From an uncultured Eubacteriales bacterium (GTDB lineage: Bacteria > Bacillota > Clostridia > Lachnospirales > Lachnospiraceae): DNA of 48,339 nt. Below are positions 1-48,339 of this stretch, piece after piece (positions within the stretch are counted from its first letter, which is position 1; each line of letters begins with the position of its first letter). Below the pieces are notes generated by a model, which had not been told where the DNA came from, did not search any database, and saw only the letters and a program-made list of their open reading frames with translations. The translations under genes and the position numbers were made by a program. Location: contig ONHA01000030.1 of assembly GCA_900317515.1 (NCBI GenBank), positions 1-48,339 on the forward strand. The letters are read 5' to 3'.

Positions 1-993
1 TTCATGCTCGAGAAGGACTCCCCGCTCATCCCGATCGCGGACCTCGCAAGCTACAACCTCTACTTCGGCTGGTACCTGGGCGAGCTTGAGCAGAACGACG
101 AGTTCTTCGACGAGTACCACAGGATGTTCCCGGACCGCGTCATCGGCTTTTCCGAGTACGGCGCCGATGCGAACATATCCTTCCACTCCTCCCGTCCGGA
201 CCAGGGCGACTACACCGAGGAGTACCAGTGCGTCTACCACGAGCACATCTTAAAGTGCATCGAGGAGAGACCCTTCCTCTGGGCGACCCATGTCTGGAAC
301 CTCTTCGACTTCGCGGCGGACGGCCGCAACGAGGGCGGCAAGGACGGCCAGAATCAAAAAGGCCTTGTGGAATTTGACCACAAGACCAAAAAGGATGCGT
401 TCTATCTCTACAAGGCGGCCTGGAGCAAGGAGGCATTTGTGCATCTTTGCGGCAGACGCTACGTCGACCGTGCGGAAAGCCTGACTGAGATCAAGGTTTA
501 CTCCAATCAGAAGAGCGTCACGCTCTATGTCGACGGAAATGAATTTGAGACAAAGAGCGCCGATAAGGTGTTCATTTTCAAAGTGCCGGTGACCGGCGAG
601 CACACCGTGAAGGCGGTCAGCGGGGACCTCTCCGACGAGATTAAGATCCGCCGTGTGGAGAAAATGAACCCCGACTACTGCTTCGGCGGTGCGGGCAACG
701 TTGTGAACTGGTTCGACCAGATCGAGATCCGCCCGGGCTACTTCTCCATCAAGGACAAGTTCGGCGAGCTGATGGCGAATCCCGGCACGGCAAGGGTCGT
801 CGGGGCGATCATGGCGAAGGCCTCCGCGAGCCGCGGCGAGGTCGCCGAGGGCACCAGGAACAACAAGGCGCTCCAGCAGATGATGGCCTCGATGAGCTTC
901 GAGGGACTCCTGAAGAAGGCCGGCGCGAACGTGGTCCCGCCCGAGAAGATCCGCGAGATCAACGAGATGCTGCAGAAGGTAAAGAAAGACTGA
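1..993 (+). CDS. GH2-family glycosidase, C-terminal part (5' end outside window)
   Basis: The reading frame is open from base 1, so the gene starts upstream; only about 331 residues of its C-terminus are visible. The segment IGFSEYGAD is the glycoside hydrolase family 2 nucleophile motif (the Glu is residue 51 counted from the Met at base 4). It is followed by the barrel-closing segment with HVWNLFDFAADGR and then an Ig-like domain (TEIKVYSNQKSVTLYVDG), the usual tail of clostridial GH2 beta-galactosidases and beta-glucuronidases. The last 90 residues are a helical extension beyond the normal fold. An extracellular location cannot be judged without the N-terminus. The protein would cleave terminal beta-linked sugars from oligosaccharides. 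A hairpin follows directly after the stop. Family is confident; substrate is not. Confidence 0.88.
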   Translation, partial: FMLEKDSPLIPIADLASYNLYFGWYLGELEQNDEFFDEYHRMFPDRVIGFSEYGADANISFHSSRPDQGDYTEEYQCVYHEHILKCIEERPFLWATHVWNLFDFAADGRNEGGKDGQNQKGLVEFDHKTKKDAFYLYKAAWSKEAFVHLCGRRYVDRAESLTEIKVYSNQKSVTLYVDGNEFETKSADKVFIFKVPVTGEHTVKAVSGDLSDEIKIRRVEKMNPDYCFGGAGNVVNWFDQIEIRPGYFSIKDKFGELMANPGTARVVGAIMAKASASRGEVAEGTRNNKALQQMMASMSFEGLLKKAGANVVPPEKIREINEMLQKVKKD

Positions 994-1002
994 CAACAAT
1001 GA

Positions 1003-1025
1003 GGGGACGGTTTTAAGCCGTCCCC
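1003..1025. repeat. Intergenic hairpin, GGGACGG repeat family (copy 1)
   Basis: GGGGACGG is followed 7 bases later by its exact complement CCGTCCCC. It lies between convergent genes, 10 bases from each stop, so it can act as a bidirectional terminator. It shares its GGGACGGTT core with the longer hairpins at 3099, 5056, 7141 and 13391. Confidence 0.7.
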
Positions 1026-1034
1026 TTGCCTTAC

Positions 1035-2375
1035 TTATCTCCACTTGAACGTCGCAATTCCGTACACATAGATAAACACGATGATCGCCGGCACAATGTA
1101 CCTGAAGAGCACCTGCATCCACGGCTGAATCTTAAGCCCCTTGCCGGCGTTGGCCTCCTTGACGAACTCATCCCAGCCCCAGGCGAACCTGTTGCAGCAG
1201 AAGACCGCGAGCAGCAGTGACCCGAGCGGCAGAATGTTGGTCGAGACGATGAAATCCCAGAGATCAAGCCAGCTCGACCCTTCCGCGAACGGCTGGAAAT
1301 GAAGTACGCTGTTCCCGAGCGCCGTCGTGAGCGCCAGGACGAAGACACCGACACCGCAGATGAGGCAGCCCTTCGGGCGGCTCCAGCCGGTAAGCTCACG
1401 CACCATCGCCAGGATATTCTCGCATACGGCCAGCACCGTCGACATGGCCGCAAAGACCATGAAGAGGAAGAAGATCGAGCCCCAGATACGGCCGCCGGCC
1501 ATATTTGTGAAGACCGCCGCCATCGTATCGAAGAGCAGGCTCGGGCCCGCGTTGACCTCGAGGCCGTAGGAGAAGCAGGCCGGGAACATGATGAGGCCCG
1601 CGATGACCGCGACGAACGTGTCGAGGGCGATGACGTTGACCGCCTCGCCTAAAAGCGCGTGGTGCTTGTCAATGTAGGAGCCGAAGATCGCCATACTGCC
1701 CATGCCGACGGAGAGCGTGAAGAATGCCTGGTTCATCGCACCGACGATGACGCTGCCGGTTATTTTCGAGAAATCCGGTACCAGGTAGAAGGCGAGGCCT
1801 TCCTTCGCGCCCGGCAGGGTCAGGCTGTGGATCGCGAGGATCAGCATGAGGACAAGGAGCGCGGTCATCATGAACTTGGTCACGCGCTCAAGTCCGCCCT
1901 GCAGGTTGAAGCTTAAAATGAAAAACGCAGCCGCCACCGTCACAAAAAGGAAAATCACATTGACGGCCGGGTTCGTGATCATCGGCACGAAACCAAGGGT
2001 TGCCGTGTAGCCGGTCAGGAACCTGAAGAAATAGTAGATGATCCAGCCGGTGACCACGCAGTAGAAAGCCATAAGCGCGATGTTGCCGGCGAGGGCTATA
2101 TAGCCCCAGATGCCCCATTTGTCGCTGTGGGTCTTTGCCATTTTCCGGTACATCATGACCGGGCTTGCCTGCGCTGCGCGGCCCAGGGCGAACTCCATGG
2201 TCAGCACCGGGAGCCCCAGGACGACAAGGCAGATGAGGTAGACCAGCATGAAACTGCCGCCTCCGAACTGCCCGCACATCCACGGGAATTTCCAGACGTT
2301 GCCGCAGCCGATGGCGCAGCCCGCCGAAAGCATGATGAAGCCTAAGCGGCTTCCGAGTCGTTCTCTGTTACTCAT
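1035..2375 (-). CDS. Sodium-dependent amino-acid transporter (NSS/SNF family)
   Basis: A 446-residue polytopic membrane protein of the neurotransmitter:sodium symporter family. The N-terminus carries the unwound TM1 signature with GCGNVWKFPWMCG, and TM2 has GLPVLTMEFALGR. At least eleven hydrophobic segments follow. Bacterial members such as LeuT, TnaT and MhsT import amino acids with Na+; the substrate here is unknown. The length is normal for the bacterial branch. The start at 2375 follows a GGAGAGGGGG ribosome-binding site. The upstream gene on the same strand is an HD hydrolase, separated by about 60 bases with a small hairpin, so cotranscription is uncertain. Confidence 0.93.
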   Translation of the reverse strand: MSNRERLGSRLGFIMLSAGCAIGCGNVWKFPWMCGQFGGGSFMLVYLICLVVLGLPVLTMEFALGRAAQASPVMMYRKMAKTHSDKWGIWGYIALAGNIALMAFYCVVTGWIIYYFFRFLTGYTATLGFVPMITNPAVNVIFLFVTVAAAFFILSFNLQGGLERVTKFMMTALLVLMLILAIHSLTLPGAKEGLAFYLVPDFSKITGSVIVGAMNQAFFTLSVGMGSMAIFGSYIDKHHALLGEAVNVIALDTFVAVIAGLIMFPACFSYGLEVNAGPSLLFDTMAAVFTNMAGGRIWGSIFFLFMVFAAMSTVLAVCENILAMVRELTGWSRPKGCLICGVGVFVLALTTALGNSVLHFQPFAEGSSWLDLWDFIVSTNILPLGSLLLAVFCCNRFAWGWDEFVKEANAGKGLKIQPWMQVLFRYIVPAIIVFIYVYGIATFKWR

Positions 2376-2407
2376 AGTTGTGTCCCCCTCTCCTATGTTG
2401 TTTTAAT

Positions 2408-2430
2408 CCGCCCCTTGCGGGCGGCTTTTT
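2408..2430. terminator. Small GC hairpin with T-run, HD gene / NSS gene gap
   Basis: CCGCCC-N5-GGGCGG is followed on the plus strand by CTTTTT. The T-run is on the wrong side to terminate the minus-strand HD gene transcript. It could be an attenuating leader structure for the transporter or simply a remnant. Confidence 0.35.
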
Positions 2431-2435
2431 AATCC

Positions 2436-3002
2436 TTACTTTCCCGCAAGCTGCAGCTCCTCGGCGTGCGCCTTCATGCCTTCGATGACGATTGCGGCGA
2501 CATCCCTTATGTCCATTCCCAGCATTTCACAGCCTTTTAAAATGAGAGGCCTGTCGCACTTTGCCGCAAATCTCTTATCCTTCCACTTCTTCATGAAGCT
2601 TTTGACTTCCAGGTTGGTGATGCCGTTCGGGCGCATCCGGGCTGCGGCCTGGACGATCCCGGTGAGCTCGTCCACCGCAAAAAGGCTTTTCTCGAGGTTT
2701 GTGACCGGCTCGACATCCGTGCAGATCCCATACCCGTGCGCGAGGATCGCCCGGATGTCCTCCTCCGGCACGCCGAGTTCCCTTAGCGGCTCTTCGGTGT
2801 GGGCGAGATGCTCGTCCGGGTATTTTTCATAATCGTAGTCGTGCAGCCAGCCGACCGCCTCCCAGTGCTCCTTATCCTCCCCGAAATGGTCCGCCATCGC
2901 GCCCATCGCGGCGGAGACGTTGGCGGCGTGCAGCAGGAGGTGTTCCTCCGTGACCATCGCCGCGTTGATTTCCTTTGCTTTTTCAAGCGTCAGCTTGTCC
3001 AT
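2436..3002 (-). CDS. HD-domain hydrolase (HDIG type)
   Basis: A 188-residue soluble protein. It contains the HD-superfamily metal-binding pattern: a His in HAANVSAAM (about residue 25), the HD pair in VGWLHDYDYEKYPDEH (about residues 53-63), a downstream AILAHGYG and a late Asp in LFAVDELTGIV. This matches predicted small HDIG metal-dependent phosphohydrolases common in Clostridia, often annotated only as HD domain protein. The start at 3002 follows AAGGGGGAAGGAAG. No operon partner indicates its substrate. Confidence 0.85.
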   Translation of the reverse strand: MDKLTLEKAKEINAAMVTEEHLLLHAANVSAAMGAMADHFGEDKEHWEAVGWLHDYDYEKYPDEHLAHTEEPLRELGVPEEDIRAILAHGYGICTDVEPVTNLEKSLFAVDELTGIVQAAARMRPNGITNLEVKSFMKKWKDKRFAAKCDRPLILKGCEMLGMDIRDVAAIVIEGMKAHAEELQLAGK

Positions 3003-3098
3003 CTTCCTTCCCCCTTTAAAATCAAACCTTCAGAGGCAACTTTATCTATCATATACTTTATCGGTTTAAATTTCAACCGTTTAATGCGCCGCTTTCAA

Positions 3099-3160
3099 CG
3101 TATGAGGGACGGTTCTTCAACCGTCGAAGAACCGTCCCTCATACGTCGAAGAACCGTCCG
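3099..3160. repeat. Long perfect hairpin, GGGACGGTTCT family (copy 2)
   Basis: A 20-bp perfect stem (3099-3118 with 3126-3145) around a 7-base loop, followed by a third copy of one arm (GAAGAACCGTCC) at 3148-3159. It lies between the HD gene start and the esterase stop on the same strand, so here it is not at a convergent junction. There is no flanking T-run, so it is more like a REP-type mobile hairpin than a classical terminator. Confidence 0.8.
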
Positions 3161-3177
3161 TTTTCCCGTAGAGCCCT

Positions 3178-3837
3178 TCAGATCTGCCGCATCACCCACG
3201 CAAACGCTTTCGCTGTCCGCCGGTCCGGCTCCCTGAAATGATTCCCCTCATTCCACTCGAGCGTGCAGCATATCCCGGCATCTTTTAAAAATGAATACCC
3301 CCCGCGAATCGCCTCCCCCACGCGGGCCATCACACGGTTCCGGGTCTTCTCTTCCTTATCGCCAAGACTCAAATAAACCGCTTCCGCCCGCATCGGATGC
3401 TCCCGCATGTAATCGGTAAAGCCCGGGAACCACACCGACGGCGAAGCCGCCGCGATCCCGCTGAATCTGTCCGTCTGACAGCCGGCCCAGAGAGCGAAGA
3501 GGCCGGCCAGGGAGTAGCCGCCGAGGATGAATTTTCGTTCAGCCCCTCCGCATGCACGGTCCGCTTCGGGGATCACTTCCCTTAAAATGAACCCCAGCAT
3601 ATCCTCCGCGCCGTCCCCGAAGCCTTCCTTACCGAAGACCGGCGGCGCCGGCCATGGCGAAAGGTCCTTATTCCAGTCGTTCACGACAAGGGCGGCGAGG
3701 CAGAAGTCCTGCTCGCCGTTCATTTCCCGGATGAGCGTGGTCTCCTGCCCGATTCCTTCAAGCTCCCGCTCATCCACCGGCTGGATGAGCAGCCACTCGG
3801 CCGCCGGGTTTCCAAAAATGTGTATCACAGGATTCAT
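3178..3837 (-). CDS. Alpha/beta-hydrolase, esterase-like (paralog of 47407-48084)
   Basis: A 219-residue soluble protein without signal peptide. The nucleophile elbow GYSLAG (GGYSLAGLFALW) is present, with the likely catalytic His near the end in GNHFREPD and an Asp before it. The order SLSPWPAPPVFGK-like patch, GYSLAG, SPSVWFPGF and LGDKEEK fits the esterase D / enterochelin esterase-like group of small clostridial hydrolases. The start at 3837 follows AAAGGAGGAAACA. A second copy at the right end of the window shares all these motifs. Substrate unknown. Confidence 0.82.
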   Translation of the reverse strand: MNPVIHIFGNPAAEWLLIQPVDERELEGIGQETTLIREMNGEQDFCLAALVVNDWNKDLSPWPAPPVFGKEGFGDGAEDMLGFILREVIPEADRACGGAERKFILGGYSLAGLFALWAGCQTDRFSGIAAASPSVWFPGFTDYMREHPMRAEAVYLSLGDKEEKTRNRVMARVGEAIRGGYSFLKDAGICCTLEWNEGNHFREPDRRTAKAFAWVMRQI

Positions 3838-4060
3838 TGTTTCCTCCTTTCACGGTTGAGAGACGACGCATGATTTTTTCCGGCTTCCGGTAGTGTGCTT
3901 TTTTTGTGACTATTCCTCTGCTACAATAAGGGCAGTTCAGGAGAAACACATAAAGAAATGCTTCATTACCGCTTAATGCGGCTGTGAGAAAAAGCGTTTG
4001 CCTGAATGTATAAAGTATAGTAAGATAAAAAAGATTAAAACAAATCAGGAGAAAAAAATC

Positions 4061-5041
4061 ATGAAAAAAAGAATGTCTCTCGTACTTTCTCTTCTCTTAT
4101 CCGCATCAATGCTGGCTGCCTGCGGCCAGTCGGGATCTCAATCGGGCAGTTCGCCGGCAAGCTCTGCACCGCAGGCATCCGAAACCGCATCGGCCGATGT
4201 GAGCACCGCGGAGAGTATCAACCTGGAGAACTACCGGCTCGTCACCGTCAACATGGAAGGCAATGGTCAGGTAGCGATCGCCGAGGAAGGGGCGGCGCTG
4301 GCATTTACGGATGATCTCCCCATTCATTCGGCCGGCGTGAACCGGGAAATCGGCTCTCTTGTCACGATCGGCGCCAAGCCTGACGAGGGCTATAAGATCC
4401 TCAAATGGACAAAGAACGGCGAAGTCATCGGCACCGAGCCGGAGATCACGTTTACGCTGGAGGACAACACAGACTTTATCGTAACGTTCAGCAAAGCGAA
4501 CCCCAATGAAAATGCAAAGCTCGCAGATCTTAAAACCGTGGGCGATCTCTATGCCAATGTGGCAGAGCTGGGATCCCTGATGATGGAAGACAAAATGGTC
4601 TACGGCTTCGAGCTTGGCGGCGGATATTACCGCGCGATAGCGGAGATGACGCCGGATATTTTCCAGGCTGCGATGGATCTTGATATGTTTGACGAAAACT
4701 ACGAGGAGAAACAGCATGAGCTGCTTGCGCCGCTCGCAGTCGTACGGATTGAGGACCTGAACAAGGCGGCTCTCACAAAGGATGAGATGGATGCGCTAGC
4801 CGGCAAGACCGTCTCTGAGCTTCTCGCGGACGGATGGTTCTTCAACGGGTACAATTTCGAGGACATGGAATTCACCGCCGACCACGATGTTTCTTCCTAC
4901 AAGCTGATTCTTGAAGGGGAGGCGCCCGCAAAGGAAGATTACTCGGACGAGGATCTCGGACCGATGACGGTCGTTTCGGTGTCGTATATCGGTTACTCGG
5001 ATCTGACGAACATGGAGTATGAGGCACCGGCGGCTCAGTAA
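4061..5041 (+). CDS. Lipoprotein with InlB-type B-repeat-like domain (paralog A)
   Basis: The frame is open further upstream, but the start is placed at 4061 because it follows a CAGGAG site and begins a classical lipoprotein signal: a Lys-rich n-region, a hydrophobic core and the lipobox SMLAAC with Cys about residue 21. The 326-residue product would be lipidated and attached to the outer face of the membrane. A Ser/Ala/Gly-rich linker follows, then a domain resembling the bacterial B-repeat (VTVNMEGNGQVAI ... PDEGYKILKWTKNGE ... TFTLEDNTDFIVTFS). A C-terminal half of unknown fold contains NENAKLADLKTVGDL and DGWFFNGYNFEDMEFT. The next gene, convergent on the other strand, is a close paralog. 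Function unknown; probably surface binding or sensing. Confidence 0.85.
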   Translation: MKKRMSLVLSLLLSASMLAACGQSGSQSGSSPASSAPQASETASADVSTAESINLENYRLVTVNMEGNGQVAIAEEGAALAFTDDLPIHSAGVNREIGSLVTIGAKPDEGYKILKWTKNGEVIGTEPEITFTLEDNTDFIVTFSKANPNENAKLADLKTVGDLYANVAELGSLMMEDKMVYGFELGGGYYRAIAEMTPDIFQAAMDLDMFDENYEEKQHELLAPLAVVRIEDLNKAALTKDEMDALAGKTVSELLADGWFFNGYNFEDMEFTADHDVSSYKLILEGEAPAKEDYSDEDLGPMTVVSVSYIGYSDLTNMEYEAPAAQ

Positions 5042-5055
5042 GCCGCATTAAAAAG

Positions 5056-5146
5056 GGGGGACGGTTCTGTCAACGTCGAAGGGAGCATATCACGGTTCTG
5101 TCGACGTTGACAGAACCGTCCCTTCGACGTCGACAGAACCGTCCCC
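5056..5146. repeat. Three-arm hairpin, GGGACGGTTCT family (copy 3)
   Basis: GGGACGGTTCTGTCAACGTCGA (5058-5079) is perfectly complementary over 22 bases to 5101-5122. A third arm (GACAGAACCGTCCCC) follows at 5132-5146. The element separates two convergent paralogous genes and can block read-through both ways. Confidence 0.8.
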
Positions 5147-5170
5147 AAATATGCGATCCAACGAACCGCT

Positions 5171-6154
5171 TTACTCCTCCGCAAGCGGCGCCTCATAGTC
5201 CATGTTGGTCAGATCCCCGAGGCCGCAGTACTTCGCCGAGACGACCTTGAGGTCCGCAAGATCCTCATCCGTGAAGTCGGCGTAATCCGCCGGAGCTTCG
5301 CCCTCCATGGTCAGCTCGTACATGGAGATATCATGGTTGCCCGTGAAGATCATCTCCTCAAAATTGTACCCGTCGAACATCCAGCCGTCCTCGAGGAGCT
5401 CGCCGAAGGTCTTTCCGACCAGCGCATCCAGCTGCTCCTGTGTCGGAACCGCCTGATTCAGGTCCTCGATCCTCGTAATGGCAAGATCGCCGAGCAGAGC
5501 CTGAGCCTTCTCATCGTACTGCTCATCGGAGAAATCCAGAGCCATGTATGCGTCGAATGTCTCCGTCGGCATCTCTGCCACTGCACGGTAGTAGCTGCCG
5601 CCGAGCTCGAACGCGTAGACATAGATGCCGTCCATCGTCATGGACTGCTGCTCCGCGACATTTTTAAAGAGGTCGCCGACGGTCCTCATGTCCGCGAGTT
5701 TTGCATTTTCATTCGGGTTCGCCTTGCTGAAGTAGACGACAAAGTTCGTGTCCTCCTCCAGCGTGAACGTGATCTCCGCATCGTTTCCGACGTTCTCCCC
5801 GTTCTTTGTCCACTTGAGGACCTTCCAGCCCTCATCGGGTTTGGCGCCGACCGTGACGGAGGAGCCCAGCTCCCTGTTCACGACCGCCGACTGGGTCGGG
5901 AAATCCGGATCGAATGCCACCGGCATATCTTCCTCGGCGATCGCGACCTGGCCGAAGCCTTCCATATTGAGAGTGACCGTTCTGTATTTTTCCCAGTCGA
6001 TGCTCTCCGCGGCGCTCTCCGCCGTGCTCGCGGCGGCCGAAGACGCCTCGGCGGCCGGCTCACTGCTCCCTGCCACGGAGCCTGCCTGTCCGCAGGAAGC
6101 CAGCATTGCTACAGATATGAGAAGAGCTGTCACAAACGATATTCTTTTTTTCAT
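5171..6154 (-). CDS. Lipoprotein with InlB-type B-repeat-like domain (paralog B)
   Basis: The start is placed at 6154, where an AAAGGAGG site precedes an ATG beginning a lipoprotein signal (MKKRISF ... VAMLASC); the longer frame upstream lacks a site. The 327-residue mature layout is the same as its neighbour at 4061: Ser/Ala linker, B-repeat-like block (YRTVTLNMEGFGQVAIAEED ... PDEGWKVLKWTKNGE), NENAKLADMRTVGDLF, and DGWMFDGYNFEEMIFTG near the end. The two genes are convergent, so the pair is an inverted duplication. Membrane-anchored, function unknown. A promoter with TTGCTC and TATGAT boxes lies just upstream. Confidence 0.87.
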   Translation of the reverse strand: MKKRISFVTALLISVAMLASCGQAGSVAGSSEPAAEASSAAASTAESAAESIDWEKYRTVTLNMEGFGQVAIAEEDMPVAFDPDFPTQSAVVNRELGSSVTVGAKPDEGWKVLKWTKNGENVGNDAEITFTLEEDTNFVVYFSKANPNENAKLADMRTVGDLFKNVAEQQSMTMDGIYVYAFELGGSYYRAVAEMPTETFDAYMALDFSDEQYDEKAQALLGDLAITRIEDLNQAVPTQEQLDALVGKTFGELLEDGWMFDGYNFEEMIFTGNHDISMYELTMEGEAPADYADFTDEDLADLKVVSAKYCGLGDLTNMDYEAPLAEE

Positions 6155-6185
6155 TTTCAAAACCTCCTTTAAAGTAGTCTCTTTT

Positions 6186-6214
6186 ATCATACTATATTCC
6201 GCACCTGAGAGCAA
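6186..6214 (-). promoter_or_regulatory. Sigma-A-type promoter of lipoprotein paralog B
   Basis: Read on the minus strand: TTGCTC (6209-6214), a 17-base spacer and TATGAT (6186-6191), about 30 bases upstream of the start codon at 6154. Confidence 0.5.
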
Positions 6215-6243
6215 ATATTTCCTTCCGAAACACAGTTGCACCC

Positions 6244-6279
6244 GCTGCGGATTTATGGGAAAATGAAACCATCCGCAGC
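6244..6279 (+). promoter_or_regulatory. 9-bp inverted repeat in HAD gene leader
   Basis: GCTGCGGAT (6244-6252) and ATCCGCAGC (6271-6279) pair perfectly around an 18-base loop that contains one copy of the AAAATGAA octamer. The right arm ends directly at the AAAGGAG ribosome-binding site of the next gene, so it may be an operator or a translation-regulating hairpin. Confidence 0.4.
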
Positions 6280-6293
6280 AAAGGAGACATCCC

Positions 6294-7133
6294 ATGAAAA
6301 AAATCATCTTCCTCGACGTCGACGGCACCCTGGTCGACTATGAAACCCGCATCCCCGCTTCCGCGGTCACTGCGATCCGCAGGGCCCGCGAAAACGGCCA
6401 CCGGGTCTACATCTGCACCGGCCGAAGCCGCGCGGAAGTCTACGCCCCGATCTGGGACATCGGCCTCGACGGCATGATCGGGGGCAACGGCGCCTATGTG
6501 GAAGATGCCGGGACAGTCGTCATGCACCGTCTCATCACCGCGGACCAGTGCCGCCGCATTGTCGACTGGCTGAATGCCCGCGGCCTTTCATTTTATCTTG
6601 AGTCCAACAGCGGACTCTACGGGAGCGTGCATTTTGAGCGTGACGCCCTCACTGCCATCCGCCTCTATGCCAAACGAAAAGACCGCCCGGGCGCGGAGGC
6701 GCTTACGGTGCGGTCTGTATTTCCCGATATGATCTTCGGCGGTGAGCTTTACCGCGATGATTTGAATAAAGTGAGCTTCCTCCTTAACTCCTATCAGGAT
6801 TTTCTGGATGCAAAGGAGGCTTTCCCGGACCTCGCGGCGGGAACCTGGGGCGGCCGAGGCGAGGAGGCCCTCTTCGGCGACCTCGGGGTAAAAGGGATCG
6901 ACAAGGCCTCCGCAGTCAATGCCCTGATAGGGCACCTCGGAGCGGACATAAAGGACACGATCGCCTTCGGCGACGCGAAGGTCGACATCCCGATGTTTGA
7001 GTGCTGCGCCATGAGCGTTGCGATGGGGAACGCCGGCCCGGAGACGAAGGCCGCCGCGGACTATGTGACCGACGACGTCGAGTGTGACGGGCTCTTTAAG
7101 GCCTTCCGGCACCTCGGCCTTATCGGTGACTGA
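6294..7133 (+). CDS. HAD-superfamily phosphatase, Cof type
   Basis: A 279-residue cytosolic protein. Motif I is FLDVDGTLVDYE (residues 5-16, nucleophile Asp7). Motif II is YICTGRS (about residue 40). The IIB-type cap occupies the middle, and motifs III/IV are KGIDKASAVNALI and DTIAFGDAKVDIPMFECC. Cof-type enzymes dephosphorylate sugar phosphates, flavin or PLP-related phosphates; specificity cannot be read from sequence. The start at 6294 follows AAAGGAGACATCCC. It stands alone, ending at a convergent hairpin. Confidence 0.92.
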   Translation: MKKIIFLDVDGTLVDYETRIPASAVTAIRRARENGHRVYICTGRSRAEVYAPIWDIGLDGMIGGNGAYVEDAGTVVMHRLITADQCRRIVDWLNARGLSFYLESNSGLYGSVHFERDALTAIRLYAKRKDRPGAEALTVRSVFPDMIFGGELYRDDLNKVSFLLNSYQDFLDAKEAFPDLAAGTWGGRGEEALFGDLGVKGIDKASAVNALIGHLGADIKDTIAFGDAKVDIPMFECCAMSVAMGNAGPETKAAADYVTDDVECDGLFKAFRHLGLIGD

Positions 7134-7140
7134 TCCTTGC

Positions 7141-7185
7141 GGGACGGTTCTCCAGAACCGTCCCGGAAACCCAAGAACTGTCCCC
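7141..7185. repeat. Short hairpin, GGGACGGTTCT family (copy 4)
   Basis: GGGACGGTTCT (7141-7151), two bases, then AGAACCGTCCC (7154-7164), followed by a degenerate third arm AAGAACTGTCCCC (7173-7185). It lies between convergent genes, only 8 bases after the HAD stop. Confidence 0.75.
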
Positions 7186-7188
7186 GCA

Positions 7189-7803
7189 TCATTCCAGATT
7201 CTCCCAGTCAATCCTCTCGCTCTTATAGAAGTACTCCCGGTCGCGGTCCGAAACCTCCCGCATCACGCGGCAGGGGTTTCCGACCGCCACCGCATCATCC
7301 GGAATGTCCCTCGTCACGACGCTCCCGGCGCCGATGACCGCATTCTTCCCGATCGTCACCCCCGGAAGGATAATCGCGCCGGCGCCGATCCACGCGTTCT
7401 CCCCGATGTGAATGTCCTTGTTGTACTGGAGCCCGCGGGCCCTGAGCCCCGGCTCAATCGGGTGGTTCGCGGTCGTCAGCGTCACGTTCGGCCCGAACAT
7501 GACCTTGTCCCCGACGTAGATATGCCCGTCGTCCACCGCGGTCAGGTTTGCATTTGCGTAAATACCGGACCCGAAATGAAAATGCCTCCCGCCCCAGTTC
7601 GCCCTGAGCGGCAGCTCGATGTAGCAGTTCTCCCCGCACTCGGCAAAGACTTCCTTCATGTAGGCCTGCTTTTTTGCGTAGTCGGTCGGCTTCAGCCGGT
7701 TGAACTCCCAGAGCTTATCCTGAAAGGGGGTCTGCTCCGCCATGATCTCCTCGTCCGCGCAGTCGTAGAGGAGTCCGGCTTCCATTCGTTCGTACTCGGT
7801 CAT
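7189..7803 (-). CDS. Sugar O-acetyltransferase, LacA/Maa type
   Basis: A 204-residue left-handed beta-helix acetyltransferase. The N-terminal Mac domain (MTEYERMEAGLLYDCADEE) is followed by hexapeptide repeats. The catalytic His lies in TTANHPIEPGLR, and the acetyl-CoA-binding coil is WIGAGAIILPGVTIGKNAVI. It acetylates a galactoside, maltose or similar sugar using acetyl-CoA in the cytosol. The start at 7803 follows AAGGAGACC. It sits 72 bases downstream of an AraC regulator and next to a beta-galactosidase and permease, which favours a galactoside acetyltransferase role, as in classical lac systems. Confidence 0.9.
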   Translation of the reverse strand: MTEYERMEAGLLYDCADEEIMAEQTPFQDKLWEFNRLKPTDYAKKQAYMKEVFAECGENCYIELPLRANWGGRHFHFGSGIYANANLTAVDDGHIYVGDKVMFGPNVTLTTANHPIEPGLRARGLQYNKDIHIGENAWIGAGAIILPGVTIGKNAVIGAGSVVTRDIPDDAVAVGNPCRVMREVSDRDREYFYKSERIDWENLE

Positions 7804-7875
7804 CTTGTTTGGTCTCCTTACATATTTTTATCCATATTATAAGGAAATCCAGCGCGCCGCGCAAGGTCTTCCCCC

Positions 7876-8736
7876 TCAGAATCCCTCCCTGTAAGCCCTC
7901 CGGTACTTCATCGGGGAGAGCCCCCGCGCCTTTCGGAACACCCGGCTGAAATACAGCGGGTCCTCATACCCGACGATCGCCCCGATCTCCGCGACCGTCC
8001 CGTCCGTCGTCTCAAGGAGCACCTGCGCGTTCCTGACCCGCTCCTCCATGATAAACCGCGTCGGCGGCTCTCCGACCGCCGCCGTAAAGCTCTTCACAAA
8101 CCAGCTCGTGCTCATATTCCGCGAGGCCGCGTACTGCTCGATGCTGATCTCCTCGTTGTAGTGGTCGCGGAAATAGTCCCGCGCACGATCGACCTCGTCC
8201 TGCACGAACCCCTCGACCCGCGGGAGTCCCTCGTTCATCCGCCGGTTCATGGAAATGAAAAGCTCCCGGAGGAGATACGTAAGCTTCTCCTCGTAGCCCC
8301 ATCCGCACTCCACGAGCTCATCCCGCATGCGACGAAAGAGATCCTCGTACTCCGAGGAGAGCCCCGTGTGCAGAACGTAACCGTCAAGCGGGATCTCGTA
8401 GTGCTTAAGGATGCTCTTCACCTGCCTCCCCGTAAAATGCACGAACCAGTACCTCGCCTTCACTTCCCCGAAAAACCAGTAATGCTGCTCCCTCTTCGGC
8501 GGATAGAGGATCATGTTCCCTGCGGGCACGGTCACCTCTTTCCCGTCCAGGACAAAATGCCCTTCCCCCGCCGTTATATAGATGAGCTGCCAGTCCACGC
8601 GTCCTTTCGGCCGCCAGGTCGGCAGCTTCGGCCATGTAAAGAGCTGGTAGGTTCCGGCGCTCAGGATCCTGAGCGCCTTTTTTGTGTCCTTAAACGGAAT
8701 TCTTGAGTTATTAAGATACCCGGAATTGACGTACAT
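7876..8736 (-). CDS. AraC-family transcriptional regulator of the galactoside module
   Basis: A 286-residue protein. The N-terminal cupin-like sensor domain (WQLIYITAGEGHFVLDGKEV, then VPAGNMILYPP) binds a small sugar in this family. The C-terminal double helix-turn-helix spans about residues 185-280 (SIEQYAASRNMSTSWFVKSF and VAEIGAIVGYEDPLYFSRVF, ending in GLSPMKYRR). The start at 8736 follows AAGGAGGAGCCGCC. It is divergent from the beta-galactosidase; the gap holds two direct repeats of the kind AraC proteins bind. It probably activates the galactosidase-permease operon and may also control the acetyltransferase behind it. Confidence 0.92.
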   Translation of the reverse strand: MYVNSGYLNNSRIPFKDTKKALRILSAGTYQLFTWPKLPTWRPKGRVDWQLIYITAGEGHFVLDGKEVTVPAGNMILYPPKREQHYWFFGEVKARYWFVHFTGRQVKSILKHYEIPLDGYVLHTGLSSEYEDLFRRMRDELVECGWGYEEKLTYLLRELFISMNRRMNEGLPRVEGFVQDEVDRARDYFRDHYNEEISIEQYAASRNMSTSWFVKSFTAAVGEPPTRFIMEERVRNAQVLLETTDGTVAEIGAIVGYEDPLYFSRVFRKARGLSPMKYRRAYREGF

Positions 8737-8774
8737 GGCGGCTCCTCCTTCATACAGGTTGTCTTCATGTTCAT

Positions 8775-8839
8775 TGTACAGAAAATGTCACCTTTCCGCC
8801 ACCACCCGCGCCCTTCTGTGCAGAAAATAAACTTTTCCG
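8775..8839. promoter_or_regulatory. Pair of direct repeats, likely AraC operator
   Basis: TGTACAGAAAAT at 8775 and TGTGCAGAAAAT at 8817, each followed after 5-6 bases by TTTCCG. The copies are 42 bases apart (four helical turns), in the divergent gap between the AraC gene and the galactosidase, 75 and 117 bases before the latter's start region. Direct repeats on one helix face are the usual AraC-family target. Confidence 0.6.
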
Positions 8840-8913
8840 TGCATATGTTTCGAAGATTCGCCCCTGTATGATAATAAGTGGGTAACTGCAGTCTCCGACA
8901 ACGAAAGGAGGTC

Positions 8914-11900
8914 ATGACCTTGCTGGTAAAAAGGCTCTATGAAGATCTGACGGTCCTGCACGAAAACACGCTGCCGGACCACGCTTATTTCATCCCGACA
9001 TCGCGCAAGGCCGGGAAGCCCGGAACGCCGCCGCGGGAAGACTCCGACCGGATTCAGTTTCTGAGCGGTTCTGACTGGGATTTCCGGTATTTTCCGAGTA
9101 TCCACTCGCTCACCGACGAATTCTACCGGGAGGACTATGCCCCGGACACGGCCTGGCGGCCCGAAACCGTGCCCTTCGCCTGGCAGATGCGCGGCTACGA
9201 CACCCACCAGTACACGAACATCCGCTATCCCTTCCCGTTTGACCCGCCCTATGTGCCGCAGGAGAATCCCTGCGGGGCCTATCGGCACGCCTTCACCTGG
9301 CATGCCGACCCGGAGGCGCCGCGCGCGCATCTCATTTTCGAGGGCGTCGACTCCTGCTTTTTTGTCTGGCTGAACGGAACTTACGTCGGTTACAGCCAGG
9401 TGACCCACCACACCTCCGAGTTTGACGTGACGGATCTCCTGCGCGAGGGCGAAAATCTCCTCGCGGTGCTGGCCCTCAAATGGTGCGACGGCTCCTACCT
9501 CGAGGACCAGGACAAGTTCCGCATGTCCGGGATCATCCGGGATGTTTATCTTCTCCGCCGCCCCGAGGCGCACATCTCGGATTATGTGATCACGACTTCC
9601 CTCTCGGAGGACCTTAGGACGGCCGACGTCGGCATCCGTTTCTTCTATAATAAGGGTCCTCTTCCGGTCACCGTGCGCCTCTTTGACGCGGATCTTCCGG
9701 AAAATGAAACCCTCTCCATCCCTCTCACGGGCGGCGAGGTGCATTTTACGGTCCGGGACCCGCTCCTTTGGACCGCGGAGACCCCGAATCTCTATCCGCT
9801 CCTCATCGAGACGGAGAAAGAGACCATCTCCGAGCGCATCGGCTTCCGTGAGGTACGCGTCACGGACGGCGTCGTGCTCCTAAACGGGTCCCCGATCAAG
9901 TTCCGGGGCGTCAACCGCCACGAGTCCGACCCGGTCACGGGCCCGGTCATGACGCGGGAGAAGATCATGCGGGATCTCACCATGATCAAGGAGCATAACT
10001 TCAACGCGATCCGGGCCAGCCACTACCCGAACGTGCCCTACTTTTATCAGCTGACCGACGAGCTCGGCCTCTATGTCGTCGACGAGGCCGACAACGAGAG
10101 CCACGGGACGGGGCCGCTCGCGGTCACCGAGGACGACTACGCCGAGCGCATGAAGAAAGCCCACGTTCACATCGCGGACAACCCGGCTTTTGTGGAGCCG
10201 ACCCTCGACCGCGTGCGCTCCATGGTCCTCATGAACCGCAATCGCCCCTCAATCCTCGTCTGGTCCATGGGAAATGAATGCGGCTACGGCCGCACCTTCG
10301 AGGAGTCCCTTACGTGGACAAAAATGACCGACCCCGGGCGCCTCACCCACTACGAGAGCGCCTTCTACCTGCCTGATGACCGCGCCTACGACCTTACGAA
10401 CATCGACCTCTTCGGCCGCATGTACCCGGCATTCGGGGAGATCACGGACTACCTCAAAAATGACCCCGAAAAGCCCCTCCTTCTCGTCGAGTACTGCCAC
10501 TCCATGGGCAACAGCCCGGGTGATTTTAAGGAGTACCGGGACCTCACGGAAGCATACCCGCGCCTTTGCGGCGGTTTTGTCTGGGAGTGGTGCGACCACG
10601 CGGTCTGTAAGGGCACCGCCCCGAACGGCAAGGCCATGTACGCCTACGGCGGCGACCACGGGGAGCTCCAGCATGACGGCAATTTCTGTCTGGACGGCCT
10701 GGTCTACCCGGACCGGACGCCCCACACGGGTCTCCTCGAGTACAAAAATGTCCACCGCCCGCTCCGCTCCTCCTACGATCCGAAGACGGGGCTCCTTGTG
10801 ATCGGCAATCACTGGGATTTCACGGATCCGGCGGGCCTTGTCGCGGCTGCCTTTGAGGTCACGCGTGACGGGGAGACGATCGAAAGAGGACAGCTTTCGC
10901 TGCCTCACATAAAACCGCACGGGACTGCCTCGATTCCGCTGCCGCTTGACATCCCGCTGTCCGGCCGGTTCTTCCTCACGGTCTCCTATGCGCTCGCAAA
11001 ACCGCTCGGGATCCTGCCCGCGGGCCATGCGCTCGGGTTCGACGAGATCCGCCTGCACACTGCCGACGAGAGGAACCACAAGGTTTCCGAACTGTTTGCC
11101 TGTTCGGGAAATGAAACCCCGCAGGTAACCGAAACCGGCACGGACCTTGTCATTGAAGGCGCAGACTTTGCCTACACACTCGATACGCTCTCCGGCCACT
11201 TCACCTCGCTCACGGTCAAAGGCAGAGAGTTCCTCAAAAAACCGGCCGACTTCAACCTCTACCGGGCCCCGACCGACAACGACCGGCCGCTCGCAGACCT
11301 CTGGAAATGGGAGCGCCTTGACCACACGCTCTCCCGGGCCTATGAGGTCACCCGCGAAATATCAGACGGCGCTGTTGTCCTGAAGCTCCGCTCCTCCGTC
11401 GGCGCGATGTCGATGCAGCCCATCCTGCGAGGTATGTCCGAATACCGGATCTTCCCGGACGGGACAATCCGCCTGGAGTTTGCGCTCAATAAGGACCCCG
11501 AGATCGTGGCACTTCCGCGGCTCGGCCTCCGGTTCTTCCTCGATCCGGCACTCACCGAGGCCGAATACTTCGGGATCGGACCCCATGAAAGCTACATCGA
11601 CAAGCGCCGGAGCGGACGGCACGGGCTCTACCGAGCGAATGTGGCGGACCTTCATGAGGATTACATCCGGCCGCAGGAGAACGGGAGCCGTTTTGACACC
11701 GACTGCGTTGCTCTCTCGGGCGGCGGCCTTGCATTTTACGCCGCAACGGGGGACGGGCAGACATTCTCCATGAACGCCTCTTACTACACCCAGGAGGAGC
11801 TTGAGCGCAAGGGCCACAACTACGAGCTTGAGCCTTCCGGTTCGACGGTCCTCTGCCTCGACCATAAGATGGCCGGCATCGGCTCGAAGAGCTGCGGCCC

Positions 11901-11991
11901 GGACCTCTCAAAAGAATACCGGGTGGACGCGGATACGTATCACTTCTCGTTCCTTTTAAGGCCGGAAGTGCTGGGATGGTTTCATTTTTAA
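8914..11991 (+). CDS. lacZ: Beta-galactosidase, GH2 (LacZ type)
   Basis: A protein of about 1025 residues with full LacZ architecture: sugar-binding domain (WQMRGYDTHQYTNIRYPF ... DPP), Ig-like domain, TIM barrel, second Ig-like domain and C-terminal beta-sandwich (Bgal_small_N, with LYRAPTDNDRP and GIGPHESYIDK). The catalytic acid/base is Glu455 in WSMGNECGYGR and the nucleophile Glu526 in LLVEYCHSMGN. It hydrolyses lactose or other beta-galactosides in the cytosol; no signal peptide. An AAAGGAGG site at 8904-8911 is only 2 bases from the ATG at 8914 but 8 bases from an in-frame TTG at 8920, so the true start may be TTG. The permease follows after 16 bases, forming an operon. Confidence 0.94.
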   Translation: MTLLVKRLYEDLTVLHENTLPDHAYFIPTSRKAGKPGTPPREDSDRIQFLSGSDWDFRYFPSIHSLTDEFYREDYAPDTAWRPETVPFAWQMRGYDTHQYTNIRYPFPFDPPYVPQENPCGAYRHAFTWHADPEAPRAHLIFEGVDSCFFVWLNGTYVGYSQVTHHTSEFDVTDLLREGENLLAVLALKWCDGSYLEDQDKFRMSGIIRDVYLLRRPEAHISDYVITTSLSEDLRTADVGIRFFYNKGPLPVTVRLFDADLPENETLSIPLTGGEVHFTVRDPLLWTAETPNLYPLLIETEKETISERIGFREVRVTDGVVLLNGSPIKFRGVNRHESDPVTGPVMTREKIMRDLTMIKEHNFNAIRASHYPNVPYFYQLTDELGLYVVDEADNESHGTGPLAVTEDDYAERMKKAHVHIADNPAFVEPTLDRVRSMVLMNRNRPSILVWSMGNECGYGRTFEESLTWTKMTDPGRLTHYESAFYLPDDRAYDLTNIDLFGRMYPAFGEITDYLKNDPEKPLLLVEYCHSMGNSPGDFKEYRDLTEAYPRLCGGFVWEWCDHAVCKGTAPNGKAMYAYGGDHGELQHDGNFCLDGLVYPDRTPHTGLLEYKNVHRPLRSSYDPKTGLLVIGNHWDFTDPAGLVAAAFEVTRDGETIERGQLSLPHIKPHGTASIPLPLDIPLSGRFFLTVSYALAKPLGILPAGHALGFDEIRLHTADERNHKVSELFACSGNETPQVTETGTDLVIEGADFAYTLDTLSGHFTSLTVKGREFLKKPADFNLYRAPTDNDRPLADLWKWERLDHTLSRAYEVTREISDGAVVLKLRSSVGAMSMQPILRGMSEYRIFPDGTIRLEFALNKDPEIVALPRLGLRFFLDPALTEAEYFGIGPHESYIDKRRSGRHGLYRANVADLHEDYIRPQENGSRFDTDCVALSGGGLAFYAATGDGQTFSMNASYYTQEELERKGHNYELEPSGSTVLCLDHKMAGIGSKSCGPDLSKEYRVDADTYHFSFLLRPEVLGWFHF

Positions 11992-12007
11992 TAAAAAGGG
12001 GGTTTCT

Positions 12008-13372
12008 ATGAACGAAAAGACTTACTTGAAATGGTACAACAAAGTCGGCTACGGCTCCGGCGACATCGCGGGCAACGTTGTCTACGCGCTGCTCTCGGCC
12101 TTCGTCATGATTTTCCTCACCGACACGGTCGGCATGAACGCCGGCATCGTCGGGACCCTGATCGCGGTGTCCAAGCTCTTTGACGGGGTCTCCGACATCT
12201 TCTTCGGGTCCCTGATCGACAAGACCCACTCGAAGATGGGCAAGGCCCGCCCCTGGATGTTCTACGGGTTCTTCGGCTGCGCGGTCTGCCTGGTCGCGAT
12301 CTTCTGCATCCCCGCGGACCTTACGCCGACCGCCCAGTACGCCTGGTTCTTCATCGCCTACACGCTCCTCAATGCGGGCTTCTACACCGCCAACAACATC
12401 GCCTACTCGGCCCTCACCGCGCTGGTCACGAAAAATAACCACGAGCGCGTCCAGATGGGCTCCATCCGGTTCATGTTCGCGTTCGGCACCAGCATGCTGA
12501 TCCAGACGATCACGGTCGGGATGGTCGCCTATTTCGGCGGCGGCGCGGCGGCCTGGCGGACGGTCGCGATCATTTACGCCATCGTCGGCATCATTTCCAA
12601 TACGATCTCGGTCTTCTCCGTGAAGGAACTCTCCCCGGAGGAGCTCGCGGACGGCGAGGTGCAGAAGGCCCCGGGCGAGGAGGAGAAGTACAGCCTCATC
12701 GACGCCTTCAGGCTCCTTGTGAAAAATAAGTACTACCTCATGATCTGCGCCTCCTACATCCTGATGCAGATCTACTCGGCGACCCTCAACATGGGCATCT
12801 ACTACATGACCTATGTTCTGAAAAATGCAAACCTCCTCGGCGTCTTCTCCTGGGCGATCAACATTCCGATGATCATCGGCCTGCTCTTCACGCCGACTCT
12901 GGTCGCAAAATGGGGCGGCATGTATCGCCTGAACCTGACCGGCTACACGGTGGGCACGATCGGCCGCCTCGGGGTCCTCGTTGCCGGGTACATGGGCTCG
13001 GTTCCGCTCATGCTGATCTGCACGGCGGTCGCCGCGATCGGGATGAGCCCGCTCCAGGGCGACATGAACGCCCTGATCGCGACCTGCTCCGAGTACACCT
13101 ACCTGACCAGCGGGAAGCGCGTTGACGGGACGATGTACTCCTGCACTTCCTTGGGGACCAAGCTCGGCGGCGGGATCGGGACGGCCCTCGCAGGCTGGCT
13201 GCTCGCGTTCAGCGGGTACGTCGGCGGCGCGGCGGTCCAGTCGGCCTCCTGCATCAACATGCTCCACATCATGTACCTCTGGATGCCGATGTGCTTCAAC
13301 CTCCTGATCACCCTGATCCTCACCCGCCTCAATGTCGAGCGGGCGAACGAGGAGCTTCGCGCCGGGAGGTAA
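12008..13372 (+). CDS. Sugar:cation symporter, GPH family (lactose/galactoside permease)
   Basis: A 454-residue polytopic protein with about 12 membrane segments. The GPH (MelB/LacS) hallmarks are clear: YGSGDIAGN near the N-terminus, SKLFDGVSDIFFGSLIDKTHSKMGKARPW in the TM2-3 region, and no C-terminal EIIA domain. It would import galactosides with Na+ or H+. It is 16 bases downstream of the beta-galactosidase, preceded by AAAAAGGGGG, so substrate import and hydrolysis are coupled in one operon. Its only close relative in the window is at 45485. Confidence 0.92.
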   Translation: MNEKTYLKWYNKVGYGSGDIAGNVVYALLSAFVMIFLTDTVGMNAGIVGTLIAVSKLFDGVSDIFFGSLIDKTHSKMGKARPWMFYGFFGCAVCLVAIFCIPADLTPTAQYAWFFIAYTLLNAGFYTANNIAYSALTALVTKNNHERVQMGSIRFMFAFGTSMLIQTITVGMVAYFGGGAAAWRTVAIIYAIVGIISNTISVFSVKELSPEELADGEVQKAPGEEEKYSLIDAFRLLVKNKYYLMICASYILMQIYSATLNMGIYYMTYVLKNANLLGVFSWAINIPMIIGLLFTPTLVAKWGGMYRLNLTGYTVGTIGRLGVLVAGYMGSVPLMLICTAVAAIGMSPLQGDMNALIATCSEYTYLTSGKRVDGTMYSCTSLGTKLGGGIGTALAGWLLAFSGYVGGAAVQSASCINMLHIMYLWMPMCFNLLITLILTRLNVERANEELRAGR

Positions 13373-13390
13373 AACAACGCTAACGCAAGC

Positions 13391-13449
13391 GGGACGGTTC
13401 TCAGCAAAAAAGCTTCTCGAAAGAGAAGCTTTTTCGCTAGAACCGTCCC
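13391..13449. repeat. Composite hairpin, GGGACGGTTCT family (copy 5)
   Basis: The arms GGGACGGTTCT (13391-13401) and AGAACCGTCCC (13439-13449) enclose a second stem, AAAAAGCTTCTC / GAGAAGCTTTTT, with a GAAA loop. The inner stem looks like an ordinary terminator inserted inside the repeat. It lies between convergent genes. Confidence 0.8.
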
Positions 13450-13463
13450 TCTGCGTTGATCCC

Positions 13464-14075
13464 TCAGCCCGCCAGAGCGATCCCAAGCCCCCGAAGCGCC
13501 TCCACAAGCTCGTTCTCGCCCTTGTAGACGATCCCGGCAAAGCCCTCCTGCTCGGCCGCCTTAACATTCTCCTCGGTATCGTCCACGAAGACGCACTCGG
13601 CCGCCGTAAGGCCGAACCGCTCGAGGAAGAGATGAAACATCGCCGGATCCGGCTTCGTCATCCCGACCTTAAACGAGACGATCCCGCCGTCCGTATAGGG
13701 CATGAACGACACCGACTCCGCGCACTCGTCATACGCCTTCTTCGAGTAGTTCGAGAGGTAGTAGACCCCGCAGCCGGCCGCCTTCAGCGCCTTTATGAGC
13801 GGGATCGTGGATTCCTTCAGGGTCAGCATCCCCTCGAGGCTCCCGAAGGCTGTCCGAATTTCATTTTCAATCCCCGGATCCGTTGCGACAAACCCGTCGA
13901 TCGCCTCCTCCTCGCTGATCTCGCCCCGCTCGAACGCGCCCCAGTAGGGGCTCATCGCGGTCGCCCTGAGGATCCGCTTTGCCATGGCCTTATCGAACCC
14001 CTTCTCTCCGAGAAACTCGAAGATCCTGAAATCCGCAAGCACGCCCCCGATATCAAACACGATATTCTTAATCAT
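13464..14075 (-). CDS. HAD-superfamily hydrolase, subfamily IA
   Basis: The start is placed at 14075, because MIKNIVFDIGGVLADF is the canonical HAD N-terminus and this ATG overlaps the upstream stop by 8 bases; a longer frame exists but would read through the neighbouring gene. The 203-residue product has motif I DIGGV (the Thr after the second Asp replaced by Val, as in many YihX/haloacid-type members), motif II YYLSNYS, motif III Lys in VGMTKPDPAMF and motif IV CVFVDDTEENV. A cytosolic phosphatase of unknown substrate. It is the last gene of the polymerase operon. Confidence 0.88.
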   Translation of the reverse strand: MIKNIVFDIGGVLADFRIFEFLGEKGFDKAMAKRILRATAMSPYWGAFERGEISEEEAIDGFVATDPGIENEIRTAFGSLEGMLTLKESTIPLIKALKAAGCGVYYLSNYSKKAYDECAESVSFMPYTDGGIVSFKVGMTKPDPAMFHLFLERFGLTAAECVFVDDTEENVKAAEQEGFAGIVYKGENELVEALRGLGIALAG

Positions 14076-14280
14076 ATATCTTTCCTTCCTCTGCAAACAG
14101 ATCGCCTTCCAGCTCCGCCCTCTCGCGAACCTCCTCCGCGGTCTTCCCGATCGCATCCTCGTACCCGGTCAGGGCCGCAAACGGCATAAACTGGGCCGCC
14201 CGGTTCTCTGCCGGCATCCGCTTGTGCCTCGCCGGCTCGGGCCGCGGCAGGTTCAAAATATCCGCATAATCATCGCTCAT
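14068..14280 (-). CDS. Small YolD-like protein
   Basis: 70 residues. The segment MPAENRAAQFMPFAALTGYEDAI matches the pattern of clostridial YolD-like proteins (RAAQF-PFAALTGY), which sit next to Y-family polymerases of the UvrX group. The start overlaps the polymerase stop by 4 bases (ATGA), so translation is coupled. The role of YolD proteins is not established; the constant pairing suggests a polymerase accessory or regulatory function in lesion bypass. Confidence 0.8.
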   Translation of the reverse strand: MSDDYADILNLPRPEPARHKRMPAENRAAQFMPFAALTGYEDAIGKTAEEVRERAELEGDLFAEEGKIYD

Positions 14281-15806
14281 GCCCTGTGCCCTCCTATTGT
14301 TTCGTTCCGGAAGCGCCCCGTGGACTCCTCCTTCATGTTGACGCCTTTCACGATGGAGTTGGACCCATACTTCTTACGGATGTCCAGCATGGCCTTCTGC
14401 AGGCTCTTCTCCTTCTCCAGGGCCTCGTCCTCCTTCTTCCGCTCCGCATCCCGCGCCGCGTAGTCCGTGAAGAGATCGAGCTGCTCGTAGGTCTCCTTCC
14501 GGGCTTCCGCCTCCTTCTCCGGGACCACGTGGTTGACCCCCAGGTACATCCGCCGGACGAGCAGATCCGGGTTTACGATGCGGTCGTAGAGCTCCGCCAC
14601 CGCTTTGGAAATGAAAACCCCCGACGAAGTCTGCCTTCCCAGATTCGCCGTCCCGTGAGCCGGCTTCGGAACCTTCCGCCCGTAAAAGTCGGTCGTCACT
14701 TCCCCCTTATATTTCCGCCGGATAAGCGGATCCGTGAGGCAATCGATGTCGTAGCCCACCGTGAGGACCATCTGGTCCGTCACGAGCCCCTTCTCGACGA
14801 GCGAGAGCGCCGCTGCCTCCGCCATCTCCATGACGACGGTCCTGGCTTTCTTCGCATCGTAGGCACAGTGAAGCACCTGCCCGCTGCTGAAGGATTTCTC
14901 CTCCGGCTTATACGCCTTGATGAGGTCCATCGTGCAGGGCTCATACCCCCAGGCGTGGTCGATCAAAAGCTCCGCGTTGACCCCGAAGGTGTCGTAGAGG
15001 AGGTCTTCATTTAAGAGATCGCCCGGCTTCCCCACCGAGCACCGCGCGACATCTCCCATCGTGTACATCCCGAACTTCTCGAGCTTCCTGGCATAGCCCT
15101 TGCCGACCCGCCAGAAGTCCGTGATCGGCCTGTGGCCCCAGAGCCGCCTTCGATAGGACATCTCGTCAAGCTCCGCGATGCGGACGCCGTCGGCATCCGG
15201 CTCCTCGTGCTTGGCCAGGATGTCCATCGCGACCTTGGCGAGATAGAGGTTCGTGCCGATCCCCGCGGTCGCGGTGATCCCCAGGGTGTCATAGATGTCC
15301 GCGATCATCCGCTTCGCGAGCTCCCGCCCGGTCAGCCCGTAGGTGCCAAGGTAGGCGGTCGCGTCGATCATCACCTCGTCGATCGAGTAGACGTGAATAT
15401 CCTCCGGCGCGATATATTTAAGGTAGACCTGGTAAGCCCGGGTGCTGTACTCCATGTAGAGCGCCATGCGGGGCACCGCGGCGATGTAGTCCGCCTTGAG
15501 GCGCGGGTCGGCCGCAAGCTCCCTCGCGTCCGGGGAGCTTCCGGTAAATTCCCGCTCCGGGATCTTCCCGAGGCGGAGCGTGTTGACTTCCTTCATTTTC
15601 CGGACGACCTCGAAGAGGCGGGCCCTCCCCGGCAGCCCGTAGGCCTTGAGCGACGGCGAGACCGCGAGGCAGATGGTCTTCTCGGTCCGCGAGGCGTCCG
15701 CCACGACCAGGTTGGTGGTGAGCGGGTCGAGCCCGAGCTCCCGGCACTCCACGGAGGCATAGAATGACTTCATATCGATCGCGAGGTATGTGCGTTCCCG
15801 TTTCAT
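14277..15806 (-). CDS. Y-family DNA polymerase (UmuC/UvrX-like)
   Basis: A 509-residue translesion polymerase. The catalytic acidic residues are Asp11 (AIDMKSFYASVE) and Asp143-Glu144 (YSIDEVMID). The thumb and little-finger domains follow. A beta-clamp-binding motif QLDLF is at 442-446, ahead of a charged helical tail. It synthesises DNA past damaged bases with low fidelity. The first gene of an operon with the YolD-like and HAD genes; its start follows AAAGGAGGAC. A consensus promoter lies upstream, but I see no clear LexA box (GAAC-N4-GTTC), so SOS control is unproven. Confidence 0.93.
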   Translation of the reverse strand: MKRERTYLAIDMKSFYASVECRELGLDPLTTNLVVADASRTEKTICLAVSPSLKAYGLPGRARLFEVVRKMKEVNTLRLGKIPEREFTGSSPDARELAADPRLKADYIAAVPRMALYMEYSTRAYQVYLKYIAPEDIHVYSIDEVMIDATAYLGTYGLTGRELAKRMIADIYDTLGITATAGIGTNLYLAKVAMDILAKHEEPDADGVRIAELDEMSYRRRLWGHRPITDFWRVGKGYARKLEKFGMYTMGDVARCSVGKPGDLLNEDLLYDTFGVNAELLIDHAWGYEPCTMDLIKAYKPEEKSFSSGQVLHCAYDAKKARTVVMEMAEAAALSLVEKGLVTDQMVLTVGYDIDCLTDPLIRRKYKGEVTTDFYGRKVPKPAHGTANLGRQTSSGVFISKAVAELYDRIVNPDLLVRRMYLGVNHVVPEKEAEARKETYEQLDLFTDYAARDAERKKEDEALEKEKSLQKAMLDIRKKYGSNSIVKGVNMKEESTGRFRNETIGGHRA

Positions 15807-15842
15807 GGCGTCCTCCTTTCCGCCTCGTCGGCTTTTGAAGCC

Positions 15843-15871
15843 ATTATATATGGAAAATGAAAACCTTTCAA
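15843..15871 (-). promoter_or_regulatory. Sigma-A-type promoter of the Y-polymerase operon
   Basis: On the minus strand: TTGAAA (15866-15871), a 17-base spacer and TATAAT (15843-15848), about 37 bases from the start codon. The spacer contains one AAAATGAA octamer. Confidence 0.7.
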
Positions 15872-15954
15872 GAAAAGCCTCCTTCTAAAATGAGCGGGTC
15901 TGCCGCTCCCTCGAATCCGCACGAAGAGGCTTGAATCACAGCCGCATAAATGGC

Positions 15955-16011
15955 AAAATATGCATAGATGCAGATTTTTAAGCGGAAAAATATGCATCCG
16001 TGCACATTTTT
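15955..16011. repeat. Two tandem 25-bp imperfect direct repeats
   Basis: AAAATATGCATAGATGCAG + ATTTTT (15955-15979) recurs as AAAATATGCATCCGTGCAC + ATTTTT (15987-16011), a 32-base period. Each unit contains the palindrome ATATGCAT-like core and a TGCA. It lies in a 548-base gene-poor gap (15807-16354). It may bind a regulator or be part of a lost element; I cannot assign it. Confidence 0.5.
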
Positions 16012-16048
16012 CCATCTAAGATTCTTGCAAGGTTAATCCAGGTCGCCG

Positions 16049-16162
16049 GATAATCTTCTGAAACGAGAAGACATTCCTTACGGATACAAGCTGATTGATG
16101 GGAACGTGGGCGTTTCCGGAAAGAAAATAACGCTCCCGCTATATATGGGAATGTTTTTATGA
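16049..16162 (+). pseudogene. Possible serine-recombinase fragment
   Basis: An open stretch of 37 codons without a start reads DNLLKREDIPYGYKLIDGNV, then GVSGKKITLPLYMG and a stop. The IPYGYKLIDG core resembles the start of the recombinase domain of large serine recombinases (PYGYK-x-x-x-G). It is short and the flanking frames are closed, so this is at best a scrap of a mobile element. The rest of the 15807-16354 gap holds the 15955 repeats and the leader structures below. Confidence 0.25.
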
Positions 16163-16203
16163 TTCCGCCTCCCGGTTGATCCCATTTTCTTCGGAGGTGC
16201 ATA

Positions 16204-16305
16204 AATAGTTTGCATTTGTTCCTTTATTGCAGTAAACTATTGAAGTATATTTGTTCAGCACCCACATAATCGGGCCGCGTCAGCGGCTGCGAATGAGGGG
16301 TGCTG
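16204..16305 (+). promoter_or_regulatory. Leader region with nested inverted repeats before the YjiH remnant
   Basis: AATAGTTT (16204-16211) pairs with AAACTATT (16234-16241). Further on, CAGCACCC (16256-16263) pairs with GGGTGCTG (16298-16305) around an inner GCCGC-GTCA-GCGGC hairpin (16274-16287). The second structure looks like an RNA stem with an internal arm. I do not recognise it as a known riboswitch. Confidence 0.35.
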
Positions 16306-16354
16306 CAGCGTCCGTATCAAGCCTCCGCCGCAAGGCCCCTCAAAAGGAAATCCT

Positions 16355-16805
16355 ATGAAGAAAGAAACCCGCTTAAAACTCATGTTCATCATCCCGTCCA
16401 CCATCGGCGTCCTGCTTTTTATGGTGCCGATCCTCGTGCATGACACCTGGACCATCCTGGTGAAGCTCCTCGCGGACATCATCAACGGTGCGGTCGGCAC
16501 GTTCCTGCCGCTTCTGTGCGCCGCCATCCTGACGATCTCGGCTGTCATGGCGCTCATCACTCTGGTCGCAAAGCCCCGCTTTGTCCTTGACAATGACATT
16601 TTAAAGGAGTGATTCTCCTGCACTCCCGTCTGGGTCGTCGTCCGGATTCTGGGCTGTATATTCGTGAGGATGACCTACCTTAAGATTGGCGCCGCCGGAG
16701 ACGGCATCGCAGCCATGATCTCCGGTGCCGACCAGGGCGGCGTGGCCCTGGACCTCATCGCGGGCCTCGTCATCATCTTCGCGATCGCGAGCTTCCTGCT
16801 GCCCC
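16355..16805 (+). pseudogene. YjiH-family membrane protein, interrupted and truncated
   Basis: The start follows AAAAGGAAATCCT. The first 85 codons give a membrane protein beginning MKKETRLKLMFIIPSTIGVL with further hydrophobic segments, as in the YjiH (nucleoside-recognition-like) family. A TGA at 16610-16612 stops the frame, but the same frame continues with PVWVVVRILGCIFVRMTYLKIG, which is the next conserved YjiH block, and GLVIIFAIASFLLP. Homology then ends abruptly near 16805, 8 bases before the stop of the convergent gene; about half the normal length is missing. The gene is therefore decayed: one nonsense codon plus a 3' deletion. Confidence 0.7.
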
Positions 16806-16812
16806 GCTCATT

Positions 16813-17661
16813 TTATGCCCCTTTTTCTTCAACAAAAACCCCCGTAAGCCGCGGCACCCGGAAGCGCCCCGTAAAGAGGTCGCACTTGCACAAAAACGCG
16901 TAAAATACATGCCGCCCCTGCCCGGACATGGACTCGTAGTTGCCCTGGCCCTTCGCGAGGACCACGGCCGCCTCATCAAGGACCTCCCTCGCCGCCTCCG
17001 GCAGCATCCCGTAAATGGTCCCCGCCACCGCCTCGCCGTTCGAGACGATCGCCGCCTCGCGGTCCAGCCCGACGTAGGAGGCGTCCTCCCCTGTCGCATC
17101 GTTCAGGACCTCGCCGCCTCGCACCATCGCGGAGACCGTAAGACGCGGAAACCGCTTCTTAAGCTCCCGGATGAAGAGCCTGTCGAGCACGATCTCCCCG
17201 CAGTTGTCGCAGATGAGAAGAAAATTTCTCGCCTTCGCGCACTCCGCGAGGAAGGACGCATAGACCTCCTTATCCGCCTCCCGCATCTCCGTGTCCTCGA
17301 ACAGGCGGAGGAAGGTGCCCTCATCCACGTGATTCATGGCTCCGAAATCGATGTAGTTCCCGATCCGGGCCATGACAAATGCCTTCGCGAGCGGATCGTC
17401 CGCCGCCTCGATCTCCCGCACCAGCGCGTCCTCCATCGAGAGGACCAGGTCGTTGTAGGCTTTCTTCAGGTCCCGGTAGTCGGCTCCCTTTCCGAAGAGC
17501 TCTTCGTGCAGCCTGTTGAACTGCCAGACCAGGTAGGGGCTTGAGTCTGCTTCTCCCCGGGTTTCGATGATCTCCCGGACCCGGGCAAGGTAGACCGGGT
17601 CGCTTGTCTTGTTTTTCTGCTTGTCATAGAGACAGGCCGCACAGCTTTCGGATATACGCAT
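16813..17661 (-). CDS. DUF89 / ARMT1-like damage-control phosphatase
   Basis: A protein of about 282 residues. The start is set at 17661 (MRISESCAACLYDKQ), which has GAGGAAATGAAA as ribosome-binding site; an upstream ATG at 17691 in the same frame would add 10 residues. Family features: the N-terminal CAAC pair, the metal-site block LLICDNCGEIVLDRLFI, the VRGGEVLNDAT segment and the VLAKGQGNYESM loop. DUF89 enzymes are metal-dependent phosphatases acting on damaged or excess sugar phosphates and related metabolites. Neighbours are decayed genes, so context gives no substrate. Confidence 0.88.
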   Translation of the reverse strand: MRISESCAACLYDKQKNKTSDPVYLARVREIIETRGEADSSPYLVWQFNRLHEELFGKGADYRDLKKAYNDLVLSMEDALVREIEAADDPLAKAFVMARIGNYIDFGAMNHVDEGTFLRLFEDTEMREADKEVYASFLAECAKARNFLLICDNCGEIVLDRLFIRELKKRFPRLTVSAMVRGGEVLNDATGEDASYVGLDREAAIVSNGEAVAGTIYGMLPEAAREVLDEAAVVLAKGQGNYESMSGQGRHVFYAFLCKCDLFTGRFRVPRLTGVFVEEKGA

Positions 17662-17857
17662 TTTCATTTCCTCATCATTCATAAATCTCATATCAGTATA
17701 TCGCGAAAATGCAGATTATTCCAGCAGCTTCGGAAAATGCAAATATTTTTGTAATTATTCTAAATCTGCAAAGATGTTGCAAAGGTCACCCTGCTAAGAT
17801 GAGATCACAACAAAAGAAAACACACGGATACACAAGGTATCGGGAAAGGAAAATACA

Positions 17858-18143
17858 ATGATGCTCAAATCCTTAAAAAATTCTTCGGTCTCTCAATCTT
17901 ATGCGGCGCGGGGCGGTTATGGTGCAGGGACACTTCATCAGGGAAGACTGAATGAAAAGCAGGTGCAAAAAAGCAGCCCAGCTGCTCACCACGGACTCAC
18001 CGGTCGCCCTGATCGGAGAATCCATGGGCTTCGAGGACCAGCACGTCTTCTCCAGGGCCTTTAAAAAAAACTGGGGCGTCTCCCCGGCACTCTATCGAAA
18101 AAAGAGTCAATACATGTTATCATTGTTGTCAGAAGGACTTTAA
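17858..18143 (+). pseudogene. AraC-family regulator remnant (C-terminal HTH, frameshifted)
   Basis: From about 17960, one frame reads KKAAQLLTTDSPVALIGESM, then GFEDQHVFSRAFKKNWGVSPALYRKK, which is the second helix-turn-helix of an AraC protein. The preceding RLNEKQVQK lies in another frame; removing one A from the A6 run near 17966 would join them. A further shift separates VQGHFIRE just before. No sensor domain is present. At least two frameshifts and loss of the N-terminus make it a pseudogene. It lies just upstream of the TIR operon. Confidence 0.6.
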
Positions 18144-18170
18144 ACCCGCTGCTCTTTAAGGAGATGTTTC

Positions 18171-20579
18171 ATGGAACACTATATCGATGTTATTTTCGAA
18201 CATTCATGCTCTGCTCCGGGACATGATACCGTTCAGTGGCTGAAAAGCTCAGGCACCGCCCTGGAGTCACAGCCGCCTCTTGTGACAGAATCAGGCTTTA
18301 CCACTCATCATCTCACAGCACAGCGAGAGATTGCGATGGACTCGGTCATCGTGTTCCTGTCAGGCGAGGCTGCCCTGAATGAGGACTGGCGGGCCTTTGT
18401 CACCGGAATTCCCGAACAGGTCCGCCTGATTCCCGTCGAGAGATCAACCACCGAGGAATACAGCAGTGAGGGACGCATTCCCGCGCGCATCGGAGAGGTC
18501 AATTTCATACGGCTGGACGGAAACGAACGCGCAAATCTGTTGGATTCTCTCGTCACGGATCCCGAATTCTACACGATGAAAAACCACCTTCTCTTCAAGT
18601 GCCGCACCTGGCAGATTGCGCATTACAAAGGAGAGCTCCTGACCGAAAAGAAGAGTATTCTGGCGTACAAAGCCGTCATTCTCAAAAAAATGACTGTCGA
18701 AAAAGATGCCGGCCTCCTTGCTCAGCTCAAAGACATCTCCTCTTATCTTGACGCCTCCGAGCAATATGCCCGCAGGCTGGCCCGGCAGAAATTCCTGCGC
18801 CTGGCCGGCAGAGGACTTCTTGCCTCAGCCGCGATCCTGCTCATGATCGGTTTCTACAAGGCGGCTGAATATTTTCGAAGGATCAGCTTTTCAAACATTG
18901 CACTTTCGGTAGATGTCGAAGCGGGCGATCCGGAATCCGGGGCCGTCAAGATGATCGAAGCGCTGACAAATCCCTTCTCCGAGGCCCCTTCCAAAAAGAT
19001 TGCCTACGACAGACTTGTTGATTTTATGGATTTCACCTGGACACAGACGCCTGTCGGCATGAATTACAACGATATCATCCTCGACCTTGCGATCCCCGAC
19101 GGTTCGCAGTACGTGTGGACCGCCACGCAGGGGGGCCATGCTCTGTGCTGGGACACCTACACCGGACAGATCGTGGAAAATGAAACCCTCGCAGCTGATC
19201 CTCTTCCCGCCATAGCGGAAGACAACGGCTCCCTCGCCGCTCTTGACGCCTCCGGCTGTCTGCATCTCTTCGGTGGCAGTTCCCGACGCGACATCCAGAC
19301 TGCCGGATCGCTTGAGCCGTCGCTCACAAAGCTGAGGCTCTCCGGGGACTATGTTCTGCTCTTTGACAGCGACAGTGCGGAGCTGGCCGGGGGAAGCGGC
19401 GATATTAAGATCATCCTCCCTCCCGAAGAAGGCAGAACCGTCCTGACCGCCGGGTTCGCAGACGGAAAACCGCTCATCGTCTGTGCCGATGGAGGAAACC
19501 TGGTTCTCTTCTGCTATGAATCAGAGGCTCTCAGGCAGACGTTCCGCGGGGACATCCCCGTCACATCCTTCAGCCTTGCCGACACAAAAGACGGAACCGT
19601 CATCGTGACAGACCGCGACGGGCAGGTCTGGCAGGTTCGGGACGGACAGGCACAGCGAACCGCACTCCTCCTTCCCCAGGGCATCTCGCTTTCCCTTATC
19701 AACGATCACACCGCAGCCTATCTCGAAAGAAACATGGGACTCGGCATCTACGATCTGAAGCGCGAATTTGATTACGGAGATCTTTTCACATCGCTCTCCG
19801 GCGCAAAAGACCTCCGGGTCTCCGAAGGTCTCCTCGCAGCGGACGTATCTGCCTGCTGGCAGGTCGTTTCGCTGGCCGATATTCTTCCGGCAAACCCGGA
19901 ACCGGCCGTCCCTGTCGAAGCTGAGTACAGCTCCCGCCGTGCGGAAGCCGATCTTTCCGTCTCGGGCGGCAAGGGTTTGGGAAGTGCCGAGATTGCCGAA
20001 AACGGCTTGCTGTTTCTCTCCGTGACTCTTCAGGATTCGGAGGAAGCAGTAACCGTCCTGGTGGATCCTGCCCGGGTCCTTAATAATGAGGCCGGTCATC
20101 TCCCGGATGAGACTCTCGCCGCAGTGCCTGACGAGTTCGCCTGTTATGAGGACGAACCGTTTTCGACCGACGGTCTTCCGACAGTGGCGGGTATCCGCTA
20201 TGTCCCCGCAAACGAGTTCAATAAAAAGGACTATTATTACCTTTTGATCGGCGCTTCGGACGGCAGTTTCACGGAGCTGGCGGCTGACCCTGCCGAAGGC
20301 ACGATGGTCCGCACCTGCAGTCATACGATTCCTTCCCGTGCGCCGGTCACGGCGATCCTGCAGACTCCCGACGGCTACCTGCTTAAGGATGAGGCCGGAC
20401 TTCTGTGGCCGTGCCGCAGCGGCATTAACAACGTGACCGAGCGCGGTATGATTGCCAATGTTCGCGCGAAGCTCCGCTCGGCCGTCACGACACAGATGAA
20501 GGACGCTGTCTCCTCCGATGTGTGGAAAGCGCTCGACCTTGAGATCTTTCCCGGCGGCGACGGAAAATGGTGGGGGTGA
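18171..20579 (+). CDS. Divergent TIR-like, single-TM, beta-propeller protein
   Basis: 802 residues in three parts. Residues 1-90 have the spacing of a TIR fold (DVIFEHSC, then DSVIVFLSGEAALNEDWRAF), but the first motif is not FISYS and the usual C-x-x-E catalytic element is absent, so NADase activity is unlikely. Residues 125-205 contain HLLFKCRTWQIAHYKGELL and a YLDASEQYARR helix, the juxtamembrane pattern of TIR and WD40 proteins. One membrane helix is at about 213-230 with Arg/Lys-rich flanks on its N side, predicting TIR inside and the remainder outside. From about 300 on there are WD40/PQQ-like blades (QYVWTATQGGHALCWDTYTG). The next gene starts 3 bases after the stop and has the same architecture. 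The start at 18171 follows AAGGAGATGTTTC. Confidence 0.72.
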   Translation: MEHYIDVIFEHSCSAPGHDTVQWLKSSGTALESQPPLVTESGFTTHHLTAQREIAMDSVIVFLSGEAALNEDWRAFVTGIPEQVRLIPVERSTTEEYSSEGRIPARIGEVNFIRLDGNERANLLDSLVTDPEFYTMKNHLLFKCRTWQIAHYKGELLTEKKSILAYKAVILKKMTVEKDAGLLAQLKDISSYLDASEQYARRLARQKFLRLAGRGLLASAAILLMIGFYKAAEYFRRISFSNIALSVDVEAGDPESGAVKMIEALTNPFSEAPSKKIAYDRLVDFMDFTWTQTPVGMNYNDIILDLAIPDGSQYVWTATQGGHALCWDTYTGQIVENETLAADPLPAIAEDNGSLAALDASGCLHLFGGSSRRDIQTAGSLEPSLTKLRLSGDYVLLFDSDSAELAGGSGDIKIILPPEEGRTVLTAGFADGKPLIVCADGGNLVLFCYESEALRQTFRGDIPVTSFSLADTKDGTVIVTDRDGQVWQVRDGQAQRTALLLPQGISLSLINDHTAAYLERNMGLGIYDLKREFDYGDLFTSLSGAKDLRVSEGLLAADVSACWQVVSLADILPANPEPAVPVEAEYSSRRAEADLSVSGGKGLGSAEIAENGLLFLSVTLQDSEEAVTVLVDPARVLNNEAGHLPDETLAAVPDEFACYEDEPFSTDGLPTVAGIRYVPANEFNKKDYYYLLIGASDGSFTELAADPAEGTMVRTCSHTIPSRAPVTAILQTPDGYLLKDEAGLLWPCRSGINNVTERGMIANVRAKLRSAVTTQMKDAVSSDVWKALDLEIFPGGDGKWWG

Positions 20580-20582
20580 ACG

Positions 20583-22832
20583 ATGAGTTATATTTTTATT
20601 TCCTACTCAAGAAAGAATTCGGACATCGTGGATTCGTTTGCCGGGCGGCTCAGAACTGCCGGGTATGAGATCTGGCTGGACAGATCCGGTTCCGGCACAG
20701 GCATTCCCTTCTCCACAAAATGGTTCGAGGTCATCAAGGAGGCTCTTTACCTCTCCGCCGGCGCCATTATTTTTAAATCGGAGTACTGGCTGGCCTCCGG
20801 CCCCTGCAGCGAGGAGTTTTCACTCATAAAGAGCTGCAGCATGCCCTACCTGGAGCTTGATCCGGCCGATGTCAGTTCGGATCCCGACGCCGCCTTCGCA
20901 AAGTTCAGGCAATTTTTTATAAACCAGGTGCAGACTTCCGAAAATGCAAACCGCACCAGTCTCTTCTCGCATGCCTATGAGCTGAAGTCCGGCGTGGATC
21001 CCTACCAGCTTATCGAGCATCCCGGCGGCCTCGGCGCCTCACTGCGCTATCTGGCTGTCGATCTGCCCCAGCTGACCGCCCGGATGACAAAAGAACGCTA
21101 CGACAAGCTCTGCCCCGAGCTCTATGACTATATGCTCAAATACCTTGGCTTTGCAAAAAAAATCACGCGGGGCCGGATAGCCAAAAGACTTCTGGGCTTT
21201 TTGATCGCGGCCGCCTCGCTTGTCCTCCTGCTGTCCGTACCGCTTGCCCTTGCGCAGGGATCAAAGGAAAACTGGGAAACCTATGCCGGTCAGGCTCTCT
21301 CGGGAAAGATAGCTTCTCTGCGCAATATCGATCCTGTCGCCGCAATCAATACGGCAGAAAGTATGGATGATTCCTATCTGTCGGTCACATCGTACTATTC
21401 TCTCTCCATGAATGCGGTGAGACTCCTCGATGCCCGGCTTCCGGACAGGGTCCTCTGTGCGGATGACAGCGATTACTCTGCGTTTTCCGCGGCAAGTACT
21501 GTCTCAAGCAGTCCTCTTTTCGATCTCAAACTATCCGGCACCTCCGGAAGCCTCATCTTCACCGATCTGTCCTCCGGTGTCTGCCGGACGCTGAACACGC
21601 CTTCGCCGGTCGATCATTTCGCCTGGAGTACTGACGGAAAAATGCTGCTCTTCTCGGCGGGCAGCAGAATATATCTCTGCAGCCCCGGAAAGAGGCTGGC
21701 GCCGATACAGCTTTCGGAGAATTTTGAGCCTGTCAGGGAACTTAAATTTGTAGAATCAGACGGTTTGACGTATGCTGCCGCCCTCACAGAGCATGATACA
21801 CTCCTTATGTGGGAATCTCCTTTCCCGGAGAAGCTCTCTTCCCGCAGAGATATCAATTACGGTATTTTCCTCGATGATGATACCGTCGTCTATACCGACG
21901 GAAGTGATATCATTATAAGAGAGGCAGACACCGAGACCGTATTTACGCCGTATCCGGACCGGACGATCAAATCGCCCTCCTGGTCGGTGTCCGATGACGG
22001 GAAGAAGATTGCCGTGCTTGCAGAAGGAGACTCCGACACGCTGATATCCGTCATCTCCCTCACGGACGGATCTGTCTGCACCGAAGTACAACCGGCTGTC
22101 ACAGCAACCGCCCTCGCCTTCAGCGATGACGGCCGCTCTTTATACGCCTCCGCCTTCGGCTGCGGCATCATGTGTATCGATACCGCTTCCGGGGAGGTTG
22201 CCTGCGGCACCGAGGAAATGTATTTTCAGAACATCGCCCGGTACGGAAAAAGATGGGTCCTCATAGATTACAACGGAGCTGCCGTCATATTTGACAGCCA
22301 GCTTCAGAAAATACTCGATGCCGGATCGGTAAATCAGGTCTTCATGCCTGCCTTCTCACTGGCTGTAAACGCCGATACAGGGTATCTCTACACCGCAAAC
22401 CGCGGCGGCGCGTCCACCTTCGGATGCTCAAGATTCAATCTCAATACCGGGGAAATCAATCTGTTTATCGTACCCAGGCTTTCAAAAATTGATTCCAACA
22501 CTGCCGTGGGACTCTCGGATGACGGCGCCTTTGTCGCCTTCGGTTACCCGGACGGCACTGTCCGGGTCTACGAGCAGGAGCATATGTATCTTGTCTATGA
22601 GAGACGCTGTGCGGCCGAGTCGGTCTCCGCACTCAAATTCTCTGCGGACAATACGACAATTCGTGTTCTTGGTGAATCCGGCAATATTTACAGCGCAGAG
22701 CTGCCGCTGTACGAACTCATGACAGGTGATGCGAGTGCTGCTGCAAACTGGGCTGCCATGAAGGAGCAGCTGACAGATCTCAGGGATACCTATTATGACG
22801 GCATAAGTCCTCTTTTTCGGGAACAGTCATGA
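20583..22832 (+). CDS. TIR-domain, single-TM, WD40-like beta-propeller protein
   Basis: 749 residues. The N-terminal TIR domain is clear: box 1 YIFISYSRKNSDIVDSFAGR, then GYEIWLDRSG and a C-x-x-E element (Cys75-Glu78 in GPCSEEF) where TIR NADases carry the catalytic Glu. A linker to residue 200 is followed by one membrane helix (about 203-224) after KKITRGRIAKR, predicting a cytosolic TIR. Then comes a helical stretch with DPVAAINTAESM typical before WD40 arrays, and propeller blades (FAWSTDGKMLLFSAG, LAFSDDGRSLYASAFG, VGLSDDGAFVAFGYPDGTV). The stop of the partner gene is 3 bases upstream, so the pair is translationally coupled. Prokaryotic TIRs usually hydrolyse NAD+ or make cyclic ADP-ribose signals in defence; that role here is inference. 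Confidence 0.82.
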   Translation: MSYIFISYSRKNSDIVDSFAGRLRTAGYEIWLDRSGSGTGIPFSTKWFEVIKEALYLSAGAIIFKSEYWLASGPCSEEFSLIKSCSMPYLELDPADVSSDPDAAFAKFRQFFINQVQTSENANRTSLFSHAYELKSGVDPYQLIEHPGGLGASLRYLAVDLPQLTARMTKERYDKLCPELYDYMLKYLGFAKKITRGRIAKRLLGFLIAAASLVLLLSVPLALAQGSKENWETYAGQALSGKIASLRNIDPVAAINTAESMDDSYLSVTSYYSLSMNAVRLLDARLPDRVLCADDSDYSAFSAASTVSSSPLFDLKLSGTSGSLIFTDLSSGVCRTLNTPSPVDHFAWSTDGKMLLFSAGSRIYLCSPGKRLAPIQLSENFEPVRELKFVESDGLTYAAALTEHDTLLMWESPFPEKLSSRRDINYGIFLDDDTVVYTDGSDIIIREADTETVFTPYPDRTIKSPSWSVSDDGKKIAVLAEGDSDTLISVISLTDGSVCTEVQPAVTATALAFSDDGRSLYASAFGCGIMCIDTASGEVACGTEEMYFQNIARYGKRWVLIDYNGAAVIFDSQLQKILDAGSVNQVFMPAFSLAVNADTGYLYTANRGGASTFGCSRFNLNTGEINLFIVPRLSKIDSNTAVGLSDDGAFVAFGYPDGTVRVYEQEHMYLVYERRCAAESVSALKFSADNTTIRVLGESGNIYSAELPLYELMTGDASAAANWAAMKEQLTDLRDTYYDGISPLFREQS

Positions 22833-22844
22833 ATTCGGCACAGC

Positions 22845-22887
22845 AAAAAAGCGATCCCGCAGCCTGATGCTGCCGGATCGCTTTTCT
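22845..22887. terminator. Bidirectional terminator after the TIR operon
   Basis: GCGATCC / GGATCGC with an inner GCAGC / GCTGC stem, flanked by A6 on the left and CTTTTCTT on the right. It serves the plus-strand TIR operon and the minus-strand DUF3737 gene. Confidence 0.8.
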
Positions 22888-22898
22888 TATCTCACTGA

Positions 22899-23735
22899 TT
22901 ATTCCCCGGCGATAACCTGCCCCTCGGCCTCCGGATCGTCCATGATGATCTCGCCGATGCCGGCCGCATGGATGGTCCCGCACTTCGGGTTCTTGATGCT
23001 GATGACGGAGGTCGTGATCTCCGCCTCGACCTCGGACTTCTCGAAGGCGAGGTCCGTGTCGATCATGCGGCAGTTCACCAGCTTAAGGCCCTTGCAGTAG
23101 CAGAGCGGCTGGGTCCCGATGATCGTGCAGTTCTCGAAGGTCACATTCTCGCAGTACCAGGCCAGGTACTCTCCCTTGATCGTGCTGTCCTTCACAACCA
23201 CGTTTTTCGCGTGCCAGAACGCATCCTTGGTGTCGAAATTGCAGTTTGTAAAGGTCGAGTCGGTAATGTACTGGAAGGAGTATTTCCCTTTAAGGGTCAC
23301 GTTGTCGAAGTGAAGCCGCTCGGAGCGCAGCATGAAATACTCTCCCTCCACCCTGGAGTCCTTCATGTCGATCCCGCGGACCGACCAGCCGAACTCCGGG
23401 GAGATGATGTCGCACCCCTCGATCGTGACGTCCGCGCACTCGCGCAGGGCCTTGATGCCGTGCATTTTCGTATCTGTGATGCGCACATCCTCCGTGTACC
23501 AGAGGGCCGCGCGGCAGAGCGGAGTCATCTCCGAGCCGCTGATCGTAAGATTCGTATCGTGCCAGAACGGGTAGCGCAGGTTGAAGAATGAGTCTTTTAC
23601 GGTGACGTCCCGGCTTTCCTTCAGCGCACTCTCGCCGTCCGCCGGCCCGTCAAAGCGGCAGTTCACCACTTCCGCGCCGCGGCTGCCGTAGAGGGCGCGC
23701 TCCTCGTCGAATGTCAGGTCTTTATAGGTTGTCAT
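22899..23735 (-). CDS. DUF3737 family protein (right-handed beta-helix)
   Basis: 278 residues made of repeating strands of about 20 residues with Asn/Cys/Phe at regular turns (VTVKDSFFNLRYPFWHDTNL, VTFENCTIIGTQPLCYCKGL, LKLVNCRMIDTDLAFEKSEV), a parallel beta-helix pattern. The opening YKDLTFDEERALYGSRGAEV is typical of DUF3737, a widespread gut-Firmicute family of unknown function. No signal peptide. The start follows GGAGATAAAA. Confidence 0.88.
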   Translation of the reverse strand: MTTYKDLTFDEERALYGSRGAEVVNCRFDGPADGESALKESRDVTVKDSFFNLRYPFWHDTNLTISGSEMTPLCRAALWYTEDVRITDTKMHGIKALRECADVTIEGCDIISPEFGWSVRGIDMKDSRVEGEYFMLRSERLHFDNVTLKGKYSFQYITDSTFTNCNFDTKDAFWHAKNVVVKDSTIKGEYLAWYCENVTFENCTIIGTQPLCYCKGLKLVNCRMIDTDLAFEKSEVEAEITTSVISIKNPKCGTIHAAGIGEIIMDDPEAEGQVIAGE

Positions 23736-23817
23736 TTTTATCTCCTCTATCTATGTGCATCGCATGCATGCCGCTATTATAGCGGGTTTCCTGCCGGTTG
23801 GCAAACCATAAATTTCT

Positions 23818-25257
23818 TTAAAGCACCATCGACATCGTCCCAAACACGAAGATGAGGACTATAAGGAAGACCAGCTCCTGCTTCCAGCGGTTGGCGAGGA
23901 GACCGACGACCTCCCGCATGAACGCGTTGGGCCAGTACCACCACCTCGTGATGCTGCCGATCCCCTCCGCACGAAGGCCGGCCAGGGAGGCCCAGACGCC
24001 GCTTCTGAAGACGTGATAGTTGGTCGTCGAGAAGATGACGCGGGCGTCTTTGTTTTCATTTTCAATCAGCTTCTTTGAAAATACCATATTCTGGTAGGTG
24101 TTTTTGGACTCCTTCTCCGGCCTGATATACTCATCCGGGATCCCCTGGGAGAGAAGATAGTTCCGCATCGCCTCGGCCTCCGCCATCACCTCGTCGGGGC
24201 CCTGGCCGCCGGAGGGGACCAGGATGGCCGTCTTCCCCTTCTCCTTCTGGTCTTTCCAGAACGAAATCGCCCGGTCGACGCGGCCCCGAAGGAGCGGCGG
24301 CAGCGTCCCGTCCTTGCGGAACCCGCAGCCCAGGATCAGGATATAGTCGACGGGTCCCTTAGGAATGTGCCTCGCGGCCTTGATTCCGCAGATGATGGAG
24401 CCGATCAGCATACATTCAAAGTAGGCGTAGGCGGTGCAGTACACATTCTGCATCGTCATCCTGAGCCGGTATTCAAACTCGGATCCCGAAAAATTGGCCC
24501 CGCCCACAAGAAAGGCCAGGACAGCGCCCCCGATCATCATGACGCTGATCAGGATCCCCAGCGCATTCTGGATACGCGGTCTCTCGTGCCGGAGAAGCTC
24601 GATATTGCTGACCGTCATGGAGACGGCAAAGACAAGTACGAGCGGAAATGTCAGAAACATGAAATTATAGCCCGCCGAGGAAATCTGCGAATACACGCTT
24701 GTCATGAAGAACCGGCCCGGAGAGAAGATGTGCCGGATCGTCGCCATGAGAAGCATAATACCGGTCAGAAGCAGAAAGAGAGAGAAGCCCGCAGCATAGA
24801 TCGTGGAATAGGAGTAAAATGAAGCCCCCTTCGCCCGCCGGTAGCCAAGCAGCAGGAAAAGGCTCTCGCTCAGCGCAAGATACGTGAGCGCGCACATCAC
24901 GATGTTGTCCCCCGTAAATTCGCCGCTGCTCATATTGTAGATGGTTCCGAACCGGCTCACTTTGAAAAAGCCGAAGCCTGCCTCCTCCCCGGCTTCATCG
25001 ACCAGAAAAAGGACCACATCGCCGGGTTTCTCCGGGCGCACATCCACGAACGCAAATCCTTCCCTGATTTCCGGAGTGCCGAAGGACACCCTGCCGCCCT
25101 CCTCTTCCTGGCGGACACTGAACGACTCCGATTCCGTGCTTATGTAGTTCATCGGAATGTAGGCTCTGTATACGCTGCGCGTGGCGATCCGGCCGATGAC
25201 GCAGACCAGAATAACGATCATTAAATTGATAAGGCTCTGTTTAGCGAACTTTTTCAT
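23818..25257 (-). CDS. Membrane protein with DUF218 (SanA/YdcF/ElyC-like) domain
   Basis: 479 residues. An N-terminal membrane anchor and an extracytoplasmic loop (about 30-110) are followed by five or six hydrophobic segments (120-290) and then a DUF218 domain from about 300: VDYILILGCGFRKDGTLPPL, LVPSGGQGPDEVMAEAEAM, KNTYQNMVFSKKLI and a TTNYHVFRSGVWA block. DUF218 proteins such as ElyC and SanA affect cell-envelope lipid carriers or vancomycin tolerance; the biochemical activity is unsettled. A last membrane helix closes the protein. The start at 25257 follows AGGAAGGGG. Confidence 0.88.
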   Translation of the reverse strand: MKKFAKQSLINLMIVILVCVIGRIATRSVYRAYIPMNYISTESESFSVRQEEEGGRVSFGTPEIREGFAFVDVRPEKPGDVVLFLVDEAGEEAGFGFFKVSRFGTIYNMSSGEFTGDNIVMCALTYLALSESLFLLLGYRRAKGASFYSYSTIYAAGFSLFLLLTGIMLLMATIRHIFSPGRFFMTSVYSQISSAGYNFMFLTFPLVLVFAVSMTVSNIELLRHERPRIQNALGILISVMMIGGAVLAFLVGGANFSGSEFEYRLRMTMQNVYCTAYAYFECMLIGSIICGIKAARHIPKGPVDYILILGCGFRKDGTLPPLLRGRVDRAISFWKDQKEKGKTAILVPSGGQGPDEVMAEAEAMRNYLLSQGIPDEYIRPEKESKNTYQNMVFSKKLIENENKDARVIFSTTNYHVFRSGVWASLAGLRAEGIGSITRWWYWPNAFMREVVGLLANRWKQELVFLIVLIFVFGTMSMVL

Positions 25258-25369
25258 GCGGGCCCCTTCCTGCGTTTTTGGTGATACTAAGAGTGTACCA
25301 TTTTACTTCCTTCCTAACAAGTGGTATCCTGATAGTGCAGCCCGCTGATCCTGCACACCGGAGAAAACC

Positions 25370-25987
25370 ATGAATCTCATCTATCTTGCCCCCTATACCC
25401 TGCCGGAAGGCGAAAAGGCACACACATATGAGCATGCGCTCGGCCGCCGGCTCCTAAGCCTCGGCCTTAAGGAGCTTTTCGGCCTTGACGTCACGCCGGA
25501 ATGGCTTGATGCGAATATCCGCACGCAGAAAAGCGGCAAGCCCTTCATTTCGGGCCTGCCGCATATCCATTACAATATAAGCCACTGCGCGGGGATGGTC
25601 GCCTGCGTCTTCGCGGACTCTCCGGTCGGCGTCGACGTCGAGAAGATCCGCCCCGTCAAGGACAATCTCATCGCCCGCGTCCTGACCGGGGACGAGAGAG
25701 CGTTTCTCTCCCGCGTATCCGCCGATGAGGCCTCCCGCGCGGAGTGGTTCACCCGCTTCTGGACCCTCAAGGAGAGTTACCTCAAGTACACCGGTGCCGG
25801 GCTTTCGGGTTCCCTTCAGTCGGTCTCTTTCCGATTTGAGGAGCATTTTTCCGAAAATGAACCCCGCATCACCTGCTCTGACCCATCCGTCACCCTGTAT
25901 CAGGTGCCTCTTTCTGACGGGATCATCCTATCCGCCTGCGCAGGGTCAAAGGAGCCCTTTTCGCTGCGCTCTGTCAGTCTTCCTTAA
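25370..25987 (+). CDS. 4'-phosphopantetheinyl transferase, Sfp type
   Basis: 205 residues. Family motifs: [30 protein letters not shown] (metal-binding Asp and Glu) and [16 protein letters not shown] (catalytic Glu/Lys). It transfers the phosphopantetheine arm of CoA to a carrier protein. With no NRPS or PKS genes in the window it may serve fatty-acid ACP or a distant cluster. Its 3' end overlaps the convergent cysK gene by 14 bases. Confidence 0.93.
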
Positions 25988-26909
25988 AGAGCGGCGTCGA
26001 ATAGTACCGGTCGCCGCTGTCCGGGAGGATCGCGACGATCACCTTTCCTACATTTTCCGGCTTTTTGGCGAGCTCGATCGCCGCATGAAGAGCCGCCCCC
26101 GAGGAGATTCCGACCAGGATCCCCTCTTTTTTTGCGAGGAGCTTTGCGCCGGCAAAGGCGTCCGCATTCGTGACTCTGACGATTCCGTCATAGATCTTCG
26201 TGTTCAGGACCTCCGGCACGAAGCCCGCGCCGATCCCCTGGATCTTATGCCCGCCGGCACGGCCCTCGGAGAGCACCGGCGAATCGTCCGGCTCCACCGC
26301 ATAAACCTTCACATCCGGGTTCTGCTCCTTTAAGTACTCGCCAACGCCGGTCAGCGTGCCGCCCGTGCCCACGCCGGCGACGAAGATATCGACCTTGCCG
26401 TCCGTATCCCGCCAGATCTCCGGGCCCGTCCCCGCTCTGTGGGCTGCCGGGTTGGCCGGGTTCACGAACTGGCCCGGGATGAAGCTTCCCTCTATCTCCC
26501 CGGCGAGCTCCTCGGCCTTCGCGATCGCGCCTTTCATGCCCTTCGCGCCTTCCGTGAGGACCAGCTCCGCACCGTAGGCCTTCAGGATGTTCCTGCGCTC
26601 GACGCTCATGGTCTCCGGCATGGTCAGGATGATGCGGTAGCCCTTGGCCGCCGCGGCGGCGGCGAGGCCGATTCCCGTATTGCCGGACGTCGGCTCGATG
26701 ATTACCGAGCCGGCCTTGAGCAGACCCTTTTCCTCCGCATCCTCGATCATGGCCTTCGCGATGCGGTCCTTCACGGACCCTGCCGGATTAAAGTACTCCA
26801 GCTTGACAAGCACGGTCGCCTTCAGTTCCTCCGCTTTCTCGATATTCACCACCTCGACGAGGGGTGTATTTCCGACCAGTTCCTGTGTTCCCTTATAAAT
26901 CTTAGACAT
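25974..26909 (-). CDS. cysK: Cysteine synthase A (O-acetylserine sulfhydrylase)
   Basis: 311 residues, the full length for CysK. The PLP lysine is Lys47 in [12 protein letters not shown]; the substrate loop [11 protein letters not shown], the phosphate cup [13 protein letters not shown] and the C-terminal GISSGAAL are all intact. It makes cysteine from O-acetylserine and sulfide. The start follows GGGAGGAAGGA, 26 bases after the metY stop, so the two form one operon controlled by the leader at 28261-28500. Confidence 0.96.
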
Positions 26910-26935
26910 GCTTCCTTCCTCCCTGAGTGCCTTTA

Positions 26936-28216
26936 TTATATTGCGTCAAATCCCTTTGTGAGATCCGCAATGATATCGTCGATGTGCTCCGTCCCGATGG
27001 AGAGCCGGATCGTGCTCGGCCGGATCCCCTGGTCCAGAAGCTCCTCCTCCGTAAGCTGCGAGTGGGTCGTGGACGCCGGATGGATCACCAGGCTCTTCAC
27101 GTCCGCCACGTTGGCGAGCAGGGAGAAAATCTCCAGGTTGTCGATGAATTTCCAGGCCTCCTCCTGACCGCCCTTCACATCAAATGTGAAAATGGAACCG
27201 CCCCCGTTCGGGAAATACCGCTCATAGAGCGCATGGTCCGGATGCTCCGGGAGAGACGGATGGTTGACTTTGTCCACCTTCGGGTGATTTTTAAGGAACT
27301 CCACAACCTTCTTTGTATTTTCCGCATGGCGCTCCAGCCTGAGGGAGAGGGTCTCGACGCCCTGCAGCAGCAGAAATGCGTTGAACGGGGAGATCGCGGC
27401 TCCGGTGTCGCGGAGCAGGATCGCGCGGATGTAGGTGACAAATGCAGCCGGCCCCACCGCGTCGTAGAAGGAGACCCCGTGGTAGCTCGGGTTCGGGGCG
27501 GCGATGTTCGGGTATTTCCCGCTCGCGCGCCAGTCGAATTTTCCGGATTCCACGATGATGCCGCCGAGCGTCGTGCCGTGGCCGCCGATGAACTTGGTCG
27601 CCGAGTGGACCACGATGTCCGCGCCGTGCTCGATCGGGCGGATGAGGTAGGGGGTTCCGAAGGTGTTGTCGATCACGACCGGGATGCCGTGCTTATGGGC
27701 GATCTCCGCGACCGCGTCGATGTCCGGGATATCGCTGTTGGGGTTGCCGAGGGTCTCGAGGAAGATCGCCCGGGTGTCATCCGTGATGGCCGCCTCAACC
27801 TCTGCGAGGTCATGAATGTTGACGAATGTTGTACGAATACCGTATTGAGGGAGGGTATGCGCAAGGAGGTTGAAGCTGCCGCCGTAGATCGTCTTCTGTG
27901 CGACGATGTGGCCGCCGTTTGCGGCCAGGGCCTCTATCGTGTAGCTGATGGCCGCCGCGCCCGACGCGACCGCCAGGGCTGCGCTGCCGCCTTCGAGTGC
28001 CGCAAGTCTCTTCTCCAGGACTTCCTGGGTGGAGTTGGTGAGGCGCCCGTAGATGTTGCCGGCATCGGCCAGACCGAAGCGGTCCGCCGCGTGCTGACTG
28101 TTTCTGAAGACATAGGATGTGGTCTGGTAGATCGGGACCGCACGGGCGTCCGTTGCGGGATCCGGCTGTTCCTGTCCGACGTGCAGCTGTAAGGTTTCAA
28201 ATTTATATTCGCTCAT
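26936..28216 (-). CDS. metY: O-acetylhomoserine sulfhydrylase (MetY-type)
   Basis: 426 residues of the Cys/Met-metabolism PLP family, at the length typical of MetY rather than MetB. The N-terminus [20 protein letters not shown] and the insertion [11 protein letters not shown]-like block after [10 protein letters not shown] are MetY features; the PLP lysine is in [15 protein letters not shown]. It makes homocysteine from O-acetylhomoserine and sulfide. The first structural gene of metY-cysK. The start follows AAAAAGGAGAACAATC. The 290-base leader contains a small ORF and a terminator. Confidence 0.95.
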
Positions 28217-28260
28217 GATTGTTCTCCTTTTTATTTTTCTTATTCATGGTATGCCGGGAC

Positions 28261-28301
28261 AAAAAACTGCCCGGAAGTTTCTGAATCGAAAACTCCCGGG
28301 C
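28261..28301 (-). terminator. Leader terminator (attenuator) of metY-cysK
   Basis: On the minus strand, GCCCGGGAGTTT (28301-28290) pairs over 12 bases, with one G-T wobble, with AAACTTCCGGGC (28280-28269), then AGTTTTTT. It ends 45 bases before the metY start. The 5' arm GCCCGGGAG is exactly complementary to CTCCCGGGC inside the upstream leader ORF (28386-28378), a mutually exclusive antiterminator. Confidence 0.88.
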
Positions 28302-28322
28302 ACTTGGCATATGGAGCGATGG

Positions 28323-28436
28323 TTACTTACATCGGACCGTCACGAGGCGCATGGATGCCGCCCCGGCCAATTTACCTGCCCGGGAGATACACATTCGACA
28401 CCACATGAGATCATTCTGTCTGTTTGCTCCGAACAT
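28323..28436 (-). CDS. Cys/Met/Trp-rich leader peptide of metY-cysK
   Basis: A 37-codon ORF with a strong AAAGGAGG site 8 bases before the ATG. Its product begins MFGANRQ and contains the cluster MWCRMC at residues 11-16, then ISRAGKLAG and a VRCK C-terminus: three Cys, four Met and one Trp in 37 residues. The terminator follows 21 bases after the stop. The codons just after the Cys cluster (TCC CGG GC) form the antiterminator arm. Its layout is that of trp- or his-type leader peptides: stalling for lack of charged tRNA(Cys) or tRNA(Met) would let the antiterminator form. Too short for standard gene callers; the peptide itself probably has no other function. Confidence 0.75.
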   Translation of the reverse strand: MFGANRQNDLMWCRMCISRAGKLAGAASMRLVTVRCK

Positions 28437-28467
28437 ATCCTGCGCCTCCTTTCTCTGAACTGATAAG

Positions 28468-28500
28468 AGAATACCACTATTCACCTACTGTGTCAATAGG
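28468..28500 (-). promoter_or_regulatory. metY-cysK promoter overlapped by an Rrf2-type operator
   Basis: On the minus strand: TTGACA (28496-28491), 17-base spacer, TATTCT (28473-28468). The operator CCTATTGACACAGTAGG (28500-28484) covers the -35 box. The same 17-mer, with one or a few changes, overlaps the sufC and rrf2 promoters at 33135 and 33187. It begins 4 bases beyond the sufU stop. Confidence 0.75.
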
Positions 28501-28503
28501 TTT

Positions 28504-30108
<1,605 letters not shown>

Positions 30109-30112
<4 letters not shown>

Positions 30113-30912
30113 AGATACTTCTCCCTGATCTCTTCCCTTATCTTCTCATCCGGGATCCGGTTTACGACCGCGGCGAGCTTTGCCGCCGCGAGGAGCTCCA
30201 CGGCCTCGTCCGCGCGGAGCCCGCGGGATTCCATATAATATAGAAGATTCTCGTCCGGGCGGCCGATCGAGGCCCCGTGATTGCCGACGACGTCCTCCTC
30301 ATCGCAGAGGATGACCGGCACGGACCGGTTCCGGATGTTCTCCGAGAGGAGCAGAACCTCCTCGCTCTCATTTCCGACCGCGCCGGCGCAGCCGCTCTTA
30401 AAATCGATCGTCCCCCGAAGGAGCTTGTCCGCCTCGTCCGCGAGCACCCCCGACGAGAGGATCCGGCTCCCGGTGCGCTTCCCCGTGTGAACCGCTTCGC
30501 AGTTGACATCATAGATATGGTCGGAGGACAGCCGATAGCCGATATCCGCCGTGAAGGAGCTCCCCTCTCCGGCGAGCTCCGCCGAGCAGTTGTCGTAGGT
30601 CGCCTGCCCGTCAAAGAGGAGCCGCGTCCAGCGGAAGTGAGCATCCTTCCCGCACACCGCACGGATATCCGCATGGGTCTTTTCCGGACCGTCCGCGCTC
30701 TTTATTTCTATAAAATGAAGTGACGCCCCCTCCGGCAGCTCCGCCTCATACCGGACATAGAGGTCTGCATCCGTGCGAACGACCGTTTTCGTCTCTCCGG
30801 GAGCCAGCGAAAAGACCTCCCGCGCGGGCTCCTCCGGGAGATCCACCGCCGTTCCGCCCGCATGGAGCCACCCGTAGGTCTCCGCGATCGGCTTATTGAT
30901 GATTGTTTTCAT
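30109..30912 (-). CDS. sufD: Fe-S cluster assembly protein SufD (short form)
   Basis: 267 residues, shorter than the roughly 420 of E. coli SufD because the N-terminal helical domain is reduced; short SufD forms are common in Clostridia. The beta-helix core (SLHFIEIKSADG, CSAELAGEGSSFTADIGYRL) and the C-terminal SufB/D signature (CDEEDVVGNHGASIGRPDEN, LYYMESRGL) are present. It forms the SufBC2D scaffold. The start codon shares one base with the sufB stop (TAATG), and the stop overlaps sufS by 4 bases. Confidence 0.9.
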
Positions 30913-32324
30913 TATCCGATGGCTCCTTTCATTTCAATCCGAATCAGATTATTCATCTCCACCGCGTACTCGAGCGGCAGCTCCCGGGAGACATTTTCCG
31001 CAAAGCCGCTCACGATGAGAGCCTTCGCGTCCTCCTCCGAGAGCCCGCGGCTCATCAGGTAGTAGACGGCCTCATCCGAGATCCGGCCGATTTTGGCCTC
31101 GTGGCCCACATCCGCAAGGTTCGTGCGGACATCCATGGCCGGGATCGTGTCCGACCGCGACTCCTTATCCAAGATCAGGGACTCGCAGGAGACCGCTGAC
31201 TTGCTCCCGGCCGCCTTCGCGCCGACGACGACCGCGCTTCTGAAGGTGCTGATGCCCCCGCTCTTCGAGATGGAGCGCGTGTTCACATGGCTGGTCGTTT
31301 TGGGAGCGCTGTGCACGATCTTGCACCCGGTGTCCAGGTTCTGGCCGGCCCCGGCAAAGGTGACCCCCGTGAACTCGCACTGCGCGCCCTCGCCCGCCAG
31401 AATGCTCATCGGGTAGAGATAGGAGACGTGGGACCCGAAGGATCCGGAGACCCACTCGATCTTGCCGCCCTCCTCGACCCGGGCCCGCTTGGTGTTCAGG
31501 TTGTACATGTTTTTCGACCAGTTTTCGATCGTGGAGTAGCGCAGCTTTGCATATTTCCCGACGAAGAGCTCCACGCAGCCGGCATGCAGGTTGGCCACGT
31601 TGTACTTGGGTGCGGAACATCCTTCTATAAAATGAAGATCCGCCCCCTCATCCACGATGATCAGCGTGTGCTCGAACTGGCCTGCGCCCGGCGCATTCAG
31701 CCGGAAATAGGACTGCAGCGGGATCTCCACCGAGACGCCCGGCGGCACGTACACAAAAGAACCGCCCGACCAGACCGCCCCGTGCAGGGCCGCAAACTTG
31801 TGGTCCTCCGGGGGCACCAGCTTCATGAAATGCTCCCGGATCACCTCGCCGTAAGGCCCGCGGAGCGCGCTCTCGATGTCCGTGTAGACGACGCCCTGCT
31901 CGGCGACCTCCTTTTTCACGTTGTGGTAGACCAGCTCCGAGTCGTACTGGGCCCCGACGCCCGCGAGGGACTCCCGCTCGGACTTCGGGATCCCGAGCCG
32001 CTCGAACGTGTCCTTGATGTCCGCGGGCACCTCATCCCAGCTCGCGTGCATCCGCTCCGTGTCCGGGCGGACGTAGGTCACAATGTTGTCCATATTGAGG
32101 CCCTCGATGGAGGGACCCCAGAGAGGCATTTTAAGCCGGTTAAAGACTTCCAGGGATTTCAGGCGGAACTCCAGCATCCAGTCGGGGTCCTTCTTCTCGG
32201 CCGAGATCTGCCGGATAATCTCCTCCGTGAGGCCGCTTGCCACCTTGTACCCCGCATGTTCCTCGTACCGGAAGTCGTAGAACTCCCGGTTCACGTCCTC
32301 GACGTACGTTTTCTCTCCGCTCAT
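30912..32324 (-). CDS. sufB: Fe-S cluster assembly protein SufB
   Basis: 470 residues, full length. Conserved blocks: YVRPDTERMHASWDEVPADI, VWSGGSFVYVPPGVSVEIPL, FIEGCSAPKYNVANLHAGCV and SKSGGISTFRSAVVVGAKAA, then the C-terminal cluster-site Cys in AVSCESLILD and GRISDEAVYYLMSRGL. It builds the nascent Fe-S cluster with SufC and SufD. The start overlaps the sufC stop by 4 bases. The second gene of the operon. Confidence 0.96.
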   Translation of the reverse strand: MSGEKTYVEDVNREFYDFRYEEHAGYKVASGLTEEIIRQISAEKKDPDWMLEFRLKSLEVFNRLKMPLWGPSIEGLNMDNIVTYVRPDTERMHASWDEVPADIKDTFERLGIPKSERESLAGVGAQYDSELVYHNVKKEVAEQGVVYTDIESALRGPYGEVIREHFMKLVPPEDHKFAALHGAVWSGGSFVYVPPGVSVEIPLQSYFRLNAPGAGQFEHTLIIVDEGADLHFIEGCSAPKYNVANLHAGCVELFVGKYAKLRYSTIENWSKNMYNLNTKRARVEEGGKIEWVSGSFGSHVSYLYPMSILAGEGAQCEFTGVTFAGAGQNLDTGCKIVHSAPKTTSHVNTRSISKSGGISTFRSAVVVGAKAAGSKSAVSCESLILDKESRSDTIPAMDVRTNLADVGHEAKIGRISDEAVYYLMSRGLSEEDAKALIVSGFAENVSRELPLEYAVEMNNLIRIEMKGAIG

Positions 32325-33073
32325 GCCTTTTTCTCCTCGAAATCCGAAAAGCCTTCCCGCCCGATCTTCCCGATGAGCTCGGGACCGCCGGAGGTCACGA
32401 TACGTCCGTCAACCAGGATATGCACCTTATCCACCCTGAGCGAGGACAGAATGGCCGCGTTGTGCGTGATGATGATGAGCGCCGCCTCCCTGTCCTTCTG
32501 GAACTCCCGGACTCCCCGGGAGACCGTGCGGACCGCATCCACATCGAGTCCCGAGTCCGTCTCGTCGAGAATTGCGAGCGAGGGCTTTAAGAGCAGCATC
32601 TGCAGGACCTCCGCCTTCTTCTTCTCGCCCCCGGAGAAACCGACGTTGAGGTCCCGCTCGGCGTAGCTTCGGTCCATCTCCAGCGCATCGAGCGCCCTCT
32701 GGACATCCTTGCGGAAGTTCCAGATCCTTATTTTCTCCCCCGTGCGGCTCTCCAGCGCGCTGCGGGCAAAGTTCTCGAGAGAAATGCCCGGCACCTCGAC
32801 CGGATTCTGGAAGGACAGAAAGATGCCCCTCTTCGCCCGCTCGTTCACGGAGAGCTCATCGAGCGCCTCTCCTTTGAACTCGAGCGTCCCGCCCGTGACC
32901 TCATAGTTCGGGTTTCCCATCAGGACACCCGCGAGGGACGACTTTCCGGCTCCGTTCGGTCCCATGATGACATGGGTCTCCCCCGCGTTCACCGCAAGGT
33001 CAATTTTGTGAAGTATCTCTTTTCCGTCCACCCCGGCGGACAGTTCCTTTATTTTCAGAAAATGCTCTGACAC
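32321..33073 (-). CDS. sufC: Fe-S cluster assembly ATPase SufC
   Basis: 250 residues. Walker A GPNGAGKSS (38-46), signature FSGGEKKKAEVLQML, Walker B LAILDETDSGLD and the switch His in IIITHNAAIL. A soluble ABC-type ATPase that drives the SufBC2D scaffold. The first gene of sufC-B-D-S-U, downstream of a promoter with an Rrf2-type operator. The start at 33073 follows AAGGAGGATGAACGC. Confidence 0.96.
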   Translation of the reverse strand: MSEHFLKIKELSAGVDGKEILHKIDLAVNAGETHVIMGPNGAGKSSLAGVLMGNPNYEVTGGTLEFKGEALDELSVNERAKRGIFLSFQNPVEVPGISLENFARSALESRTGEKIRIWNFRKDVQRALDALEMDRSYAERDLNVGFSGGEKKKAEVLQMLLLKPSLAILDETDSGLDVDAVRTVSRGVREFQKDREAALIIITHNAAILSSLRVDKVHILVDGRIVTSGGPELIGKIGREGFSDFEEKKA

Positions 33074-33118
33074 GCGTTCATCCTCCTTACCCGCAGCCTT
33101 ACTTCCTGCCGCACCTTC

Positions 33119-33151
33119 ATCATAATTCTATTTACCTACTATGTCAATAGG
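33119..33151 (-). promoter_or_regulatory. suf operon promoter with Rrf2-type operator
   Basis: On the minus strand: TTGACA (33147-33142), 17-base spacer, TATGAT (33124-33119). The operator CCTATTGACATAGTAGG (33151-33135) overlaps the -35 box exactly as at metY and differs from that site by a single base. Confidence 0.78.
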
Positions 33152-33170
33152 CGAAAATAATGAAAACCTC

Positions 33171-33203
33171 TTGTTTTACCCATCCGCCTACTGTATAATA
33201 GAC
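33171..33203 (+). promoter_or_regulatory. rrf2/iscR promoter with operator
   Basis: TTGTTT (33171-33176), 17-base spacer, TATAAT (33194-33199), 33 bases before the start codon. CCTACTGTATAATAGAC (33187-33203) is a third, weaker copy of the 17-bp operator and covers the -10 box, consistent with autoregulation. Confidence 0.7.
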
Positions 33204-33231
33204 AAAAAGATTGAACGGGAGGTAAACGACT

Positions 33232-33633
33232 ATGATCACAACCAGAGGGCGCTACGCGGTCCGCGTCCTTCTTGATCTCGCGGAAAATAATACCGGCAGC
33301 TATATTCCCTTAAAGGACATCGCGGCCCGGCAGAGCATTTCCAAAAAATATCTGGAAATCATCGTAAAAGACATGGTCGCCGGCGGCCTCTTAATCGGTG
33401 CGAGCGGCAAGGGCGGCGGCTACAGGCTGAGCCGCGCTCCGGAGGACTATGTGATCGGCGAGGTCCTCGAGCTCATGGAGGGACCGCTCGCTCCGGTCTC
33501 CTGCCTTGCCGGCACGGCCGCCCCGTGCCCCAGGGCCGCATCCTGCGAGACGCTCCCCCTGTGGGCCGAATACGACAAGCTCACCCATGATTTTTTCTAC
33601 GGGAAACGCCTTTCCGATCTTCTCCGAAGCTGA
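33232..33633 (+). CDS. Rrf2-family transcriptional regulator, IscR-like
   Basis: 133 residues. The winged helix occupies 1-70 (ITTRGRYAVRVLLDLAEN, ISKKYLEIIVKDMVAGGLL, GKGGGYRLSR). Cys91, Cys99 and Cys105 have nearly the spacing of the [2Fe-2S] ligands of E. coli IscR (92, 98, 104), so it probably senses Fe-S status. CymR, the cysteine regulator of the same family, lacks these. It is divergent from the suf operon, and the operator common to suf, metY-cysK and its own promoter makes it the likely regulator of all three. The start follows GGGAGGTAAACGACT. Confidence 0.88.
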   Translation: MITTRGRYAVRVLLDLAENNTGSYIPLKDIAARQSISKKYLEIIVKDMVAGGLLIGASGKGGGYRLSRAPEDYVIGEVLELMEGPLAPVSCLAGTAAPCPRAASCETLPLWAEYDKLTHDFFYGKRLSDLLRS

Positions 33634-33638
33634 AACCG

Positions 33639-33662
33639 GCCGGCAGTCTGCCGGCTTTTTTT
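33639..33662 (+). terminator. Terminator after the Rrf2 gene
   Basis: GCCGGCA-GTC-TGCCGGC followed by seven T. Confidence 0.88.
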
Positions 33663-33677
33663 ATCCCCTGAAACGGT

Positions 33678-33706
33678 TTGACCTTTAGGCATAATGATGA
33701 TATACT
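33678..33706 (+). promoter_or_regulatory. Sigma-A-type promoter of the TRAP operon
   Basis: TTGACC (33678-33683), 17-base spacer, TATACT (33701-33706), 62 bases before the GTG start of dctP. Confidence 0.72.
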
Positions 33707-33768
33707 GATAAAGATTTTTATAGAAGCAATGGTAAAATTGCATAAACTGTTGCAAAACGAAAGGAGAG

Positions 33769-34791
33769 GTGATTCATACGAAAAAACACATTTTCACGAT
33801 CCTCGGTGTCGTTCTTCTTGCCGGTCTCGTCGCGCTCACAGCACTCAGCCTCACGTCAGGCATGCGTGAAGGCCCCAAGATTCTCACGTACGCTGAGATG
33901 AACAGTCTCGAAGGAACCGTCCCGGGTGAAATGGCCAAGGCTTTCAAGGCCAAGGTCGAAGAGCTCTCCGGCGGGAGCATCATCATCGACCTTCAGGCAA
34001 ACGGCGTCTTAGGAAGCGAAGATCAGCTGATCGACAACCTTTTAGGCGGCGGCAACCTGACCGACTTCACCCGTATCACCGCATCGGCCCTCACACAGTA
34101 CGGCTGCGGCAAAGCCGCTCTGCTCGGTATCCCGTACACATTCGTGAGCGACGAGCATTTCTACAAGTTCGCCGAGAGCGATCTTGCGCAGGAGATCCTG
34201 CTTGAGCCCCGTGAGATCGGGCTTCCGATCCGCGGCCTCTGCTATGCGCAGGAAGGCTTCAGACATTTCTTCTTCAAGAATCCGGTTTCGGACATCTCGG
34301 ACCTCAAGAACATGAAGCTCCGCGTTTCCTCCGACCCGATCATGACCGGTATGGTGAACGACCTCGGCGCGTACGCAACGCCGGTCGCCTTCACAGAGCT
34401 CTACAGCGCACTTGCCAGCGGCGTCGTTGACGGTGCCGAGCAGCCCACACCGAACTATCTTTCCAATGCGTTCCCGGAAGTCGCTCCGAACCTCATCCTT
34501 GACGGACATACGCTCGGCGTTATGCAGATCGTCATGGCAGAGTATCGCTGGGAGCAGCTCACCGAGGAGGAGCAGGGCTGGATCATGGAAGGCGCCCAGT
34601 ACGCTTCCCAGGTCGCCAAGGAGAAGGTCAACGAGATCATCGACGAAACCTTTGAGAAGCTCCGTGCCGACGGCGTCAACATCGTAGAGGTCGAGGACAA
34701 GACCCCGTGGGTCGAGGCCTGCCGTGAGACAATCGAGGCTCACACAGCCGACAACCGCGAGCTGTATCAGCAGATCGTCGATATGAAGTAA
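33769..34791 (+). CDS. dctP: TRAP transporter substrate-binding protein (DctP)
   Basis: 340 residues. An N-terminal hydrophobic signal (HIFTILGVVLLAGLVALTAL) exports it; there is no lipobox Cys. Family blocks: VLGSEDQLIDNLLGGGNLTD, the ligand-binding Arg in NMKLRVSSDP, and ELYSALASGVVDGAEQPTPN. It captures an organic acid and hands it to DctQM. The only start in reach is GTG at 33769, which overlaps the Shine-Dalgarno stretch (AAAGGAGAGGTGAT), an unusually tight arrangement; an ATT at 33772 cannot be excluded. Substrate unknown, probably a C4-dicarboxylate or sugar acid. Confidence 0.92.
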   Translation: MIHTKKHIFTILGVVLLAGLVALTALSLTSGMREGPKILTYAEMNSLEGTVPGEMAKAFKAKVEELSGGSIIIDLQANGVLGSEDQLIDNLLGGGNLTDFTRITASALTQYGCGKAALLGIPYTFVSDEHFYKFAESDLAQEILLEPREIGLPIRGLCYAQEGFRHFFFKNPVSDISDLKNMKLRVSSDPIMTGMVNDLGAYATPVAFTELYSALASGVVDGAEQPTPNYLSNAFPEVAPNLILDGHTLGVMQIVMAEYRWEQLTEEEQGWIMEGAQYASQVAKEKVNEIIDETFEKLRADGVNIVEVEDKTPWVEACRETIEAHTADNRELYQQIVDMK

Positions 34792-34805
34792 AGGGGGGAG
34801 CATAC

Positions 34806-35345
34806 ATGCCTGCATTTCTGCAAAGTTTAAAGAAAATCAAACCCGTGTATGACGCAACCTACCAGGTCATACTGTTTATCTGTAAAATACTTCTGATCGC
34901 CGATATCATCATCACCATCTGGGCTGTCGCGGGAAGATACATCCCGTTCATCACAGACCCGAGCTGGAGTGAAGAGCTGGTCCTTACCTTCATGGTCTAC
35001 ATGGCGGTCCTGTCCGCGGCTCTCGCGATCAGAAAGCGCGGCCACATCCGCATGACGGCTTTTGACAGATATCTGTCGCCGATGGTCATCAAGATCTCCG
35101 ACCTGATCGCGGATCTTGCGGTTCTCATTTTAGGAATCGTGCTGCTGGTATACGGCATAAAGCTGTGTGCTTCTCCGCTCTCTTCTCTCGGAAGATACAT
35201 TTCTCTTCCCAACCTCAGCAAGCTGTGGCAGTATATGTCCATTCCCATCGCTGGCGCGGGCATGATTATTTTCGAGCTTGAGCAGGTTATCCTGAGAATA
35301 GAAGCATTCTACGAAAAAGACGAAGAAAGAAAGGAGGAAAAATGA
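34806..35345 (+). CDS. dctQ: TRAP transporter small membrane subunit (DctQ)
   Basis: 179 residues with four membrane helices (about 20-45, 55-75, 95-118, 140-162) and the family segment WSEELVLTFMVYMAVLSAAL followed by RKRGHIRM. It couples DctP to the large permease. The start is 15 bases after dctP; the stop overlaps dctM by 4 bases. Confidence 0.92.
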   Translation: MPAFLQSLKKIKPVYDATYQVILFICKILLIADIIITIWAVAGRYIPFITDPSWSEELVLTFMVYMAVLSAALAIRKRGHIRMTAFDRYLSPMVIKISDLIADLAVLILGIVLLVYGIKLCASPLSSLGRYISLPNLSKLWQYMSIPIAGAGMIIFELEQVILRIEAFYEKDEERKEEK

Positions 35346-36646
35346 TTATGGATCCCGAAACCTTATCTACCCTGATACTGCTTGGCAGTTTCCTGATCAT
35401 GATCATGCTCCGCTTCCCGATTGCCTATGCGGTCGCCATTTCCACCGCCCTCTGCCTTGCGTCCATGGGACAGAGCCTTGTTTCCCTTCCGCAGCTGATG
35501 GTCAAGGGCGTCTGGTCCTTCTCCCTCATGGCGGTTCCGTTCTTCATTACCATGGGCGTTCTCATGGGCTCCGGCGGTATCTCGGACAAGCTGATCGCCC
35601 TCGCGAACTCCCTTGTCGGATGGATGCGCGGCGGCCTTGCACAGGTCAACATCGTGGCCTCCTATTTCTTCGGCGGCATCTCCGGTTCCGCATCGGCCGA
35701 TACCGCTTCCTTAGGTTCGATCCTCATCCCGATGATGGTCGACCAGGGCTATGATGCCGACTTCTCCACGGCGGTCACGATCACCTCGTCCTGCGAGGGC
35801 CTGCTCGTTCCGCCCAGCCACAACATGGTCATCTACGCGACTGCCGTCGGCGGCTTAAGCGTCGGCGCGCTGTTCATGGCGGGTTATATCCCCGGCGCGA
35901 TCCTGGCGATCTCGCTCATGGTCGGCTCCTACATCATCTCGGTTAAGAACAATTACCCCAAGGGAGAGAAGTTCTCACTGATCGTTTTTGTAAAGCAGCT
36001 GGGAACCTCGATCTGGGCTCTCTTAGCCATCCTGATCGTTATCGTCGGCGTCGTCCTCGGTTATTTCACCGCTACGGAATCCGCCGCGATCGCAGTCGTC
36101 TATTCGCTGTTCGTCTCGGTCTTCATCTATAAGGGCCTTAACTGGAAGGGCGTCTGGGACAGCCTTGAGAGCTGCATCGATACGCTCGCCATCGTCCTCA
36201 TCCTGATCTCGACGAGCTCCGCGTTCGGCGCCTGCCTGACACTGCTGCACGTTCCGGACAAGGCCGCAACGTTCATCACGGGTATCTCGTCGAACCCGAT
36301 CATCGTCATTCTGCTGCTCAACCTGATCCTGCTCATCCTGGGCATGATCATGGACATGGCTCCGATCATCCTGATCGCGACCCCGATCCTTCTCCCGGTT
36401 GCGGAGAGCGTAGGCATTCACCCGATCCAGTTCGGTATCATGATGATCCTCAACTGCGGCATCGGCCTTCTCACACCGCCTGTCGGCGCGGTCCTCTTCA
36501 TCGGCTCCGCCGTCGCAAAGCGGCCCATGGAGAAAGTTGTCGTGGCAACGCTTCCGTTCTATCTCTGCATGATCATCGCTCTGCTGCTGATCTCCTTCAT
36601 TCCGCAGATCAGCCTGTGGCTGCCGCAGATCACGGGTGCGATGTAA
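35342..36646 (+). CDS. dctM: TRAP transporter large permease (DctM)
   Basis: 434 residues, about 12 membrane segments. Signature blocks: FSLMAVPFFITMGVLMGSGG, GGISGSASADTASLGSILIP, SHNMVIYATAVGG and the second-half GLLTPPVGAVLFIGSAV. It performs Na+-driven import of the ligand delivered by DctP. Last certain gene of the operon. Confidence 0.95.
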   Translation: MIMDPETLSTLILLGSFLIMIMLRFPIAYAVAISTALCLASMGQSLVSLPQLMVKGVWSFSLMAVPFFITMGVLMGSGGISDKLIALANSLVGWMRGGLAQVNIVASYFFGGISGSASADTASLGSILIPMMVDQGYDADFSTAVTITSSCEGLLVPPSHNMVIYATAVGGLSVGALFMAGYIPGAILAISLMVGSYIISVKNNYPKGEKFSLIVFVKQLGTSIWALLAILIVIVGVVLGYFTATESAAIAVVYSLFVSVFIYKGLNWKGVWDSLESCIDTLAIVLILISTSSAFGACLTLLHVPDKAATFITGISSNPIIVILLLNLILLILGMIMDMAPIILIATPILLPVAESVGIHPIQFGIMMILNCGIGLLTPPVGAVLFIGSAVAKRPMEKVVVATLPFYLCMIIALLLISFIPQISLWLPQITGAM

Positions 36647-36650
36647 GCCT

Positions 36651-37166
36651 ATGCATCAGGAAAATGCAATCATCGTTGAGGTGCGGCCTGACAAAAAAGT
36701 CTTTCGGAACTTCGCTCTCTTTGACACGTTCGTGTTAAAGAAGCGCTGGGTAAGGCCTGTCGTCTTCCTCGCGATCATGAGCGCATTTGCGATTGCCGCT
36801 CTGGTCTACGGGAAGAATCAGGCGGGCCTCCTGGGAGGCGTACTCCTTGCGGTCGGAATCGGCCTTCCGGCAGTATACGTCCTCTCTTTCCTCCTTCAGG
36901 TCAATGATCAGGCTGAAAAGAACCGTCTCTACGCGGGACGCAGGATCTACACCGTAACCCTTCGGGATGACGGCGTGTCCGTGCATCACGAGCAGAGGAA
37001 AAATGAAACCCTGGGTCTTAACTGGGCCGACATCAGTGCCTACCGCCGCAAAGACTGCATTTACCTCTACGCCGGACTAACGAGGGCTTTCCTCCTGCCG
37101 GCCGGCCAGGCAAATGTAAGCGACGACGAACTCTGGTCATTCATCGCATCTCACAAAGGAAGCTGA
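36651..37166 (+). CDS. YcxB-like membrane protein
   Basis: 171 residues with start at 36651 (MHQENAIIVEVRPDKKVFR), 4 bases after the dctM stop. Two membrane helices (about 35-80) lie between an N-terminal strand pair and a cytosolic beta-domain (YTVTLRDDGVSVHHEQRKNE, then WADISAYRRKDCIYLYAG), the YcxB-like layout. Function unknown. The tight spacing suggests it is cotranscribed with the TRAP genes, but its ribosome-binding site is weak. Confidence 0.7.
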   Translation: MHQENAIIVEVRPDKKVFRNFALFDTFVLKKRWVRPVVFLAIMSAFAIAALVYGKNQAGLLGGVLLAVGIGLPAVYVLSFLLQVNDQAEKNRLYAGRRIYTVTLRDDGVSVHHEQRKNETLGLNWADISAYRRKDCIYLYAGLTRAFLLPAGQANVSDDELWSFIASHKGS

Positions 37167-37188
37167 AGATACGCTTCCAATCAAGACA

Positions 37189-37223
37189 AAAAAAGCGTCC
37201 TGCCTTGCGGCAGGACGTTTTCT
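37189..37223. terminator. Bidirectional terminator, TRAP operon / PP2C gene
   Basis: CGTCCTGCC-TTGC-GGCAGGACG with A-run before and TTTTCTTG after, between convergent genes. Confidence 0.85.
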
Positions 37224-37232
37224 TGTCCGTAT

Positions 37233-39398
37233 TTATTTTCCCTTGTACTCCACGCAGAGCATGGTCATGTCGTCGAACTGCTGCGCGTCCCCGACAAACT
37301 CTCTGACCGCCTCGCGGACATTGACAAGCAGCTCCTCCGGCGTGGCGTCCGGGCCCTCATTCAGAGCCTCGATCATGCGCTCCATCCCGAACATCTCGTC
37401 ATCCGTGTTCGTTGCCTCCGGAATGCCGTCCGTATACTGGAAGAGCTTCGTGCCCTTCTCCAGCATTAGCTCATATTCCTTGTATCTGGCTCCGTCTATT
37501 GCGCCCAGGACAAGTCCGTGCTTATCCTTCAGCTTTTCAAACGTGCCGTCCGGCCGCTTCAGCACCGGGTACTCGTGGCCGGCGTTGGCCGCTTTCAGCC
37601 TGCCCGAGGAGAGCTCCAGGATACCGAACCACACCGTGACGAACATCTCGGCCTCGTTGTTGGAGCAGATCGCCTCATTGGTCTTGCTTAAGACCTCACC
37701 CGGAGAATTTCCCAGCATCGCAACGCTCTGCAGGATGATCTTGGACGCCATCATGAAGAGCGCCGCGGGCACGCCCTTGCCGGACACATCCGCGATCACC
37801 ATCCCGAGGTGGTCCTCATCGATCAGGAAGTAGTCGAAGAAGTCGCCTCCGACCTCCTTGGCCGGCTCCATGCTGCCGCAGATATCGAAATCGGTGCGGT
37901 CCGGGAACGCCGGCACAATGTGGGGCAGCATGGCCCCCTGGATCTGGGTCGCCAGCGACAGCTCCGTCCCGATGCGCTCCTTCTCCGCGGTCACCTTTTT
38001 GACCGTGTCGACATACTGCACCGTCTTGTGGGAGAGGGTTGCAAACGATTCCGCCAGCTCCTCGATCTCGTCGCCGGTGCGGTAGGCGTCCTCCATCTTA
38101 AATTCGAGGTCTCCCTCCCTGAGCGCCGCGATCCGCCGCGTGATGTTGTTGAGCGGATCCACGATCCGCTTGCCCAGCACCAGGGATCCGGCCAGCATGA
38201 GGAGCGCCGCCAGCACGGACAGTACGGTGGCCATCTGCTTGGACTTGTCCGTCTTTGCCTGATAGACCTCTGCCGCCTCCTCCTGGATCCGCCGGTTCTC
38301 ATCCGCGAGCATTGCCGCCGGTTTTCCGATATTTTCCTGGGTGTACGCGGAGATCAGCACCCAGCCGCTCGTCTCCATGGCTGATGCGGTGATATAGTAT
38401 GCGCCGTTCTCAAGTTCCCCCAAGAGGACGCCGACATCCTCCCCGTTAAGGGCCGCTCCCACGACCTTCGAGAGCAGTTCATTTTTGGAGCTTCTGAGGT
38501 CACTCCCCCTGTCGGCTTCCGCCATGGGAAATGCCTCCGCCTGAGGCTCCAGCACCGCGCCCCCGTCCTTGTTGACGAGGAGCTGATACTCGCCTTCCGT
38601 GAGTGAGCTCTCCATGACCGCCTGCATCTCATCGAGGAAGAGGTCCGTTCCGATAACCGCCATGAGACTTCCGTCCGGGCCGTAGACCGGAGCCGCACAC
38701 TCGGTGCAGTAGGTGCCGGTCGCCGCGTCCCACTCGCCGTTCGTGAAGATGGTTCTGCCTTCCTCCACCGCCTTTTTGTACCAGGCCCGGCTGCGCGGAT
38801 CATAGCTTTTTACCTTGCCGTCCTCGATCCAGCCGGAAGATATGGCGCTCATCGAAAAATGAACCCCCTCCGGCAGCGCGATGTAGACCGTGTCCGTACC
38901 GCTCGTTTTACATATGGATTCCATGATCCCGCTTAAGTTGGCGACAAGACCCGCACGGGCCCTGATCGCCGGATCTTCCGGGTCCACGCCGTCCGCATAG
39001 ATCACCTTCGCCGCCCAGACGCCCTCCAGTGCAAGGTCCGGACCCGCATAGGGCTGCGGTGTGTAGTCCTCCGGATTAGCGAACATTTTTTCCGCATAGT
39101 CCGCAAGAAGCCCGACCCGGTTCTGCGCCGCCTCAAACATGTCGTCCACGATAAGCGCTTCCGCCTTGTTGGAGCGCGCGAGGGTCTGCACGGCCACCTG
39201 GTCCATCACGGAGTCCGTGATCTCCGCAATCGCAGTCTGCTGCGCGCTGTTCGACTCTTCCGCCAGCTGCGTCAGCATATGGCTGTGGTACAGATAGACG
39301 ATGATGTTTACGGCGGAGATCAGCACCACCGTAAATACGATCAGGTTGAATATTTTATTCTGTATGCCCCCTATGACCAGGTTTCGTATCCGCTTCAT
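37233..39398 (-). CDS. Membrane sensor PP2C phosphatase (dCache-HAMP-SpoIIE/RsbU)
   Basis: 721 residues. TM1 is at about 15-36, then an extracellular double-Cache sensor (about 40-370, with YDPRSRAWYKKAVEEGRTIF and VIGTDLFLDEM). TM2 is at about 388-408, followed by HAMP (RIVDPLNNITRRIAALREGD), a short coiled coil, then the SpoIIE-type phosphatase domain from about 485 (KEVGGDFFDYFLIDEDHLGM, VIADVSGKGVPAALFMM and YTDGIPEATN). Such proteins dephosphorylate anti-sigma antagonists in response to outside ligands. No anti-sigma or STAS partner lies nearby, so its target is elsewhere. Confidence 0.93.
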   Translation of the reverse strand: MKRIRNLVIGGIQNKIFNLIVFTVVLISAVNIIVYLYHSHMLTQLAEESNSAQQTAIAEITDSVMDQVAVQTLARSNKAEALIVDDMFEAAQNRVGLLADYAEKMFANPEDYTPQPYAGPDLALEGVWAAKVIYADGVDPEDPAIRARAGLVANLSGIMESICKTSGTDTVYIALPEGVHFSMSAISSGWIEDGKVKSYDPRSRAWYKKAVEEGRTIFTNGEWDAATGTYCTECAAPVYGPDGSLMAVIGTDLFLDEMQAVMESSLTEGEYQLLVNKDGGAVLEPQAEAFPMAEADRGSDLRSSKNELLSKVVGAALNGEDVGVLLGELENGAYYITASAMETSGWVLISAYTQENIGKPAAMLADENRRIQEEAAEVYQAKTDKSKQMATVLSVLAALLMLAGSLVLGKRIVDPLNNITRRIAALREGDLEFKMEDAYRTGDEIEELAESFATLSHKTVQYVDTVKKVTAEKERIGTELSLATQIQGAMLPHIVPAFPDRTDFDICGSMEPAKEVGGDFFDYFLIDEDHLGMVIADVSGKGVPAALFMMASKIILQSVAMLGNSPGEVLSKTNEAICSNNEAEMFVTVWFGILELSSGRLKAANAGHEYPVLKRPDGTFEKLKDKHGLVLGAIDGARYKEYELMLEKGTKLFQYTDGIPEATNTDDEMFGMERMIEALNEGPDATPEELLVNVREAVREFVGDAQQFDDMTMLCVEYKGK

Positions 39399-39482
39399 TT
39401 ACATTCCTCCTGTAAAACCCCTCACATTAAAAATATCATATCTGCCAGTTTTCTTCAATCCTCCCTCCTTTTTCCCTTTCAC

Positions 39483-39514
39483 AAAAAACACCCGGATGCT
39501 TATGCATCCGGGTG
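39483..39514 (-). terminator. Terminator of the acyl-CoA synthetase gene
   Basis: CACCCGGATGC-N4-GCATCCGGGTG, 11-bp perfect stem, followed on the minus strand by TTTTTTG. Confidence 0.9.
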
Positions 39515-39539
39515 AAAATCATCATACATTCAAGCCGCC

Positions 39540-41234
39540 TCACAGAGTGCCCTTATAGCTGTCCTCATCCGTCTTCCGGATCAGCGCGCGCTTGATCTTG
39601 CCGCCGACCGTCTTCGGCAGCTCATCCACATATTCCACAATACGCGGATACTTGTAGGGTGCGGTCAGCTTCTTGACGTGCTGCTGCAGCTCCTTCGTGA
39701 GCTCCGGCGAGGGCGTGTAGCCCTTGGCGAGCACGATCGTCGCCTTGACGACCTGGCCTCTGACCGGGTCCGGGGCGCCCGTGATGGCGCACTCGACGAC
39801 CGCGTCATGGGCGATCAGGGCCGATTCGACCTCGAACGGTCCGATGCGGTAGCCCGAGCACTTGATCACGTCGTCGTTCCGGCCGACGAAACGGTAATAG
39901 CCGTTGCTGTCGCGCCAGAGGACGTCGCCGGTGTTGTAGCCGATGCCGCCCAGCTTCTCCTCCGTCGCTTCCGGATTCTTGTAGTAGCCTGTAAAAAGGC
40001 CGACAGGCGGGTGATGCTTCACATCCATCATGGTGAGGGAGCCTTCTTCACCGTCCTCGCAGATATTTCCGTCCGCATCCAGCAGCTGGATATCAAAGAG
40101 CGGGTTCGGCTTGCCTGTGGAGCCCTCGATCGGCTCGAACCACTCGCTGCCGAAGTTCGCGATCAGAACCGGACCTTCCGACTGGCCGAAGCCCTCGTAG
40201 ATCTGATGTCCGGTCAGCTCCTTCCAGCGCTTTACGACCTCGGGGTTCAGCGGCTCGCCGGCTGTCGCGCAGTGGTGCAGGGCGGAGAAATCATACTGTG
40301 AGAGATCCTCCTGCAGCATGAAGCGGTACATGGTCGGCGGCGCACAGAAGGTGGTCACCTTGTACTTCTCCACGTGGGACAGCAGGTTCTTCGGGTTGAA
40401 TTTTCCGACCATATCGTAGGCGAAGATCACCGCGCCGCAGATCCACTGTCCGTAGATCTTGCCCCAGCCGAACTTAGCCCAGCCGGAGTCGGATACGCTC
40501 ATGTGCAGCCGGTTCTCCTCGACGTGCTGCCAGTATTTCGCGGTGACGATGTGGCCCAGCGGATAGGCGAAGTTGTGCTGAACCAGCTTCGGCATGCCCG
40601 TGGTGCCGCTCGTGAAATAGACCAGCATAATATCGTTCCAGCGGGTCGCCTCCTCGCCGGTCGGGCGCTCGAAGACATCGGAGCATGTGTCAAAGGCGTC
40701 GTGCAGTCTCTCCCAGCCCTCTCTCTTCTCCCCGACGAGGAATTTGTACTTGAGCGAGGGGATCTCAGGGGCCGCGAGTTCGGTCTGCTGCACCACAAAG
40801 TCGTCGTCGACGCAGATCATGCCTTTCACCTCAGCCGCGTTGCCGCGGTAGACAATGTCCTTCTTGGTGAGCTGCAGGGTTGCGGGGATCAGGATGACGC
40901 CCAGCTTGTGGAGCGCGGTCGCGCAGATCCAGTACTCCCAGCGGCGGCGGAGGATCATCATGACCACATCGCCCTTCCTGAATCCCAGACCCTTTAAGTA
41001 ATTGGCCACCTGGTTGGACTTTTTCATGATCTCCGTGAAGGTGAAGATGTGCTCCTCATCCTCCTCGTTCACCCAGACAAGCGCCTTCTTGTCCGGCTCC
41101 TCCTTCGCCCACGCGTCCACGACGTCGTAGCCGAAATTGAAGTCCTCCGGCACATTGATGGACAGTTTCTCCCTGAACTCCTCATAACTCTTAAACTCGA
41201 TCTGAGGAAGAAATTTTTTCAATAAGTAATCCAA
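39540..41234 (-). CDS. AMP-forming acyl-CoA synthetase
   Basis: 564 residues of the ANL superfamily. P-loop VYFTSGTTGMPK, A5 GFGQSEGPV, A7 YNTGDVLWRD, hinge FVGRNDDVIKCSGYRIGPFE and the A10 lysine in GGKIKRALIR are intact. The length and motifs fit the acetyl/medium-chain acyl-CoA synthetase group (AcsM-like). The acid substrate is unknown. The XRE-cupin regulator immediately upstream on the same strand is a frequent companion of these genes in Clostridia. Confidence 0.92.
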   Translation of the reverse strand: MDYLLKKFLPQIEFKSYEEFREKLSINVPEDFNFGYDVVDAWAKEEPDKKALVWVNEEDEEHIFTFTEIMKKSNQVANYLKGLGFRKGDVVMMILRRRWEYWICATALHKLGVILIPATLQLTKKDIVYRGNAAEVKGMICVDDDFVVQQTELAAPEIPSLKYKFLVGEKREGWERLHDAFDTCSDVFERPTGEEATRWNDIMLVYFTSGTTGMPKLVQHNFAYPLGHIVTAKYWQHVEENRLHMSVSDSGWAKFGWGKIYGQWICGAVIFAYDMVGKFNPKNLLSHVEKYKVTTFCAPPTMYRFMLQEDLSQYDFSALHHCATAGEPLNPEVVKRWKELTGHQIYEGFGQSEGPVLIANFGSEWFEPIEGSTGKPNPLFDIQLLDADGNICEDGEEGSLTMMDVKHHPPVGLFTGYYKNPEATEEKLGGIGYNTGDVLWRDSNGYYRFVGRNDDVIKCSGYRIGPFEVESALIAHDAVVECAITGAPDPVRGQVVKATIVLAKGYTPSPELTKELQQHVKKLTAPYKYPRIVEYVDELPKTVGGKIKRALIRKTDEDSYKGTL

Positions 41235-41282
41235 AGCTGTTCAACTCCTTCTAAAACACTTCTTAAAAATGAAAACCTGCCG

Positions 41283-41831
41283 TCACTCCGCGATCACCGT
41301 GAGGAAGCGGGCCTTGACGTCGCCGCCGCAGCGCTGGCCGTGAGGGATGGTCGGGTTGAAATAGATCGAATCCCCGGCATTCATGACGAATTCCTTGTCG
41401 CCGAGCGTGACGATAACGGTTCCCTCCAGGACAAGGTTGAACTCCTGCCCCTTGTGGGTGATCAGCTTCGCGACCGCGTCCGTCGGCTCCAGCGTGACGA
41501 GAAGCGGCTGCATGATCTTGTTGGCGTAGCGGAAGGCGAGATCCTCAAAATGATACTCCGGATTGCGGTTGATCACCTTGCCGCCGCCCCGACGGATCAT
41601 GTGGTAGGTGTCCAGCTTGGCGCTCGTCCCGGTGACGATCTCGGTAAAGTCCACCTTGAATTTGTTCGCGATCTGATAGATTACACTGATCGGTACGTCC
41701 TTGCCGTTCGCCTCGTAGGAGGCATAGACTTCGGGTGTAAGGTCCAGTTCTTTCGCCAGTTCCTCGATCGTGTAGTCGCTGACTTCCCGCAGTTCTCTCA
41801 GCCTTGCGCCGATTTCATTGTATTCATCCAT
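41283..41831 (-). CDS. XRE-family regulator with C-terminal cupin
   Basis: 182 residues with start at 41831 (MDEYNEIGARLRELREVSDY), preceded by AAAGGAGACGATACA; a longer frame upstream lacks a site. Helix-turn-helix in residues 8-62 (YTIEELAKELDLTPEVYASY), then a cupin domain (KGQEFNLVLEGTVIVTLGDK, FNPTIPHGQRC). The cupin usually senses a small ligand. It lies 48 bases upstream of the acyl-CoA synthetase and probably controls it. A TATAAT at 41869-41874 is the likely -10 box. Confidence 0.92.
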   Translation of the reverse strand: MDEYNEIGARLRELREVSDYTIEELAKELDLTPEVYASYEANGKDVPISVIYQIANKFKVDFTEIVTGTSAKLDTYHMIRRGGGKVINRNPEYHFEDLAFRYANKIMQPLLVTLEPTDAVAKLITHKGQEFNLVLEGTVIVTLGDKEFVMNAGDSIYFNPTIPHGQRCGGDVKARFLTVIAE

Positions 41832-41896
41832 TGTATCGTCTCCTTTCCTAACGGGTCTTACCATTATAGCGCCTATTTTTTAAAATGAAAACATTT

Positions 41897-42673
41897 TTAT
41901 TCTTCCGCCGCAATTTTTTCGGCCGCGGCTTTGCTCCACCGGTTGATTTTCACGATCATAAAGGCGGTAACGCCGATCGATACAATGAACATGACCGCCG
42001 CCAGAATTATATACAGGTCATTGCGGCCCAGCGCGTGAAGGGACGAGTCAAACAGCGTATGCAGAAGGACCGGAATCATGATACCGGGTACATAATACTT
42101 TTTCTGCCCTGTCTCGATCGCTTTTCCGACGAAATAGCCCATGATGGCTCCATACGTAAAATGGAACGGCATGAGCGACCGGAAGATTGTCGTTATAAAC
42201 CCGCCGGAGGAGTAAAACAGGTCCTCGATGATCGTAAAGCCGGTTCCCACAATTCCTCCGCAGATCGTGTAGTCAAGCCAGGTCTTTGCAAATGCCTGCT
42301 TTCTCGTTCCCATCCGCAGGAAGAAATAGCGGCTCAGCTCCTCCGCAAACCCCACTCCGATCAGCTGCGCAACGAAAGTCTGCGCAAAGGAGATTTCCCT
42401 TTTCTGTACATCGTTGACGATTTCCATGATTTTGCCTGTATTTTCCGGATTCTGAATCACGGCTATCAGGTTATCAAGGCCGAACAGCCTTACCGCGTTA
42501 ATCGCCAAAAAGATTCCTGTCACAATCGAACCGACAATGCCGCTTAATATGCCGGCGATGACAAGACGCCTGACATTTCCCCTGACAAACGGATTCTCCT
42601 TTTTGCAGCGCATGAGCCAGCGTATCAGAACGATCGATATCGGAAGAGAGAGCAGCGCGCAGATAATGTTCAT
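41897..42673 (-). CDS. PrsW-like intramembrane protease
   Basis: 258 residues, about seven membrane helices. The PrsW family motifs are present: GFAEELSRYFFLR (Glu pair), TGFTIIEDLFY, FHFTYGAIMGYFVGKAIE and a late VLLHTLFDSS. PrsW cleaves an anti-sigma factor in Bacillus; many relatives have unknown substrates. The start at 42673 follows AAAGGAGGTATATT. The promoter is embraced by an 8-bp inverted repeat. Confidence 0.88.
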   Translation of the reverse strand: MNIICALLSLPISIVLIRWLMRCKKENPFVRGNVRRLVIAGILSGIVGSIVTGIFLAINAVRLFGLDNLIAVIQNPENTGKIMEIVNDVQKREISFAQTFVAQLIGVGFAEELSRYFFLRMGTRKQAFAKTWLDYTICGGIVGTGFTIIEDLFYSSGGFITTIFRSLMPFHFTYGAIMGYFVGKAIETGQKKYYVPGIMIPVLLHTLFDSSLHALGRNDLYIILAAVMFIVSIGVTAFMIVKINRWSKAAAEKIAAEE

Positions 42674-42700
42674 AATATACCTCCTTTATTGCGCAAAAAT

Positions 42701-42731
42701 GTGCTGTACCCTACATTATAGCATACAGCAC
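42701..42731 (-). promoter_or_regulatory. Promoter of the PrsW-like gene flanked by an inverted repeat
   Basis: GTGCTGTA (42701-42708) and TACAGCAC (42724-42731) are perfect inverted arms 15 bases apart; the -10 box TATAAT (minus strand, 42720-42715) lies between them. This is a typical repressor operator layout. The -35 box is poor. Confidence 0.6.
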
Positions 42732-42777
42732 AGGAAAATGCTTAAAAATAAATAAATTATCGCTGATAACCGGGTTT

Positions 42778-44052
42778 TCATTTTGCCGGTTCCCGGCCAT
42801 CCCCCGCCAGCATCCGCCTAAGATTCCCCGCCGTCGGCTCCGTGTCATAGCTCCACTCGATGAGCCGCACTTCATTTTCCTCGCAGAGCCGCCTCTTCTG
42901 AAGATCGAGCTCCCGCCTTGCGTCAAGGGCCTCCTCCCCGCCGAAGAACCCGACCGGGAGATAGTGCTGGACCCCCTGATACTCGATGGCGGTCCGAATC
43001 GACGGAATATAGATATCGAGGCTCTGCCGGCCCAGCCAGTCGGGGCGGTACTGGTAGAGCGTGTCCGGATACTTCTTCCGCACCGTCTGAAAGAGCGTCA
43101 GCTCATGCTTCCATTTCGGCCTGATGACGCCCTCCGCCGTAAGGCGTGTCCGGATCTCCGTCCTCCTGAGCCGCCAGTCCGTCTTAAAGCCGTCTTTCTC
43201 CTCATAGAGGGCCAGATCCTCGTACCACCATTGAAAATGCGGCATGATGATCTCGGTCAGGCTGCGGAATAGCTCGAGCTCCGATGAAAAATACCCGCAT
43301 TCCAGCATATGTGCGATATTGCGCCTCACCTGTACGGTCTTTGCCGGATTGTGGTGCCAGGGGAGATTTCCCTGATATTTCGCGATGCGGTCCGGCAGGT
43401 AGGGGGACCTGAGCGGGATCTCCTCCTCCCACAGATGGTTCTGGTACCAGGGCAGGGAGTAGTCGTAGAGGGAATATCCGCCATACAGGTCCTCCGTCGC
43501 ATTTGTGTAGAGCAGGTGGAACATGAGGAGGACGTTCTCCATATCCTGCTTGTCAAACACGGCCAGAAAATGCGCCTTCTCCTCGTCCGGGAACAGATTC
43601 CGGACGGGCCGGACAGACTCCGCGCTTTTGCAGACCACCGTGATCACGAAGAACTGGGACACGACGCTCTCCGGGAAGAGGAAACAGGCTTTCCGGTCGG
43701 TGTCAAGGTCCGCGAACTGCTCCATGAAGGATTTCACGTACGGGTTTTCCGGGAGCGGCCCGGCCTCCTGAATCCGCTTCATCGTCTCATACCGGTAGGG
43801 AAGATCCGACCAGGACAGCTGTATAAGGAACCGGTCATACTGATTCTCCGCGTACTCCTCCCGGATCGCCTCATAGTCCTCCTGCCAGGATTCATGCTCC
43901 TTTATGAGCTCCTCCATCGTGGAGAAGGTTGTCATTTCATGGTATTGCGGGTAACGCTCCCAGAGCATTAAGAGGCGGTCGAAGGAGGTGCCTCCGGCGG
44001 GGCGTTTGTGGGGTTTCGGGTACATATTTTCTATCATCCTGATATTGGACAT
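42778..44052 (-). CDS. Protein with PD-(D/E)XK-like C-terminal domain
   Basis: 424 residues, soluble. The last 80 residues carry a nuclease-like core: SLDIYIPSIRTAIEYQGVQH, with Asp346 and Glu357-x-Gln359, then FFGGEEALDARRELDLQKRR with Lys386 and a closing strand VRLIEWSYD. This D...ExQ...K layout resembles Vsr-like and DUF559-like endonuclease folds. The first 340 residues, rich in Trp, Tyr and acidic residues (ENQYDRFLIQLSWSDLPYR, FQWWYEDLALYEEKDGFK), match nothing I recognise. No methylase or helicase is adjacent. It could be a housekeeping or defence nuclease. The upstream AraC gene ends 19 bases before it. Confidence 0.7.
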   Translation of the reverse strand: MSNIRMIENMYPKPHKRPAGGTSFDRLLMLWERYPQYHEMTTFSTMEELIKEHESWQEDYEAIREEYAENQYDRFLIQLSWSDLPYRYETMKRIQEAGPLPENPYVKSFMEQFADLDTDRKACFLFPESVVSQFFVITVVCKSAESVRPVRNLFPDEEKAHFLAVFDKQDMENVLLMFHLLYTNATEDLYGGYSLYDYSLPWYQNHLWEEEIPLRSPYLPDRIAKYQGNLPWHHNPAKTVQVRRNIAHMLECGYFSSELELFRSLTEIIMPHFQWWYEDLALYEEKDGFKTDWRLRRTEIRTRLTAEGVIRPKWKHELTLFQTVRKKYPDTLYQYRPDWLGRQSLDIYIPSIRTAIEYQGVQHYLPVGFFGGEEALDARRELDLQKRRLCEENEVRLIEWSYDTEPTAGNLRRMLAGDGREPAK

Positions 44053-44070
44053 TTTCCGCCAGATGACGGG

Positions 44071-45288
44071 TCATCTCGGTGAGATGCCGAAAGCCTCCCT
44101 GTTCCTGTACCGGTCCCGGAACGCTTTCGGCGTCATACCCTTGTATTTCTTAAACATCTTCCCGAAATAGCTCTGGTTCGGAAATGATACATACTCCGCG
44201 ATCTGCGAAAGCGAAAAATCCGAATACAGGAGGAGATTCGAGGCGCGCACAACCCTCTCCCGGTTCACGTAGTCCTGGAAGCTCTCATCCGACTCCTTCC
44301 TGAAGAGCCGCGAGAGGTACCCTTCGCTGATGCCCAGCTCCTCCGCCACGTCCGCGAGATAGATTTTTTCCCGGTAATGCTTCCTTATATAATCCTTCGC
44401 CACCTCAACGTAGTTCGAGGAGCCGGAGCGGTTCAGCTTCTCCGCCACCCGGTCGGCCAGATCCGTGATGGCGCGATTCCGGTACTGCAGAAGGTGCGCC
44501 GGGTCCTGGGACACATCGCATTTATCGATATAGTAGCCACTGATCCGGTAAGCCGCCTCCGGGGAGATGCCGCCCTCGATCGCCGCCCGGGCGCACAGCG
44601 CGATGCCGATCATCGAGAGATTCCGGAGGTGGCGGTTGTAATTGCCCGACAGCCTTCCGCTGTCCCTGTCCATCCCTTCTGCGAGTCTCAGCGCGTCCTT
44701 CGTGCGCCCTTCCCTGATGGCCTGCATGAGGAGCTGCTCCTCGTGATAGCTGTGCCGGTAGGTCGACTCGGTCTCCTCATTCTGCTCTTCCTCCTTCAGG
44801 AGAAATTTTTCCTGGTCGACCATCTGGCCGAAATCATTTCCGAAGATGATTCGATTGAGCCTCAGCAGCTCTTCATTTTCAATATCGGAGTTGTCAAGAA
44901 CCGTGTTTGCGAGCAGGATCATATTCCGAATCTCGGGGAGCGTAAATACCGGGAGTGTCCGGATGTCCTCCAACTCCACCCCGTACGTCTTCAGCATCTG
45001 CCGGCGCTTCACGTTCGAAAGCTTCTCACTGCACATCGGCCCGAGAAGCATGCAGCCCTCCTCCGCGCGGATCGCGGCAAAATAGGTGCCGCCCTCCCCC
45101 TTAAGGAGGTACGGGGCCTTCTGCCCGGCCGCGCCGGCCCTTAAGCTCTCCCGCAGCTCTTCACTGTGCATGAGGGGACTGTCGCCGACGCTGTCAAAGA
45201 AGGCGGTCAGTTCTCCCGCATCGGACTCATAGACGATATCCACTTTGATCACACTTGAAAGGATGCGGATGTTGTTGGTTCTTTCCAT
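44071..45288 (-). CDS. AraC-family transcriptional regulator
   Basis: 405 residues. A long N-terminal domain without a recognisable cupin (residues 1-295, including IRNMILLANTVLDNSDIENE) precedes the C-terminal double helix-turn-helix (about 300-400: KIYLADVAEELGISEGYLSR, SLSQIAEYVSFPNQSYFGKM, GMTPKAFRDRYR). The start at 45288 follows AGAGGTGAGTC. It is divergent from a GPH sugar symporter and most likely controls it. A TATAAT (minus strand, 45341-45336) is a probable -10 box. Confidence 0.92.
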   Translation of the reverse strand: MERTNNIRILSSVIKVDIVYESDAGELTAFFDSVGDSPLMHSEELRESLRAGAAGQKAPYLLKGEGGTYFAAIRAEEGCMLLGPMCSEKLSNVKRRQMLKTYGVELEDIRTLPVFTLPEIRNMILLANTVLDNSDIENEELLRLNRIIFGNDFGQMVDQEKFLLKEEEQNEETESTYRHSYHEEQLLMQAIREGRTKDALRLAEGMDRDSGRLSGNYNRHLRNLSMIGIALCARAAIEGGISPEAAYRISGYYIDKCDVSQDPAHLLQYRNRAITDLADRVAEKLNRSGSSNYVEVAKDYIRKHYREKIYLADVAEELGISEGYLSRLFRKESDESFQDYVNRERVVRASNLLLYSDFSLSQIAEYVSFPNQSYFGKMFKKYKGMTPKAFRDRYRNREAFGISPR

Positions 45289-45484
45289 GACTCACCTCTT
45301 GCGATCGCTCAAAAACGTCTGCTTAAAACAGTTTCATTATAGCACGCTTTGGTCAAAATCTGAACAAATAAGTTGTAAAAAGAATATACCGGACCTGCAC
45401 TTCCCGCTATTATATAGGCATACCAAACGGAAAAGCAATGCAGAACACTCTATAAATTAAACGGGAAATGAAAGGAGAAACAAA

Positions 45485-46888
45485 ATGCTTACAACAAAAC
45501 ATGATGATCCCAACAAGAGCCTCGGATGGGGCGAGAGACTGGCTTACGGCTCCGGTGGATTTGCCTTCAACATGATCAACGGCATCATCGGTTCCTTCCT
45601 GACGATCTACTTCACCTCCGCGGCAGGTTTAAACGCCGGCATCATCGCCACGATCCTCGCGGTCTCCAAGGTCTTCGACGGTATCTCCGACCTCATCATG
45701 GGCCGCATTGTCGACCGGACCGAGACAAAGATGGGCAAAGCCAGGGTCTGGCTCTTCAGGATGTGCATCCCGTTTGCGGTCTCCACGATGCTTCTCTTCT
45801 TCGTCCCGCAGAACTTCCCGGACATGGTCAAATACATCTACGTATTCCTGATCTACAACATCACGAACGCGGTCTGCCTGACCGGCATGCTGGTTCCGTT
45901 CTACTCCATGGTCGGCCTGGTTACTTCCAATTCCTATGAGCGAGGCCTTCTCGGAAATATCCAGCAGATCTTTCAAACTCTCGGCAACGTGTTTGTAAAC
46001 TCCACCTTCGTTGTTCTGCTCACAAAGTTCTCCGAGAATCCGAACACGATCTACACCCAGAGATCCTTCACGATCACCATCGCCGTCTACTGCGCAATCA
46101 TGGTCGTCGTCTCCCTGTTCTGCATTTTCAACACCAAAGAGCGCGTGAAAGTCAGCGCAGCCGACGTTTCCCAGGCTGCAAAGAAAGAGACAAAAAACGA
46201 AAACGTCATGGAGACCGTCAAGGCGCTCCTCTCCAACAAGTACTGGCTGCTGCTCACCCTCGGCAACTTCGTCGTCTTCACGATCATCATTTTCTACTCG
46301 ATGGGCACGGTCTTCTTCAGCCAGTATGTGCTCTATGATATGAGCCAGTACGGCATGCTTGCCAACGCAATCTCCGTCGCTCAGTTCGGCATCATGTTTG
46401 TGACACCGATCATGATGACAAAAATCTCCAAGGAGAAGATCTACACCTTCGGCATGCTCGTCATGACGATCGGCTTCATCGGCTCCGCCATCTTCACCTC
46501 CCCGGCTCTGCTGATCGGCAGCAACGTCTTAAAGGGTCTCGGCGTCGGCTTCGCAGGCGGCATGGCCCTCGGCATGGTCGCTGACACGGTTACCTACGGC
46601 AAGCTTAAGACCGGCATCGACACCGTCGGCATGGGAAATGCAGGTATCTCCGCCGCCCAGAAGATCGGTCTCGGCCTCGGCCAGGCAATCTTCGGCTGGG
46701 TCCTCGCCGGTGCGGGCCTCGACGCCGCCCTCGACGCACAGGGTCTTCCGCAGCCCGAATCCGTCTCCACCGCGATCCGCTTCCTCTACGGCTGGGTTCC
46801 GGCGATCATGGCTGCCGCAATGTTCGTGATCTTCCTTCTCTTCTACCACTGTGAGCGCGATATCAAGAAGATGCAGGAGACCGCGTAA
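45485..46888 (+). CDS. Sugar:cation symporter, GPH family
   Basis: 467 residues, about 12 membrane helices. GPH hallmarks: GERLAYGSGGFAFNMINGII, SKVFDGISDLIMGRIVDRTE and KMGKARVWLF. It is a paralog of the permease at 12008 but not adjacent to a hydrolase; the neighbouring AraC regulator suggests a separate, possibly glucuronide-like or other glycoside substrate. The start follows AAAGGAGAAACAAA. Confidence 0.92.
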   Translation: MLTTKHDDPNKSLGWGERLAYGSGGFAFNMINGIIGSFLTIYFTSAAGLNAGIIATILAVSKVFDGISDLIMGRIVDRTETKMGKARVWLFRMCIPFAVSTMLLFFVPQNFPDMVKYIYVFLIYNITNAVCLTGMLVPFYSMVGLVTSNSYERGLLGNIQQIFQTLGNVFVNSTFVVLLTKFSENPNTIYTQRSFTITIAVYCAIMVVVSLFCIFNTKERVKVSAADVSQAAKKETKNENVMETVKALLSNKYWLLLTLGNFVVFTIIIFYSMGTVFFSQYVLYDMSQYGMLANAISVAQFGIMFVTPIMMTKISKEKIYTFGMLVMTIGFIGSAIFTSPALLIGSNVLKGLGVGFAGGMALGMVADTVTYGKLKTGIDTVGMGNAGISAAQKIGLGLGQAIFGWVLAGAGLDAALDAQGLPQPESVSTAIRFLYGWVPAIMAAAMFVIFLLFYHCERDIKKMQETA

Positions 46889-46930
46889 TCTGAATAAAGC
46901 GTATCAATTTTCCGAATCATGAGGTAAGAT

Positions 46931-46969
46931 AAAAGAGTCAATGAGAGAAACTCACTGACTCTTTTCTTA
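46931..46969 (+). terminator. Terminator after the second GPH permease
   Basis: AAAAGAGTCA / TGACTCTTTT with an inner TGAG / CTCA stem, followed by CTTAT. Confidence 0.85.
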
Positions 46970-46999
46970 TCAGATTTATATCACGAAAGGCGGTAAAAA

Positions 47000-47431
47000 A
47001 TGGCAGAACCCATCATGATCTTCCAGATCTTCGCAGACAGTTCCCAGATATCGAACCTCGAGTGCAAATACGGCGCGGTGACCATGATCCCGTTCACCGG
47101 GAAGGTTAAGTCCGACCTCTTCACCGGCGAGATCCTGCCCGGAGCCTGCGACGTGCAGATCGAGAACCCGGCACTCTCCCGCAACATGTGCGCCAAGTAC
47201 ATGTTCAAGGGCAAAGACTATGCGGGAAATGAATGTCTACTCTTCGTCGAAAACAACGGGTACCTCGCGCCTGTGATGCGAAATGACCCCTGGCTTCCGG
47301 CGTGCCCGCGCTTTATCACGGACAGCCCGGTTCTCGGCGACTACCTCTGCCGCGGACAGTTCCGCTCGGAGGTCCAGGGCCGCGACTGGGGCGTTGAGAT
47401 ACGAATTTATGATGTGCTGAAGGAGGCCTGA
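47000..47431 (+). CDS. DUF3237-like small protein
   Basis: 143 residues. The order MIPFTGKVKSDLFTGEILPG, ACDVQ, AKYMFKGKDYAGNE and LLFVENNGYL matches the DUF3237 beta-barrel family, whose function is unknown. No signal peptide. The start at 47000 follows GAAAGGCGGTAAAAA. The 3' end overlaps the convergent esterase by 25 bases. Confidence 0.78.
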   Translation: MAEPIMIFQIFADSSQISNLECKYGAVTMIPFTGKVKSDLFTGEILPGACDVQIENPALSRNMCAKYMFKGKDYAGNECLLFVENNGYLAPVMRNDPWLPACPRFITDSPVLGDYLCRGQFRSEVQGRDWGVEIRIYDVLKEA

Positions 47432-48084
47432 GGGCCTCCTAAAAGCCACGCAAACGCCTTCGCCGTCCTAACATCCGGCTCCTTAAAGTGATTCCCCTTG
47501 TTCCACTCAAGGACACAGTCCCTGCCTGCACTTTTTAAAATGGCCTCCGTCTCCCGGATCGCCTCTCCCACCCGGGCCATGACCGGATTTCTCGTCCGCT
47601 CCTCCCGGTCTCCGAGGCTCAGGTACACGCGGTCCGCCTTGAGCTCCTGTTCCCGGAGCCAGTCCGTGAAGTTCGGGAACCAGACGGAGGGCGAGGCCGC
47701 CGCGATCCCGTCAAAGCAGCATTCTGTCCGGCAACCCGCCCAGAGGGCAAAGAGACCGGCCAGAGAGTACCCGCCGAGATAAATTCTTTTGTAAGGCCGG
47801 GGAGCCGCAGTGAGCTCCGGCAGTGCCTTAAGGAGATACTCAAGCGTTCCTTCAGCGGCGCCGCCGAAGTCTTCATTTCCGAATACTGCCGGCGCGGGCC
47901 AGGGCGAAAGGTCCGTGTTCCAGCTTCTAACCTTCACCGTTTTAAGACAGAAGTCCTGCCCGTGGGCAAGCTCCCGGATGTGAGCGATCTCCGAGTCGAT
48001 GATCCCAAGGTCGTGGTCGTCCGCCATCTGGATGAGCAGGGTCTCCGCCTCCGGATTTCCGAATGTACATATGTCAAAGCTCAT
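47407..48084 (-). CDS. Alpha/beta-hydrolase, esterase-like (paralog of 3178-3837)
   Basis: 225 residues. The same sequence order as its partner at 3178: DLSPWPAPAVFGNEDFGG, the nucleophile elbow YLGGYSLAGLFALWAGC, AASPSVWFPNFTDW, LGDREERTRN and the catalytic-His segment WNKGNHFKEPD. Likely a cytosolic carboxylesterase of unknown substrate. The start at 48084 follows GAGGGGAAGTG. The two copies lie 44 kb apart in the same orientation, each without a fixed operon partner. Confidence 0.82.
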   Translation of the reverse strand: MSFDICTFGNPEAETLLIQMADDHDLGIIDSEIAHIRELAHGQDFCLKTVKVRSWNTDLSPWPAPAVFGNEDFGGAAEGTLEYLLKALPELTAAPRPYKRIYLGGYSLAGLFALWAGCRTECCFDGIAAASPSVWFPNFTDWLREQELKADRVYLSLGDREERTRNPVMARVGEAIRETEAILKSAGRDCVLEWNKGNHFKEPDVRTAKAFAWLLGGPQASFSTS

Positions 48085-48131
48085 GTGTGTTTACACTTCC
48101 CCTCTTAATTTTATAAAAGTTCCTCCGCTTT

Positions 48132-48339
48132 TTACAGAATGATATTCACAAACATTCCGGCGAGCAGCGAAAACAGCATGATAAAGCCCATATACAGGAG
48201 AAAATGCCTCATTCCCATCACGATCTTGAGCGCCCCGAGATTCGTGATCTTCGTGGCGGGCCCGGTGAGCATGAATGCCGAGGCCGACCCGAGACTCATC
48301 CCGCTCATGAGCCACTCCTGAAGCAGCGGGATCGTCCCG
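48132..48339 (-). CDS. Permease (YraQ/UPF0718-like), C-terminal part
   Basis: The visible last 68 residues read from the window edge (GTIPLLQEWLMSGMSLGSAS, then AFMLTGPATKITNLGALKIV) and end in a hydrophobic helix before the stop at 48132. The GPATKITNL segment is typical of the YraQ/ArsP-like permease family (UPF0718), which includes organoarsenical exporters. The start is beyond the window. Confidence 0.7.
   Translation of the reverse strand, partial: GTIPLLQEWLMSGMSLGSASAFMLTGPATKITNLGALKIVMGMRHFLLYMGFIMLFSLLAGMFVNIIL

Follow-up and report, generated by a model that had tools for sequence, protein, structure and literature searches.

Upstream of metY in the 48,339-nt stretch analysed here (the window), the minus strand between sufU, which ends at 28504, and metY, which starts at 28216, carries a leader element, raising the question of what this RNA senses and how it might control the genes behind it. 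RNA control of sulfur genes in Firmicutes is usually credited to T-box and SAM riboswitches. The leader region had no match in Rfam, T-box and SAM models included, and a T-box or SAM riboswitch was rejected at this site on those grounds; elsewhere in the window's genome there were five T-box matches, three of them above cut-off, and one SAM riboswitch. The first-pass annotation had proposed leader-peptide attenuation, with a segment of the ORF acting as antiterminator. This proposal is supported in its anatomy, family conservation, covariation of the helices P1, P1b and P2, Cys reading frame, codon choice with Cys and Met enrichment, and sulfur regulon, and folding at successive ribosome positions agrees with it in most copies. 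Accordingly, we favor the reading that the leader is a ribosome-mediated transcription attenuator that senses the supply of charged tRNA-Cys, and probably of tRNA-Met as well, and put its probability at roughly 0.85.

Parts of the leader in the window

All parts of the element lie on the minus strand. The leader opens with a sigma-70-type promoter (28468-28496), consisting of TTGACA (28496-28491), a 17-nt spacer and TATTCT (28473-28468), and agreeing with the consensus at 10 of 12 positions. The first-pass annotation had named this promoter, together with a ribosome-binding site and a 37-codon ORF, and all three are present. The promoter call is weak taken alone, because one promoter-like site was found in the window leader and shuffles already lead one to expect 0.5; among relatives' leaders, 65 of 76 had a promoter-like site 10-90 nt ahead of the start codon, compared with 27% of mononucleotide shuffles. 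The Shine-Dalgarno sequence AAAGGAGG (28445-28452), which was scored together with the start codon, is followed by the leader ORF (28323-28436), 37 codons plus a TAA stop, MFGANRQNDLMWCRMCISRAGKLAGAASMRLVTVRCK, whose peptide opens MFGANRQNDLMWCRMCISRAG and ends RCK. Codon counts in the family mark a control region within this ORF (28395-28406), in which the control codons ATG TGG TGT (28406-28398) are followed by a near-invariant CGA (28397-28395). The MWCRMC cluster described earlier is there, but its second Cys is not kept in the family, the nearest relative having Arg, and the conserved peptide core is M-(C/W)-C-R-M-x-x-S-R-A.

Covariation and folding place the 5' strand of the antiterminator helix P1, CTCCCGGGCA (28377-28386, codons I-S-R-A), inside the ORF. 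This strand is the exact reverse complement of TGCCCGGGAG (28293-28302), a common segment, likewise placed by covariation and folding, that forms both the 3' strand of P1 and the 5' arm of the terminator; the complementarity seen earlier is real, and extends over 10 nt rather than 9. When the ORF was shuffled 20,000 times by mononucleotide, 0.065% of the shuffles contained an exact complement of at least 9 nt to the terminator arm, and 0.015% contained one of 10 nt. Chance complementarity was ruled out by these shuffles and by covariation in 81 copies of the leader, and conservation in relatives is stronger proof than the shuffle statistic. Helix P1b pairs TTGGC (28366-28370, from covariation and folding) with GCCAA (28304-28308, from covariation), and hairpin P2 (28344-28364, from covariation and folding), which pairs GGGGCG (28364-28359) with CGCCTC (28349-28344), lies inside P1. 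The minimum-energy fold adds a hairpin P3 (28317-28334) around the ORF stop codon, CGATG with CATCG, which varies within the family when sequences are folded individually. The intrinsic terminator (28261-28302) consists of a stem-loop (28302-28268) and a T tract (28266-28261), the stem being followed by GTTTTTTG, which includes six T; a terminator with a U-tract had been reported here before, and its stem has 14 pairs, not 12. Downstream lie metY (26936-28216), encoding O-acetylhomoserine/O-acetylserine sulfhydrylase and the first gene under the putative control of the leader, and cysK (25974-26909), encoding cysteine synthase A, which is the second; they matched TIGR01326 and TIGR01139, respectively, above cut-off, and both are on the minus strand.

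Other features of the window were seen in passing. An aminotransferase-like gene between the suf genes (29041-30112, minus strand), by eye sufS from its position and sequence, is split into overlapping frames of 217 and 293 aa, and G032 has one open frame of 416 aa at the matching place; either a true frameshift or a fault of the assembly may underlie the split. Also by eye, an Rrf2-family-like regulator gene (33232-33633, plus strand) is divergent from the suf operon, and a 749-aa ORF (20583-22832, plus strand) has a TIR-like start followed by WD40-like repeats.

Conservation of the leader among Clostridia

A protein search with the leader peptide yielded only two convincing copies and one marginal copy among 61 genomes, and we therefore built an RNA covariance model, R1, from 26 leaders; its E-values are circular for those 26 source sequences, and 55 of the 81 distinct copies lie outside the model. 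R1 matched 14 of 41 genomes of the genus, and 25 of 392, 13 of 391 and 5 of 398 genomes sampled from the order, class and phylum, respectively, every count including the window's genome, and the class and phylum samples each sharing one further genome with an earlier sample. The copies come from sampled relatives, and many of the genomes are metagenome assemblies; the window's genome has one copy and others have up to four, and cultured carriers include Lachnospiraceae bacterium AC2029 and XBB2008. Judged from these matches, the leader family is spread over many gut and rumen Clostridia of several families. Since metY-type genes occur in 40 of the 41 genus genomes, and R1 gave no match in 27 of the 41, some of them incomplete, the element is patchy within the genus, allowing for incomplete assemblies. 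Among 80 metY loci from species genomes, R1 matched directly upstream of metY in 30, only five of which are independent because the other 25 had gone into the model; directly upstream of the remaining 50 there was no R1 match, and 20 of these 50 also had no Rfam match. When 24 leader peptides were compared with protein family libraries, none matched NCBIfam at E 1, and the matches to Pfam were single and weak (best E 0.028), each made by one member.

A uORF of a different appearance was seen upstream of metY at locus L071 (about 2794-2917). This uORF, MSYALINKSYEYMCSNRMCCCRIGSCRMCCCDMCNDCID, contains 10 Cys codons; neither a match to R1 nor a terminator was found for it, and it may be a Cys leader of a different kind. 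Cys-rich uORFs were also seen at L095 and L040.

The near-invariant core of the family reads TGT TGT CGA ATG nnn nnC TCC CGG GCA, then ATGGCC GGGGCG and CGCCTC, with GCCAT..TGCCCGGGAG before the terminator, and its helices are P1 (CTCCCGGGCA with the terminator arm), P1b (ATGGC with GCCAT) and P2 (GGGGCG with CGCCTC). Aligned leaders bear out the covarying stems anticipated by the first-pass annotation, with compensatory changes in P1, P1b and P2 that far exceed those of shuffled and slid controls. The 26 leaders were aligned with MAFFT, without fitting to the structure, and 13 of the 21 pairs changed on both sides, compared with 3.7 in shuffles (0 of 500 as high) and 6-10 in slid controls, and 92.1% of cells were paired, against 31-52% in the slid versions. 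The alignments of 81 and 11 copies were fitted to the structure and lean towards it; the first gave compensatory changes in 16 of 21 pairs and in 96 cells (shuffles, 9.3 and 22.0; slides, 21-40 cells), and the second, made of copies outside the model, gave them in 8 of 21 pairs, compared with 2.7 in shuffles. Examples are CTCTCAGACA with TGTCTGGGAG in L067, and TTCCCGGACT with GGTCCGGGAG in L089. Antiterminator and terminator are mutually exclusive through their one common arm, and this arrangement is conserved in the family. Terminator pairs were 62% paired on the MAFFT alignment and gave no covariation signal there; they are misaligned because the loop is variable, and terminators were therefore judged sequence by sequence. 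A T tract follows the terminator arm in 77 of 80 copies, and the tract searched for was absent in L049, L067 and L124, the first of which also has no Cys at the control site.

The best-scored pair of Shine-Dalgarno sequence and start codon was in frame with the Cys codons for 76 of 80 copies, with two copies in each of the other frames (one of the 81 copies had no scored start), and in all 11 further copies from the genus. Three of the exceptions (L118, L119 and L045) still read a Cys cluster, the SRA strand of the antiterminator having slipped to another frame, and in the fourth (L108) it is the strand after SRA that has slipped. In L132, a stop codon occupies the S position of SRA, exactly before the antiterminator strand, indicating that the peptide beyond RM is not needed. 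We therefore conclude that the ORF is kept for its Cys codons, and an incidental ORF is ruled out by the frame test; the SRA...AGA residues mainly mirror RNA pairing.

Cys was present at the last two control codons in 58 and 67 of 81 copies, and Met at the first two in 32 and 51, over backgrounds in the preceding residues of 1.7% for Cys and 3.0% for Met, and this enrichment was limited to the four codons that abut P1. At least one Cys occurred among these four codons in 79 of 81 copies, a conservation on which the first-pass proposal turned, and at least one Met in 71. The enrichment of both residues in the control codons makes a dual Cys/Met input plausible, as judged from codon content. The Cys codons of the leaders were UGU in 125 cases and UGC in 17, with 49.5 UGU expected from flanking genes; in the window's 33 long ORFs, 15% of Cys residues are encoded by UGU and 4.4% of Arg residues by CGA. 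Many copies (e.g., L079 and L062) have their last Cys at codon 15, and the window has it at codon 13.

The first gene after the 81 distinct copies was metY in 50 and another gene in 31, of which 18 were scanned against family libraries; sulfur amino-acid genes account for 11 of the 18. The scanned genes encode cysK-type enzymes (2), an O-acetylhomoserine sulfhydrylase-like paralogue (1), cystathionine gamma-synthase/lyase-type enzymes (3), MetQ/NlpA-type proteins (4), a MetN-type ATPase (1), polar amino-acid ABC permeases (4) and binding proteins (2), and a PepT-like peptidase (1). Cystine transporter models were among the matches of the polar amino-acid ABC genes, but not as the best match, and most of the scanned genes pass Pfam or domain cut-offs but not NCBIfam equivalog cut-offs, which places them by type and not by exact substrate. 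Among the 11 further genus copies, one precedes a gene of the glutamate-cysteine ligase family (PF04107) and two precede NlpA-type genes. The copies at L122 and L124 were seen to precede a PepT-like M20 peptidase gene, just after what by eye is an Rrf2-family-like regulator gene.

Ribosome position and alternative readings

Toeprinting places the leading edge of a stalled ribosome about 13 nt past the first base of the A-site codon. With this reach, we folded the RNA left free by the ribosome in the 77 copies that have a T tract. When the last Cys codon occupies the A site, the ribosome stops barely short of covering P1, and in this position the antiterminator exceeded 0.5 in 59 of 77 copies and the terminator in 16. 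The corresponding numbers were 42 and 31 with CGA in the A site, 19 and 53 with AUG, and 1 and 73 one codon past AUG, which is three codons past the last Cys. Between the last Cys and this latter position, 55 of 77 copies switched from antiterminator to terminator, L079 being a strong switcher and the window not among them, and reaches of 11 and 15 nt gave 57 and 45 switching copies, respectively. Shuffling the P1 strand left the antiterminator in 9 of 77. When folded without a ribosome, the antiterminator won in 45 of 77 copies and the terminator in 31, at equilibrium. In the window, the terminator wins at equilibrium at every ribosome position tried, even at Cys: the antiterminator (-44 to -45 kcal/mol) stays complete up to a length of about 30 nt beyond the beginning of the common arm, after which it loses out to the terminator (-51 to -52 kcal/mol), so that a kinetic action, with trapping of the antiterminator, must be assumed there. 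In most copies the P1 strand begins 40-70 nt before the ORF stop codon is reached, so that a terminating ribosome leaves P1 uncovered, and the OFF state must depend on timing.

We infer from these findings how stalling, termination and read-through might be coupled to charged tRNA, in which direction the leader would respond, and that Met may be an input. Transcription would begin some 20 nt ahead of the leader ORF, with a ribosome translating the leader behind the RNA polymerase. With Cys-tRNA scarce, a Cys codon would stay unread in the A site of the waiting ribosome, whose front, some 13 nt on, would halt just short of CTCCCGGGCA, and the free strand would pair with the 5' arm of the terminator to form P1, with P1b outside the bulge and P2 inside. 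Formation of P1 would block the terminator, and metY-cysK would be transcribed. With Cys-tRNA plentiful, the ribosome would pass over CTCCCGGGCA, and the terminator would form.

The CGA-AUG that follows the Cys codons (28397-28392 in the window) is retained by 75 of 81 copies, which makes it more invariant than any Cys codon; its residues R and M are found in 76 and 78. Such strong nucleotide conservation, together with the compensatory changes in the enclosed hairpin P2, would suit a riboswitch-like RNA that senses a metabolite or a protein and carries the ORF incidentally. We consider this very improbable, given that start codons keep to the Cys frame (76 of 80 and 11 of 11), that a shift of the RNA strand (L118, L119 and L045) leaves the frame with the Cys codons, that Cys and Met are enriched solely in the four codons abutting P1, and that the window is without an Rfam match. 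The near invariance of RM could also be read as the mark of a nascent peptide, M-C-C-R-M, that arrests the ribosome in response to a small molecule; but the Arg is nearly always CGA, at 4.4% a rare Arg codon in the window's genes, indicating that the nucleotides or the codon, and not the residue, are selected, and the ribosome comes to RM only once it has passed the site at which a stall is predicted to count, which makes peptide-mediated arrest very improbable. As for the RNA, CGAAUG and UCCCGG are able to pair with CCGGGGCGUUCG, with 83.8% of cells paired in the 26 leaders compared with 33-44% in slid versions, and covariation of this pairing in the same leaders was not beyond shuffles; the base of such a protector hairpin would be covered by a stalled ribosome. 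When folded before the arm is made, CGAAUG pairs downstream in 41 of 80 copies, and the P2 loop of 24 of 80 contains a complement of CGAATG that has no more than one G-U, compared with 1.65 expected in mononucleotide shuffles. The protector hairpin may account for some, not all, of the CGA-AUG conservation, and CGA-AUG stays although its proposed pairing partner often changes. A pairing of CGAATG with CATTTG before the terminator arm, proposed by eye, was rejected, as CATTTG varies with CGAATG unchanged.

The site between sufU and metY is where a terminator of the suf operon would be expected, and the element could in principle be such a constitutive terminator, with a chance ORF and fortuitous complementarity; its recurrence before metY, cysK and transporter genes in other genomes and its own promoter-like site (65 of 76) speak against this, and covariation contradicts it already, so we give this explanation almost no credence. 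A serious competitor, to which we assign a little short of even odds, is that the same attenuator senses cysteine alone and that the Met codons are kept for RNA reasons. The control codons include at least one Cys in 79 of 81 copies, and by folding a ribosome waiting at the Met of RM would already favor the terminator (53 versus 19 of 77), consistent with Cys as sole input, but at least one Met occurs among the four control codons in 71 of 81 copies, and at the last two positions Met takes the place of Cys in 8 and 6 of 81 copies, respectively, a change of more than one base. We also offer, tentatively and as having rather less than an even chance, a two-amino-acid reading, in which a Clostridia-wide attenuator would integrate Met and Cys through ordered codons, Met first and Cys last, abutting the antiterminator strand. 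It would coordinate a dispersed thiol regulon of metY, cysK, cystathionine gamma-synthase/lyase-type, MetQ/MetN-type and polar amino-acid transporter genes, and once a glutamate-cysteine ligase-like gene, and the leader coding sequence, CGA-AUG...UCC-CGG-GCA...GCC-GGG-GCG-UUC-GG, would be an RNA of three states: protector, antiterminator and terminator.

Related leaders and significance

What is new in the proposed tRNA-reading attenuator is the family, the unusual topology of the antiterminator and the probable dual input; the trp-like logic was already known. Like the trp and his attenuators of E. coli and Salmonella (trp is outlined in part in PMC1183508), the leader has a translated ORF, control codons for the pathway, and mutually exclusive antiterminator and terminator with a common arm. 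Unlike in trp and his, the antiterminator strand of the Clostridia leader would directly adjoin the front of a ribosome that has stalled on the control codons, and the antiterminator is a long-range helix enclosing one or two hairpins; the trp attenuator terminates without translation, whereas the Clostridia leader without a ribosome folds mainly to the read-through form (45 of 77, at equilibrium). T-box and S-box (SAM-I) leaders also exert transcription control of amino-acid or sulfur genes in Firmicutes.

The first-pass annotation knew of no clostridial example, and we likewise found no Cys/Met leader attenuator described in Clostridia in the open-licence literature. In mycobacteria, Cys leader peptides are said, going by the title of a 2020 paper by Canestrari et al. 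that PMC9094748 cites, to be cysteine-responsive and to come from leaderless ORFs. Short Cys-rich ORFs precede cysteine genes in Mycobacterium, Propionibacterium and Bifidobacterium, and these actinobacterial leaders, as the account in PMC1262725 presents them, carry their Cys runs close to the stop codon and lack conserved terminator hairpins, unlike the Clostridia leader. The nearest description found is that of uORFC-8-2, upstream of cysS in Rhodobacterales, a uORF that in the passages devoted to it carries a tandem pair of Cys codons around codons 14-15 and has an intrinsic terminator downstream, and for which ribosome-mediated attenuation has been proposed (PMC8632094). Compared by description only, the Clostridia leader resembles it in tandem Cys near codon 14-15 and a terminator thereafter; uORFC-8-2 differs in belonging to Alphaproteobacteria, in being linked to cysS only and in preferring UGC, and Met codons go unmentioned in those same passages (PMC8632094). 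In bacilli, His leader peptides before hisS and hisZ, where attenuation replaces the T-box according to the description in PMC2965389, are likewise leader-peptide attenuation in Firmicutes, likened by that description, for another amino acid and other genes.

A covariance model is now to hand for a family absent from Rfam, and a match to the leader gives the annotation of Met/Cys transporters from gut and rumen bacteria a rule that can be tested. The patchy presence of the leader raises the question of why some relatives keep it and others gave no match. If the attenuator reading holds, a ribosome-reading leader would, across several Clostridia families and in different genomes, stand ahead of enzyme and importer genes and in one case of a thiol ligase-like gene, and would be a compact case in which nearly every codon is used for reading and folding alike.
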